From the NCBI RefSeq assembly GCF_947623445.1, contig NC_135246.1, positions 4,013,856-4,077,855 on the forward strand: a stretch of 64,000 nt of DNA. The letters run 5' to 3'. The stretch is from Clavelina lepadiformis. Taxonomy: Eukaryota > Chordata > Ascidiacea > Aplousobranchia > Clavelinidae. The translations under genes and the position numbers were made by a program. The notes beneath the pieces are model-generated. The model was not told the origin of the DNA and made no database searches. It worked only from the letters and a program-made list of their open reading frames with translations. Of this stretch, positions 1 to 64,000 are shown one piece after another. The stretch's first letter is position 1; each line of letters starts with the position of its first letter.

Positions 1-52
1 AAACTCGGAATAATGGTGAAATTAGTCATTGTTTAGGACCCTAAAAAATCGA

Positions 53-126
53 GGCCGATTAGCTCAGTTGGTTAGAGCGTCGTGCTAATAACGTGAATGT
101 CGAGGGTTTGAGTCCCCTATTGGCCA
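53..126 (+). tRNA. tRNA-Ile (AAU)-like gene
   Basis: The segment folds as a tRNA. The 7-bp acceptor stem GGCCGAT/ATTGGCC pairs completely (one G-U) and is followed by an A discriminator. The D-arm carries the A-box-like TTAGCTCAGTTGG. The anticodon loop CTAATAA gives anticodon AAU on a stem with G-U pairs. The T-arm is the weak part: its stem has one A-C mismatch and its loop reads TTTGAGT instead of the usual TTCGAAT/TTCGATC, so the B box is not canonical. It could be a functional tRNA-Ile with drift or a recent pseudogene or tRNA-derived repeat. It lies upstream of the first recognised GTF3C1 exon. Confidence 0.6.
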
Positions 127-132
127 AATCTT

Positions 133-196
133 GCCTCGATAGCTCAGTTGGGAAAGCGTCAGCCTGAAAATCTAAAGGTCCCTGGTTTAATCCATG
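133..196 (+). pseudogene. Truncated tRNA-Phe (GAA)-like sequence
   Basis: Begins 6 bp after the tRNA-Ile-like gene. The 5' half matches a tRNA-Phe: acceptor strand GCCTCGA, D-arm TAGCTCAGTTGGGA, and anticodon loop CTGAAAA with GAA at the anticodon. The variable region AAAGGTC and the T-arm start CCTGGTTTAATCC are recognisable, but the 3' T-stem and the acceptor strand that should pair with GCCTCGA are missing; the sequence continues as ATGTAAACAAC. It therefore cannot make a normal cloverleaf and is best read as a pseudogene or tRNA-derived fragment. Confidence 0.55.
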
Positions 197-1155
197 TAAA
201 CAACTATTGCTAACTCAAGTCTTCATTTTATTTGGTTCTTGTTAAAACAATTTTTCGGTTATATGAAAGTTTTCTTCAGCTTCAGGTTGTGATCAGTGCT
301 TATTACCTCGACATTCTTAAAAGAATGCCCCATCGTATTGTATTTGTAAACTGCTTATCCGCCATACATTTGAATTAGTTTTGATGTTAAGTTAATGCCA
401 TGGTGTTAACAGAATGCCAAGGCAGTGCCCAATACCATTTTCACACATATTCCTACTTTTCAATTTTACCCTTTTTACAAATTTTAAATTGAGAGGCAAG
501 TCAAGTTGGCCTTAAATCAAAGAGTAGTTGGCAGTAAATAAAAGGATGAAAGGGTTTTCAATGATATGTGACGGTTAAGGAATTATTATCAAAATTAAAT
601 CCCGTGCTTGGTCTCCTATTATGATGAGAAGGGCGGTCAATATGATGTCACGATGTAAAAACAGTATGATAGCTGACTAGAGTTTGTATTAGGTGAAGTA
701 GTCTAGGTAACGCATTTTAGATGGAAACACCTCTATAGGTAGTTGAAAAGTAGCAGGTAATTTTTACTTTCAGTGATAGGTGACAATACATAAACTGGGA
801 AAATATTCTTGTTTTTACCACACTTACCGGACTAGGTAGAACCAACAACCAAGACTGGACTGTTGTGTAGGTAATCATTTACATTAACTAGCACAAATAC
901 ACTAATGGTAAGCTAGTTTAGGCTTATTTAACGCAAAATGTTCCCGTTACACACTTACTTACGGTATAATTACATTCATTACTCTTTACTTGTCTGTCAC
1001 AGGAAAAACTCTATTCATACTTGATCCAAATACTTAAGTCATCCCTATTGTTTCTGTTATTGTGATGTAATAAGGGCCACCAAACTCGTCATAATTAAGC
1101 TTTGAGTTTGCATTTTATGCTACTTGTTTATGGCAATAACTGCTTAACCACTACA
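197..1155. other. No gene recognised (possible GTF3C1 intron)
   Basis: AT-rich sequence with only short open frames that resemble nothing I know. Because the GTF3C1 exons to the right begin well inside that protein, this stretch and the tRNA-like genes may lie in one of its introns, but no exon is visible here to prove it. Confidence 0.4.
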
Positions 1156-1157
1156 TA

Positions 1158-1706
1158 CAGGGAGCGGCAGAAAAACCTACCACATTTCAAACTAGGAAAA
1201 AGAGAAAAAAATTATAAGCAATCAAAACATTTATTGTCTCATCTCAAAGTGAAAAGGTTACCATTTGATGTATTTATGTTTTAAAGATTACATCCTGTAG
1301 GTGGCACCCTCGAGATGTAGCTGGCGCCCCCCGAGGCCTTCCAGGTGGCTTTCGCTTTAGTGCTGAACCCGTAGCTCTGAAATTTTTGACCCAGAGCATT
1401 ACAGATTTTCGATTGGGTCCAAGATCGTTACGGTTTAGTTTGAAATGAGTCTTAAATTTTCTTAGCATTCGAGTCACAGATTCCCCATTTCTAATGAAAT
1501 CTTCCACTATAAATGCCATTTTACATACAGATCTTTAACAAAATTTTAAAAATTTGCACAAAACATTATTTACTTATAAAAACTAAAACCTGAAACACAA
1601 ATGGTAAGTCCTTTGCTGCAAAATTTCAATTCAACCTCCTGTCAAACTGCTACAGCTTTGGTACAGTAACAATTTGAAATGTGGTAGGTTTTTCTGCCGC
1701 ACCCTG
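1158..1706 (-). mobile_element. Non-autonomous Tc1/mariner-type element with 34-bp TIRs
   Basis: A 549-bp element bounded by inverted repeats at 1158-1191 and 1673-1706. The outer 13 bases are CAGGGAGCGGCAG on the left and CAGGGTGCGGCAG on the inverted right end. TA dinucleotides at 1156-1157 and 1707-1708 are the target duplication expected of Tc1/mariner transposition. The interior encodes only a helix-turn-helix fragment on the minus strand (next entry) and no DDE catalytic domain, so the element could move only with a transposase supplied in trans. Confidence 0.85.
1290..1519 (-). pseudogene. Transposase helix-turn-helix fragment (DUF4817-like)
   Basis: Minus-strand open frame of about 75 residues beginning MAFIVEDFIRNGESVTRML, followed by LWVKNFRATGSALKRKPPG. 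This resembles the N-terminal helix-turn-helix domain (DUF4817 type) of invertebrate Tc1/mariner-like transposases, with the usual basic GRPR-type linker (PPGRPRGAP) at its end. The frame runs out soon after and no catalytic D residues are encoded, so it is a remnant of a transposase whose core was deleted. Its place midway between matched inverted repeats fits. Confidence 0.7.
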
Positions 1707-1890
1707 TATTACTACAAATCCTTTCATCAGTATATTTACTGACAACGACTCTTTGATTTAAGGCCAACTTGTTTTTGGAATTGCCCATCACTTTAAGTAT
1801 AATGAGTCCCTTTAGCAATGAGTTTACAAGCCTTCATTATATATCAGAAATGCTAAATTAAACTATGCTAAAATCTTAGTTTTTTGTTAG

Positions 1891-11934
<10,044 letters not shown>

Positions 11935-12066
11935 AAGTGCAAATCGTTATCTTTTCTGATTGCGTAAGCGAAACGTTACATATATTTTGTGGGTGATTTA
12001 TATGCAGTCTGCTTTTATTTTCAAAATCGTGATTATATTTCGCTTGTTTACCTCAGCACAGCCGTG

Positions 12067-12072
12067 AATAAA
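12067..12072 (+). terminator. Poly(A) signal AATAAA for GTF3C1
   Basis: A canonical AATAAA lies about 130 bp after the GTF3C1 stop codon. No closer copy is evident, so it is the likely cleavage signal. Confidence 0.5.
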
Positions 12073-13738
12073 CAATCTCAGTTTTATGTTATTGCGCTTC
12101 GATGCAAATTTTAGAAGACCCGACCCACCTTGAATATTGCGCTGTTCATGAAAATGTTGGACGTTCTACGTAAAACTGTTAAAAACTCCATTAGGCCAAC
12201 CGGATGCCAGAAAGCTACCAATCTTTGTATCATATACTGTAGTTGATAATTTGCTGTCGCCTGCGAATTTGTTCTCGGCGCGTTCAGTGCAGAAAAGTTC
12301 GTGGCCGTTTACTTGCGATGACGCAATCACATTCAGTGTGCAGGTACATTTAAATTTTTTTATTGGAAACACCATTTTACTTTTGGGTCTTAAAATTCTT
12401 CCAAAATGACAATGGTTTCTGCTGAACCCATTTTGGGAAACCACAGTCATCTGATATACATAAAGCGTGCAATTACAGTAGGTTTAACAAGGCGTAAACG
12501 GCCGCTATCGAGCTGCAAATCAGCTTTTAGGTAGACCAATTACCTCAAAAGCATACATAGCAAAGCAAAATATGTGAAAAATTACAAATTAAAGTACTTA
12601 GCAAAAAGCAAACTATACCAACAAATCAGACCACCACAAGAATTAATATACAGAACGGCTGAAAAATCGTTTATTTTTTGCGATTCACCGTGGGTAGCAA
12701 AAAGATTGATGTTAAGCTTGTTATAGCAAAATACAGGCTAACATGAAATTTTCTCACAAACAATCAACGAACATATCAGCTAAGCCCGAAAGCTTAAAAT
12801 CTGCAAGGTGTTAACTGAAAGTGGGTATATGGCACCTGAACTTGAGCGTTTGACCCACTTCGCTACAATAAGTAAATGTTGAAATGTTTATTGCGGGTGA
12901 TGATATATGAGTCTCATTAGGTCGTTGTCTGCTTTTCTCACCCTCAGATTTAATTGTTCACCTTGACGGCTTATTGTCTTGTGAAGATGACAACAAAGTT
13001 GTCTATATTAACACTGAACTTCTTCAAATTGAATTCAACAATGGTTAGACAGGAATGACAACTGTATATACTGACTATATTGAATTTTCTTTGAACAAAT
13101 ACATTTAGACAAAACATTGGCACAGCAACAGCATAAAGACGTCCATATTACAGCGATAATCTTAGTAAACTGTATGCATTGAACAACTATGAATAATAAT
13201 TAATAATGCTAATAATGCACGCAAAATAAGCAACCACGATATTTATATCACGACTTAAAACGATAAACAGGAAGTCATCGGCAGGCAATGCAAAGGTTGG
13301 CTAAGCCGATGTTCAAAAACAGGAAGTTATCGGCACACAATGCAAAGCTTTGCAAAGAAAATTTCTGAAAACAGGAAGTCTACATTATATTTAATCTGTG
13401 TGATATAATATGCCCTTATTATCACAACTACATGGTATTCTAATAACAATGGAAGATTTGCACGATCACCACATCCAAAAGTACTTATATTGAAAGAAGA
13501 ATATTTTGAACTATGTTGTGTAAAACAAAAAAAGAAATTACCCACAAACACTATAACAAAATCACAAGAATAGTTAAATCGCAACAAACGGAGGATACGC
13601 TTGCGAGAAGTTGTTGATGTTGGCCTACATGTGGATGGTTAAAATAAAACCTCACCATACCAGGGATCAGAATCCCGTTTCTGTGGCCAGAGTGGGGGCA
13701 AAATCAGGAAGACACAAGACAAGAGACAAAACCGAACC
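12073..13738. other. Intergenic DNA, no gene recognised
   Basis: AT-rich sequence between the GTF3C1 3' end and the first hAT-type MITE. A minus-strand open frame at 12166-12450 (94 residues) has no recognisable motif or splice partner. Part of the right end (around 13620-13720) resembles 24130-24220, suggesting an old dispersed repeat. Confidence 0.5.
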
Positions 13739-13746
13739 CCCTAAAG

Positions 13747-14062
13747 CAGGGGTCGGCAACCTTTTGCACTTAAAGAGCCATTTTAACCGATATTCCATAA
13801 AATAAAAATCACTGGGAGCCGCAAAACTATTTTCACAATAAAACGAAAACGACACTCTGTAACAAAACTGTCATCTGTCGCATTTATAAAAGCAGTTAAT
13901 TCAGTAAGATTTAATTAATGTGATTACTATAATGTGCTCAGTGAGATAAAGACGCGAGTGTTCTTCTGTTTGTTTCTACTATAGCAATAAAATTAATAAG
14001 AGCCGCATCAGAAGGATGAAAGAGCCGCATGCGGCTCCGGAGCCGCAGGTTGCCGACCCCTG
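13747..14062. mobile_element. hAT-type MITE (CAGGGGTCGGCAACC ends)
   Basis: A 316-bp non-coding element with inverted ends CAGGGGTCGGCAACCT / AGGTTGCCGACCCCTG and an exact 8-bp target duplication CCCTAAAG at 13739-13746 and 14063-14070. The interior is rich in GAGCCGC/GAGCCAT motifs near the ends, as in other hAT MITEs with this terminus. It has no transposase. Confidence 0.92.
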
Positions 14063-14070
14063 CCCTAAAG

Positions 14071-14886
14071 CCAAAAGTAGAATCTTTGCTCTGACTCCAG
14101 CCTTGGAAATTTAGAAGACTGCATTTTATCACCGAAGCTTTCTGGGCAGAAAAGTGATGTATCTGCAAAACAGTGATGGTGCTAGAGTTCGTATTTTTAA
14201 AAGGAATGGTCCGTTTTGCTCCAAAGGTATGCGTTACTCCAATTTCTTCTACTGTATTAGTTATGTATTTCGTTGTTTACTATCAAACGCTCTACTATAT
14301 ATTTGCTCATGATTTAGCAGACGTCCCGTTCACATCACTTCCGCATTCCGTCAGCTTTTTACCACATCTGTCAGTCTCTACCCGTCGTTTTGCTGTGACG
14401 TTAAAGGCACTACAGAAATGAAAGCTTGATTAATTTGCTATGATACTCAACTTGTCTAACGATCTAACGAATGCGCAAATATTCCGGAGCCAGCTTTACG
14501 AACATGCTATTGAGCACCATGAACACACAGTCAAGCTGGCAAACGATCATCTGTCGCGTGCCTGTGTCATCGACCAAAATTAGGCGACTTTCCAATCACA
14601 AAAGAACAATTTTATCTTGCCAGTTGCAAACTAGATGATATTTGTTTTCATAATGATCGAATTTAATTAATCTGTTCCGACCATAGATATGATATAAAAA
14701 CAATGTTTATATTTATTGTATCTGTATTTTTATTACATTTATGGTTCCGACAGACAATTATAGTTTTTTATTGGAAACACATTTTGACTTACGACTGCTA
14801 TGATTCTGTAAGATTATGCCATAAAAGGCTAACAACTATTTAGATTTTACGTTAGATTTCTATGATTATGTTCATATGATGTTGGT
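14071..14886. other. Intergenic DNA left of the large transposon
   Basis: No gene recognised. The open frame at 14173-14421 has no recognisable domain. Confidence 0.4.
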
Positions 14887-14893
14887 CTTTGGG

Positions 14894-15032
14894 CACCCCA
14901 TTCGTCAAGGATTAGCCCATAGGAAAGGGAAAAAGGAATGCACGGATTACCCATTCGTATGGGCTAAAAAGAATATTTCCATCTCTTAAAATAATTGTTG
15001 TAAGGCTAATCGTGTTCGAATGAGGTAATCCA
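14894..15032 (+). repeat. Left terminal inverted repeat of the KDZ-class element
   Basis: Matches the reverse complement of the right end with only a few differences: CACCCCATTCGTCAAGG here, CACCCGCTTCGTCAAGG there, then essentially identical to about 15016 and weaker to 15032. It contains a shorter internal inverted pair, TTAGCCCATA at about 14912 and TATGGGCTAA at about 14958, separated by a purine-rich tract. This could be a transposase binding arrangement. Confidence 0.85.
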
Positions 15033-17514
15033 TTTGGTCACGTCACATTGCTGGTAGCTGTGTAGAAAACAGACAGCATACGTGAATTTACAGTGACTTC
15101 ATTTCATCTACAGTGTAATAAATAGTGTCATCCCGCATATAAGCTAGGGTGCTTGGCCTACATAGGCCTAAAACAATTGGCGGTAGTTGAAATACAGGAC
15201 CCTGTATTGGCCTATAGCCTACCTAATGTCCTTTGTAATGAAATGACTTATGCCTACAGATTATATAGGTATATATAGTCTAGGCCTATATAGTCAAGGC
15301 CTATAGTACAGGCTACCAGTATTCCAGTACTGCACCGACACACTAAAATGTTTGCAAGAAGGCCTATAACTAACTTTGAAACACACTTCAGTAGAATATT
15401 AAATATTGCATCTATCATGATGATTGTCAGCTAGTGGTGGTAAGCATCCCGGACTGCTGAGTAATTGAGTTTGCAGCTTTTGTCCCCATCATTAAGTATG
15501 AACATTCACCGAAAGCTGTCAAGCCCAATATGCGACATTAACGTTTATGAAAAACAATATTGGGTGCTTCCGTGCCTAACTTTGCAATTTGGGTGACATC
15601 TATCTCACCGACTGCCAGTTACCCATTGTGGAATGCGTGGCAACTACACAATCAAGGTTTTTGAAGACTATGCTTGCTGCACCTGAATATTTCACATGTA
15701 GACACTACCTCTTGCAAACACAGGCCACAGTTTCTAGATTTTGCCAACCAAATTGCAAAGTGCACCCCACCCCACCCCTACTCATCCTCCACCTAGTCAT
15801 TCTAGTTTCAGCCATCTTGCACTTCTAAGATCTCGTTGAAAGGTGCAATGATTTTCAGTGTGGTCAGATTCTAAATTCATAAAAAAACTACAACCGTACA
15901 TGCCTAGTCGGTTACAGCTTACGCTATTTGTATTTTGCTAGTCTTCTTCAGCAGCCGGCGGCTCTTGAAATAAATACTTATTTCACTAGGTGCCAGTTGC
16001 CGAAGTAAGAAAATACAAATATGAAAAATGGCAGTTTGGCTAGTCTGTCACGTGGAAGGTTTGCTTCTCAGTATTTACGGTTCACAGTTGGGTAGTTGTG
16101 AATATAACATTGATTGCATGCATTGTAATTTTTCAACTTAACGGTTACAGCGTTAGACAGAATAATCAACTTTTTTGTTACAGAATCACAACCTTTATCT
16201 TTGCGCAGCGTGACTAGAGTTTAGTAACTGAACTTGTTTTTGTCTAAGTTTCAACTTTTTTATTTGAATTTTTTGTATTGTATTTCTCGAATTTGAAACT
16301 GTAGAGTGAATTTGAAATAGCTAACCACGAGCGGTAGCAAGCTGAGCCAGATGCTTTAACTGCTACATCTTTGAGCTGGCATTTTGTGCAGGAGCTAATT
16401 TATAAGTACTAACTGTTTGAAAATCAAGGTCTTCCACACATCATACAGACTTTTGTTACCGGCACAGGATTTCAAGGGCTAGATTAAACATCATGGGTCA
16501 GCAGGTTGAGCTCCTGTGAGTCTTGCATAGTTCATTCTCCAGGCCCTGTGTACCCAATTGTAATGAAATGAACCTTGTAAATATTTGCTGGTTACCGTAG
16601 TAGAAAGTGTGGTGTAAGACTTAACTTACCTTAAATTGCTTAAATTTAATTTAAAATGTTAGAATTCCATGTTACTTACTTCATAAGCAGATAAAATTTT
16701 ACTCAATTTTTATTATATATTGTTGGTCTACATGAGCAGATCTTAACCAATGGGCTATTACTAACCTATGCAATCCTTTTATGAACAGAAATTATTTTCA
16801 CGAAAAAGTTTTCTTGTTTATGAGTATATATTGTAGGCTACTGCCACTGGCTAAACAGACCCAAAAAGATGTGGATGACTCACATCTCACTGATTAGAAC
16901 TTTCAAGTATTAAATATATTGCTGAGCTATGTATACCTTGTGTTTGTGACATATATCATATCAAATTGTCTGGGCAAGCAAGTCGCTGCAATGGTATGCA
17001 GGTATCATAAACAATAGACTACACTATGGTATGTACCTCCATGTTAATGCCTTGTTTATTCGTATCACCGGTAAGTTTGGTAATTTATACATACAGTACT
17101 TGAAAAACTCGCTAATATAGTTACATTAAATAATAATTATAATCTGCAACACTGTATTGTAAATTATGAATCATGACATAGGATCATAATTTTTTCTTAA
17201 CTGAGATGGCTATTGAGACCAGGTATTCTCAACTTTTGTGCGATCATATGCAGTATATTTTATATATACATTTAAATGTATTCTTTTTAGCTTTATTTTC
17301 AGATATAGGCTTCCCAGCTGATTCAAATTACACTACAAAATCTAACTGAGTTAGTAGTGATCTAACTTTGAAATGAATATTGCACACTCTTACATAACCC
17401 CTCCCTCTTTGTAGGATTGAATTTATTGTTGTTATTGTTAGACAAAAATATCTATAGGACAAGAATTTGCCTGTATGTTTACTGCAAATGGAAACTTGAC
17501 CTAGGTGTCAAGAA
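15033..17514. other. 5' part of the KDZ-class element, no exon recognised
   Basis: AT-rich DNA upstream of the transposase gene. 15150-15310 is enriched in TAGGCCTATA-like words. The open frame at 15589-15828 has no recognisable domain. The transposase promoter and any 5' UTR exons should lie here, but I cannot point to them. Confidence 0.4.
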
Positions 17515-20500
17515 ATGGGAAAATTAAAAGGAGTAAGTACGTTTACTATATTTTACTATGTTTTTTACGTTTTTTATCTAACGTCTGTTTAAATGGGATA
17601 GCTAATAAGATAGTAATTGGTTTCTTTTCATACCAATTTCAAGCGTTAATACCAAGAATTTGTTAATATAAATCAGGGTAGTCCTGTTATTTTTTCTGCA
17701 TGGGGCAGCAATAATAGTGGTTAGAGTAATGAATATATTGATATATCTTTTCCATTGCATAGGGAATTACAAAAGCTAAGTTTCGATATTGGGTAAAAGA
17801 ACCCAAAAAAAGAAAACGACCCGTTTCCCTCTTTGGCAAAACATTTGGTCCAGCGTTGAAACCCAATGCAAACAGTCACATAGTTACAAGAGGTTCTGTG
17901 GAAGGTGATCTAACTGCTACAAATCCTGAAATACCAAGCACTAATAATGTTAACAGTTCTTGTGGAGGTGAATGAAAGAAATAATATAAGGAGATTTACA
18001 ATATATTTCACATTTTTATGCTATATTTTTTCTGAAAATAATCACTTAACATTCATATTGAATACTGCATTTTAATTTTCATGTTATCACAGAGTTGGAA
18101 GAAAATTTAAATTACAAAATCAGAAGAGAGAAGCTGTCTTCAGATTGGCGATTAGTTGAAGAAAAATCAAGTTTAAGTTGTCCATAACCCTCTATTCTCC
18201 TGAGCGACGCACTTGCTGTGTATGCTTTGAAGAAGTTGCCAACATAATTTGTTGTGGAGATTGTGGGCCAAATGTATATTACTGTCGTTAGTGCTGGGAT
18301 AACTGTCATTCTTTTGTTTGGTATCATTTGCCAGACATATGGATGGTAATTAATAATTATATACAAATATCTTTATTTTTGTAAAGGTTATTCACAAAAA
18401 GACCACTCATTTATCTGGATATAAAAGGCCATTAATGTTTATTAATTTGTCTGTTGATAATTAATCAACAATAATTATTTCAAATGTATATATATAATAA
18501 GTTAAATACATTCGTCTACATAAAATAATTTATCATACCTTTAATTAATTATCACAAGAAAAAGTTGTCACTGGCAGAATATTAGAGGAAAAGAAACAGT
18601 AGCTTACATTTCTTTAAACTGGTCTAGACAACAATGTCATAGTTGCTTTTTGTGCAGTAGAATGTAAAAACTGTTTGCGTTAATACTGTAAACCAAATAT
18701 CTTTGCAATTATTCCTACATTTTTACCGGAATGTATCGAATAATGTTGAACTTAGATCTCTGTTTACAATATTGTTGAAAACATTTTCACAGCTGAGAAA
18801 TACAAAATGTGTCAAAAATGTATCTGAAGTATAAAAAGTAAAAGACAATGCTGGTGCCATATGTATGACACATTTTATTTCATGGCCTTCAAAAGATTCC
18901 CCTCCAACACATTTTTCAAAGCCCTTCCACTATACCACTACTACTTACTAATAACACTTTTTTAAATGCTCAAACATCTCCAGGTCTCTGCCAAATCAGT
19001 AATAGCAAGACTGGCAGCTGGAGAATGATGTTTGTGCTTGTTCTTTTTTTAGCTGTAAGTTGTTTCAAATCGCTCAATGTCATCAATTATCAATGATAGG
19101 CAGTTATTCAGACAAATCTGGAACAAAAAATTCTGTGCAACAAAATGAAGCATCCAGGCATGATGAAATTATAGAATTAAAGTGGTGAAGGAGATTTTAA
19201 GTTAAGCATATATTTAGGGAAAACGTGTTGCAGTTCTTCGTTAAAGTTTAGCTGCTTCTGCTCACAATGTATCACAGAAGACAGTTGGAGTAAGATAAGG
19301 TTGTAAATGAAATTTTGAGACAGCCTAAATATTTCAGTGTAGAAGCCATGTTACACGAAACCAAAAAAAATGTGTTGTTGTGGTATTTCACCACATAGGA
19401 AAACAAAATTAAGCGGTAAGCTTCTACCCATGTTAAAATCGTTGATTAAAATAGACTTAGTTTTTTTATAGAACTATTCCTGTATTTCTTGTGTATGTAC
19501 CACTATCACTTAGTTAAAATATCCAAACATTCTCTTGCAATTTTAGTCAACATATTACTTGTAACACATTGTTAATGGTATTATTTACACTTTACAGGGT
19601 AACATGTTTTGCAAAATGGTCACTCCGGTACGACTTTTGAAGAGATTTGATGGTCATGAATGTCAGTCAGGTTACACTCGACACATTACAGTGGTTGATT
19701 ACAAAGGTATAATTTTTTTTATTCCTTTACATTTATTATAAATCATCTCTGCCATTCTTTCATCCATTGTTTTCTTGTTCATTGGCAAAGTTTGCATTTT
19801 AGGTTTTGAAAATGTGGTTTCTGTACAATTTTGCTATTGTGAGAGTGAGCCTGAAACTCTGTTAAGATTAAATCTGTGGACCTGTTCGCCCAAAAAGCCT
19901 AAACTAGCAGTATCCATTGACCTATTGAAATACTTTCGAGCCTTGTGTCTCGAAAAACATCTTTCCACTGAAGGATTTTGCCATGCTCTTGAAAATAGAA
20001 TTTTGCGAGTACCTGGATATACAGCAGGGGTTAGCACTTTTTAGTGTTTTGTATTTCTAAGAAAATCCGAAACAACTTGTGGATGTTTCTTGTTTTTTTT
20101 GTTTTAGGTAAAGTCTTTGTCAAGAGTTTTGCTACAAGAAGTGGTTGAGGCATATAGACACCATGTCTATAAGCTGCAACATCTGCATGGTTTGGTCTCT
20201 TCTGATGATATAGATACGGGTACCCTGTGTCCAGCATGTGAAGGGGTAAAGCTAAGAAGTGTGATTGAAAATTCCCAGGCCTCTGTGATCGAGTGTAAAT
20301 GCTTGGCTTTAACTGCGTTTTGTTGGTAGAATCCTGAAGGTATGCGGACATATTGCTTAGATGCAAATTTTGGTTTGGTGAGAAGAATTTTGTCCGGGAG
20401 TAAAAGCTGTGATCCTCACCACAAACAATCTTTTTTTTTAAACCAAAACGAAGTCGACAGCTTTGTAGACACCTATGATGAAAACAAATATGGCTCGGCT

Positions 20501-23500
20501 GTAAGTTATTTCTTAACAGTATGTACCAAAATGCATTAAAAATATTAAATCAAGTACATAACTTCAACAATTGATTTCCAGTCATATTGTTATGGTCCTA
20601 TTATACATTTCAAGGAATTTCATGCATATTTATAAGAATAAATTCTGCATACTTATGCATTAATTAGAATCATTATTTTTAGTCCAAAAATTGCAATGAC
20701 TTTCAAGCAGGCAGCATCATTAGATCGAAATCTAAAAGCAGTAAACTGGCTATCAAAGGTGTATTTGGTGTTTGTTGTAAACATGAGTTTCCGACAATGT
20801 TTTTTGACTTAAAACATGGTGAAAGGTAAAGTGTACATTCTTGCTTTAGTTGTTTTGTGGAAGGTGTATTACTACGGTATATGTAGTATTTGTGTATTAG
20901 TATTTGTAAACAATGTTTTTAAAACTGATTCTGTTGCAGGCTAGCATATGCAGTTTTAGCTATTGAAAACCTTCTGGAAAGAAACGAAAATAAAATAAGA
21001 GTTTTCTATGACATAGCTTGCAAACTGAAAGGTCATCTTCAGGTATACCTTTAAGAATTTACACGTGATATTGTGTTAGTATGGCAATATTGATATACGT
21101 TTAAATTATAGGTATACAACCCATTTTTCGAAACATATTTTATTTGTAAGCAATCTACTCCTGGGTCATTGATTGCATGTCATTAGTGTTCTTAATGTTA
21201 GTGCATACTGCAGACGATGCTGTATGTGCAAGTTAGTTAATCATTTTTGCTTACATAAAATACTGCATTTATGTTTAAATAATAATTAAGATTTTGTGAT
21301 TTTCTTTCTGGATTCCAATATGATTTCATTATTTAGGTCCGAAAAAACTTTGCAATTCTTAATAAAATAACATTTGCAGTACCTGTTTTTCATTCATATG
21401 GCCATATTTTCTCTTGTCAGGTAAACATGATATTTTATACCTATATATTGTACAACTGTTAGGTCAAAGTCTTTTAGTTTTATTACACTGAGCACAAGAA
21501 ATTCACCGAAAATATTAAGGTCTAATTTTGAAAAACTTGTTGTCTGTATGACAAAATCTTTATATAAGGATGTATTCAAGTGTAATGAGATAATTATCTC
21601 TCAGTTTTTTTGTTCTGTTTAAAATTTAGAAACAATTCAACCCGAGGTTCCTGGATGGGTTTGGACTTACGGATGGTGAAACTGTGGAGCGATTATGGGC
21701 ATACCTTCGTGGATTTAACAAAATCTCAAAAGAGATGAAACCGGAACATCGTACTGATTTGCTTACCGGTGGCTTGATTCATTATGGGCGCAAGATCAAA
21801 AAAAATTTGAGTAAGCCTTGTTTGTGATTTGGTCCAGATTGACTTAAGATATCTTCACACAATTAAATAAACTTGCATGATTTAGGTTTTCTTTTTCTTC
21901 AGCTTTCAAACATGCACTGAATAACTAAAATAAATATGACAAGCTTTAAGCTCTGTTTCAAAGGTTGTACATTGATGAACAAGCTGAAGAGAGCTAGCTG
22001 CAAAATGGAATTGGCCAAGAGTGAATTAGAAGCTATGGCAGCTTCTTACCCTGGTGGTATATATGATTATGTGTCTTTGTATATTTGTATTTGTATCATC
22101 TATTTGAATTATTATATTCCTTGTTATTTATTTTCAGAAATGAGAGTATAACATTATACAATAAACCTTACAGGAACATTAACACAACATCAATTAAAAG
22201 CAATAGCTCTGCAACCAGAGCCGTGTTCTTCTGCAGAAATGGCATCTTTTTCTTGGGTAGAAGAATACTCACTTAAACTTCAAGAATACTATTGGTTGAA
22301 GTGAGTTGACTAAATGTTTTCTGAATGATACATTTTTCAATACAATTTTATGGTGTATAAAATTCATGCTAGTTACTGTTTGTGGGTTGTATTGCAAAAG
22401 TGAAAATTGCGAAACTGTTGAACATACAAATTTAAGTACTGAATCCTTTAGGAATAGAATTTTGTATAATTGTATAGGAAACTATATAATTTTGTTAATT
22501 TGTAGAGAAGACGTTGAAGATTTGACAAAGGAAATAACGTCTGAAATACTTTTTGGAAAAGTTGACCAAATTGCTAAGTAAGCTGAAGGACATATCAATG
22601 TTAAATTGAGTTACTACAATAATTCCCCAGACATAAACGAATATTGTTACTTCCCACTGCTGCAACATCAGAAACCATTAGAAAAGCTTATAAAACAGTA
22701 ACAACAGTGTATCCGCCAAAATTACTGTGATAAAGTTAAAACCCACACAATGATGGTGAAAATACAGTATATGGGAGTTCAATTGCCAAGAGTATTGTTT
22801 GCCAGGACATGATATATGCTTTCTTCATCGATGTATTGCATGTTCTTCTATTTTACATATTGTATGCGTTGTTTTGTAGACTTGACAGTCATCTTTCCAA
22901 AGTTGAAGTAGAAAACGGTATATTGATTCGTTGGGATGTAAAAGATGATATGATGCTTAAATATTTGTCAAGTGCTGTGAAGAAAAAAAGAGCAGAAATT
23001 TTGGAGAACATTTATAAATTAAATATCGAAAAATTTTTTTTATCTACTTTGATTCAAAAATACCCAGGTAATTTGTGCATGCACTATGCATGGGGTTACA
23101 TTATCGATAAAGCTACTGTTCTGTTATTTTCAAGTTTGTACATGATGATTTTTCAGCTGGTCAAACAATTGTTCAACGACTAGTGCGAAGCATCAGGAAG
23201 GTTAACAACAACATTCGTCATCAGATTACTATGTATAATAAATACCAGAATGTTCCACAAAATGAAATGAAAAGCATAACTTTTGAAATGGTTGTCGGGT
23301 CTGGGCCAGTTCAAAACGTACCTGGTTTTATTGAAAAAAAAATCAAGGAACAACATTGCATTCGGGAAAGGTGCAAAGAAGAAATGTGTCATTTAAAAGA
23401 AGATATGACAAGTGTGATGAACTTCTATCAAAAGCAAATAAACATAGTGTCTAATCTTGTAGAAGGCTGTGAGGTTGTGGAACCATATGTGGTTACCCAT

Positions 23501-23740
23501 CAGTTGCAAGCAGAGATCGAACTTCTTTCTTTCATAAATGACATTAAGGGCACAGTACCTTTTCAAGCAAATACACCTCTGCTCAATGAGAAGCTAGGCA
23601 CTTACGATATGGCAAAATTGGACCCAATGGAGAAAGAAGATGATGAAAGTGAATCACCAATAAATTTATCTGAGCTTCAACACATTTTAACTGAATTTGG
23701 CTCGGAAAGCGAAGGTTCAGATAACGAAGATGAAGCTTAA
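17515..23740 (+). CDS. KDZ (Zisupton-type) transposase, multi-exon, probably disrupted
   Basis: Family hallmarks appear in order across exons: a basic N-terminus (17515-17532, 17763-17967); a Cys/His cluster CCVCFEEVANIICCGDC..CWDNCHS..YHLPDIW (18093-18349); RFDGHECQSGYTRHITVVDY (19598-19710); 19803-20030; 20109-20247; 20330-20500; GVFGVCCKHEFPTMFFDLKH (20682-20825); VFYDIACKLKGHLQ (20940-21041); FAVPVFHSYGH (21337-21420); GFGLTDGETVERLWAYLRG (21630-21810); 21963-22055; 22171-22300; 22505-22576; 22880-23070; and a last exon 23157-23740 ending in acidic residues. The transposase would cut and integrate the element in the nucleus. The core exons are open with good GT-AG sites. The N-terminal cluster exon changes frame (stop at 18185-18187 in the entering frame) and has an in-frame TAG at 18289-18291, so this copy is probably inactive. 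Splicing between 18349 and 19598 is unresolved. Confidence 0.87.
18093..18349 (+). other. Broken zinc-cluster exon of the KDZ transposase
   Basis: Encodes the Cys/His-rich cluster near the N-terminus of the transposase. The frame entering from 17967 (ELEENLNYKIRREKLSSDW) ends at TAA 18185-18187, while the cluster is read in another frame that opens only after about 18160 and is interrupted by TAG between YYCR and CWDNC. Either one short indel plus one stop mutation has occurred, or an unseen intron splits the exon; the TAG remains in both cases. Confidence 0.7.
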
Positions 23741-24689
23741 ACTAATTAGTTTTAACCCGTGTCCTTGAGTCAGTTATGCCACAAAATTACGTTTAACTGC
23801 ATTTGTTTCCATTTTTTTGTACGCATTTCAGTTATTAAACGTTCATTACATATATATGCTTGCCATATGTTTGTTTTGCCTCAGAAACGTTTCCTAGGCA
23901 GTAGGCAGTCTATCAAATATTTCGCCTTTAATCGTCGGAAAGGAAGAGTACGATGATTGCAAAAAGGAGCAATGCACGTCGACCTAAAACGTGGAAAGAC
24001 CTTGACCCTTTGTGGTGCTATAACGGTGAAAGGTTAACGACGGCTACCCAACACACCAAGCGTTTCACGGTGATACTGTACCAAATAAGATTTTAGGAAA
24101 CTTACAGAACGTGCTCGTTGTTGATAGGCACATGGACGGTTAAAACAGAACTCGGTTATAAGAAACAGCATTTTAGGGATTAAGACCCCGCTTCTGTTGC
24201 CAGAACACATCAAACCCTCAGAATTCAAGCATTCTCCAATTTCGATGAAACTGTCCAGTAAATGAGCATGCAAAATTTAGTACACTCTGTATTTTGTCAC
24301 TCTTTCGCTGTAAGCTTACTTGTTTAACTTTCAATTATAAACGTGCGTGGGATCAACAAACTTCTTATTAGTCTATACTTTTGCTGGCCAAAGCAACAAT
24401 GTTATCGGTATAACTTTTTTTAGTTAAATACAGGCTAAAGCTTATAATAATTGGCGTTGATTTCTTTAATGAATGAAAAATGCACAGTTGTTCTTAAAAC
24501 AGTCCGCACAAAAAATGAATTTCTTTTTTAAATTGTTGCGATTAACCATGCCTAATTTGTTTATTCAATATTTCAATGCTGTTTTATTCTCTTAGAGCTA
24601 CAATCATGGAAAATTTTCATTTCCGTGTCAAAATCTTCACCTAGTAAATAACAAAAAAAGTAGTATTTGTCGTCGTGTGATCCAGTTGT
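23741..24689. other. Region 3' of the KDZ transposase
   Basis: No coding exon recognised. 24130-24220 (GGGATTAAGACCCCGCTTCT region) resembles 13620-13720 outside the element, pointing to a dispersed repeat. Confidence 0.4.
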
Positions 24690-25720
24690 TATTCAGCCCA
24701 TCAAGCTGGATGGAAAAGAGTGGAAGCACAGGAGGTTGGATGCCGGCAACTTGCTGACCGCAAGGAAGAGAAGGTTTTCCAATGATGTGGGACCCAGACA
24801 TCCAGTACGTTAAACACCGTAGTATGCAAAATACCGTTTATGACAATGTGTACTTGGTGGTTGTGTGATGCGACACCAGACACAAGTGCAGTAAGCTACT
24901 CAGCGATGGAATAAAGTAAAACCATCGCTTTTTTACGGAGAGTAGCAGCCTAGTGCCCGAGCAAAAGTTATCATTTGTCTTTTCAAGGCGATCCGGGATA
25001 TTCGTTTCTTGCGTAGTGACTCAAGTTGTCGACAAAACGTGAGCCAACTGTTCGAGTTCGACAAAACGTGAGCGAACTGTTATTCCGACTTATTTGGGAA
25101 CTGGACAGAAGAGCGCGTAGATGTTTAAGAAGGAGTGCCATCGATCCTTGTGGGATCCCGTCTTTAAGGCGTCATAGCTTGTTTCGCTTATTGTGACCTG
25201 GGGTGAAGATACTTCTCCGTTTGTAAACTAGCTCCATGGTTATACGGATTATGTACCTGTTTTGTCTGGGAGTAGACGCAGCGGCTTGCAGGCAAAGCTT
25301 CGGTGCCATACTGTATCATAGGCAGCTGTAAGTTTATGAAGTACAGCACCAGCCTTTTTGTTAATCCCGAAGCTTTTCGCGATGTTCTGGGTCATAAGGG
25401 TGACCTGGAATTCAGCCAGGGGAGAAGTTGTCGATTATGGGTTCGACGCAGGGGTAGACCAAGCGTTTGCGGACTTTCAAGAGGACACACAAAAGAGATA
25501 GGGGCAACAACTCTTCGGGCCCTAAATCACGATGATAAAAGCTCTTGAAATTTTGTGACCCAGAACCTTGCTTGGCTTTGTTTGATGGAGCACAGCAGCG
25601 AAGTCATTTTGAGAGAAATGGCCAGAGATGTTTTCGCCATCAGGGGTTTCTAACCTCTAAAGGTCAGACACTTCTTTTCCAACAAGTTTGGTCCCTCTTT
25701 TCGTGTATTCCGTATTCATT
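24690..25720 (-). pseudogene. Decayed LINE reverse transcriptase
   Basis: Reading the minus strand, fragments of a non-LTR retrotransposon reverse transcriptase appear in correct order but in shifting frames: LLPLSLLCVLLKVRKRLVYP (about 25480-25535), LTAAYDTVWHRSFACKPLRL (about 25255-25335), TMELVYKRR, RLKDGIPQGSMA (about 25131-25167), a degenerate catalytic box FVDNLS near 25030, and VAGIQPPVLPLFSIQLD (about 24710-24760). This is the arrangement of a jockey/CR1-group ORF2. Many stops and shifts show it is long dead. It probably inserted into the KDZ-class element after that element was in place. Confidence 0.75.
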
Positions 25721-27287
25721 CAGTTGTGTGGCGAATGTGTTGGATGAGAAAAAGCGCGGGCGTATTGAGTAAGCTGACCGGCCAGCGAAATTGTTCAAGA
25801 CACTGTGAGCAGTATTGATAGTATTGAGTTTATAGATCTGTCCACAGCGCTAGCTTCTTGGGATTGGGTCTCTGCAAGACCGAAGGGGCTGCTTTACTAG
25901 AAGCGGTAGATCTACAGCGTCAAGAGAAAAGAACGGTGGTAAAGGACGTGATGTGGTGTGTCACTAAGTTTTAAAGTTGTAATTGCTGAAGCGATGCAAT
26001 AAATAATAACAATAGGTTGTAAGTCTTGCCAAGGTTTCTCTTTTGATATTTTATCAAAATACAGATTTAATAAAAAAAAACTAACCATTTGAGAAAATTT
26101 TCTTTTCGTTAAACTTATTCATAATTTTAATAGTTGGCAAAACCGGCAAAAAGATCTAAAAATGCGTTTTATTGATCTTGTTTTACCATGTGAACCAGAA
26201 AGAGGATCAAAATGTCATACAACAAAAAGGTTATAGGCTACTTTTATAAACGCATGTTGAGTGTTAATAAGCATTTCAAATTCCGACATGATATTGTTGG
26301 AGATATTTATGACAGACTTGAATTTGATAGCCTTGTAGCGATTGAGCTCGCCTACCTCTTCAATAATATCATGTCATAATATCATACGATAGAAGAGATT
26401 ATTACGATGAAATGTGTTCGACCCACACGTCAATAACAGATAAGAGCTTTCAACTTATATTGCATAGAATTTTCATTGTTAGGTTGCGTCCTTTTTAAAG
26501 TGGTTAATTTAACCTTCCTAAAAAGGTGTGAGTAACATTTTGAAGTTAACATCACGATCTTCTGTTTTTAATGTGGCCACATCAAAATTAGCATGCGACC
26601 AACTTATCAAAGAAACCTCTTATCATGTTATGTCCATTTGTATTCGTCACGTCATTGACTTTTAACGTAATCGCAAGTGTGACTCGTTTAGGCTACATAT
26701 CAAAGTTTTGCACATATTGCAACTACTTTTTAGTGAAAGTGTCACGAAAAGTGATATTGAACCCCCATATTACTATGGAATTTTGTTAAATTAAGTTACA
26801 CGTTAATGTTAAATTAAGCCTTAATAGAAAATCAATGTACCAAAATACAGCAGTGAGTCATTATCACTAAAAATGCTTTGATTCAGCACAGTATATTTTC
26901 CGAAAGCGCAGTCAAAAAGTGAAAAGCAAAATTACGAAAATATTGAAGACGGTGAAATAAGTAAAAAAACAACAAACAATTTTAACGAATGTTAACTTTA
27001 TACAATGACGAAAATGCGGACATAAATAAAGGATGAGGTGCTAAAATGGAATGAATGATCGCAGCTTACGTTAATAATAAAAGACTGTAAAAGAGGCACA
27101 CTACAAATCTAACTGCACAAATAAGGAAAATTAACGAAAAGTAACTATCCGCTCACCAATACGTGTGTGATATAATTATATACTGTACAGTATATTAGCA
27201 CAATAGGTTGGTCAGAAGAAATCATTGCACCGTTGTACGGCAATGTAAAAATAACAAACATTACGAAAACGAAACTGGCAAATTATG
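25721..27287. other. AT-rich DNA, no gene recognised
   Basis: The left end may be the 5' continuation of the LINE remnant; beyond about 26000 I see no motif, gene or clear repeat. Confidence 0.4.
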
Positions 27288-27289
27288 TA

Positions 27290-27565
27290 CCGTATTTTAC
27301 GGACCATAAGGCGCACCGGGCTATACGGCGCATTGTCAATAAATTGCTTTGATTAGTTTTTTGTTCATACATAAGGCGTATCGGACTATAAGGGCATATG
27401 GCTATAAGGCGCATGTGTTACCGTATAAAGCTCATTAAAATACGTTGTGAGCATGCGCATACGCATTATGATCCATACATTAGGCGCACCGGCTTATAAG
27501 GCGCACGATCAATCTATGAGGAGAAAAAAGGATTTAAAGTGCGCCTTATGGTCCGTAAAATACGG
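27290..27565. mobile_element. MITE with CCGTATTTTACGGACCATAA ends
   Basis: Perfect inverted ends of at least 27 bp (CCGTATTTTACGGACCATAA and its complement, then GGCGCAC) flanked by TA on both sides (27288-27289, 27566-27567). The interior is built of repeated ATAAGGCGCAC-like modules. Elements with this terminal and module pattern are widespread in animal genomes. No coding capacity. Confidence 0.85.
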
Positions 27566-27601
27566 TAATTTTTACTCGTTATACATATAACACTGAACAA
27601 A

Positions 27602-30334
27602 TTACCAATCTACTGTTCTATGTGTTGGTTCAATAAAGTGCAAATGTTCCTCATTTTCACATTCTTCCGTTGTCACCAAAAGAACTAAATTTTTTTCTGC
27701 CAGCTCCAAATTGCTATAAAGAGCAACAAGTATAACAGAAAGCGCACAGCGTAAAATTTGTAATGTAATCCTTTTATGCATGCAAAGATTACAGAAATCC
27801 CATCACTTACCCCCTTTTCATAATTATAATATTTTCTTGCTCATCTATAATTTTCTGGCAATCGACTGGACCATAACTGCCGGGATTTCGAAAGGGGATT
27901 CCACAAGGCATTCCAGTGATGCTGAACTCGTTAATTTTAGCATACAGCATACGTCCATTGGATTTGTGCATTGTCTCACCTGTAAAGCACCAGAGCAAAG
28001 ATACCAAGGCATGCACAAACACAACTTAATATAATTAAGATGAAACAATTAGCATCAATTCTATTGTATTACATTCTATTGCTTGGAAAAATACGCAACA
28101 CTAATAATAAACGTTTTTATTTCACACCGTTAGGCTAAAGAAAGACAATTTGTTGGCATAAAAAGACTTACAATATTTCTTATTAAAAAATTTTCGAACT
28201 TTCATTTGCAATTCGGTGTTTTTTTGTCTTCAAGTACTGCAAGCTGTATACAAATATATACCATACGTTACTTCTAATGAAAATTTTTTCATACTTTATG
28301 ATTAACATGCTTAATAATGACACTAATATCATTCAGGTTCATATACAAAAAAAATCTTCAATGAGTTAAAGTTAAAAAATAAGTGCTATAACAGTTCCTT
28401 TTAATATATGCTTGCAGTAAATGTAACTGTAGTTAATCATGTTCTTGCAAATGTTTAGAAATATCACAGTAAATTACATAAAATTACCTTTTCCGCAATG
28501 TAATATCTCAATAAAGCCACTTTGAACACTTGGCTCCAAGAAATATGGCCTTACATCCCTGCTTCCAAATGCATTGAATGTATCGTTAACAAATGCCATT
28601 CCACCAACGGCCACACCAATTTCTTCAAGTTTACCACACTAAAACAGGATCAAGTTACCTTTGTTTCGTGTACAGCACGGTTACACCATAGTATAATATG
28701 AACAGCAACATACAGCTTGAATTATTTGAGCAATGGCATTTTGTCTAAGTTTGGTTTTCATGTTTCCATCCATTTCATTTGGTGGCATGGAACTTTCAGA
28801 ATTGAAGGTCTTTGCTTTCTCTTTCCAAACTTGTTTCGTTTGCTTCGGAAGTTCTCTCCACCTGCTACCGCAGAGTTTGAAATCTTGAAAAACAGCAATT
28901 AAAAATTAGTACAAAACATTTGAAAGCTTTATAAAAAAATGAACATAAATTGAAAGTAAGAAACACTGAAAATAGGCAAGACCTTACTTCATGCAAAACA
29001 CTTTGATAACTTGTCTAAACTAGTACTTTCATTGTTCAGCTGTTAACATAGTGAAACCTTCATTTATGTAAATTTGCAAGTTGAGTAGAAGCTTACACCT
29101 CTTAAGATTTAACAGCGTCAATCAATGTTAACATCTTCAGTATCTAATTCTAAGGCTTTCTAATAACCAACATAACAGTAAACACATTTTTGGAAGTTCA
29201 TTACACACGTATCATGTGAGGTCACAAATAGCATGCACTTCAAGTCATGCATCATTCATTATGTATCATGCTCTTCACTAATCCAACTAACACTGTGACA
29301 CAAGTTTCACAATCAAACCGAGAAAAAAAAATTACTACATGCAAATTTAGTAATGAACACAGTAAGCATGAAATCAATGAATGCAATTTATCAGGTGAAA
29401 AACAATGAAAATTATTTTGAGTGAGAACTACATTTGTGCATTTAACGACATAATGCTAATGACTCAATGAAGCAAGCGATCAATTAAGCAAACCAACCAG
29501 AATATCAGACCTTGTACATATCTTAAATGAAACACATGTGATGCTGTCTAGAAGCTTCTCCCTTGAAAATTTGGGAAAAAATCATGCAACTGTATTAAAA
29601 ATAACAATATTCTGTTTCTTAATGGAAGAACAAAATAGATTGTAGCCTGTGAATCTTCGTTTTCGAAAAGGTTTAACTTTTTGAACCCTTGGCCTTATTG
29701 ATGCATTGTAATTGTAAATCCAACGCTAAAACACAGCAGTTGTCAAAACGCTAGTAAACAAGCGGCAAAAGTATTTAGTAGTGGCAGTTTAACATACCAT
29801 CATACAAGAGATCTGAGAAAGGGACAAACTTTAATCATTTTGTAAGATCATGCAATAAACATGCAATAACTACTTTAAGTTGGAGAGTTGTCCCGGACAA
29901 GGAACGGAGCCTTTGATTATAAATCGTGTCTGGTTTACGCTTTTTTCTCAGCCAACAAGATTATTTTGGCGAAGACAACTGTTGCAATCTTTGAACTTAA
30001 AGTACGTAATGGCATCTTTCAACCAGAGTTCTATCATAATAGCCTACTTCAAGCGGAAATTACAGCATAGAGTTACAGTAATGAACTGTAACTTGTTTGT
30101 AAAGCAGGGAGTGCAGTTCTACAGCTTGCGGTAATACTGAAAGAGCTGATAACTACAGCAAGTATGAATTATGGCAAATAAAACTTTAATCTACGATGAA
30201 TCACCTTGATTTGGTTTTTACTTAAACCAGTATTAATGGTTGCTTCATTGAGGTGCTCTGACTTTGCAGTTCTCATACCTTTTGTTTCCCACAAAGATAT
30301 AAGCATATCCCGCTGGCTTTGTGAAATGTCCTTA
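27602..30334 (-). CDS. Spliced gene with homeodomain-like and HMG-box-like segments, unknown function
   Basis: Exons in transcription order: 30334-30205, from 29725 (low end unclear, about 29640), 28883-28714, 28638-28488, 27979-27811 and a possible last exon 27696-27602. The first two join in phase to read KNQIK/RWIYNYNASIRPR, like helix 3 of a divergent homeodomain (W-x-x-N). PFRKRRFTGYNLF followed, after a gap, by SRWRELPKQTKQVWKEKAKT resembles an HMG box. The C-terminal part (FVNDTFNAFGSRDVRPYFLE, GRMLYAKINEFSITGMPCGI) matches no domain I recognise. Three downstream junctions keep phase with GT-AG sites, which argues for a real gene. Exons upstream of 30334 and part of the HMG segment were not found, and the last exon is ambiguous in phase. 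It sits inside the KDZ-class element, antisense to the transposase: an accessory gene or a captured host gene. Confidence 0.6.
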
Positions 30335-33300
30335 CTGAACAATGCAAATCAAATTATTAATAAGTGAGACACAAAAATATTTTTTTTAAATTGAAAACAC
30401 AGGTTGTCTGTATCTACACGAAATATCTTACGTCCATCTGGACGGCAATTTAGAATAGCGTTTTATTAACACTTTTAGTGACTTATATGCAAATGAACAG
30501 AGTGACATGAAATAAATGCCATACTAACAATTACTTATTTATGACCAAAGATCGAATTAAATATACAACAGATATATACATATAAGTTAGCTATTATACA
30601 TGAAGAACTAACCGAGTTCTTCTAGTGCTTGCCATGTTACTCAGAAAAGAGCAAATAGTACGACAAAATTTTAACAATTTTACAAAAATTAAAACATGCA
30701 ATAAACTAAACTGTTTGGATAAAAATTAGTTTTGTAAGAAGTAATCACCACTCAATATGAATTAAGAATAGAACATACACACATAAAGATAGTCATCCTA
30801 ATAAATAATATAACTTAGGGCACATGTTGCAATAAAAGCAAACGCTCAACACTAAAGTCTTACAGATGTCAAAAATTTACTGTGCACAGATATGATTTTC
30901 TTGGTGCTTGGTAATCAACAGTAAGCGCATGTTTCAACTTCAACTCCTTTTCAAATCATAAAGGCTTCAAAGATCATCAAGAAGTTTGGCCAACCCTTTT
31001 ATGTATATGGTACACATAAGTCTTTTCCTACAGCACTATAGTATTACAATATCACAATGTTCTTTTGGCTAATAGCTTATATGCACATACTTTGATGTGA
31101 ATTAAACACTTAATCTGTGAGGTCATTGTCTGTCTCAGCACAACCAAGTTATGGGCATTGATGCTATAAAAATGTAAAAATATAAGCGATAGTAGCTGTG
31201 ACATGAAATGACAAATGTTCCAAATCAATTTACTTGATATTTGTTTGTAATAAGCGATTGTTTTTCGGAGTAAATAGCCATTTATCTGCACAACTTCTTT
31301 GACCAGCTTTTTGTTTAAATAGGCCATTCTTGAATGCAGTTGAGAATAAATTGCCAGCATTACTGTTCAAAGTGGATGGCTTTTAAGAGGTGGCAAGTTG
31401 TATTTAATCGGGGCTTTTATCAAGCAATAAGCATGGATGTTTTAACAAAAATCCATTATATCATATATATTGTAGTAACCGGTGCCCTTCAAAAACTTTG
31501 CTAATCGTAACTTTCTTAATTGAAATGTTTGGTCTGAAAAGCATACAAAGTAGGTGGCTTCAGGAAGAAATTGAGTTTTATTTTGAAAACAGTACACCAA
31601 AATGAAGTGCTGTTTTCAATCCTCGCAGAAAAGCAATCGTTTAGACAACAACAACCTTTTATTTGTGGTAATTTTGATGGCAGCCACTTGAGATGGTTGC
31701 TTTCGCATGGACTAAGATTCAAATCAAGAGCACTAGAGCTAAAGTACACATTTCAGTAATAACTCTAAACATTCTCTTGGAAAGGTAGAACAAATCTTAC
31801 TGACACTTTTTAGTCGGAGGTAGTGGTATATTTTGAAATAATTTGAAGAATATGTAAAACAGATAATAAAAAAGTCAAGACAGGCTTCAGAATTTCATGG
31901 TCCCAAACTAGGGTAAAGTTGGTACAACAACAACAACAAAGGTCAGTAAAGGGGTACACATGAAAAAACGTTTCCAAATTAAACAACTTCATGCATTATG
32001 TATTTACTTCCAAGTGAAGTTTCTCCCAAAATAGCCAAGTTTCAGTCATTCACAATGTGCATCAAACAGAAGATTTCAGCTGGCAAACAATGTTTGGTGG
32101 TGGATAATGTTGCATTCCAAACAAATTAAAAAATTTAAATAGTTTTAATTTAAGAATTTAAAATACGAAATCAAATCAAAATATTTTACTGTTGACAATA
32201 ATTATTACCATCAAAAAAACTCTGCATAATCTAACAAAACCTTCTTTTGTCTTAAGTTAAAAAGCAATGAAGCACATTCAAAAGTAATCAATTTCGCTAA
32301 GCGCAGCATCTTACATCGATCAGCAGAAAAATTCTCGGACAGCAGTTTTTGCCACAGCGTGTGCTCTGACTTACTCTGACTGCTGGTTGGTCACTATGTT
32401 TTGTTGTCTCTCTTTAAATTATTTTCTCCTAATCTCACTTGATGCCACTACTAACAGCATGATCTGCATATCAACAAGCACTTCCCAGATGTCTGCGTTG
32501 ATGCCTGTCCTTTTTGGGTACGTTTGAAAACATCCCTGATGTGTAGTGCGGTACGAACTACATAGTATCGCTTAGTGGCTTGTTTACCATAGGTCTTGAA
32601 GTATATCAGCATTCTTGCTGTGACTCACATGACTGAGTAAGCGCAAACAATGTCAACAGAGCAAGTTATGTATGCTGAGCGAGTCCCCAGCAGATATGGA
32701 CCTTGCCTCATGACACATGACTGTGATAATGACGGCATCTTTGCCAATAGACTAATTGTTCTTAATGAATCGAGATAAATAATTATAATTAATTACCCAT
32801 CACAGTTGAGCCAAGTGGTGAGTGAACTTAAATAACGACCCACCAAGAGATCGGGTACTCGGCCAAAAATTGGGAAACAGTGAGCTGACCCTTGGCCAAT
32901 GCATATATCCAAAATTGGAGAATAAAGCTAACAATGAGTGTTAGCATCCATTTACCCTAACACCAAGGTAGAAACAAGTGAGCTTAAACCTAACATCAAC
33001 AGCTCACCTTGTGACACCTTGCAGAAAATTTAAATCTTTGGTAAAAAAATGACTAATGGGCATTGGGCACCAAATCTACACTGTTATAGTAAACAGCATC
33101 CTGTGACTGGATGTAGACCTATAGAACCCCACAGCATGACAATTTTTCTGTTTTTGTGAGCATTGAACCTGCTGGGCTTCAGTGCGATAGAGTCACTCCT
33201 TACCTTGCACATTATGAAGCGGAGCCACTCTGATTGCTCCTCCCGAAACTATTTGCCTCAGCAAAAAAGCAAGCCGGATAAATAAAATCAAGATACCCAT

Positions 33301-33934
33301 TGCTCACTGGCTCTACACTGCTAAGGATGGCGTGGGGGAACTTAATTGCCTGCTATCTGGAGATGGTTGTTTCTGCTCAACCCTGTAAAAATAGGGAATG
33401 GCAAACATTGTAACTTGTGAACGTAGCACTAAGAAGATTGCAAAATAAAGATTACAACATATCCAGCTATTGTATCCCTACGTTCCCCATGGAATACATA
33501 GTCATCAATTTTTGGATGCATTACCCAGTAGTTACTTGACTCAAGCTCAAACATCTAGTTTGTGTTGCCAAATAACATCTTGCTCAGAGGAAGCAGGCTG
33601 ATGGTAAAACAGGGATATTTTTACACAAGACATTTATTTTCTAGAGGCCGTTTATTATCACTTTTAATTTGTAATAATCTGCAAACTCATGAATGCATAT
33701 AATCGACTAATAGCACTCTTTGAGAACGATTGAAACCTTCGTTTGTCGAAAGTCAAGACAAATTAAATGATTGCCTTTTGCTTATGATCTGCATATCAGA
33801 TGGATTTCCTTTTTGGAATACTACAATGTTAAGTTGCTCTTTCACTCCACTCAGGATTTCGAAGTTCTCTGACAATCACACAAGATCACTGTACTCTGCA
33901 AGCTCGTTATGTAAGAAAGCAGCAATGTTGAGTA
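30335..33934. other. Right half of the KDZ-class element, no exon recognised
   Basis: Should contain the 5' exons and promoter of the minus-strand gene, but none could be identified. Open frames here (for example 31516-31749 on the minus strand) lack recognisable motifs. Confidence 0.4.
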
Positions 33935-34110
33935 GTAGCCAGCTTTGTAGCCGAATGGTTAGAGCTGGCAATTAGGCAGTGTTCACTACCCAATAGCACT
34001 ACCATTGTTATGCCCTTGGGGTATTACCAATGCTTGCTCCAGTTCAGTGCTTCTGATAAACATACCTAAATTCAAGCAATAAAAAACATATGTGTATCAT
34101 TCCGAACTTG
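33935..34110 (+). repeat. tRNA-derived SINE fragment (tentative)
   Basis: TAGCCGAATGGTTAGAGCTG resembles the 5' half (A box) of a tRNA-derived SINE and is similar to the better copy at 50994-51250. The following sequence is diverged, including CCCTTGGGGTATTA in place of the SINE body word CTTGGGCAAGGCATTA. Confidence 0.45.
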
Positions 34111-34888
34111 CTTAAGAGCTAGCCAGATAAGTGGGGCTGGAGCAATTAAAGATTACCACAAAGGTTAATGGAAGCGAACTAAATTGACATATGAAGTTAT
34201 ACTTCTATCCTAGCCGCCAAATAAAGAAAATCATGTTGATTGCTGTGAAACGCTTTGACCTTATGCCACAGCAGTGGTATGCCACGTGTATATAATTGAT
34301 GCAATCACACCAGCTTGAAGGCAAAACTATTTCAACCTGATGCTGAATAAAAGCACCATGCAATTACCACAATTCAATTTAATACATTGCATGAGCACTG
34401 CAAACCCGAAAAAGTGACTTTTGGCTACTAGAGTACCGGTCTATCGTTGGCTGGATTGCCAGTTCAAACACCATTGTGCATTGCACTGTGCAACAATTAA
34501 GCAGTCTTTAGAACTTGCTTGGATTCTACATTCAGTAAGTAAGCATACAGCTATTCCAGTGCCTAGAAGCCCGAGGTAGATAACCTATATCTTGTCTACG
34601 AAACAGGACCAATTAAGCAGCGTTAATGCCAGACACACCAAACGCATGAAAGAACTGAAATCGAAAACTAGGCTATTTTGTTCATTTCAGCCTTTTCAGA
34701 TTTTTAGTGAGATCCGTTTATAGTTTGTGCAAGGCATTCCAACGTGCATCAATCACTATACAAACCTTATCCATACATACCGGTATAGATCTCAGTAGTC
34801 TACAACAGTAGCCTAAGCCATCAAATCGTACCGTACGATGACCAGCCACAGCAGTTCGACTGGATTACTTATTCGACCTATCGCTCGG

Positions 34889-35027
34889 TTGGATTACTCA
34901 TACCAACACGATTAGCCTTACAACAATTATTTTAAGAGATGGAAATATTCTTTTTAGCCCATACGAATGGGTAATCCGTGCATTCCTTTTTCCCTTTCCT
35001 ATGGGCTAATCCTTGACGAAGCGGGTG
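34889..35027 (-). repeat. Right terminal inverted repeat of the KDZ-class element
   Basis: Inverted partner of 14894-15032. The inner ~120 bp are essentially identical to the left end, ending CTTGACGAAGCGGGTG, and the CTTTGGG duplicate follows directly. Confidence 0.85.
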
Positions 35028-35089
35028 CTTTGGGGAACCACCTGTACTAAAGCATAGTTTTAAAATTGAATTTAGGCCAAGCCTAATAT

Positions 35090-35300
35090 TCATTCATTCG
35101 TTGTCTTTTTCGTGTTAAATGTGGAGGACGAAAAATTGTGCAGACACAGATGGTCGCAAACATATTAGCAGTTGATGACAACAATTTCCACAAGTTAGAC
35201 AGGCAAATGTGACAAGGGCTCGAGAGCGAAAACGTGCATCAAGGACCAATAAGAGAATGTAAAAGAGTTATTAGCGTCAGCACGGCCACCACGGCCACCC
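35090..35300 (+). repeat. Dispersed repeat, copy 1
   Basis: Shares GACGAAAAATTGTGC, GGTCGCAAACATAT, GGCAAATGTG.CAAGG, AACGTGCAT and CACGGCCACC in the same order with 46400-46580. Lengths and intervening bases differ, so these are two aged copies of one unidentified repeat. Confidence 0.65.
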
Positions 35301-36318
35301 AAATTATGAAAAAACATATTTTAAACACATTTAATATCAAACAACGGTAATTTTATCATTGGCTCATTACTTATCACCTTGAAAAAAAGACGGGGTCTAG
35401 CTAACAAGTGCACAATCAGATCACGTCACAAATTGAGGTTTTAGTATACAAAGGCATCCTGTGATTGTGCGGCCACATTTTTGGCCACCTGGCAAGGTGC
35501 ACAGTAATAGAATCCAAAATATGTGATATCTGTCAAATTTGCATCATTCTTTGGTAATGTTCCATGGTTGAACTGGTTGTGTCAGAATGTGTTAAAGTTT
35601 AGTTAGTGAATATTTAGGTTCACCGGTTTATTAGCAATTACTACTTTGCCAAAGATAAAGTTTATGTATATATATATATATATCTAAATGCTAAATAATA
35701 TTTTTGCTGTTCTAATTGTCTTAAATTAGAAACCTTTAGTTGTTAAAACTGTATGTACGCAACCATGTAAATGGTTGAAATGTTTCACAACTAAGAAAGA
35801 AAAAATAATAATTTAAGAAATTTTTAAAACCTCATAGGTCTAAAGTGTTTATAATTCTACTTTAACCAACTGGGTATTTTGAGGATACTGCTATGGCGAA
35901 GGTAAGTTGTTGTTGCGTTGTTACGTTGCTGCGTTGTTGACTCCTCTACTCAGAAGGCTGCTATTTCTGTTGTCTGTTACCTTCGCTCATATATTAAATG
36001 AAAATAACACGGCCTTCTTAATTTAAGACTTTACTTGAACTGATGTCCTGCGCGCAGACTGTGCAAAAACGAATGGCGTGGTAAAACGAAAGCGCAGTGC
36101 TGAAATCAACACGAGCGGTAACATTCCGAGGGCGCCAACCAGCGACAAACCAAACAAACACCCAATGGCCGCTACACTGCTATAATTATTTTCAAAACAA
36201 ATTCTTTCATCTTGTATATATATAGTTTATCTGTTAGTACCATATATGTGTAAAATATTTTTCTTTGTCAGGTTTACTTTGTTATTAGTTTTATTCTGCT
36301 GTTGGCTTCTGGCTACAT
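35301..36318. other. Upstream region of TPGS2
   Basis: Holds a short (TA)n tract at about 35664-35684. An ATGGCGAAG directly followed by GTAAGT at about 35893 could be an alternative first exon or upstream start for TPGS2. No other gene seen. Confidence 0.45.
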
Positions 36319-39300
36319 ATGGCAAACATTACTTCTCATGATTTGATTGAACGGCTTACTTTAGGAGTAGCAACAACTCTCGGTGAGTTTATTATATTTT
36401 TTCTGCAAGCTTTGAGTAATTTTATATATTGTGGTAGCTGTATAGCTCATGTAGAGTATTTTATAAACGTTTATGAATGCGTGTTTAAATTTGTAGAAAA
36501 GCGGCCTGGAATTTGCGATGTCTCCTTGTCAAATTTTGCTCCTGCTGAACGCCATAAAATTATTGCATGGGAGCAGAGAAACACATGCATGCTGCCAGAA
36601 GACTTAAAAAACTTTTATTTGACAACCAATGGACTTTTGCTGACTTGGAAAGTCAACGTTAATGGTTAGAATTGTTCTACTTTCATTGTTAGTTGTTACG
36701 ACATTTTGTGGATATTTATAACAGCTGCAATGCTACATACACAATGCTACTACAGTATATAAGTGAACGGTGATCGGGAAAAGTTTATTGTTGGTTTTTT
36801 GTTTATTTTTGTGTATATGAATGTATTCATGATATGATATGTATATTTATGATATAGTTTATGTCAGTGATCCCCGACTGTCGGCCCAACATGGATTATC
36901 AAGAATCCAGAAATGTGATGTGACAAAGACATAAGAATAGTATTTTAACTTACCCATATACCGTAGCGGCTAATATTTGTTTTGTATACCGGTATATATA
37001 TAGCCTACTGTCTGGATCTAACGTGGTTGTAGATGTGTAGTAGCAGTTAGAGCTATACATGATGCTGAGTATTACCATACTCCAAATTACACCAAGTAGT
37101 GCATTGAAAACATGCAAATACTTGACTGCATTCTTGAATTTGATTCATTCCATTTGTATTATATTAAAGTGCCAATTTACAATTGCGTTATTGTTTTAAT
37201 GGGTTGATATGCTTTATGAAGAAATTGCGTTACTGTTTATTCTTCTCAGTTTAATTGAAACTTTGTGTCGGTTGAACAGAAACAAGTTACCCTCTCGGGA
37301 GAATGGAAGTGAACTCAATTGAAGACCTTACAAAAATTAGCATCACAGCTTCAACAAGCTCCATGTCCAATAACATATCTCTTGCTGATGTTGACTATAA
37401 TAGCGATTCTGATGATAATGAAGGTGAGAAAATATATTCTGATGTGGAGTTAAACAATATTACCATTTAAAGACAAGTTAGAATGGTTGGGATTTATAGT
37501 TCCTTACATTATGCAATGATTGCAAATTCGGTTTAAATTATGATCAACGTCATGTGTATATCAGAGATTTGTTATGTATGTATGGCTCATTGCCTACTGG
37601 CCAACAGTTATAATATTTTTAGTTAAATTTTTGAATTTAATTTTAATAATTTTTTAGTTATGATACTTTTTTTTGTATGAGATGGCAACATTTTTTCCAT
37701 TTTTAATGCACTAGTCTTAACAGATTATTAGATCAATTAGATCACACTCATCATAGTTGTCTTTCTGACGATCCGGTTCAGTTGATAAAGAATATACGTA
37801 CATGTTCGAGAAAATGATTATGCTACTAGGTGAAAGAAATTTTTTTATACACACTCAAACTGATTCATGTAAAATGTTTTCAAATTTTTTTCTTAGATTG
37901 ATGTAACTTGGGTCAGGGGATTTTATAATTATCAATTGTTTGTGTGCTTGGGGTCTGTGTTTTACATCAAGTGTGATTGAAGTAGTGTTAGACAGATATT
38001 TCTGCATTTAATTCCATCTTGTCAGCTCCTGTTGAACCGGAAATAATGTAACATCTGTTAAGATTGCGTGATGTCAGGAATAAGGACGATTGACTTGATA
38101 GATTCGCCACGATGTATACTATAAAAATTTAAACTTTTGCTTGCGTATTGCGTTTTAATATTCATAACAATATGTCATCAATGCACCATATGTTTTTATA
38201 CTGTTGGCTTTTCAGCACTTTTTTGCTATTAGAATTTTTAAAGGAATAAAAAATAGAGTTTAAGGTGGACAGTAAGTCGTACCACATATTGTAATACCAT
38301 GATAATAACCATGATAAGTATACAGCATGCGGTATTTACATTGTGTTCTCCATTTTTTGTGACAGGTAATGTCTTAATGTCAGACAGGTAATGTTTTTTA
38401 AAGTTCATCAAGATTTCTTAATGATAGCTGAGTGTAGATCTAACGTAGAATTTTACATCAATTAATTGTCACTCATTGCGTAATGAACTAGATTCTTCTG
38501 AGCACAGTCCGCCACACTTTGATGGCCGAAGTAGGATTTTTGAGCTTGATCCCTGCAATGGTTTTGGGAAAGTGTGTCTGGTCTATTTAAAAGCTACTCC
38601 AGGTAGTTGCTCCTTGTATTGATATTGTATTGAAATTTACAAACCTCATAGTTTTACCATGTTTTTACAAGGTGTTTGTAACAATTTTTTTTTAATTTGT
38701 TGTGAAACCATTAGAATTTTAATATACTTCTCACTTATGATACACATTTGCAAAGAATAATTTTGTATCTATTCTCTACACCAGGGGTCGGGAACCTTTT
38801 TTGGCGAAGGAGCGATGAAAGCCACATATTGTTAATTTTTATTTCCGTTAGAGCCATATAATATTTTTCAACACTTAATGCAACTAACGTGTGCATTTTT
38901 AAGCAAAACCAACTATTTTAGACAACGGTAAATGTCTGAATTTACTCTTTAATAACATGCTAATTACTGTTAATGCGATTTCTGGTGCTGCATGGTACAG
39001 AAGTTACAAAACTACAAATAACAGAAAAGTTTTATTCGTAACAATTGTACTAAGAAATGCCAGCTTAGATTTATCTGCGAGCCAGATGCCGTCATCAAAA
39101 GAGCCATATCTGGCTCGCGAGCCATAGGTTCCCGACCTCTGCTCTACACCAACTTCTTCTGAGTATCTTATTTCGTGTTTACTTCACATATACTTAAATA
39201 CTTAAGTTAAGACAATAGCAGTAATACGCTTTTCATCTCAAGACTCATTAACAGTTATGCAGTAAACATTGAACAAGTTACTTATGTAGTCATAAAACAA

Positions 39301-40610
39301 TTACTACATCTTTGAGTTGTTAGCGTTTTTCGTTAAACGCAATCACTGCTTGTTTAAAACAAACATTTGATTTAAACTGTGTTTGCAAAATAACATGTAA
39401 TTGTGACTTGTACAGGGTTGCCGGCTCAGTCAACAGAAATCTGGTTTTTGGATCGGTCATTGACTTGGTCATTTCTTTCAGCTAATTTTTCTACCTATTA
39501 CAGACTGATGCTTATGCATGTTGGATTGCCACAGTGGCAGTATGCTTTTACAGAAGTTGGTTTGAATCCTAAGGCGAAGGTATAAAATGTAGTATGGTTT
39601 AATTTGTAACTTAAATGTTTTTCTGTTACGTTAGCTTATGTTAGTTAAATTTATATTTTTCAATAGGAGTGGTTTAATCTTTACGCCCCTGTGCGGTTAC
39701 ACTTAGATGAAGACATTCCAGATAGTGAAGACAATTGCTCTAATACAAAATCAGGTACAACGGAAGTTATTTTGCAATTCAATTACTAAACTTTTTTCAA
39801 ATGAAAATTGCAGATATCTGAAAAGAACTGTGCATAAAATGCTGTTATGAATGTTAGTTTTATTAGTATAATAACTTTGTTGGTTATTGACATAGTCACT
39901 GTCCCAAACATGGAGTTTTCTTAGCATTTATTTTTTCTATTCTTTAGGGATAATATAAGAATGTTCAAGTACACAATCGTGATTTTATCTGTGTTTGTCA
40001 AAAATTATTACAAAATTTTCTGTTTTTGTGGTTTGCAACAGAAAGCATTACAATCATTACAGGTTACTTTTGACATGTTTTATTTCTTTTCCCAATAGAA
40101 ACATCCTCATCCAAAGTGGACTTTGGCCGAGTGTTTAAAGGGAAAACAAATGAAAAAATTCCAAAAGTAAAATCCCAAGCATCAACCGGACTGTTAGCTA
40201 ACAAGAAGAAACCTCCTGCTGGGCAATCCATTACTGGATCAAAGTGAGTAGTAGTAGTATTGTTGTAAGCAAGAACACTTATATTTTCACCAGTCAGCAT
40301 TGAAAAAAAATCAATTATTGAAATTCAAGACTATGGGATTTGAGCAACTTAATTGCTGCTTGATATTTCATGCCAAACTGCTTCCAGTGTGTGCTTTTGT
40401 GAGGAAAGCTGTGCACTGTCCCACAAATTACTGAACAAAGTTTTGTTTGCCACTTCGAACATTATGATGCAAATAAGATCAGTAACAATTTCGTACCAAG
40501 TTCTTTTTAGTTTATTTTCACTATTTACAGTTTGAAATTAAAAAATTTCCTTGTCTTTCAGATCTCTCACAGCTCTTCGTCATGGTAGAGGATCAAAACC
40601 ATGGACATAA
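36319..40610 (+). CDS. TPGS2: Tubulin polyglutamylase complex subunit 2
   Basis: A subunit of the complex that adds glutamate side chains to tubulin on axonemal and neuronal microtubules. Eight phase-consistent exons: 36319-36382, 36497-36664, 37280-37423, 38492-38602, 39416-39579, 39667-39754, 40099-40243, 40562-40610. Diagnostic matches to the vertebrate protein: APAERHKIIAWEQRNTCMLP, EDLKNFYLTTNGLLLTW, PHFDGRSRIFELDPCNGFGK, STEIWFLDRSLTW and YYRLMLMHVGLPQWQYAFTE. The predicted product is about 310 residues, close to the vertebrate length, with a lysine-rich low-complexity tail as in the family. The ATG at 36319 is followed by IERLTLGVATTL, matching the conserved N-terminal LTLGI motif. An hAT-type MITE sits in the intron after exon 4. 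The gene appears intact. Confidence 0.95.
38782..39141. mobile_element. hAT-type MITE in a TPGS2 intron
   Basis: A 360-bp element with ends CAGGGGTCGGGAACCT and AGGTTCCCGACCTCTG and an exact 8-bp duplication CTCTACAC (38774-38781, 39142-39149). GAGCCATA words near both ends are typical of this hAT MITE group. It is related to, but distinct from, the copy at 13747. Confidence 0.92.
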
Positions 40611-40656
40611 GATGTGACATGTGCCACTGTAGTTTATTTTAAATCACTGTGTTTTT

Positions 40657-40662
40657 AATAAA
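40657..40662 (+). terminator. Poly(A) signal AATAAA for TPGS2
   Basis: AATAAA 47 bp after the TPGS2 stop codon, well placed for 3' end formation before the convergent citrate synthase gene. Confidence 0.7.
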
Positions 40663-40712
40663 ATCAATTTTTTATGAATTTGATAAATCATGTTTTCCCA
40701 AATAAAAATGTG

Positions 40713-42460
40713 TCTGAACTTGCACACCATTAGGGTTTAAACATTTGACATTTACAACAACAAAGTTTGCATAGAAATTGTACGTAACTTAAAAATTTCT
40801 TCATTTCATCAATCTTCTGCATGCAATTAACATTGCGTACAGCATATCTTGCAGATAGCAATACTGACCTTACGAGCTGGTAATAAACTAGCTAGCTAGC
40901 TTAACAGCATTCAAACATCTAAAGCAAGATTTAATCAAAGTTAAAACAATGCAACCAAAAGCTGTAAGAATGTTGTAAGTCTTTTGATATTTCAGAGAGT
41001 TCATTCACTTCTTAACAAATGCTTTGAGTCCCTCTGTACTCATTGACTTTGGACGTTCGAGTGGTAAACCCAATGCCCTGCTCCAAATAAGCTGTGAGAG
41101 ACATCCAAGTGCACGAGAAACTCCAACAAACACAGTGTAATACTGCATTTCCGTCATGCCATAATGTTGCAAAAGAACACCACTGTGTGCATCAACATTA
41201 GGCCATGGATTTTGAGCCTTGCCTTGTTTAAGCAGAATGTCAGGCACAATTTTGTAGAGCTGTCCAACCAATTTAAACATGGAATCATCTGGAAGATGCT
41301 TCAAGGCAAATTCTCGTTGACATGTGTACCGTGGATCTGTTTTGCGTAACACAGCATGGCCATAACCAGGAACAACTCTGCCACCTTTCAAGGTATCCCA
41401 GATATATTTCTTCAACACTTCATCTGTGACATCGGCACCACCTAAATCTTCACGGACACCTGTCAACCAGACAAGTACTTCTTGATTAGCTAGACCATGG
41501 AGGGGTCCGGCAAGACCATTCATAGCTGCAGCAATGCAAAGATAAGGATCACTAAGTGCACTTCCGACAAGATGAGAAGTGTGAGCACTCACATTTCCAC
41601 CTTCATGGTCAGAATGAATAACAAGATACAGGCGCATTAACTCAATAAAATCTTGCTGCTCATAGCCAAGCATATTGCAGAAATTAAGTGACCAGTCAGC
41701 ATTCTCATCAATGCTACCTGTGAATTTACCATCTTTGTAAAGGTTGCGGTATATCTTGGCGGCAATAATGGGAATTTTTGCAATTAAATTCATCGCATCT
41801 TCATAGACCAACTCCCAATACTTGGTTTTATGCACTCCTTCCGCATATGCTTTTGCAAACATAGATTCGGTATTCAAAGCTGACAAAGCAGCACTTAGCT
41901 GTGACATTGGATGAACATTGCTGGGCAACTGGTCAAGTAGATTAACAACATGTGGTGGTAGATCTGCTCTTTGTGCCCACTCTCTACTCACCCAACTCAC
42001 TTGTTCTTGAGTTGGAATTTCGCCGGTGCAAAGCAGCCAAAATAAACCTTCAGGAAGAGGTTCAGAACCATTCACTGCTTTGGGCAATAACTTCTGGCAC
42101 TCGGGAATGCTGTATCCCCGAAATCGAATTCCTTCTTCGGGATCCAACACAGATGTTTCCCACACCATACCTTTAATACCGCGCATACCACCGTACATCA
42201 TGTCGACGGTAACATCTCCGACCTTTGTAGAGCCCTTTTCTTTGCGAAATTCTTTGATCTCGGCTTGCTTCTGAGGAATTTGCTCGCGTAAAACCTCTTT
42301 TAAATCATTTGTAGCCGACACATACCCTCTTGAAACAGCCGCAGAGAACTTTGCAGTATTTGGCGACAGAGCTTTAAAAAATAACTTTCTCAGTGCCATC
42401 TTGTATAGTAATCGCCGCCAACACAATCAAACGGAACAATGCAACTTGAAACAAATACGT
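40713..42460. repeat. Tandem duplication unit A around citrate synthase
   Basis: Begins at GCACACCATTAGGGTTTAAAC, which recurs at about 42469 (GCACACCATTAGGCTTTAAAC) as the start of the second unit. The block with CATGCAATTAAC and CATATCTTGCAGATAGC, the ~100 bp 3' UTR, the coding region and the 5' flank (GGAACAATGCAACTTGAAAC) all recur in the second unit. Confidence 0.75.
41005..42399 (-). CDS. CS: Mitochondrial citrate synthase, intronless copy A
   Basis: Condenses acetyl-CoA with oxaloacetate to citrate in the mitochondrial matrix. A single exon of 464 codons. The N-terminus [13 protein letters not shown] has the Arg/Lys-rich look of a mitochondrial targeting peptide. Catalytic segments are present: the His of [14 protein letters not shown], the His of [16 protein letters not shown] and the Asp of [15 protein letters not shown] start at the Met matching copy B, although the frame stays open for nine more codons upstream. 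It differs from copy B only in the C-terminal third, with several less usual residues here ([11 protein letters not shown] where copy B has the common [11 protein letters not shown]). Vertebrate CS genes have many introns, so the intronless form suggests retroposition before tandem duplication. Tail-to-tail with TPGS2. Confidence 0.97.
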
Positions 42461-43059
42461 CTGATATTGCACACCATTAGGCTTTAAACATAGCAAGTAA
42501 GTTCAAAATTTCTTCATTTCATCAGTCTTTTGCATGCAATTAACAAACGTTTGTGTACAACATATCTTGCAGATAGCGGATCAGTCGGGATCAACAATAT
42601 TTCCCCATCATGAGCAAAAACCTTTTTTAACATAAAATCCCATTGGATTTTAGGCAAATCGCAAACGCTTTATTTGTTTTACGTATCGCACTGCACAGTT
42701 GATTTCAATATTCCGGTCAGAGAAAAACCTATTTTATTTAGTTTTTGCGTTATTCTGAGTAAGTGTTTTTTATACCAAGGAACTTAATAGTTACATAAAA
42801 ATCAAATATGGTTGCAACTTGCAACACCCTTATCAATTCACGTGCTAGAAGTTCTGTATTAAATGACAGTATAATTATTGTTTTTTAATTGATTGAACAA
42901 ATCAAAATAGATGCAAATAACAGAATGTGTCAAGGTTTCTTGCCGTGTGATAATAATCATGATGTTATTAGGGCTGCAATCCCTAGCAAATGCAAGGCTT
43001 AGCCGGTGATTCCCCATGACATCTTCCTTATTTCCCCCTATCATTGGCATCGTCTAGAG

Positions 43060-43379
43060 CAGGCATGCACAACATACGTCCCACGAGATATTCCGTGATT
43101 TCGCTCATTCAGGCATTTTCTCCACGGTTACAGTTACATAATCAATGAATCCGATGCTTTACCGCCGCTAAGCGTTAAAAACAACTAGATACTGTAGTGC
43201 GAGAGGCAACCGTCTCTTGACAGTAACCATCTTCTCAACGATATCTCTTATTCAACGGTTAATCGGTCACATTATATAAAGTAGGCTACACGTTAGTTAC
43301 AACAACGTTAGCACGCGGCCCGCGAAAAATATTTTTTCGCTAAAACGGCCCGTGTACTGTTTTGAGTTGTGCATGCCTG
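43060..43379. mobile_element. hAT-type MITE (CAGGCATGCACAAC ends)
   Basis: A 320-bp element with inverted ends CAGGCATGCACAAC / GTTGTGCATGCCTG and an exact 8-bp duplication GTCTAGAG (43052-43059, 43380-43387). GGCCCGCGAAAAA and ACGGCCCGTG lie near the right end. Present only in duplication unit B. Confidence 0.92.
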
Positions 43380-44329
43380 GTCTAGAGTCTAGACTCTAGA
43401 GACAAACTCACTTACATACAGTGGTGGACACTTGCTACTCTTCTCCACAAATCCCAACTTTCACTCATCATCACTTTTGATTTACTCACGTTCACTACAC
43501 TCCAAAGTTTCTCCACTTCGTATTGTTTTCCATTAATGAATTCCAGCTTTGAGCCATCAATCCAATTAACTGGCATTAAGCAACTCATGGACGAGGGAAG
43601 TGTGGTACTATAATACCGAATTACTGTACTGCAAACTTTGTACGGAATTGGTCACTACTATTGAAAAAAAGATTACACTTTCTTGAAAAATTTTAGTCGG
43701 TACTGCTACTCAGTGCTTTTCAAGGTTTTGAAAACTATGTTTATCAAAAGTTCATTTTAATTAAACCTTAATGCCAAATTTAATCTTGGCAATTTTTTTT
43801 AATTTTTAAATGTCTAACACTGTATACAGTTATCTATGTTTTTACACATCTACTGTATGTCCACAGTATTTTTCAGAAACTGGTTGTAGGTGTAATAGTA
43901 TCACATCTTAACATCTCATGTTTTTGCGATAGGTCATAAACTCATAATAATCAAACTGAAGCAGCTATTTCAACACTTTATTTTACAGACTTCCATTTCA
44001 AGCAACAAGACCTGCATATTTTTATGACTGAAGTTTCAACCCCACTTCTTTTGTAGAAAATCTGAAGCATGACTCATAATGACCTTATGAGCTGATAATA
44101 AACTAGCTAGCTTTGACAGAAACCAGATATTGCAATTTTGGCATCATCTCTATTTCACTGATTTACATAAGGGATTTGTTAAATATATATGGAACTCAAC
44201 ACAAACAACGCATAAAACTTGTAACTTAACAGCATTCAAACATCTAAAGCAAGATTTAATCAAAGTTAAAACAATGCAACCAAAAGCTGTAAGAATGTTG
44301 TAAGTCTTTTGATATTTCAGAGAGTTCAT

Positions 44330-45724
44330 TCACTTCTTAACAAATGCTTTGAGTCCCTCAGTGCTCATTGACTTTGGACGTTCTAGTGGTAAACCCAATG
44401 CCCTGCTCCAAATAAGCTGTGAGAGACATCCAAGTGCACGAGAAACTCCAAACAACACAGTGTAATACTGCATTTCCGTCATGCCATAATGTTGCAAAAG
44501 AACACCACTGTGTGCATCAACATTAGGCCATGGATTTTGAGCCTTGCCTTGTTCAAGCAGAATGCCAGGCACAATTTTGTAGAGCTGTCCAACCAATTTA
44601 AACATGGAATCATCTGGAAGATGTTTCAAGGCAAATTCTCGTTGACATGTGTACCGTGGATCTGTTTTGCGTAACACAGCATGGCCATAACCAGGAACAA
44701 CTCTGCCGCTTTTCAAGGTATCCCAGATATATTTGTGCAAAACTTCATCTGTGACATCGGCACCACCTAACTCTTCACGGACGCCTGTCAGCCAGACAAG
44801 TACTTCTTGATTAGCTAGACCATGGAGGGGTCCGGCAAGACCATTCATAGCTGCAGCCATGCAAAGATATGGATCACTAAGTGCACTTCCGACAAGATGA
44901 GAAGTGTGAGCACTCACATTTCCACCTTCATGGTCAGAATGAATAACAAGATACAGGCGCATTAACTCAATAAAATCTTGCTGCTCATAGCCAAGCATAT
45001 TGCAGAAATTAAGTGACCAGTCAGCATTCTCATCAATGCTACCTGTGAATTTACCATCTTTGTAAAGGTTGCGGTATATCTTGGCGGCAATAATGGGAAT
45101 TTTTGCAATTAAATTCATCGCATCTTCATAGACCAACTCCCAATACTTGGTTTTATGCACTCCTTCCGCATATGCTTTTGCAAACATAGATTCGGTATTT
45201 AAAGCTGACAAAGCAGCACTTAGCTGTGACATTGGATGAACATTGCTGGGCAACTGGTCAAGTAGATTAACAACATGCGGTGGTAGATCTGCTCTTTGTG
45301 CCCACTCTCTACTCACCCAACTCACTTGTTCTTGAGTTGGAATTTCGCCGGTGCAAAGCAGCCAAAATAAACCTTCAGGAAGAGGTTCAGAACCATTCAC
45401 TGCTTTGGGCAATAACTTCTGGCACTCGGGAATGCTGTATCCCCGAAATCGAATTCCTTCTTCGGGATCCAACACAGATGTTTCCCACACCATACCTTTA
45501 ATACCGCGCATACCACCGTACATCATGTCGACGGTAACATCTCCGACCTTTGTAGAGCCCTTTTCTTTGCGAAATTCTTTGATCTCGGCTTGCTTCTGAG
45601 GAATTTGCTCACGTAAAACCTCTTTTAAATCATTTGTAGCCGACACATACCCTCTTGAAACAGCCGCAGAGAACTTTGCAGTATTTGGAGACAGAGCTTT
45701 AAAAAATAACTTTCTCAGTGCCAT
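44330..45724 (-). CDS. CS: Mitochondrial citrate synthase, intronless copy B
   Basis: A single exon of 464 codons with the same targeting peptide and the same catalytic His, His and Asp segments as copy A. Its C-terminal residues are closer to the general animal consensus ([20 protein letters not shown]), so it may better represent the ancestral enzyme. Start chosen at MALRKLFF; no upstream in-frame Met is available here. The 5' flank is closely related to that of copy A for about 60 bp, so both may share a promoter design. It lies 1.9 kb upstream of copy A in the same orientation. Both frames are intact, so both may be expressed. Confidence 0.97.
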
Positions 45725-45800
45725 CTTGTATAATTATCACCGCAAACAGAATGAAATGGAACAATGCAACTTGAAACAAACACGGGAAGGCAAAAACTGC

Positions 45801-46399
45801 AATATATATACCGGTATACGAAGGTCACAAACCAAGTAGCAGGGCAAAGGTTGGTCACTCAGATTTAAGAGTGAATATTAAATCGCATAAAGCAAAAGTT
45901 TAAAGCAATGACTGTCTTTAAGCTTCATTTTAATGCTAGATTTCAGAAGAAATTTTGTCACATTTACTTCTTTTACATTGACTTACCTTGATGTTATAAA
46001 ATATACAAGTTGTTTCAAGCATTTTATTGATTTTATAAATTAAAATAAGAAACTTTTTTTTTCTACGAAATAAAGGTTGGTTTGAAAATGATGATTTATA
46101 ATTCGTTAATTGGGTGTTAATCAATGCCTTTATAAATACTAGTTTTTTATAAAGACATTGTGTGCATTGTTAATCTCAATTAAAATATTAAACGCTTTAG
46201 AACTTAGATGAAACTGGCCTGCAATACATTCAAAGGTTATGCAACATATATGTAACTGAATATATTCCAAAAATGAATGAATCTATCATTGTAACACTAC
46301 TTCAAAGGCACTGAATGTACAAAATACAGGACACCTAGTTTATTGTGTCATGCACTGAAGGATTTCCTTCGGATTATATTCATTCACTCATCTTATTTT
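45801..46399. other. AT-rich DNA, no gene recognised
   Basis: Contains a TATATATACCGGTATAC near-palindrome at about 45803-45819; nothing else notable. Confidence 0.4.
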
Positions 46400-46580
46400 T
46401 TGCCATCAATACGGGAGACGAAAAATTGTGCTGACGCAGGTGGTCGCAAACATATGGTATGGTGATATTTATCACAGATTAGAAGGGCAAATGTGGCAAG
46501 GCCTAGTGGGAAAAAAAACGTGCATTACGGTAGTATTAAATCGATGTAAGAAACAATTTAGCGTCACCACGGCCACCAAA
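46400..46580 (+). repeat. Dispersed repeat, copy 2
   Basis: Second copy of the repeat at 35090-35300, same orientation, with shared words in the same order. It ends shortly before the 5' LTR at 46753 and may be a target in which the retrotransposon landed. Confidence 0.65.
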
Positions 46581-46752
46581 CCCAAGACCAGGGTCACCAC
46601 AATATGTCCGGTGAGATTAGTTTGTCTGGCCTTCCTCTTTGCACCACAAATGAAGCTTATTGTATCCGGAAATTATTGTAACAAAGCGGGCATCCGGCCG
46701 CGATGGAGGTTCTCAGGCTTACTTGGTATTTCGTGAAAAAGATTGGTAGGCT

Positions 46753-47134
46753 TGTGATAAATATATCAATTAATGAAATATAAAATTGTGTACGACATAG
46801 AATTCTCGTCTAGCGAATCAGCGAAGCATAACACTTTGTGACGTAATCGATTGCTTCTCTGTTACTGTGCGTGCATTACGAGTCGTCACTTAACAGTCTA
46901 CTAAGTTAACCCTAGAAAGTGGTCGACTTTATTATGTAGCTGTCACAATGTTCTATCTTGATGTATTAATTCAAAGAAGCTTCAAATATAATCAGATTAT
47001 ACAGTAGTCATTCCTGTGTCATTATTGCTGAAGTCTATCAAAGTTCACTGTTAAGATATAGACAAGTAAACAGACTTTGTAAGGAAGTGGGCAAACCTTA
47101 CAGGTTAAGGTACCATATACCACTTTTCATTACA
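46753..47134 (+). repeat. 5' LTR
   Basis: 382 bp, TG...CA termini. Uninterrupted, and therefore shows the empty form of the MULE target (AATCAGATTATACAGTAGTC). It differs from the 3' LTR at about three positions by eye. Confidence 0.93.
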
Positions 47135-47137
47135 AAC

Positions 47138-47157
47138 TGGTGCCCCGAGTGAGGACG
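47138..47157 (+). other. Primer binding site of the LTR retrotransposon
   Basis: TGGTGCCCCGAGTGAGGACG begins three bases after the 5' LTR, in the standard position for tRNA priming. The TGG start matches the complement of a tRNA CCA end. Which tRNA is used is not identified. Confidence 0.7.
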
Positions 47158-47297
47158 ATAAAAGAAGACATTTCCATTACAAGTGTGGTGGAGCCGAAAT
47201 CGCTGAGAACTACGCTTTCTTTTGTGGAGCAACCAATGAACAATTAAATTTGAGGTTGAGAGAAGTCTAGTGATCTCAGACTACAAGTTTCGAAGAT

Positions 47298-47468
47298 ATG
47301 TCTCATCTACAACCCATACAACACTCATTGGATCCAGCCGACGAACACTTCCACCTCAACGACGGTGACGATGAATCGCCTGGACTACAACCACCTTTGG
47401 AACCAACAATGACCGACAAACAAAGCACTCCAGTGAAAACACTTTGTCGGTATTTGGACATTCAGTAA
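47298..47468 (+). CDS. Short gag-position open frame in the LTR element
   Basis: A 56-residue frame starting MSHLQPIQHSLDPADEH, at the place where gag normally starts. It ends after LCRYLDIQ without any nucleic-acid-binding or capsid feature. It may be the remnant N-terminus of gag in a deleted element, or not translated at all. Confidence 0.4.
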   Translation: MSHLQPIQHSLDPADEHFHLNDGDDESPGLQPPLEPTMTDKQSTPVKTLCRYLDIQ

Positions 47469-48264
47469 TGATTTTTTGTTTGTTTTTTTTCTCTATATAG
47501 TATATATCATAGCGTATTGTTTATTTGCTGTATGTTTTTGGTCAAACCTATAAAGCATAACTTGAGTCTTATGTCTAGGATGTTGTCCATTTGTATCGCT
47601 GTCAAATTGTCAATACCTCTCAAGGGTTTAAAAGGACCTGTGGTAGGAACTAGGAATCTCTGACAATATGATTTTACGTTTATAATAGCGTTATTGTGCA
47701 GATTACGCTTATTTCCAAGTGAAATATTCACACAGCTATACTGGTAAAACCAGATGCTTAAATATTATTAAATGGTCTTGTATTTGAAAATGCCTAGCGC
47801 AAATTTCTTTTATGTTGATCAGAACGCGTGAGCATAAGAAAATTTTATACTATAAGTTGTTTACGGAAATCGGCGTCACAAAACGTGAGATAAAAAAAAT
47901 TGCCGACGTTTCCTCATTTTGCAATCCTGCGCAAAAAGCCGCAGCATTCGCTTGACGTGTCAAGACATTCTGTTTTCTATTTAAAGTCGTGACATAAATG
48001 TCATCATTGTTTGTTTTGTACACTAATTTTGCTTTATGAGTTACAGAAAACATATTACTATCTTTTTGCGAATGTATTGCCAATATGAATTGTATTGTAA
48101 CTATGTTTCAACGTTTATTGTTATTTGATCTATATTTAACGTGTTATATTGACTTTTGTTATCAACACTATTGTTTTAATTATTGCTCATCGAGAATTTT
48201 TTTTATGATGATCATAAAATTCCTTTTTTTGTTCCACAAAAAGAAATTTTCTTGCGGAAGGTTA

Positions 48265-48515
48265 TGTGATAAATATATCAATTAATGAAATATAAAATTG
48301 TGTACGACATAGAATTCTCGTCTAGCGAATCAGCGAAGCATAACACTTTGTGACGTAATCGATTGCTTCTCTGTTACTGTGCGTGCATTACGAGTCGTCA
48401 CTTAACAGTCTACTAAGTTAACCCTAGAAAGTGGTCGACTTTATTATGTAGCTGTCACAATGTTCTATCTTGATGTATTCATTCAAAGAAGCTTCAAATA
48501 TAATCAGATTATACA
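48265..48515 (+). repeat. 3' LTR, left piece
   Basis: First 251 bp of the 3' LTR, up to and including the left copy of the MULE target duplication GATTATACA (48507-48515). Preceded by the purine run GCGGAAGG. Confidence 0.93.
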
Positions 48516-50652
48516 GGCTCGGGTTCCAAATAGCGACTGTCAGAACAGCGACTGTCAATAGAGCGACCACACGACAGCGATTCATTTAAAACAGCGACTG
48601 TCAATAGAGCGACTACACGACAGCGATTCATCAAAAACAGCGACTGCCACAACAGCGATCTCACTTCTTTTATTAAATCCAAGGCTTACGCGCACACGCA
48701 CTCTTTCACCCCCTCCACACATACCTTCCATCCCCCACACCTCTCTACACACGTATGCACGCACAAACAGGCAAACACTGCGTAGTGAAAGATTGAAACC
48801 AAAAGGGACTTTAAAACAACATTTTATTTGGACTATCCATAGAAGTCACATGATTTAAAAAGAAATAGGCTAGTCAAGCCAAACAACAGAAAGTCGTCAA
48901 GCCTTGCAATAAAATTCAGGGTCTAGAAAAAGATTGAAACCAAAAGGGACTTTAAAACAACCAAAAGTCTTGCAATAAAAATCAAGCCACGTTTATTTCT
49001 AAATTGTGAGCAAGGGCTCGAAGGAACTGCCGCAGATCATACTGGCCTCGATTTTGCTGTACAACAGTGATTCGTGTGTTCATTGTCACGTATCTTTTCA
49101 TTCGCTGAGTCAAGTCTCTGCCTTGTAGTAGCTGGGTTCGGTTTGCCCGTTGAAGGGCTTCCTCCCGTCTTAAAGCTTCGATGAATCGAAAGATGGAAGG
49201 ATGATGAGTTTCCGTTGATCCCTGAAACGCATTGTGCCAACTCTTTAGCTGGTTGTTGGTTCGTGGCAGTCCCGCATCTTGTCTGGCTTTCACACTCCAC
49301 ATATGTACGGGAAACAATGGCTGTCGTCTGTCTCCCCGTCTGTTTCTTCGGCCCACGTAGTTGTCTTCGAAGTAATTTACGAGAGGCATTACTTCTGCTG
49401 GGTAGTCTGCCACCAATTCATCAAAGGCATCGCTCACTTCATCCACTGGTAGAAAGGCAAGAGCAAGGAGCATTTTCAGTGCTATCCGAATATTGTCGTC
49501 TTGCACATATAACCGTTGCAGTCCGTTTTCCTGAATCTTTCTCCAGAGCGATTGTCCCAAGTGAAAGTAACAGCCGTAAATGTGCGTTTGAGGAAATGCT
49601 TCAATGAGCCCAGCTTTGGAAGCTAGTTCAAAGTCGATCTGTACACTTCTTGGAGCGAGTCCAGGTTTCAGTGATTTGATTTCAGTCCACATTTGAGAGT
49701 ATGTTACTTGTTGCTTATTTGGGAGTAGAAAAAAAATGCAGGGAAGCACATTGTTTCGTATCATAGCATGCACAGTGTATACTTGATAAAAAAGGGATGG
49801 TGACACTTTGAATGTACCATCACACATCCAGTGTTCGGAATCGTGTAAGGTTTGAAGAAACTGATCTGTGCTGAAAATAAGCATCCGATGAACATCTCCA
49901 GGCCCACTGTCATAGAGCAGGAAGCCACGCTGGTCTGTTGTTTGTCTCAACATATCAGGTATGAACAGTTCTCCTACATTAACAGGAGCTGGGGGGTTGT
50001 TGTCTGTTGCTTTCCTTTTCCGTCTGATGGTTTGACGCAGATTTGTGGAAGAGCCAACAGCTGCTGCAACTTCTTCATTAACTTCGGTCAATGCATCCTG
50101 CACGATTCTTCGTGGTGGATCCCGTGTTCTTACTGCAGCTGTTTTTACACTGTTTTCAACTCTCCTGGCTGCCACTTCCGTAGGGTTTGGTGGATGCCTG
50201 TGGACGCCACTGTTCACTGGGGGTTGTTGTTGCTCACGATACTGGAGGCTTGTCGTTAGGCGACCTTTACAACCTGTTTTAGCACATCTCCAATTGATTG
50301 TATTTAACTTTGTTTTGTCTTTCCTGTACAAAAAGCCTTCATAACTTATCATGTCACTTCCTTTTCTTGAAATTATAAAATCCATTGGGGCAATCCATTC
50401 AAACGACCTTAAAATTAATGTGACACGTCATAGTGTTGCCTTCCATTTATAAATGCCTCATTCGACTCAGTGAATTCAACTCAGTGAACACGAGTTAAGT
50501 CACTAAAGTCGCTATCATAACAGTCGCTGTTTTAATGCGGTCGGCATTTATACAATCGCTGTTTGGAATGTCGCTCACTTGATTACGTCGCTATTATGAA
50601 GTCGCCATTATGACAGTCGCTGTTTTGACAGTCGCTATCCGGCCTGGATGCC
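48516..50652 (-). mobile_element. MULE (Phantom-like) DNA transposon with terminal AGCGACTGTCA arrays
   Basis: A 2137-bp element inserted in the 3' LTR with a 9-bp duplication GATTATACA (48507-48515, 50653-50661), the length typical of Mutator-like elements. Instead of long simple TIRs, each end has a short GGC...GCC terminus followed by inverted arrays of ACAGCGACTGTCA-like words: about 48529-48660 on the left (AGCGACTGTCAGAACAGCGA and relatives) and about 50500-50640 on the right. The interior has a single intact minus-strand gene. A 33-bp sequence (GATTGAAACCAAAAGGGACT...) is repeated at about 48789 and 48931, in the 3' UTR side of that gene. Confidence 0.93.
48982..50385 (-). CDS. FLYWCH-MULE transposase
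   Basis: An intact 467-residue frame. The N-terminal FLYWCH zinc-finger region (about residues 1-65) has the expected aromatic, Cys and His positions in SYEGFLYRKDKTK, NWRCAKTGCKGRL and HRHPPNP. It is followed by a basic linker (RRKRKATDNN) and then a MULE domain from about residue 160: WMCDGTFKVSPSLFYQVY with the first catalytic Asp, SVQIDFELASKAGLIEAFP with the second, and HIYGCYFHLGQSLWRKIQ as the Cys-His motif between the second Asp and the Glu. In the block TNNQLKSWHNAF, many relatives have Glu where this protein has Lys; if that is the catalytic Glu, the enzyme would be dead despite its open frame. It probably acts on the terminal AGCGACTGTCA arrays. Confidence 0.92.
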   Translation of the reverse strand: MDFIISRKGSDMISYEGFLYRKDKTKLNTINWRCAKTGCKGRLTTSLQYREQQQPPVNSGVHRHPPNPTEVAARRVENSVKTAAVRTRDPPRRIVQDALTEVNEEVAAAVGSSTNLRQTIRRKRKATDNNPPAPVNVGELFIPDMLRQTTDQRGFLLYDSGPGDVHRMLIFSTDQFLQTLHDSEHWMCDGTFKVSPSLFYQVYTVHAMIRNNVLPCIFFLLPNKQQVTYSQMWTEIKSLKPGLAPRSVQIDFELASKAGLIEAFPQTHIYGCYFHLGQSLWRKIQENGLQRLYVQDDNIRIALKMLLALAFLPVDEVSDAFDELVADYPAEVMPLVNYFEDNYVGRRNRRGDRRQPLFPVHMWSVKARQDAGLPRTNNQLKSWHNAFQGSTETHHPSIFRFIEALRREEALQRANRTQLLQGRDLTQRMKRYVTMNTRITVVQQNRGQYDLRQFLRALAHNLEINVA

Positions 50653-50661
50653 GATTATACA

Positions 50662-50792
50662 GTAGTCATTCCTGTGTCATTATTGCTGCAGTCTATCAAA
50701 GTTCACTGTTAAGATATAGACAAGTAAACAGACTTTATAAGGAAGTGGGCAAACCTTACAGGTTAAGGTACCATATACCACTTTTCATTACA
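50662..50792 (+). repeat. 3' LTR, right piece
   Basis: Remaining 131 bp of the 3' LTR. Together with the left piece the length is exactly 382 bp, equal to the 5' LTR, so the MULE insertion removed nothing. Confidence 0.93.
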
Positions 50793-50993
50793 GGCTAATA
50801 GGCTACCTATCCTAAGATAAACGTAGAAAAGAATTGATTCGATTAAATTATGCAACACAAAATGGATTTATACCAAGCAAAATACACGTGAAAGTATTCA
50901 TAATCCTAAATAATAATGATATGTGAAAATTGTAATGATGTTAGTAAAAGTATACTGTAGCCTATATGCCTGCATCGTAGACTAAGCCAATTT

Positions 50994-51250
50994 TCAGGTC
51001 AGTATAGCCGAATGATTCGAGCGCTGGCTACACAACAAATATGACTTGTGTTTCGTGTTCGATACCCAGTGGCGCCTTACCTTTGTAATGTTCTTGGGCA
51101 AGGCATTAACGACACTTATGTTCGAAGAGCAGTTGTCTTATCTTAACTTATGAGGGTGTCTTCACTTAATTTACCTGCTGAATTATCTGACTCTATTGTT
51201 GTGTGCGGTTAGAATATTATAACCTTTTGTCGGCCGAAAGGTTTTATTAT
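50994..51250 (+). repeat. tRNA-derived SINE
   Basis: The tRNA-related head has TAGCCGAATGATTCGAGCGC (A box side) and GTGTTCGATACCCAG (B box side). The body contains CTTGGGCAAGGCATTAACGA, a word common in animal SINEs, and the tail ends in TTATTATTACAACAAAAAG. Precise ends were not determined. Confidence 0.7.
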
Positions 51251-51293
51251 TACAACAAAAAGAGTTTACAAAAAAGGTTATTATTGTAGGTAA

Positions 51294-51796
51294 CAGGGCT
51301 TCGGAGAAGGCGTAAATTTTAAATTGCTCCAGCTCCAGCTCCGGAGCTCTCTTTTATCATAAATTAGCTCCAGCTCCAGCTCCAGCTCCAGCTCCGGAGC
51401 TCATTGATACCACTGCTCCGGCTCCAGCTCCGGCTCCATCTCGTCACAAATTGAGGTTTAAGGATGAAGGCTCAATTTGGAATATCTATCTCAATGGATC
51501 AGTCAGTAGTCAGTATCATCGGTTGCAGCTATGAACATGTGACTGCTCTGCTGTCAAATCCCCAGTAATTCTTAATTTTGTGAAGGGTTGCTCTTAAATT
51601 ATGTGAATTCAGCCAATAGTAGTAGGCTAGTAGCATAGCATCTTATGAAATACATCGGAGCCGGAGCTATGTTATACACAACTGGCTCCAGCTCCTGCTC
51701 CGGCTCCATTTGAATTTCACGAAGAGCTCCGGCTCCAGCTCCAGCTCCGGTGAAAATGCACGGCTCCGGGGCTCCAGCTCCGGCTCCAAAGCCCTG
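51294..51796. mobile_element. hAT-type MITE with dense GGAGCTGGAGC arrays
   Basis: A 503-bp element flanked by an exact 8-bp duplication GTAGGTAA (51286-51293, 51797-51804), with ends CAGGGCTTCGGAG and CTCCAAAGCCCTG. Both arms carry many GGAGCTGGAGCCGG-type units, in inverted orientation relative to the nearer terminus or as palindromic GCTCCGGAGC. These could be multiple transposase binding sites. No coding capacity; the Gly-Ala-Glu-Pro-rich frame at 51599-51841 is a by-product of the array. Confidence 0.92.
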
Positions 51797-51804
51797 GTAG
51801 GTAA

Positions 51805-53555
51805 TGTACGCTTTCTCAATATTACAAATAACCAAGAACATAAGTAATACTACTACTTAAAAGATGTCTAATATATGAGTTGCAATCACCATGACTAGCT
51901 CAGACAGCTCTTCTGTTGATTTCGCTGGTTCACGCAATTAACGCTTTCTATCTCGATGATTCACTCGAATATCTCCCGATCTCTGCTCGCTGGTAGAAGT
52001 GCAAGCTTATAAAAAGTGAAAGCGATGGGAGTGAAAAAGTTCGACAAGAAAAACGCAGCATTTCATAACATGTGCAGCGAGGAAAACCATGTGTTGACAA
52101 TGTGAAATACATCTAGCTAAAGCTGACACATTGAGACGTAGATAATATAAAATAATAATCAGTGTTAAAGTTAAAAAACGGGCATTTCCAATAAAGATTT
52201 CTTATCAGCATAGATCCTGGAAACAACCTACTAACGTACTAAAAAGAGTATTAACACGAAGTTATTTAGAGCAAGTCACCAAATATAAAGCGACAGTTGA
52301 AGTGTTTGCCAAAAAATAAGTTCATAAACTGCAATCAATAACTAGAAAACACTTTTGAAAGAAATGATGTAATGGTATTAAAAATTCCACCCAGACCGCT
52401 ACATGTTCAGTGGACCTAAAGGACAACTCTAAATTCGGGCAATACTATGTGAGCTTATAGTGGGCGCTAAAACTCCCACACCATACATCAAAATGTCAGA
52501 ACGCCATTACGATTTTTATTATTATTGTGTTGTTTGTAACCGAAGGTCGTGTGACCGCAAGGTCACTCACGAACCCTGCAGTTTTTAAGGCCTTCTGAGG
52601 CATTCCACCGATGACACCGTCACAGACGGTTTTGGGTATAGCCTACTGTAGGCCTACACTGTATTGAGCAACTTCAATCGTCCTATGAGAATACATGCTC
52701 TAGCATTCGACTGTAGGTTTTATTTTACTGAGGCAGCAGCAAAAGATGATACTGGGAAGAATGCGGAATAATTTTTAGAAAGGAGCCAGTATCAGAATAA
52801 GCTCTAGTTTACGTACGGTCTAAGGCCAACAACAATGAACAAACAAGCAACTGCCTCAATTACACAAAAATTGAAAAAAATAAATAAATAAAAAATGTGT
52901 GACGATGAGAGGTTGCACAAATTTTATTGTCAACTTGACACAGAAAACTTTTATTCAAGTAGAAAATGATTACACCAATCAATAAAGTTATGACGTATGA
53001 TAGTATAGCAAAACACATGTCGACAATAAAATAAGCATTATGGCTGTAATTGTGTAACCGTTTTTTTTTTGTTATAATCCTATTAATTATTAATGACAAG
53101 GCTGAATCATCCCCAAACGTGTTGAGAATAATATAACTTGTAAGCCTATACAATTTTTTGTCCTATCCAATGATGTGCACGGTTTTTATGATATAATTAA
53201 GTATAAGCGTTCACCTTTGTCAACCCTTTTAGTCTGATTTGACATTCAACAATCTGGTACACAAGCTGCTACCTCGTGATGTTATTAAATTCTTTTGTGG
53301 AATTTGAATATATTCCTATTATGATGTCCATATATGAACATTCATATGGCTAAATTGTCGAGTTGAACGCACTACCGAGATTCTGACGGCGGAAGACTTC
53401 ATGACCAATAGACACGAAACTCACTCAATGTACTGTAGCCAGATTAACGCAAGCTATATAACCTCGTAACTTTGAACTATAGTTCTGACTCAATGTCATC
53501 ACTCATCAGCAATAGACCTACAACAATATAATTGATTACAATATAATCAATATAA
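51805..53555. other. AT-rich DNA, no gene recognised
   Basis: No exon, RNA gene or clear repeat seen. The frame at 52860-53153 (-) is hydrophobic low-complexity translation of AT-rich sequence. Confidence 0.4.
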
Positions 53556-54330
53556 AACGTGAGCGTCGCCAAGGATGCATTCTGTGGCCACGTCTTTTCA
53601 ATTTGTACACAAAAAGGATTTTTAGATTTAATGAGAATTGTAATAGCATCAAGATCGGCCCCTTAGAACATTACGATGACACTGTGTAGGCTAGCGGTCG
53701 CCATCTTGTCCGCTAGATAACGGTAGAACAACAGCACGTTCATTTGCAAAAACTGTCAATGTGTTTCATGGTCAAAAATTGTAATTTTGCACAGTTTTTA
53801 TTTTGTGACAGTTGTCCTTTAGACATTGAGGCACACAGACACTCTTTTAAGATGTCTTTCCCCGTCTAATTGCACCACGAACAAGTTAACAATATATATA
53901 GGCCTATATAGGGTATATGATATAGCGTTACCTATTGAAGTAAACATTAGGAAAAATTTAATATGAAAATTTATGCAAAAATGATGAAAGCAATCCTAAA
54001 AATAAGTAACGTTGTAGGGCTGGACCACCTATGCAGATAAAAGTTGATGGAACAGCAATTAAACAAGTAAAAAGTCTGAGTACGCTGCACTGGCATCAAG
54101 TAAAATTGCCACCGAAACCCGTAAACGAGTTTTGAAATTTAATCTCTCACACTCCAGTCGACTTTTTTGTACAAGTCAGAGTGTTGGACAATACCTAGAT
54201 CAACAATGCAACGTTTGGAAGCCTTTGAAAAGTGGGCATACCAAAGAATGCTCAAAATTTCATGAACAGGATGTCCTGTAAAGAGGAACAATAGAAAAAA
54301 TATTTTTCATGCTTCTTTTAGATATTCCTC
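53556..54330 (+). pseudogene. LINE reverse transcriptase remnant
   Basis: RERRQGCILWPRLFNLYTKR (about 53559-53620) matches the RQGCILxPxLFNxY block of non-LTR reverse transcriptases. After a gap, VDGTAIKQVKSL (about 54040-54080), KIATETRKRVLKF (about 54103-54140) and MQRLEAFEKWAYQRMLKIS (about 54205-54265) match the region after the catalytic domain of the same group. Stops and frame shifts separate the blocks. It is a different family from the remnant at 24690-25720. Confidence 0.75.
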
Positions 54331-55767
54331 CTTCTCTTTCTACAAATGTACACGCTGTGATAACTTTTTTTCAAATTATTAAACAGCTGAATGTGCATTG
54401 TACATGTTGAGCGAAGGAAGCTTTTAAAATCTTGCTGGGTTTAATGCGACAGATTCGTGTTTTACCACGGAAAGGCAGCTATAATTTCTTAAAAAAGGTT
54501 TCTCATTCAACAAATGAGCATATAACGACTGAAAATCGAAGAAGAAAATCGGAAAAAAGTAAATCTTACATGCTCTCAATATATAGGGTGGGATGGTCGA
54601 TAACTATTGCAAGATTAGCATGCAGAGGTGTAGGCTACTATAATGTCTATTTTGTTGCCATTTAGGCGAATTTCCGTTGTTAGACATAAATTTTATATAC
54701 TGATATATCTTGCTATAGGTCTATGCTATATTCTTAAATCTTATATATTGCTGTTAATCTTTATGGTTTAATTCTATTCTTGTGTTTCCATTATTTAGTT
54801 AGCGATGTCTTTGCCTGCATGAGTGCATGAGAAAATGCTTAAATGACATATCCTCTTTTTGACGAAGAGTTTTGCAATTGATACGACAAACGCTATGATG
54901 ACCTAACAGGATACAACAAAATGTTTGCTTGTAAAATTACAGTACTTCACTGCTGTTAGGTAATTCTATATTCGGTTGTGTAAAGATAGCCTCTCCCAAA
55001 ATGCATGGACGTCTTTAGAAACATTTAACAAGGTGTCGTTATGTGTTATGCGCTTTGTAAGCTGTAGTTTGCTGTGGACCAAAAAACGCTAAATCTTTGA
55101 ATGTGATGTTTTGCTGAATTTGTAGAAGTTTCAAATAATTGTAGGTAAGAAAGTAATGCAGGATAATTAGCTAACGCGTAGTATAAGATTACTCGCATCA
55201 ATAATAATGAATTGAACCTCAAATTGATAGGCCTATTATTTTGCAAGGCTGCGGTACCGGTATTGCATATATTTTTTATTACTGGTATATTAGGCCTATA
55301 TATATAAATACCGGTACCGGTATTTATACATATATTGTGGTAGTAGGCCTATTGCGGTATTGCATAAAGTGGGGTAGATAGATAGTTATGCTACATGGAG
55401 GAGTTTAATCTCAATACGAAAACAGTGTTTTAAATTTCACAGTAGGCCTATAGACCCGATACTTTTTAAAAATGCTGAATTTCTTTGCTTTCTGGAGAAA
55501 ATTTATTATAGGCTAGATATATGTTTGTTAAATATAGCCATAAATAACTTTCTTTCATTGTTCATAAATTATTTATGATAATGGCTATTTCCAAACACAA
55601 TGCGAGAATAAAATAAAATGTTCTCACAAAACCAGTCAAACATGATGTTACCTCCATAATTAAACTTATATCTGGATTTGGAAGAGCAAATCGGTCGTAT
55701 TTAAACGTGAGATAGGCTACATCTGGGTGAAATTTAAATGTCGCAAACTTCTGTTGAGACTTTAGGC
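54331..55767. other. AT-rich DNA with a palindromic tract
   Basis: No gene recognised. 55240-55345 is a run of TAGGCCTATA and ACCGGTA words including the palindrome listed separately. Confidence 0.4.
55296..55335. repeat. Near-perfect 40-bp palindrome
   Basis: The central 20 bp at 55306-55325 (AAATACCGGTACCGGTATTT) is a perfect palindrome. The arms extend about 7-10 bp further with one mismatch, so the DNA could extrude a hairpin. Confidence 0.8.
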
Positions 55768-56313
55768 TAGGGTTGCCATACGTCCGGATTTCCCCGGACA
55801 TGTCCGGAATTTTAATGTTCAAACTGCGTCCGGGGGGAAATGTTAAAATATGCTTAAATGTCCGGAAATTTTAAAATTGTTTGTTGCGTTACGGGTAATA
55901 ATTTGATTGTTACGTCATAAACGACAATACAGCGCTCTATTTGGGATACAATGATACATGGATGAGTGGAGCTAGGCTAGTAGCTGAATCCTTATATCTT
56001 GGTCGATATTGCAAAATTTAGAACATGTCTGAAACGATAAGAGCGTATATTCGCTGAAGAAAATTATAAAGCAGTAGAAAAATAGCGCAACAAGAAGTCT
56101 GTTGCAGACCAAATTAGAATACCAAGGAAATTGTCGTTTGTTTAATGCTTAATGATTTCGAAGTGGGCCGCGGTTTTTGTTCGCACCGTCAAGGTGGGGC
56201 ATTGCTAGTGTGACGTCATATTGACAGACAATGTGTTCATACCTCATTCTAAAACCCGCTAGTGGGCACTAAAGAGTGTCCGGATTTTAGGCCACGAAAA
56301 TATGGTAACCCTA
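55768..56313. mobile_element. hAT-type MITE (TAGGGTTGCCATAC ends)
   Basis: A 546-bp element with imperfect inverted ends TAGGGTTGCCATACG and ATATGGTAACCCTA and an exact 8-bp duplication CTTTAGGC (55760-55767, 56314-56321). Subterminal GTCCGG(A/G) words occur near both ends. It has no transposase. Confidence 0.9.
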
Positions 56314-56321
56314 CTTTAGGC

Positions 56322-58576
56322 CCACTCGTTATTCAATTTTATGAAAATCATTAGGCTACATATAGGCCCACAAATGCTATTGTAGTATTAAAGCTGCAGG
56401 TTGTATTATTCCCGAAGTCTTTCCCCAGTTATTTTTTATTAAACAAAGGGGAGAATCAGGTTAAGTGTTTTGATTGCTGATGGCTTCAATTACACTTTCA
56501 CATGTGACTGAACTCCTAATCGCGAGATTTTTAAAAAACAAGAAGGAATTCAAAAATACTTTTTACAACTATAAAATGGTTAAAAGCTTTTTTTTTAGTT
56601 TGCAGTTGTAATTTCTTGTAAAATGTCATTTTAGTGATTATTTTCATATAATAAGTGGACATAATCCATGGCGAAAGTTTTGGATGCATTTCTTGATGAC
56701 AATACTAAAGCATTGCTGTAAGTTCATATGGTAGTATTTTTGTATAGTTAATTAGGCCTACTCGCATAATTACCGATTTACGGAGCTTTATTTGTCTTTG
56801 TTATAATTGTTATTTTTTGCCTATTAATTAATTCTGCATGTTATATTATATGTCTACAAGTTAGTGATTTTACTTTTTGCTTATGGAACTTTTGCAAAAA
56901 AAAGACATAATTGAAATATCAAAAGTAAAACTTGGCATTTAAAGTGACAAATAACAAATAAGAATAAGGTCGATGCAATAAACAATATTAAGTCAAGCTA
57001 CAGTAACCTATAGCCTAATGGTATCGTTTTAATCACAGATGTTCATTGCACTCTATGATGTAACACTTTTACTCTTGTCCACTCAATCATTGCATAATCA
57101 ACACGATTGTTCAAGATAGTAAATGTTCATCATATGCAATGTTTTTCTTACCTCTCATTGATAAAGAAACCAATGCGAACAAAAGGGGAAATTTTCAATG
57201 CCAATATACGTCATATGGTACCACAAAGTTTTGTGAAGTTTTGTCGCTTGACACGTGGTATTATATACACTAATGTACTTTAAATGGAAGAAACTAATCA
57301 AGCAGTTTAAAAAACCGTTGGTAAAAAAAGAAAAATTTTTAGCAACCATCTGGTGACAAAAACGTCTTTTGTAACGCCGTTAGTAAATCAACCTGTCAGT
57401 GATGACTCAGCGTATTCTGGTATGAACTACCGGAATTACGTTTTCACATGCCGGGTTTCCACGGAAACAATAAATAAAAGCAGTAGCCATAAACCTTTTT
57501 TCTGAAACACCCATCTCCTGGAGTTTTGCATCAAAATCTCTCTCTGTATATGTTTTATGATTGTCTGTAAATATTTTTATTTGAAAAGAAACTATATTAC
57601 GAACGTTTCACGTTTAACTACGCGACATATATTTATTACAAAACATAAAGTACAAGAAAAACAAAGCAAAATCAAGCATATTTATTCGCTCATTTCTAAA
57701 AGCAGCAGGTTCAAACTGATGCGACCCTTCCTGGAATTTATCTGCAAGATATCAAACGCTGCTTTTAAGTCACGTGACATACCCCGATCTTATTTATAAC
57801 AAGTGGGTTATGGTATTTATTGCGCATGCGTGGTTTACTTTGCTGAAACATTGCTCAACAGTATGAGCCGTAGAAAACGTAACTGCTCCATTTATCAAAA
57901 ACTATGCCATAAAAACACACGGAAATTTGTACGTAAGCCGTGGACGTGGAACAAGTATGAAGTTGATATATATTTTACAAATTATCACGGGGGCATTTGA
58001 AAACCTATTTTTTACTACGCAAATATTTTTTTCTGATACTTTTATACCTAATATAGAATACCAACCCCTGACAAATATTTAGTTAAATTTTAAGTATGTA
58101 AAAGTAAAAGTGTAATAAAGTATAGTAAAAGTAATAGCATAGTAATAAAGTATGCATGACAATTTATATAAATATGTTGTTTTAGTCAAATTGCACTATT
58201 TTGGCTAAATAGGTAAGCGGGAAATCCCATTTTGCTTTTAATAAAATTGTTAAATCTTAAACAAAATTTGTCTTTAATTGGTACGCCAAAGAGTTAATGT
58301 AATCAGTTATGACGATTTATAGTTAAACTTTTGCAGTTTAACCAATGGTCAAAATTGTGTTATGTAGATTTTAATGTGTATGAGCTGTAGTGTTTTTTTT
58401 TTCTATGTAAAGGTCGTTCGCCGTAAAATTTGCTAGTTTGTTTTTCGGCTTTATTTTCAAGAAGTACAGGTACATTTTCGCACAGAACTCTCGCATAAAA
58501 AGTAAAACCGCCTCCGTAATTCCGATAATCGACAATATCGCCATCTTAAGAAATAAAAACGAAAAAAAGAACTATG
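56322..58576. other. AT-rich DNA, no gene recognised
   Basis: Open frames at 57557-57799, 57803-58000 and on the opposite strand show no motif and no plausible splicing. I see nothing I can support. Confidence 0.4.
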
Positions 58577-58584
58577 GCTTAGAC

Positions 58585-59061
58585 CAGGGGTGTCAAACTC
58601 AATCGCACCAGGGGTCAAAACTCAAAACTTATTTAACGCCGCGAGCCGTAAGGATAAAACTTGATTGAACGTTTCATGACACGAAACATGAATTGGAACA
58701 GGCAGCGAAACAACACCAAATTTTTCATGTTTTTGACGATTTTTGACTGGGCTATATTTGATTATTCTTCTCTTACACCATTATGTTTCATTCATCTTGC
58801 AAAAGCATTACAGAATTAACAAACAATAAAGAAAAAAGCAGCCCAAATTACAAGCGTTAGAATAAATCGATTTATTCTATCGTATGATGGGGCAACTGCT
58901 GTGCTGCTGTATTGTGCGGTTTGTTATAATCTTGTTTCTTGCTTGAAAAAAGTACGTTATACTGTACAATGATCTAGCGGCCCGGAAATAGTTCAATGTA
59001 TAAAGTAGCATTGTTTATTGTAAGTTTTATTGTAAAGCGGGCCGGGAGTTTGACACGTATG
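58585..59061. mobile_element. hAT-type MITE (CAGGGGTGTCAAACTC ends)
   Basis: A 477-bp element with ends CAGGGGTGTCAAACTC and GAGTTTGACACGTATG and an exact 8-bp duplication GCTTAGAC (58577-58584, 59062-59069). GCGGCCCGG/GCGGGCCGGG words near the right end are typical of this MITE group. The last bases of the right end have drifted. Confidence 0.9.
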
Positions 59062-59069
59062 GCTTAGAC

Positions 59070-60683
59070 CTAACAGAAAGCTTATGAAAATGTTTGGTTT
59101 GGTGTAATACGCAATTTATTAGTTTAGTTACGATGGAATGCAACTAAGTTTTTGGTTATAATTTGGGCATCGTGGTTCCGTGCTAAAACAGGCATAAAGT
59201 ATAACTTACCATCTGCACTTCAAATTAAAAATTGATTGAGTTATACCTCGCATGAAACTACCTGGAAAATCGTATGTCTCGAAACCTTTCCGAACTTATA
59301 CTGTGGTTATGAATAGAGTTGTTAAAAGCAGTTGGGCTAATGTCCTTTTGACTTCTGGCTTGCAAAAAAATAGCCCATGCAGAAGAAAAAGCAGGTCTGA
59401 AAACAAAAGTTAAGATGTCACAATACGATCTCTAGTATAGACTGCGCTGTTTAACATTAACGCGGTAAGACGCCATGATTCGTTCAAATATATATGATTT
59501 TTTCATTAAGCTAAATGATTAAACACGGTTTCTAAAATGACTTAATAAAGCCAGTGTTAGTATTTTTTCTCTTCCATGTCAAAGCAATATCTGAAATAAA
59601 GCAATTTAGTCGATGCTCTCCTATAATATAGCTATAGCCTATATGTTAGTAGAAAACAATGATTTAGCCTCCTGCTATTTTATTGGGAAGCTTTCACATT
59701 TCAATTATAATTACTACAAAATACCTTAATAACGACAGAGAACAAATTTAATGACATGGGCGATTCACTTGGGTTTTCTATCGATTTAAAGTCATTACTC
59801 ATTACAAATCATTGACGCAACTTCTGTTTGTTCAATAACGGACCTTGTTGGTAGAAAAAAACAGTTGACAACCGATTGCAAGCAATATTACTTGGGGTCT
59901 GAGTCTGAGCAGCAGTTCTAGCTATATACGTCACCAAGAAAACTATAAATTGCTCCAATTGGAGATAGGCTATATAGACTATTTTGGTTTTTCTCGACGC
60001 CAGGCAAAATTTATCACGCACAGAATTTGGCTCAACCTGGGATTTGCCAGAAATGGAGACGGTCAGAAATTGCAGAAACCGCTTTCAAAAGAGAAGGCTA
60101 CGGCTTTATTTATGGTTACTATATGCACTTCTTAATATACCCTTAAATAAAGCGACATCAGTTTAATGACATCTGTAGACCTAAGAATGTGTATTTTAGA
60201 CCAATTATACGACGAATGCAAAAAAGTAAAATGATATTATTTCGCTGACAAAATTAAATGGTCCAGAAACGCAGCGAAGAAACTTTTCTTGTGTTCATTT
60301 AATTTTTAATGGTATACCGGGTTCATCAATATCAAAGTATTGTCAGGTTCTTCTTTAGCGCATGAACAGTAGGTTATCAAACATAAAATAATGAATAACG
60401 CAACAAGTGGAAACGATTTGCCCCACAATCATGTCATTGACTATCTGCCTTGGTTTTTCGGGTGAGCTCAGCCTAAAACGTTTTCACATAGCTGTGAGAT
60501 ACAGTCACCCGCTTTATGTTGCAACTTATTTGTTGCAAAGCGTCTGCATACTTTGGTTATATGGGCTTGCTGTGGCTAAATACTGAGCGTGTATAAAGTG
60601 TGTTACTTGAGCAAAACAAGATAAAGATATATATTAGAATGAAACCTTAACTTTTGGTTTTCAAATAATAACATATTTTTCAG
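59070..60683. other. Region upstream of the EF-hand gene
   Basis: No exon recognised with confidence. The sequence just before 60684 is a good splice acceptor (TTTTTCAG), so at least one upstream exon or 5' UTR exon of the EF-hand gene must lie here or farther left. Confidence 0.4.
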
Positions 60684-60696
60684 CGAAAAGCAAAAA

Positions 60697-62512
60697 ATGA
60701 CTCTTATCTCCGCAAATAAGAGAAAAAGAAGATTCGGTTTTCACGCAGCTCATGAAAAGCAGATTCTAAAAGAACAGTACGAATCGTATTTCCTGAACGG
60801 ATTTACAAACGCAGATGTGGATGATTTAAGAGAAATTTTCGAATTCTATGACGTTGATAACAATAAAACAATGGATTTAACGTACGTATTCATGCGTGAT
60901 AACAGAAATGAAAATTTTTAGCTTTTTATAAATTGAGTGGGGAATAGAGCATAACATTTCTGTTTTTGCATTGTATAGAATAAGGTACGCTCTATTCAAT
61001 TAAATTAAACGCATTATTAAAACTATTGAAATAGAGAGCTGGACAAGGCGTTGCGTGCTCTTGGTTACAATCCAACAATCGACGAAGTGGAAGAAATGAT
61101 TGCAATGATGGATATTGACGGGGACAAATCGATTGACTTCAGCGAATTCTGCATGATTGTTGGTCACATGACTGAGCAAAAGGATGAATTTAGCGATCTG
61201 AGGTATGTTGTACGATTACCTTTTTATCTAATTATGACCTGCTGTTTATTACTTTTCGCTTTGACCGTCATTAACGCTTAAGATAACTTTGACAAAAGTG
61301 TTTTTTGCTTGCAATTGAAAAATTAAAGCTTGTTTTGTCTTTATTCTGCTTGATCAAGTGATTATGTGCTGATCATTCGTTTAAGTTTCATGGTTTATAG
61401 TTTTTTTGCTGTTGCCGTAAAATAAACAACTAGATGTATGATTTTATTCATCGTCAGTTTTTATAAGTTATAAATCTTCAAATAAACTTGATGAAATGTA
61501 ATTTTATGCGTGAAGGATAAAACCTAGATCTATGGTTTTATTCACCAAACAAAAATGTAGCTTACGATTGTCAAATTTATTTGCATCGTCAGGGAAGCTT
61601 TACGCTGCGTTGAACGAAACGAAGATGGTGTGGTGAAGGAAGAGGATTTATTTAAGCTAATGTCAGTCCAAAGCGATGGAATGTCGATTAAAGAAATTGA
61701 AAATATGTTAAAGTAAGCTATGGCTTAAATATCACTAAAATCTAAACTAAAGCCTTCAACAATCATGAAGGAAATTACCTGCCTTAATATTTTTTCGAAG
61801 TCCGAAAGCGGAGTAGTTTTGTTATGATGTTTATAGGTTCTACACCAGATGCACAGTGGAATTCGTTTATGTTGTAGAAGTTCCAGTAGGCTATTATTCT
61901 TTCCAAGTCACGTCCCGTTATATTTTTGTAGGGTGGTAGCAAAAGATGGCGTGATTGATTGCGAAGAATTTATCAGAATTATCAAGAAAGCTCAAGAGAA
62001 AAATTTGGCTGATGACTTCACAACATCAAAATCCAACGAAACACACGTGCCAACAGACATAGACTTTAGAACTAGCACTGTCGCTGACAAAGTTAGTTCA
62101 AGCAGCATTAAAAAGAAATCGAAGACAACTGCATCAAAGAAAAAGAAAAACGGTGGTAAAGTTAACCTACCAGGTATATGTACCTTGATTTGTTCTGTTC
62201 ACTTGGCCTACGAGCACGTAAATGAGTTATTGTAAGATCCTAACAGCAACTTACGACAAAGGCCTGAAATTACATTTAACCCATATGATATTGTTTACCG
62301 CCGTTTACAGATAAACCGTGCAACGTGGAAGCGATTGATTCCGTCTTAAAAGCACTTGGTGGACCGATACTTCTGACCAGTGCCATAATCATTACTTCAT
62401 CGGCCTCTAAGACAAAGCCTCGGCAAAAAAAATCTCGATGGCCATCTGTGAAAAGAATTCTAAGTTACAAAATGTACGCTGACTTTTTTTACGTTTATAT
62501 GTTCACTTTAGG
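60697..62512 (+). CDS. EF-hand calcium-binding protein, calmodulin/centrin-like
   Basis: Exons 60697-60881, 61035-61202, 61593-61712, 61932-62173 and 62311 to about 62512 join in phase. The first EF loop, DVDNNKTMDLTE, spans the first junction, which supports the splice; the second is DIDGDKSIDFSE; both have all calcium ligands. Loops three (ERNEDGVVKEED) and four (AKDGVIDCEEF) lack standard ligands at some positions. A basic tail (KKKSKTTASKKKKNGGK) and a new C-terminal segment (VEAIDSVLKALGGPILLTSA) follow. The ATG at 60697 is the first Met, but the frame is open back to the acceptor at 60684 (EKQK), so an upstream exon could extend the protein. The 3' end is uncertain: either a GTGAGT donor near 62512 is used, or the frame continues to a stop at 62738. 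The exact family member is not recognised. Confidence 0.8.
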
Positions 62513-62738
62513 GGTGAGTCGGCTTAATTGGGTCGTAAAAAATTTGCCTATTTTTAGAATCGGGCTTATAGCGAACGTCGAAAATTTTCCGCCTACTCCA
62601 TCCGTAGTTTTTGAACACTTAATAGGTAGTTTAATTTTCATGGATAAACGGCCTTCATCTTTTCATACACATCCACCAATTTTTCTTATCAAATTATTTG
62701 AGAAAGAAGGCCTACTCTACATCTCTATTGCAGCGTGA

Positions 62739-64000
62739 CAATTATGTACTGTATATATAGTACGGAAGTGGTAATTTCGTTTGAGTGTTTTAAATGACTG
62801 ACGTTTCAAAGAAACAATTAGCAACGGGACTAACTGCAGTAAATAAGCGGCATATTTCCGGTATGAACTTACGACTGACGTAATTGAAATGCTTTTGGTA
62901 TAGTCGGCCAACTTTCGATATTTTATTGTTATACAATGACATAGACCTACGTGACGCCAACAGCAATAGTTTGAGTTGTTGAAGAAAATGGGCGGGATTA
63001 AGATGTTGATTTAGTTGACTACAAACTTCTACGAGGAGTCTTTGGCCTATAGATGTATATTACAATGACTCGCTTGTATCGTCTATTTTGTTTTAGGAAC
63101 GAGATGCTTTTAGCTGAATCGCCTTATATTTTGCCTTGCAAACACGGAAGTTAAGACGCAAAGCTTTATAGTGTTATACTATTGGGTTATTAATTAATTA
63201 TCAATGAATAGACAGTCTCGGGCCTCGTTTGAATAGATTCACTTTCTTTAAGATCAACGCCTTGGCCGGAATACAGTTAGTCTTTTTCCACAGAAAATAT
63301 TGTTTTTTTTTCTGGGTGGGAATTAGGCACTGCAACAGTTTCAGGCGATGACAAAAAATGCGGAATTCGGGCAACTTTCATTTCTTAAAGATTGTAACTT
63401 TGCCAAATTGCGACGTCATTAACAGCAAAACACGACAGGTGTGATGTGATAAAACTGAATTCGGTGCAACTCATTCCGTCACACAGTTATACCTGGTTAT
63501 TTTTCCATTATGTTGTCACTTGCATGCCAATGCATTCTGACAAACTCACAAGCTTAGGCCTAAGATTGATTGACAGGTGGTGGTGCGCGGCAGGAATATC
63601 AGCGAATCATCTCTTAGGGGTAATTAATACTCACCATCGATCGGATGTTTCGTACAGATTGTTATGAGCTGGAAATCGGTGACAAATTTTTATTTAAAAA
63701 CCTATATGACTTGCCGAATGTACCTACTGGATTTTGTGAAAAACTAATCCGACAGAAGAGTAGACTACTCTATTCCCAGCCTTGATGTTTTCGTATAGGT
63801 CTTTATATGCAACAAAGTACCTAAAATACTGTCTGTCAATAAAAAAAATAAAAAATAAATAAATAACTAAAATAAAATAAAAAACAAATAAATGATGTTA
63901 AATTTTAATTAATCGACAATTAATAACGACAAGCTATGTATGTCATTGTAGCCGAAGTATTTATTTAAAAAATGCTTTAGAAAATAACAAATACTTTCAT
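62739..64000. other. 3' flank, no gene recognised
   Basis: AT-rich. A/T-only low-complexity tract at 63840-63895 (AAATAAATAAAT-like). No exon or RNA gene seen. Confidence 0.4.

Follow-up and report, generated by a model that had tools for sequence, protein, structure and literature searches.

A two-gene KDZ-superfamily transposon with a GTF2I-repeat gene in the tunicate Clavelina lepadiformis

Results

In a 64,000-nucleotide stretch of the genome of the tunicate Clavelina lepadiformis (hereafter, the window), a complete KDZ transposon of 20,134 bp occupies positions 14894..35027 (no strand assigned), as delimited by a pair of terminal inverted repeats (TIRs), by collinear copies elsewhere in the genome (copies B-F) and by a target site duplication (TSD). 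The heptamer CTTTGGG directly adjoins the left TIR (14887..14893, + strand) and the right TIR (35028..35034, + strand), a perfect 7/7 duplication that agrees with a sequence-only reading of this DNA. Repeat search and homology place the left TIR, with the tip CACCCCATTCGTC, at 14894..15032 (+ strand, 139 bp) and the right TIR, with the inward-read tip CACCCGCTTCGTC, at 34890..35027 (− strand, 138 bp), and the tips of the window copy are CACCC..GGGTG. The repeat search of the window detected the inverted arms at 14893-15024 and 34897-35028, which are 97% complementary over 132 nt without gaps, and the TIR limits of 139 and 138 nt were set by homology to other copies; the inverted ends seen earlier were thus confirmed, and their length was revised from about 130 bp to about 139 bp.

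Between the ends lies a spliced KDZ transposase gene (17757..23740, + strand), about 15 exon pieces of which were recognised by tblastn of the annotated proteins P0001 and P0003 and by exon comparison among copies. The window exons match P0001 piece by piece (tblastn), and the KDZ motifs first noticed in the letters, at 21001, 21373 and 21663, fall in exons matching annotated Clavelina KDZ proteins. Tblastn and the protein alignment place YCLDANFGLVRR, whose invariant aspartate is column D170 of P0001, in the exon 20330..20500; VFYDIACKL (motif at 21001), with D288, in 20941..21042; and GLTDGETVERLW (motif at 21663), with E343/E346, in 21630..21809, while FAVPVFHSYGH (motif at 21373) lies in 21337..21420 and the last exon, with the stop, is 23156..23740 (both by tblastn; all exons on the + strand). 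Among 34 aligned proteins, D170 and D288 (P0001 numbering) are invariant and E343/E346 near-invariant, and we infer that these are the catalytic residues of a D,D,E RNase-H-type active site. The Pfam KDZ domain (PF18758, cut-off 26.6 bits) scores 155 bits in P0001, where CxC cysteine clusters lie N-terminal to it (CxC2, 45.9 bits; CxC1, 36.6 bits), and a single exon of the window transposase reaches 35.1 bits by itself. The profile comparison thus bore out the transposase blocks as parts of a KDZ gene. A codon-position scan for coding potential, comparing the window copy with a 15.4-kb relative, gave no clear exons.

The same reading had taken the transposase to be nearly complete, but the window copy is damaged. 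In its N-terminal cysteine-rich stretch (18092..18345, + strand; tblastn and exon comparison among copies), the reading frame is disrupted by a small indel near 18166, and YYCR*CWDNC contains a TAG stop that is absent from copies B-H. Because this exon is broken, the window copy is probably not autonomous. Copies without these lesions exist and could supply transposase in trans.

The extra gene that had been suspected inside the element is real and forms the more informative half of it. This gene, gene 2, runs on the − strand (27602..30635; tblastn of P0059-P0063, and Pfam), convergent (tail to tail) with the transposase, and joins homeodomain-like and HMG-like stretches to a GTF2I repeat. A further first exon (32738-32628, tblastn) is found in one annotated model only, P0063. 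The homeodomain-like exon (30205..30333) has a paralogous stretch in P0064/P0066, and 29622..29725, drawn by eye with an uncertain 3' border and with a paralogous exon in L091, probably carries the homeodomain-like end and the first HMG-like half (RFTGYNLFCSS). Then come the second half of the HMG-like box (28714..28884; Pfam HMG_box_2, E 0.007, below cut-off), a linker exon conserved in both KDZ families (28489..28638; comparison between families), the first part of the GTF2I repeat (NTELQMKVRKFFNKKY; 28171..28229; Pfam and comparison), its main part (27810..27980) and a C-terminal exon with the stop (27602..27712, tblastn), all on the − strand. A search for a small middle exon between the HMG-like halves gave one weak candidate only.

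The GTF2I repeat (PF02946, cut-off 27 bits) scores 37.3 bits in P0060, 36.0 in P0061 and 31.7 in P0068, and the main exon of the window alone reaches 26; in the PDB, P0060 has eight matches at E<=1, every one a TFII-I-family repeat. The homeodomain (PF00046) remains below its cut-off of 22.9 bits in P0064/P0066 (21.1 and 22.2 bits), the Pfam scan made no homeodomain call for the family-1 gene 2 stretch, and P0064 has 11 matches in the PDB at E<=5, all of them to homeodomains (best E 0.0098). The HMG box also falls below cut-off (17.4 bits versus 22.4 for one window exon; 9.1 bits for P0064), and we term it HMG-like only. Stops occur in gene 2 of copies G and H, with one in the last exon of copy E, and the annotated models P0061, P0062 and P0063 disagree on how the exons are joined. 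Searches of limited sensitivity found no gene 2 relatives outside Clavelina, the matches being from Clavelina in 5/5 and 10/10 cases.

Both ends could be paired for 27 elements of this family (family 1) in the genome. An exact 7/7 TSD flanks 23 of them, a 6/7 match one and none the other three, whereas mispaired flanks, used as a control, gave exact 7-mers in 0/702. End pairs about 20 kb apart occur at 21 genomic sites, with spacings of 19.9-21.3 kb. Interiors are collinear in all five of the 20-kb copies fetched (B-F), and these and the window copy show 0.07-1.85% mismatch among one another; two pairs of copies at different sites are near-identical, with 14 mismatches in 20,152 bases and 17 in 19,704. 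For a copy that lies on an unplaced contig, the corresponding empty site is present on a chromosome (C3:6474204), where 141 nt spanning the junction match at 94%, with a single GTTGTAC versus GTTATAC. The hoped-for empty site was obtained for this other copy; for the window insertion itself, a search of the assembly yielded none.

At C6:16854461-16854961, the TIRs of this family also flank a MITE-like element of 501 bp, and such elements would suit a reading in which independent short MITEs lie at each end and the 20-kb spacing is accidental. As 20-kb pairs recur, their interiors are collinear, 7-bp TSDs surround the whole unit in most pairs and one empty site is known, we conclude that the locus is one complete KDZ transposon rather than two MITEs; the MITE reading, to which we attach next to no probability, is refuted by a 20-kb unit that recurs together with its matching TSD. 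The size of these family elements (15-22 kb, TIRs >100 bp) would also fit a giant element of virus-like type, such as a Maverick/Polinton. Polinton TSDs are 5-6 bp long, however, compared with 7 bp here, an intron-bearing KDZ transposase is present, and six right-half ORF pieces, a small part of the right half, gave no viral-type Pfam match, making such an origin extremely improbable.

A second KDZ family (family 2), diverged from the first, shares the 13-base tip and the pair of genes, KDZ transposase and gene 2, with gene 2 in the same orientation; its TIRs are 1.4 kb long. The transposases of the two families are 51% identical and the gene 2 proteins about 35%. Two family-2 elements have both tips, and only the one whose GTF2I exon is truncated has a TSD. 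This element (C1:25500647-25518368) has the TSD CGCAGTG, TIRs of 1,400 bp at 99.7%, the tip CACCCCATTCGTC and KDZ exons matching P0006/P0007; its gene 2 sequence matches at 98% but the match stops early, with most of the main GTF2I exon lost. The other (C1:1362364-1383653) has a KDZ match, a GTF2I match over cut-off and a complete-looking GTF2I exon; it has no TSD, and a stretch of gene 2 is missing. At the far end of a family-2 copy on C4, the tip is absent in the stretch fetched. A genome-wide GTF2I scan, run exon by exon and missing the window family's own exon, listed five loci, all adjoining KDZ transposase sequence; four are convergent with the KDZ match and <6 kb from it, and the fifth lies about 0.7 kb from a relic of a KDZ N-terminal exon.

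Discussion

These observations are very probably explained by a recently active cut-and-paste transposon of the KDZ superfamily in C. lepadiformis, built as a two-gene unit. In a transposase tree of 31 proteins, with no rows labelled by a named KDZ family, it falls in a tunicate clade that also contains Ciona (100/100). The KDZ part of the class given in the sequence-only reading holds, given the Pfam score of P0001, but the Zisupton label is doubtful, because the Zisupton TSD is 8 bp (PMC12730594) and 7 bp is found here in 23/27 elements; Zisupton shares the KDZ transposase and TIRs, and the account consulted mentions no gene 2 there. According to the same account, Zisupton had previously been the only KDZ group described well as a transposon whose ends are defined, and fungal Kyakuja elements have a KDZ transposase, a 7-bp TSD and 5'-CA..TG-3' termini (PMC12730594), all of which are found here. 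The two fungal Kyakuja families described there differ in lacking TIRs, in carrying TET/JBP and in their fungal host (PMC12730594), whereas the Clavelina elements have TIRs of 139 bp (family 1) or 1.4 kb (family 2), a GTF2I-repeat gene and an animal host; the lack of TIRs may not define animal members.

In the mechanism that we propose, the transposase, of the D,D,E RNase-H type, would bind the shared CACCCCATTCGTC tips, excise the element and insert it into target DNA at positions staggered by 7 bases. Gene 2 would encode a putative DNA-binding accessory protein of the element, a role that we favour by a little over even chances. This protein may bind and bend subterminal TIR DNA and thereby help to pair both ends, much as RAG uses a second subunit and host HMGB1; alternatively, it could tether the element to host chromatin.

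Gene 2 could instead be a passenger that goes back to a single capture of a host TFII-I-like gene by an ancestral KDZ element, with no role in transposition or with an anti-silencing one. Fungal KDZ elements, which carry captured TET/JBP genes proposed to counter host silencing, offer a precedent (PMC12730594), and TFII-I repeats occur, as the PDB matches show, in transcription factors of vertebrates. On the other hand, the domain order of gene 2 has been kept across two families as diverged as these, which argues for selection on it, and among the matches listed in the exon-by-exon scan, which missed the window family's exon, none lies away from KDZ sequence. We consider a passenger possible but clearly the less probable explanation. 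It is more improbable still that gene 2 represses its own element, controlling copy number by means of homeodomain-like and HMG-like stretches that would bind the TIRs. DNA-binding-type domains with no recognised catalytic domain, and the three annotated models that join exons differently, would suit a repressor, but the splice variants are predictions.

For an accessory protein, a parallel is found in RAG-like transposons, although their transposase belongs to an unrelated family, RAG2L is not a homeodomain, HMG or GTF2I protein, and their TSD is 5 bp as against 7 bp here. ProtoRAG and its relatives likewise have two convergent genes, TIRs starting 5'-CAC and a TSD (PMC7204232). By analogy, then, the Clavelina element appears to work like RAG-like transposons, of which it is not a member.

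The repeat of gene 2 connects the element to the TFII-I family (GTF2I, GTF2IRD1) through its match to solved I-repeats. Vertebrate proteins of this family have several repeats and no homeodomain, whereas the transposon gene has one repeat. TFII-I repeats and a DNA transposon have also met in mammals, where GTF2IRD2 is a fusion of a host TFII-I-type gene and a hAT (Charlie8-like) transposase (PMC10641963); in Clavelina a mobile KDZ element carries the repeat in a gene of its own. We suggest, as an unlikely but consequential idea, that the vertebrate GTF2I repeat descends from, or shares an origin with, a KDZ accessory DNA-binding protein. If so, TFII-I, GTF2IRD1 and GTF2IRD2 would be domesticated transposon genes, and a relative of their source would survive in the tunicate element, as one does for RAG in ProtoRAG.

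In the open-licence literature we found no two-gene KDZ element with a GTF2I gene and nothing relevant on GTF2I with transposons, on the origin of GTF2I or on Zisupton accessory proteins. The new point is that a KDZ transposase and a TFII-I-repeat protein form a stable two-gene design. The 20-kb copies for which both ends were paired number 21 in this genome; the majority have a TSD, and some are near-identical. TFII-I is encoded in the region deleted in human Williams syndrome, and the element provides a testable lead on the origin of its characteristic domain. If gene 2 aids transposition, these elements would be a parallel to two-gene transposons of the RAG1/RAG2 type, with a DNA-bending partner of their own.

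Results

The left end of the window element (14894-35027, a 20,134-bp KDZ transposon of family 1) and its reverse-complemented right end are 97% identical over 132 ungapped nucleotides, and CTTTGGG lies immediately outside both, as the sequence-only reading had noted. When a longer query from each end was searched in the element's own genome, at least 27 paired elements were identified. Of these, 21 measure 19.9-21.3 kb and four 15.4 kb; the other two are a rearranged form (22.5 kb) and a 501-bp MITE. Partial or more diverged matches to the end queries lie outside this count. Six further unpaired ends were fetched with flanks; that at C1:12402063 is probably a segmental duplicate, because its left flank is identical to that of C1:12430478. 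All family-1 copy numbers are lower bounds, since 40 of 145 candidates were scored when the genome was searched with the left TIR.

An exact 7-bp target site duplication (TSD) flanks 23 of the 27 paired elements, each with a different word, and six of seven bases agree in another (C6:17732938), while a TSD is absent from C8:7635779, the 15.4-kb copy C8:13626732 and the MITE. As a control, mispaired flanks gave an exact 7-bp match in 0 of 702 comparisons. Copies B to F align with the window element end to end, save for a few indel blocks. The window element is one mobile unit, and the proposal of a single transposon is upheld by these alignments and TSDs. Window 24006-24917 (0.9 kb) aligns in copies D-F, and different sequence of similar length is found there in B, C and H.

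Copies B and C, both on C1 (at 10.56 and at 11.90 Mb), show 17 differences in 19,704 aligned bases, and D and F (C4 and C8) show 14 in 20,152. An empty counterpart, of the kind that the earlier reading had called for, was found at C3:6474204 for an element with the TSD GTTATAC in C12, a small contig. The joined flanks match there over 141 nt at 94% identity, through the junction and a single 7-mer, GTTGTAC, and one side extends for 1.6 kb at 90.5%; we infer that C12 represents the other haplotype. No empty site for the window insertion was found in the assembly. At the empty site (C3:6471206-6474347), two parts of the flank that are contiguous on C12 stand about 2.9 kb apart; the intervening DNA is probably a further insertion that differs between the haplotypes.

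Exons within 17757-23740 match the annotated Clavelina proteins P0001 and P0003, and the KDZ, CxC2 and CxC1 domains of P0001 exceed the Pfam cut-offs. In an alignment of 34 KDZ proteins, D170 and D288 do not vary, and the DGE..E block is almost invariant. Of the 21 paired elements of about 20 kb, 19 have the KDZ exon; the other two are the 21.3-kb ones, of which the one fetched (E) has a deletion there. The transposase stood as identified, but the window copy is damaged: its N-terminal cysteine-rich stretch contains a TAG stop and, near 18166, a small indel. Exon 20941 has a stop in copies D and F, and no stop was seen in the exons examined of B and C. Given the lesions in the window copy and the stop-free exons of B and C, the window copy is probably non-autonomous, and related copies could supply transposase.

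The extra gene of the sequence-only reading (gene 2, convergent with the transposase gene) was likewise recovered. On the minus strand, pieces at 30635-30612, 30333-30205, 28884-28714, 28638-28489, about 28229-28171, 27980-27810 and 27712-27602 match the annotated Clavelina proteins P0059-P0063, and a further piece, about 29725-29622, was recognised by eye with its paralogue as a guide; the P0063 model has an alternative first exon at 32738-32628. The main GTF2I exon of the window by itself scores 26 bits against PF02946, slightly below the cut-off of 27, and the annotated model P0060 scores 37.3 bits across the whole repeat. At E up to 1, all eight PDB sequences matched by P0060 are TFII-I-family repeats (best E 2.8e-6), and a profile built from four gene 2 sequences matched ten TFII-I-family chains (best 6.6e-8) as well as six unrelated chains at E 0.07-0.54. 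Upstream of the repeat lie homeodomain-like and HMG-like stretches. The homeodomain scores in family 2 (21.1 and 22.2 bits) are slightly under the cut-off, all 11 PDB matches of the family-2 protein P0064 are homeodomains, and no homeodomain was called in gene 2 of the window family. The HMG score is under the cut-off, and the gene 2 profile reaches the mitochondrial HMG protein TFAM no better than at E about 4. The relatives of gene 2 that were found are all from Clavelina. In one further Clavelina protein, P0067, a family-2 gene 2 start is joined with a DUF7041 domain, as a fusion or a nested element.

Five PF02946 loci were found in the genome by a search that misses weak exons, the window family's own GTF2I exon being absent from the five. 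Four (C8, C4, C1, C2) lie 5-6 kb from convergent KDZ matches, and the fifth, C6:5723881, has a same-strand relic of a KDZ N-terminal exon about 0.7 kb away. In the C8 stretch (L091) the order is that of the window family: homeodomain-like, HMG-like halves, linker, GTF2I. DNA of this gene 2 region is also present at other family-2 loci, falling to 87-91% identity at some of them. One family-2 element with both ends, C1:25500647-25518368 (17,722 bp), has TIRs of 1,400 bp at 99.7%, the TSD CGCAGTG on both sides and the tip CACCCCATTCGTC, identical over 13 bases to the window left tip. Its KDZ exons are mostly 94-100% identical to P0006/P0007, less where alignments enter introns, and its gene 2 matches L091 at 98%, a match that takes in about 40 bases of the main GTF2I exon and then ends. 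A second, C1:1362364-1383653, has both tips and keeps that exon; part of its gene 2 is missing and it has no TSD. P0006 and P0001 share 51% identity over 566 residues, and in the 6-kb KDZ region compared a single 94-nt stretch of DNA still matches between the families. Despite this divergence of the transposase, both families have kept the tip and the two genes in the same orientation.

Within family 2, a stretch of about 1 kb (L091 749-1769, about C8:13441248-13442268) has complete or almost complete copies, 88-89% identical, at 14 or more other genome sites, and partial copies at more; it is probably a separate repeat that lies nested within the element. On C7, a KDZ match at 2628120-2629108 and, about 9 kb off, a convergent, diverged gene 2 region at 2638245-2640431 (89-91%) possibly represent a third branch of two-gene elements.

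Among derived forms, none of the four 15.4-kb elements has a KDZ match, and since three of them have perfect TSDs they probably moved in trans. Only G (C8:13924202) was fetched in full; it aligns piecewise with the window element, at about 76-92% identity in general and 97% at the right end, and the KDZ core exons are missing from it. This locus (C8:13924202-13939652) and the three of the same size are large non-autonomous forms with left and right tips swapped relative to the window copy. The 22.5-kb element (C4:1778191-1800736) is a foldback-like form whose second, inverted right end makes an inverted repeat of about 2.8 kb; it still has a perfect 7-bp TSD (TCGAAAA) and seems to have transposed or been converted in place. 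To the right of the window element, near-identical direct repeats (40897-41196/44222-44521, 46753-47004/48265-48516 and 46995-47134/50653-50792) are likely other mobile DNA.

Discussion

In a tree of 31 KDZ proteins, whose rows carry no Kyakuja, Dileera or Zisupton labels, the two Clavelina families group together (95/93) and join Ciona (100/100), apart from mollusc, echinoderm, lancelet and fish rows; the fungal rows lie past a long branch, and long branches are flagged by the program. Zisupton and Dileera are described with 8-bp TSDs (PMC12730594), so the earlier Zisupton label is doubtful for an element with 7 bp. By TSD length and CA..TG ends the Clavelina element resembles fungal Kyakuja more than either, although it has TIRs and the fungal Kyakuja described in that source do not (PMC12730594). 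The window lies on scaffold C7 of the Clavelina lepadiformis genome, which is reported at 210.1 Mb in 9 chromosomes (N50 25,070,715, N90 19,509,797; PMC10884593).

From its anatomy, the element would be cut and pasted by the KDZ transposase, acting at the shared tips and leaving a stagger of 7 bases. RAG transposons are likewise described with convergent genes between TIRs that have CAC tips (PMC7204232), a likeness of design and not of descent. Searches of the open-licence literature for GTF2I together with KDZ, and for related topics, found nothing. Gene 2 is placed alike in both families, which suggests a role in the element's life and not a chance passenger. Passenger or anti-silencing cargo is a less probable account, and a self-repressor of the element an unlikely one. 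We somewhat favour gene 2 as a putative accessory protein that may bind or bend DNA, in the way that RAG makes use of HMGB1.
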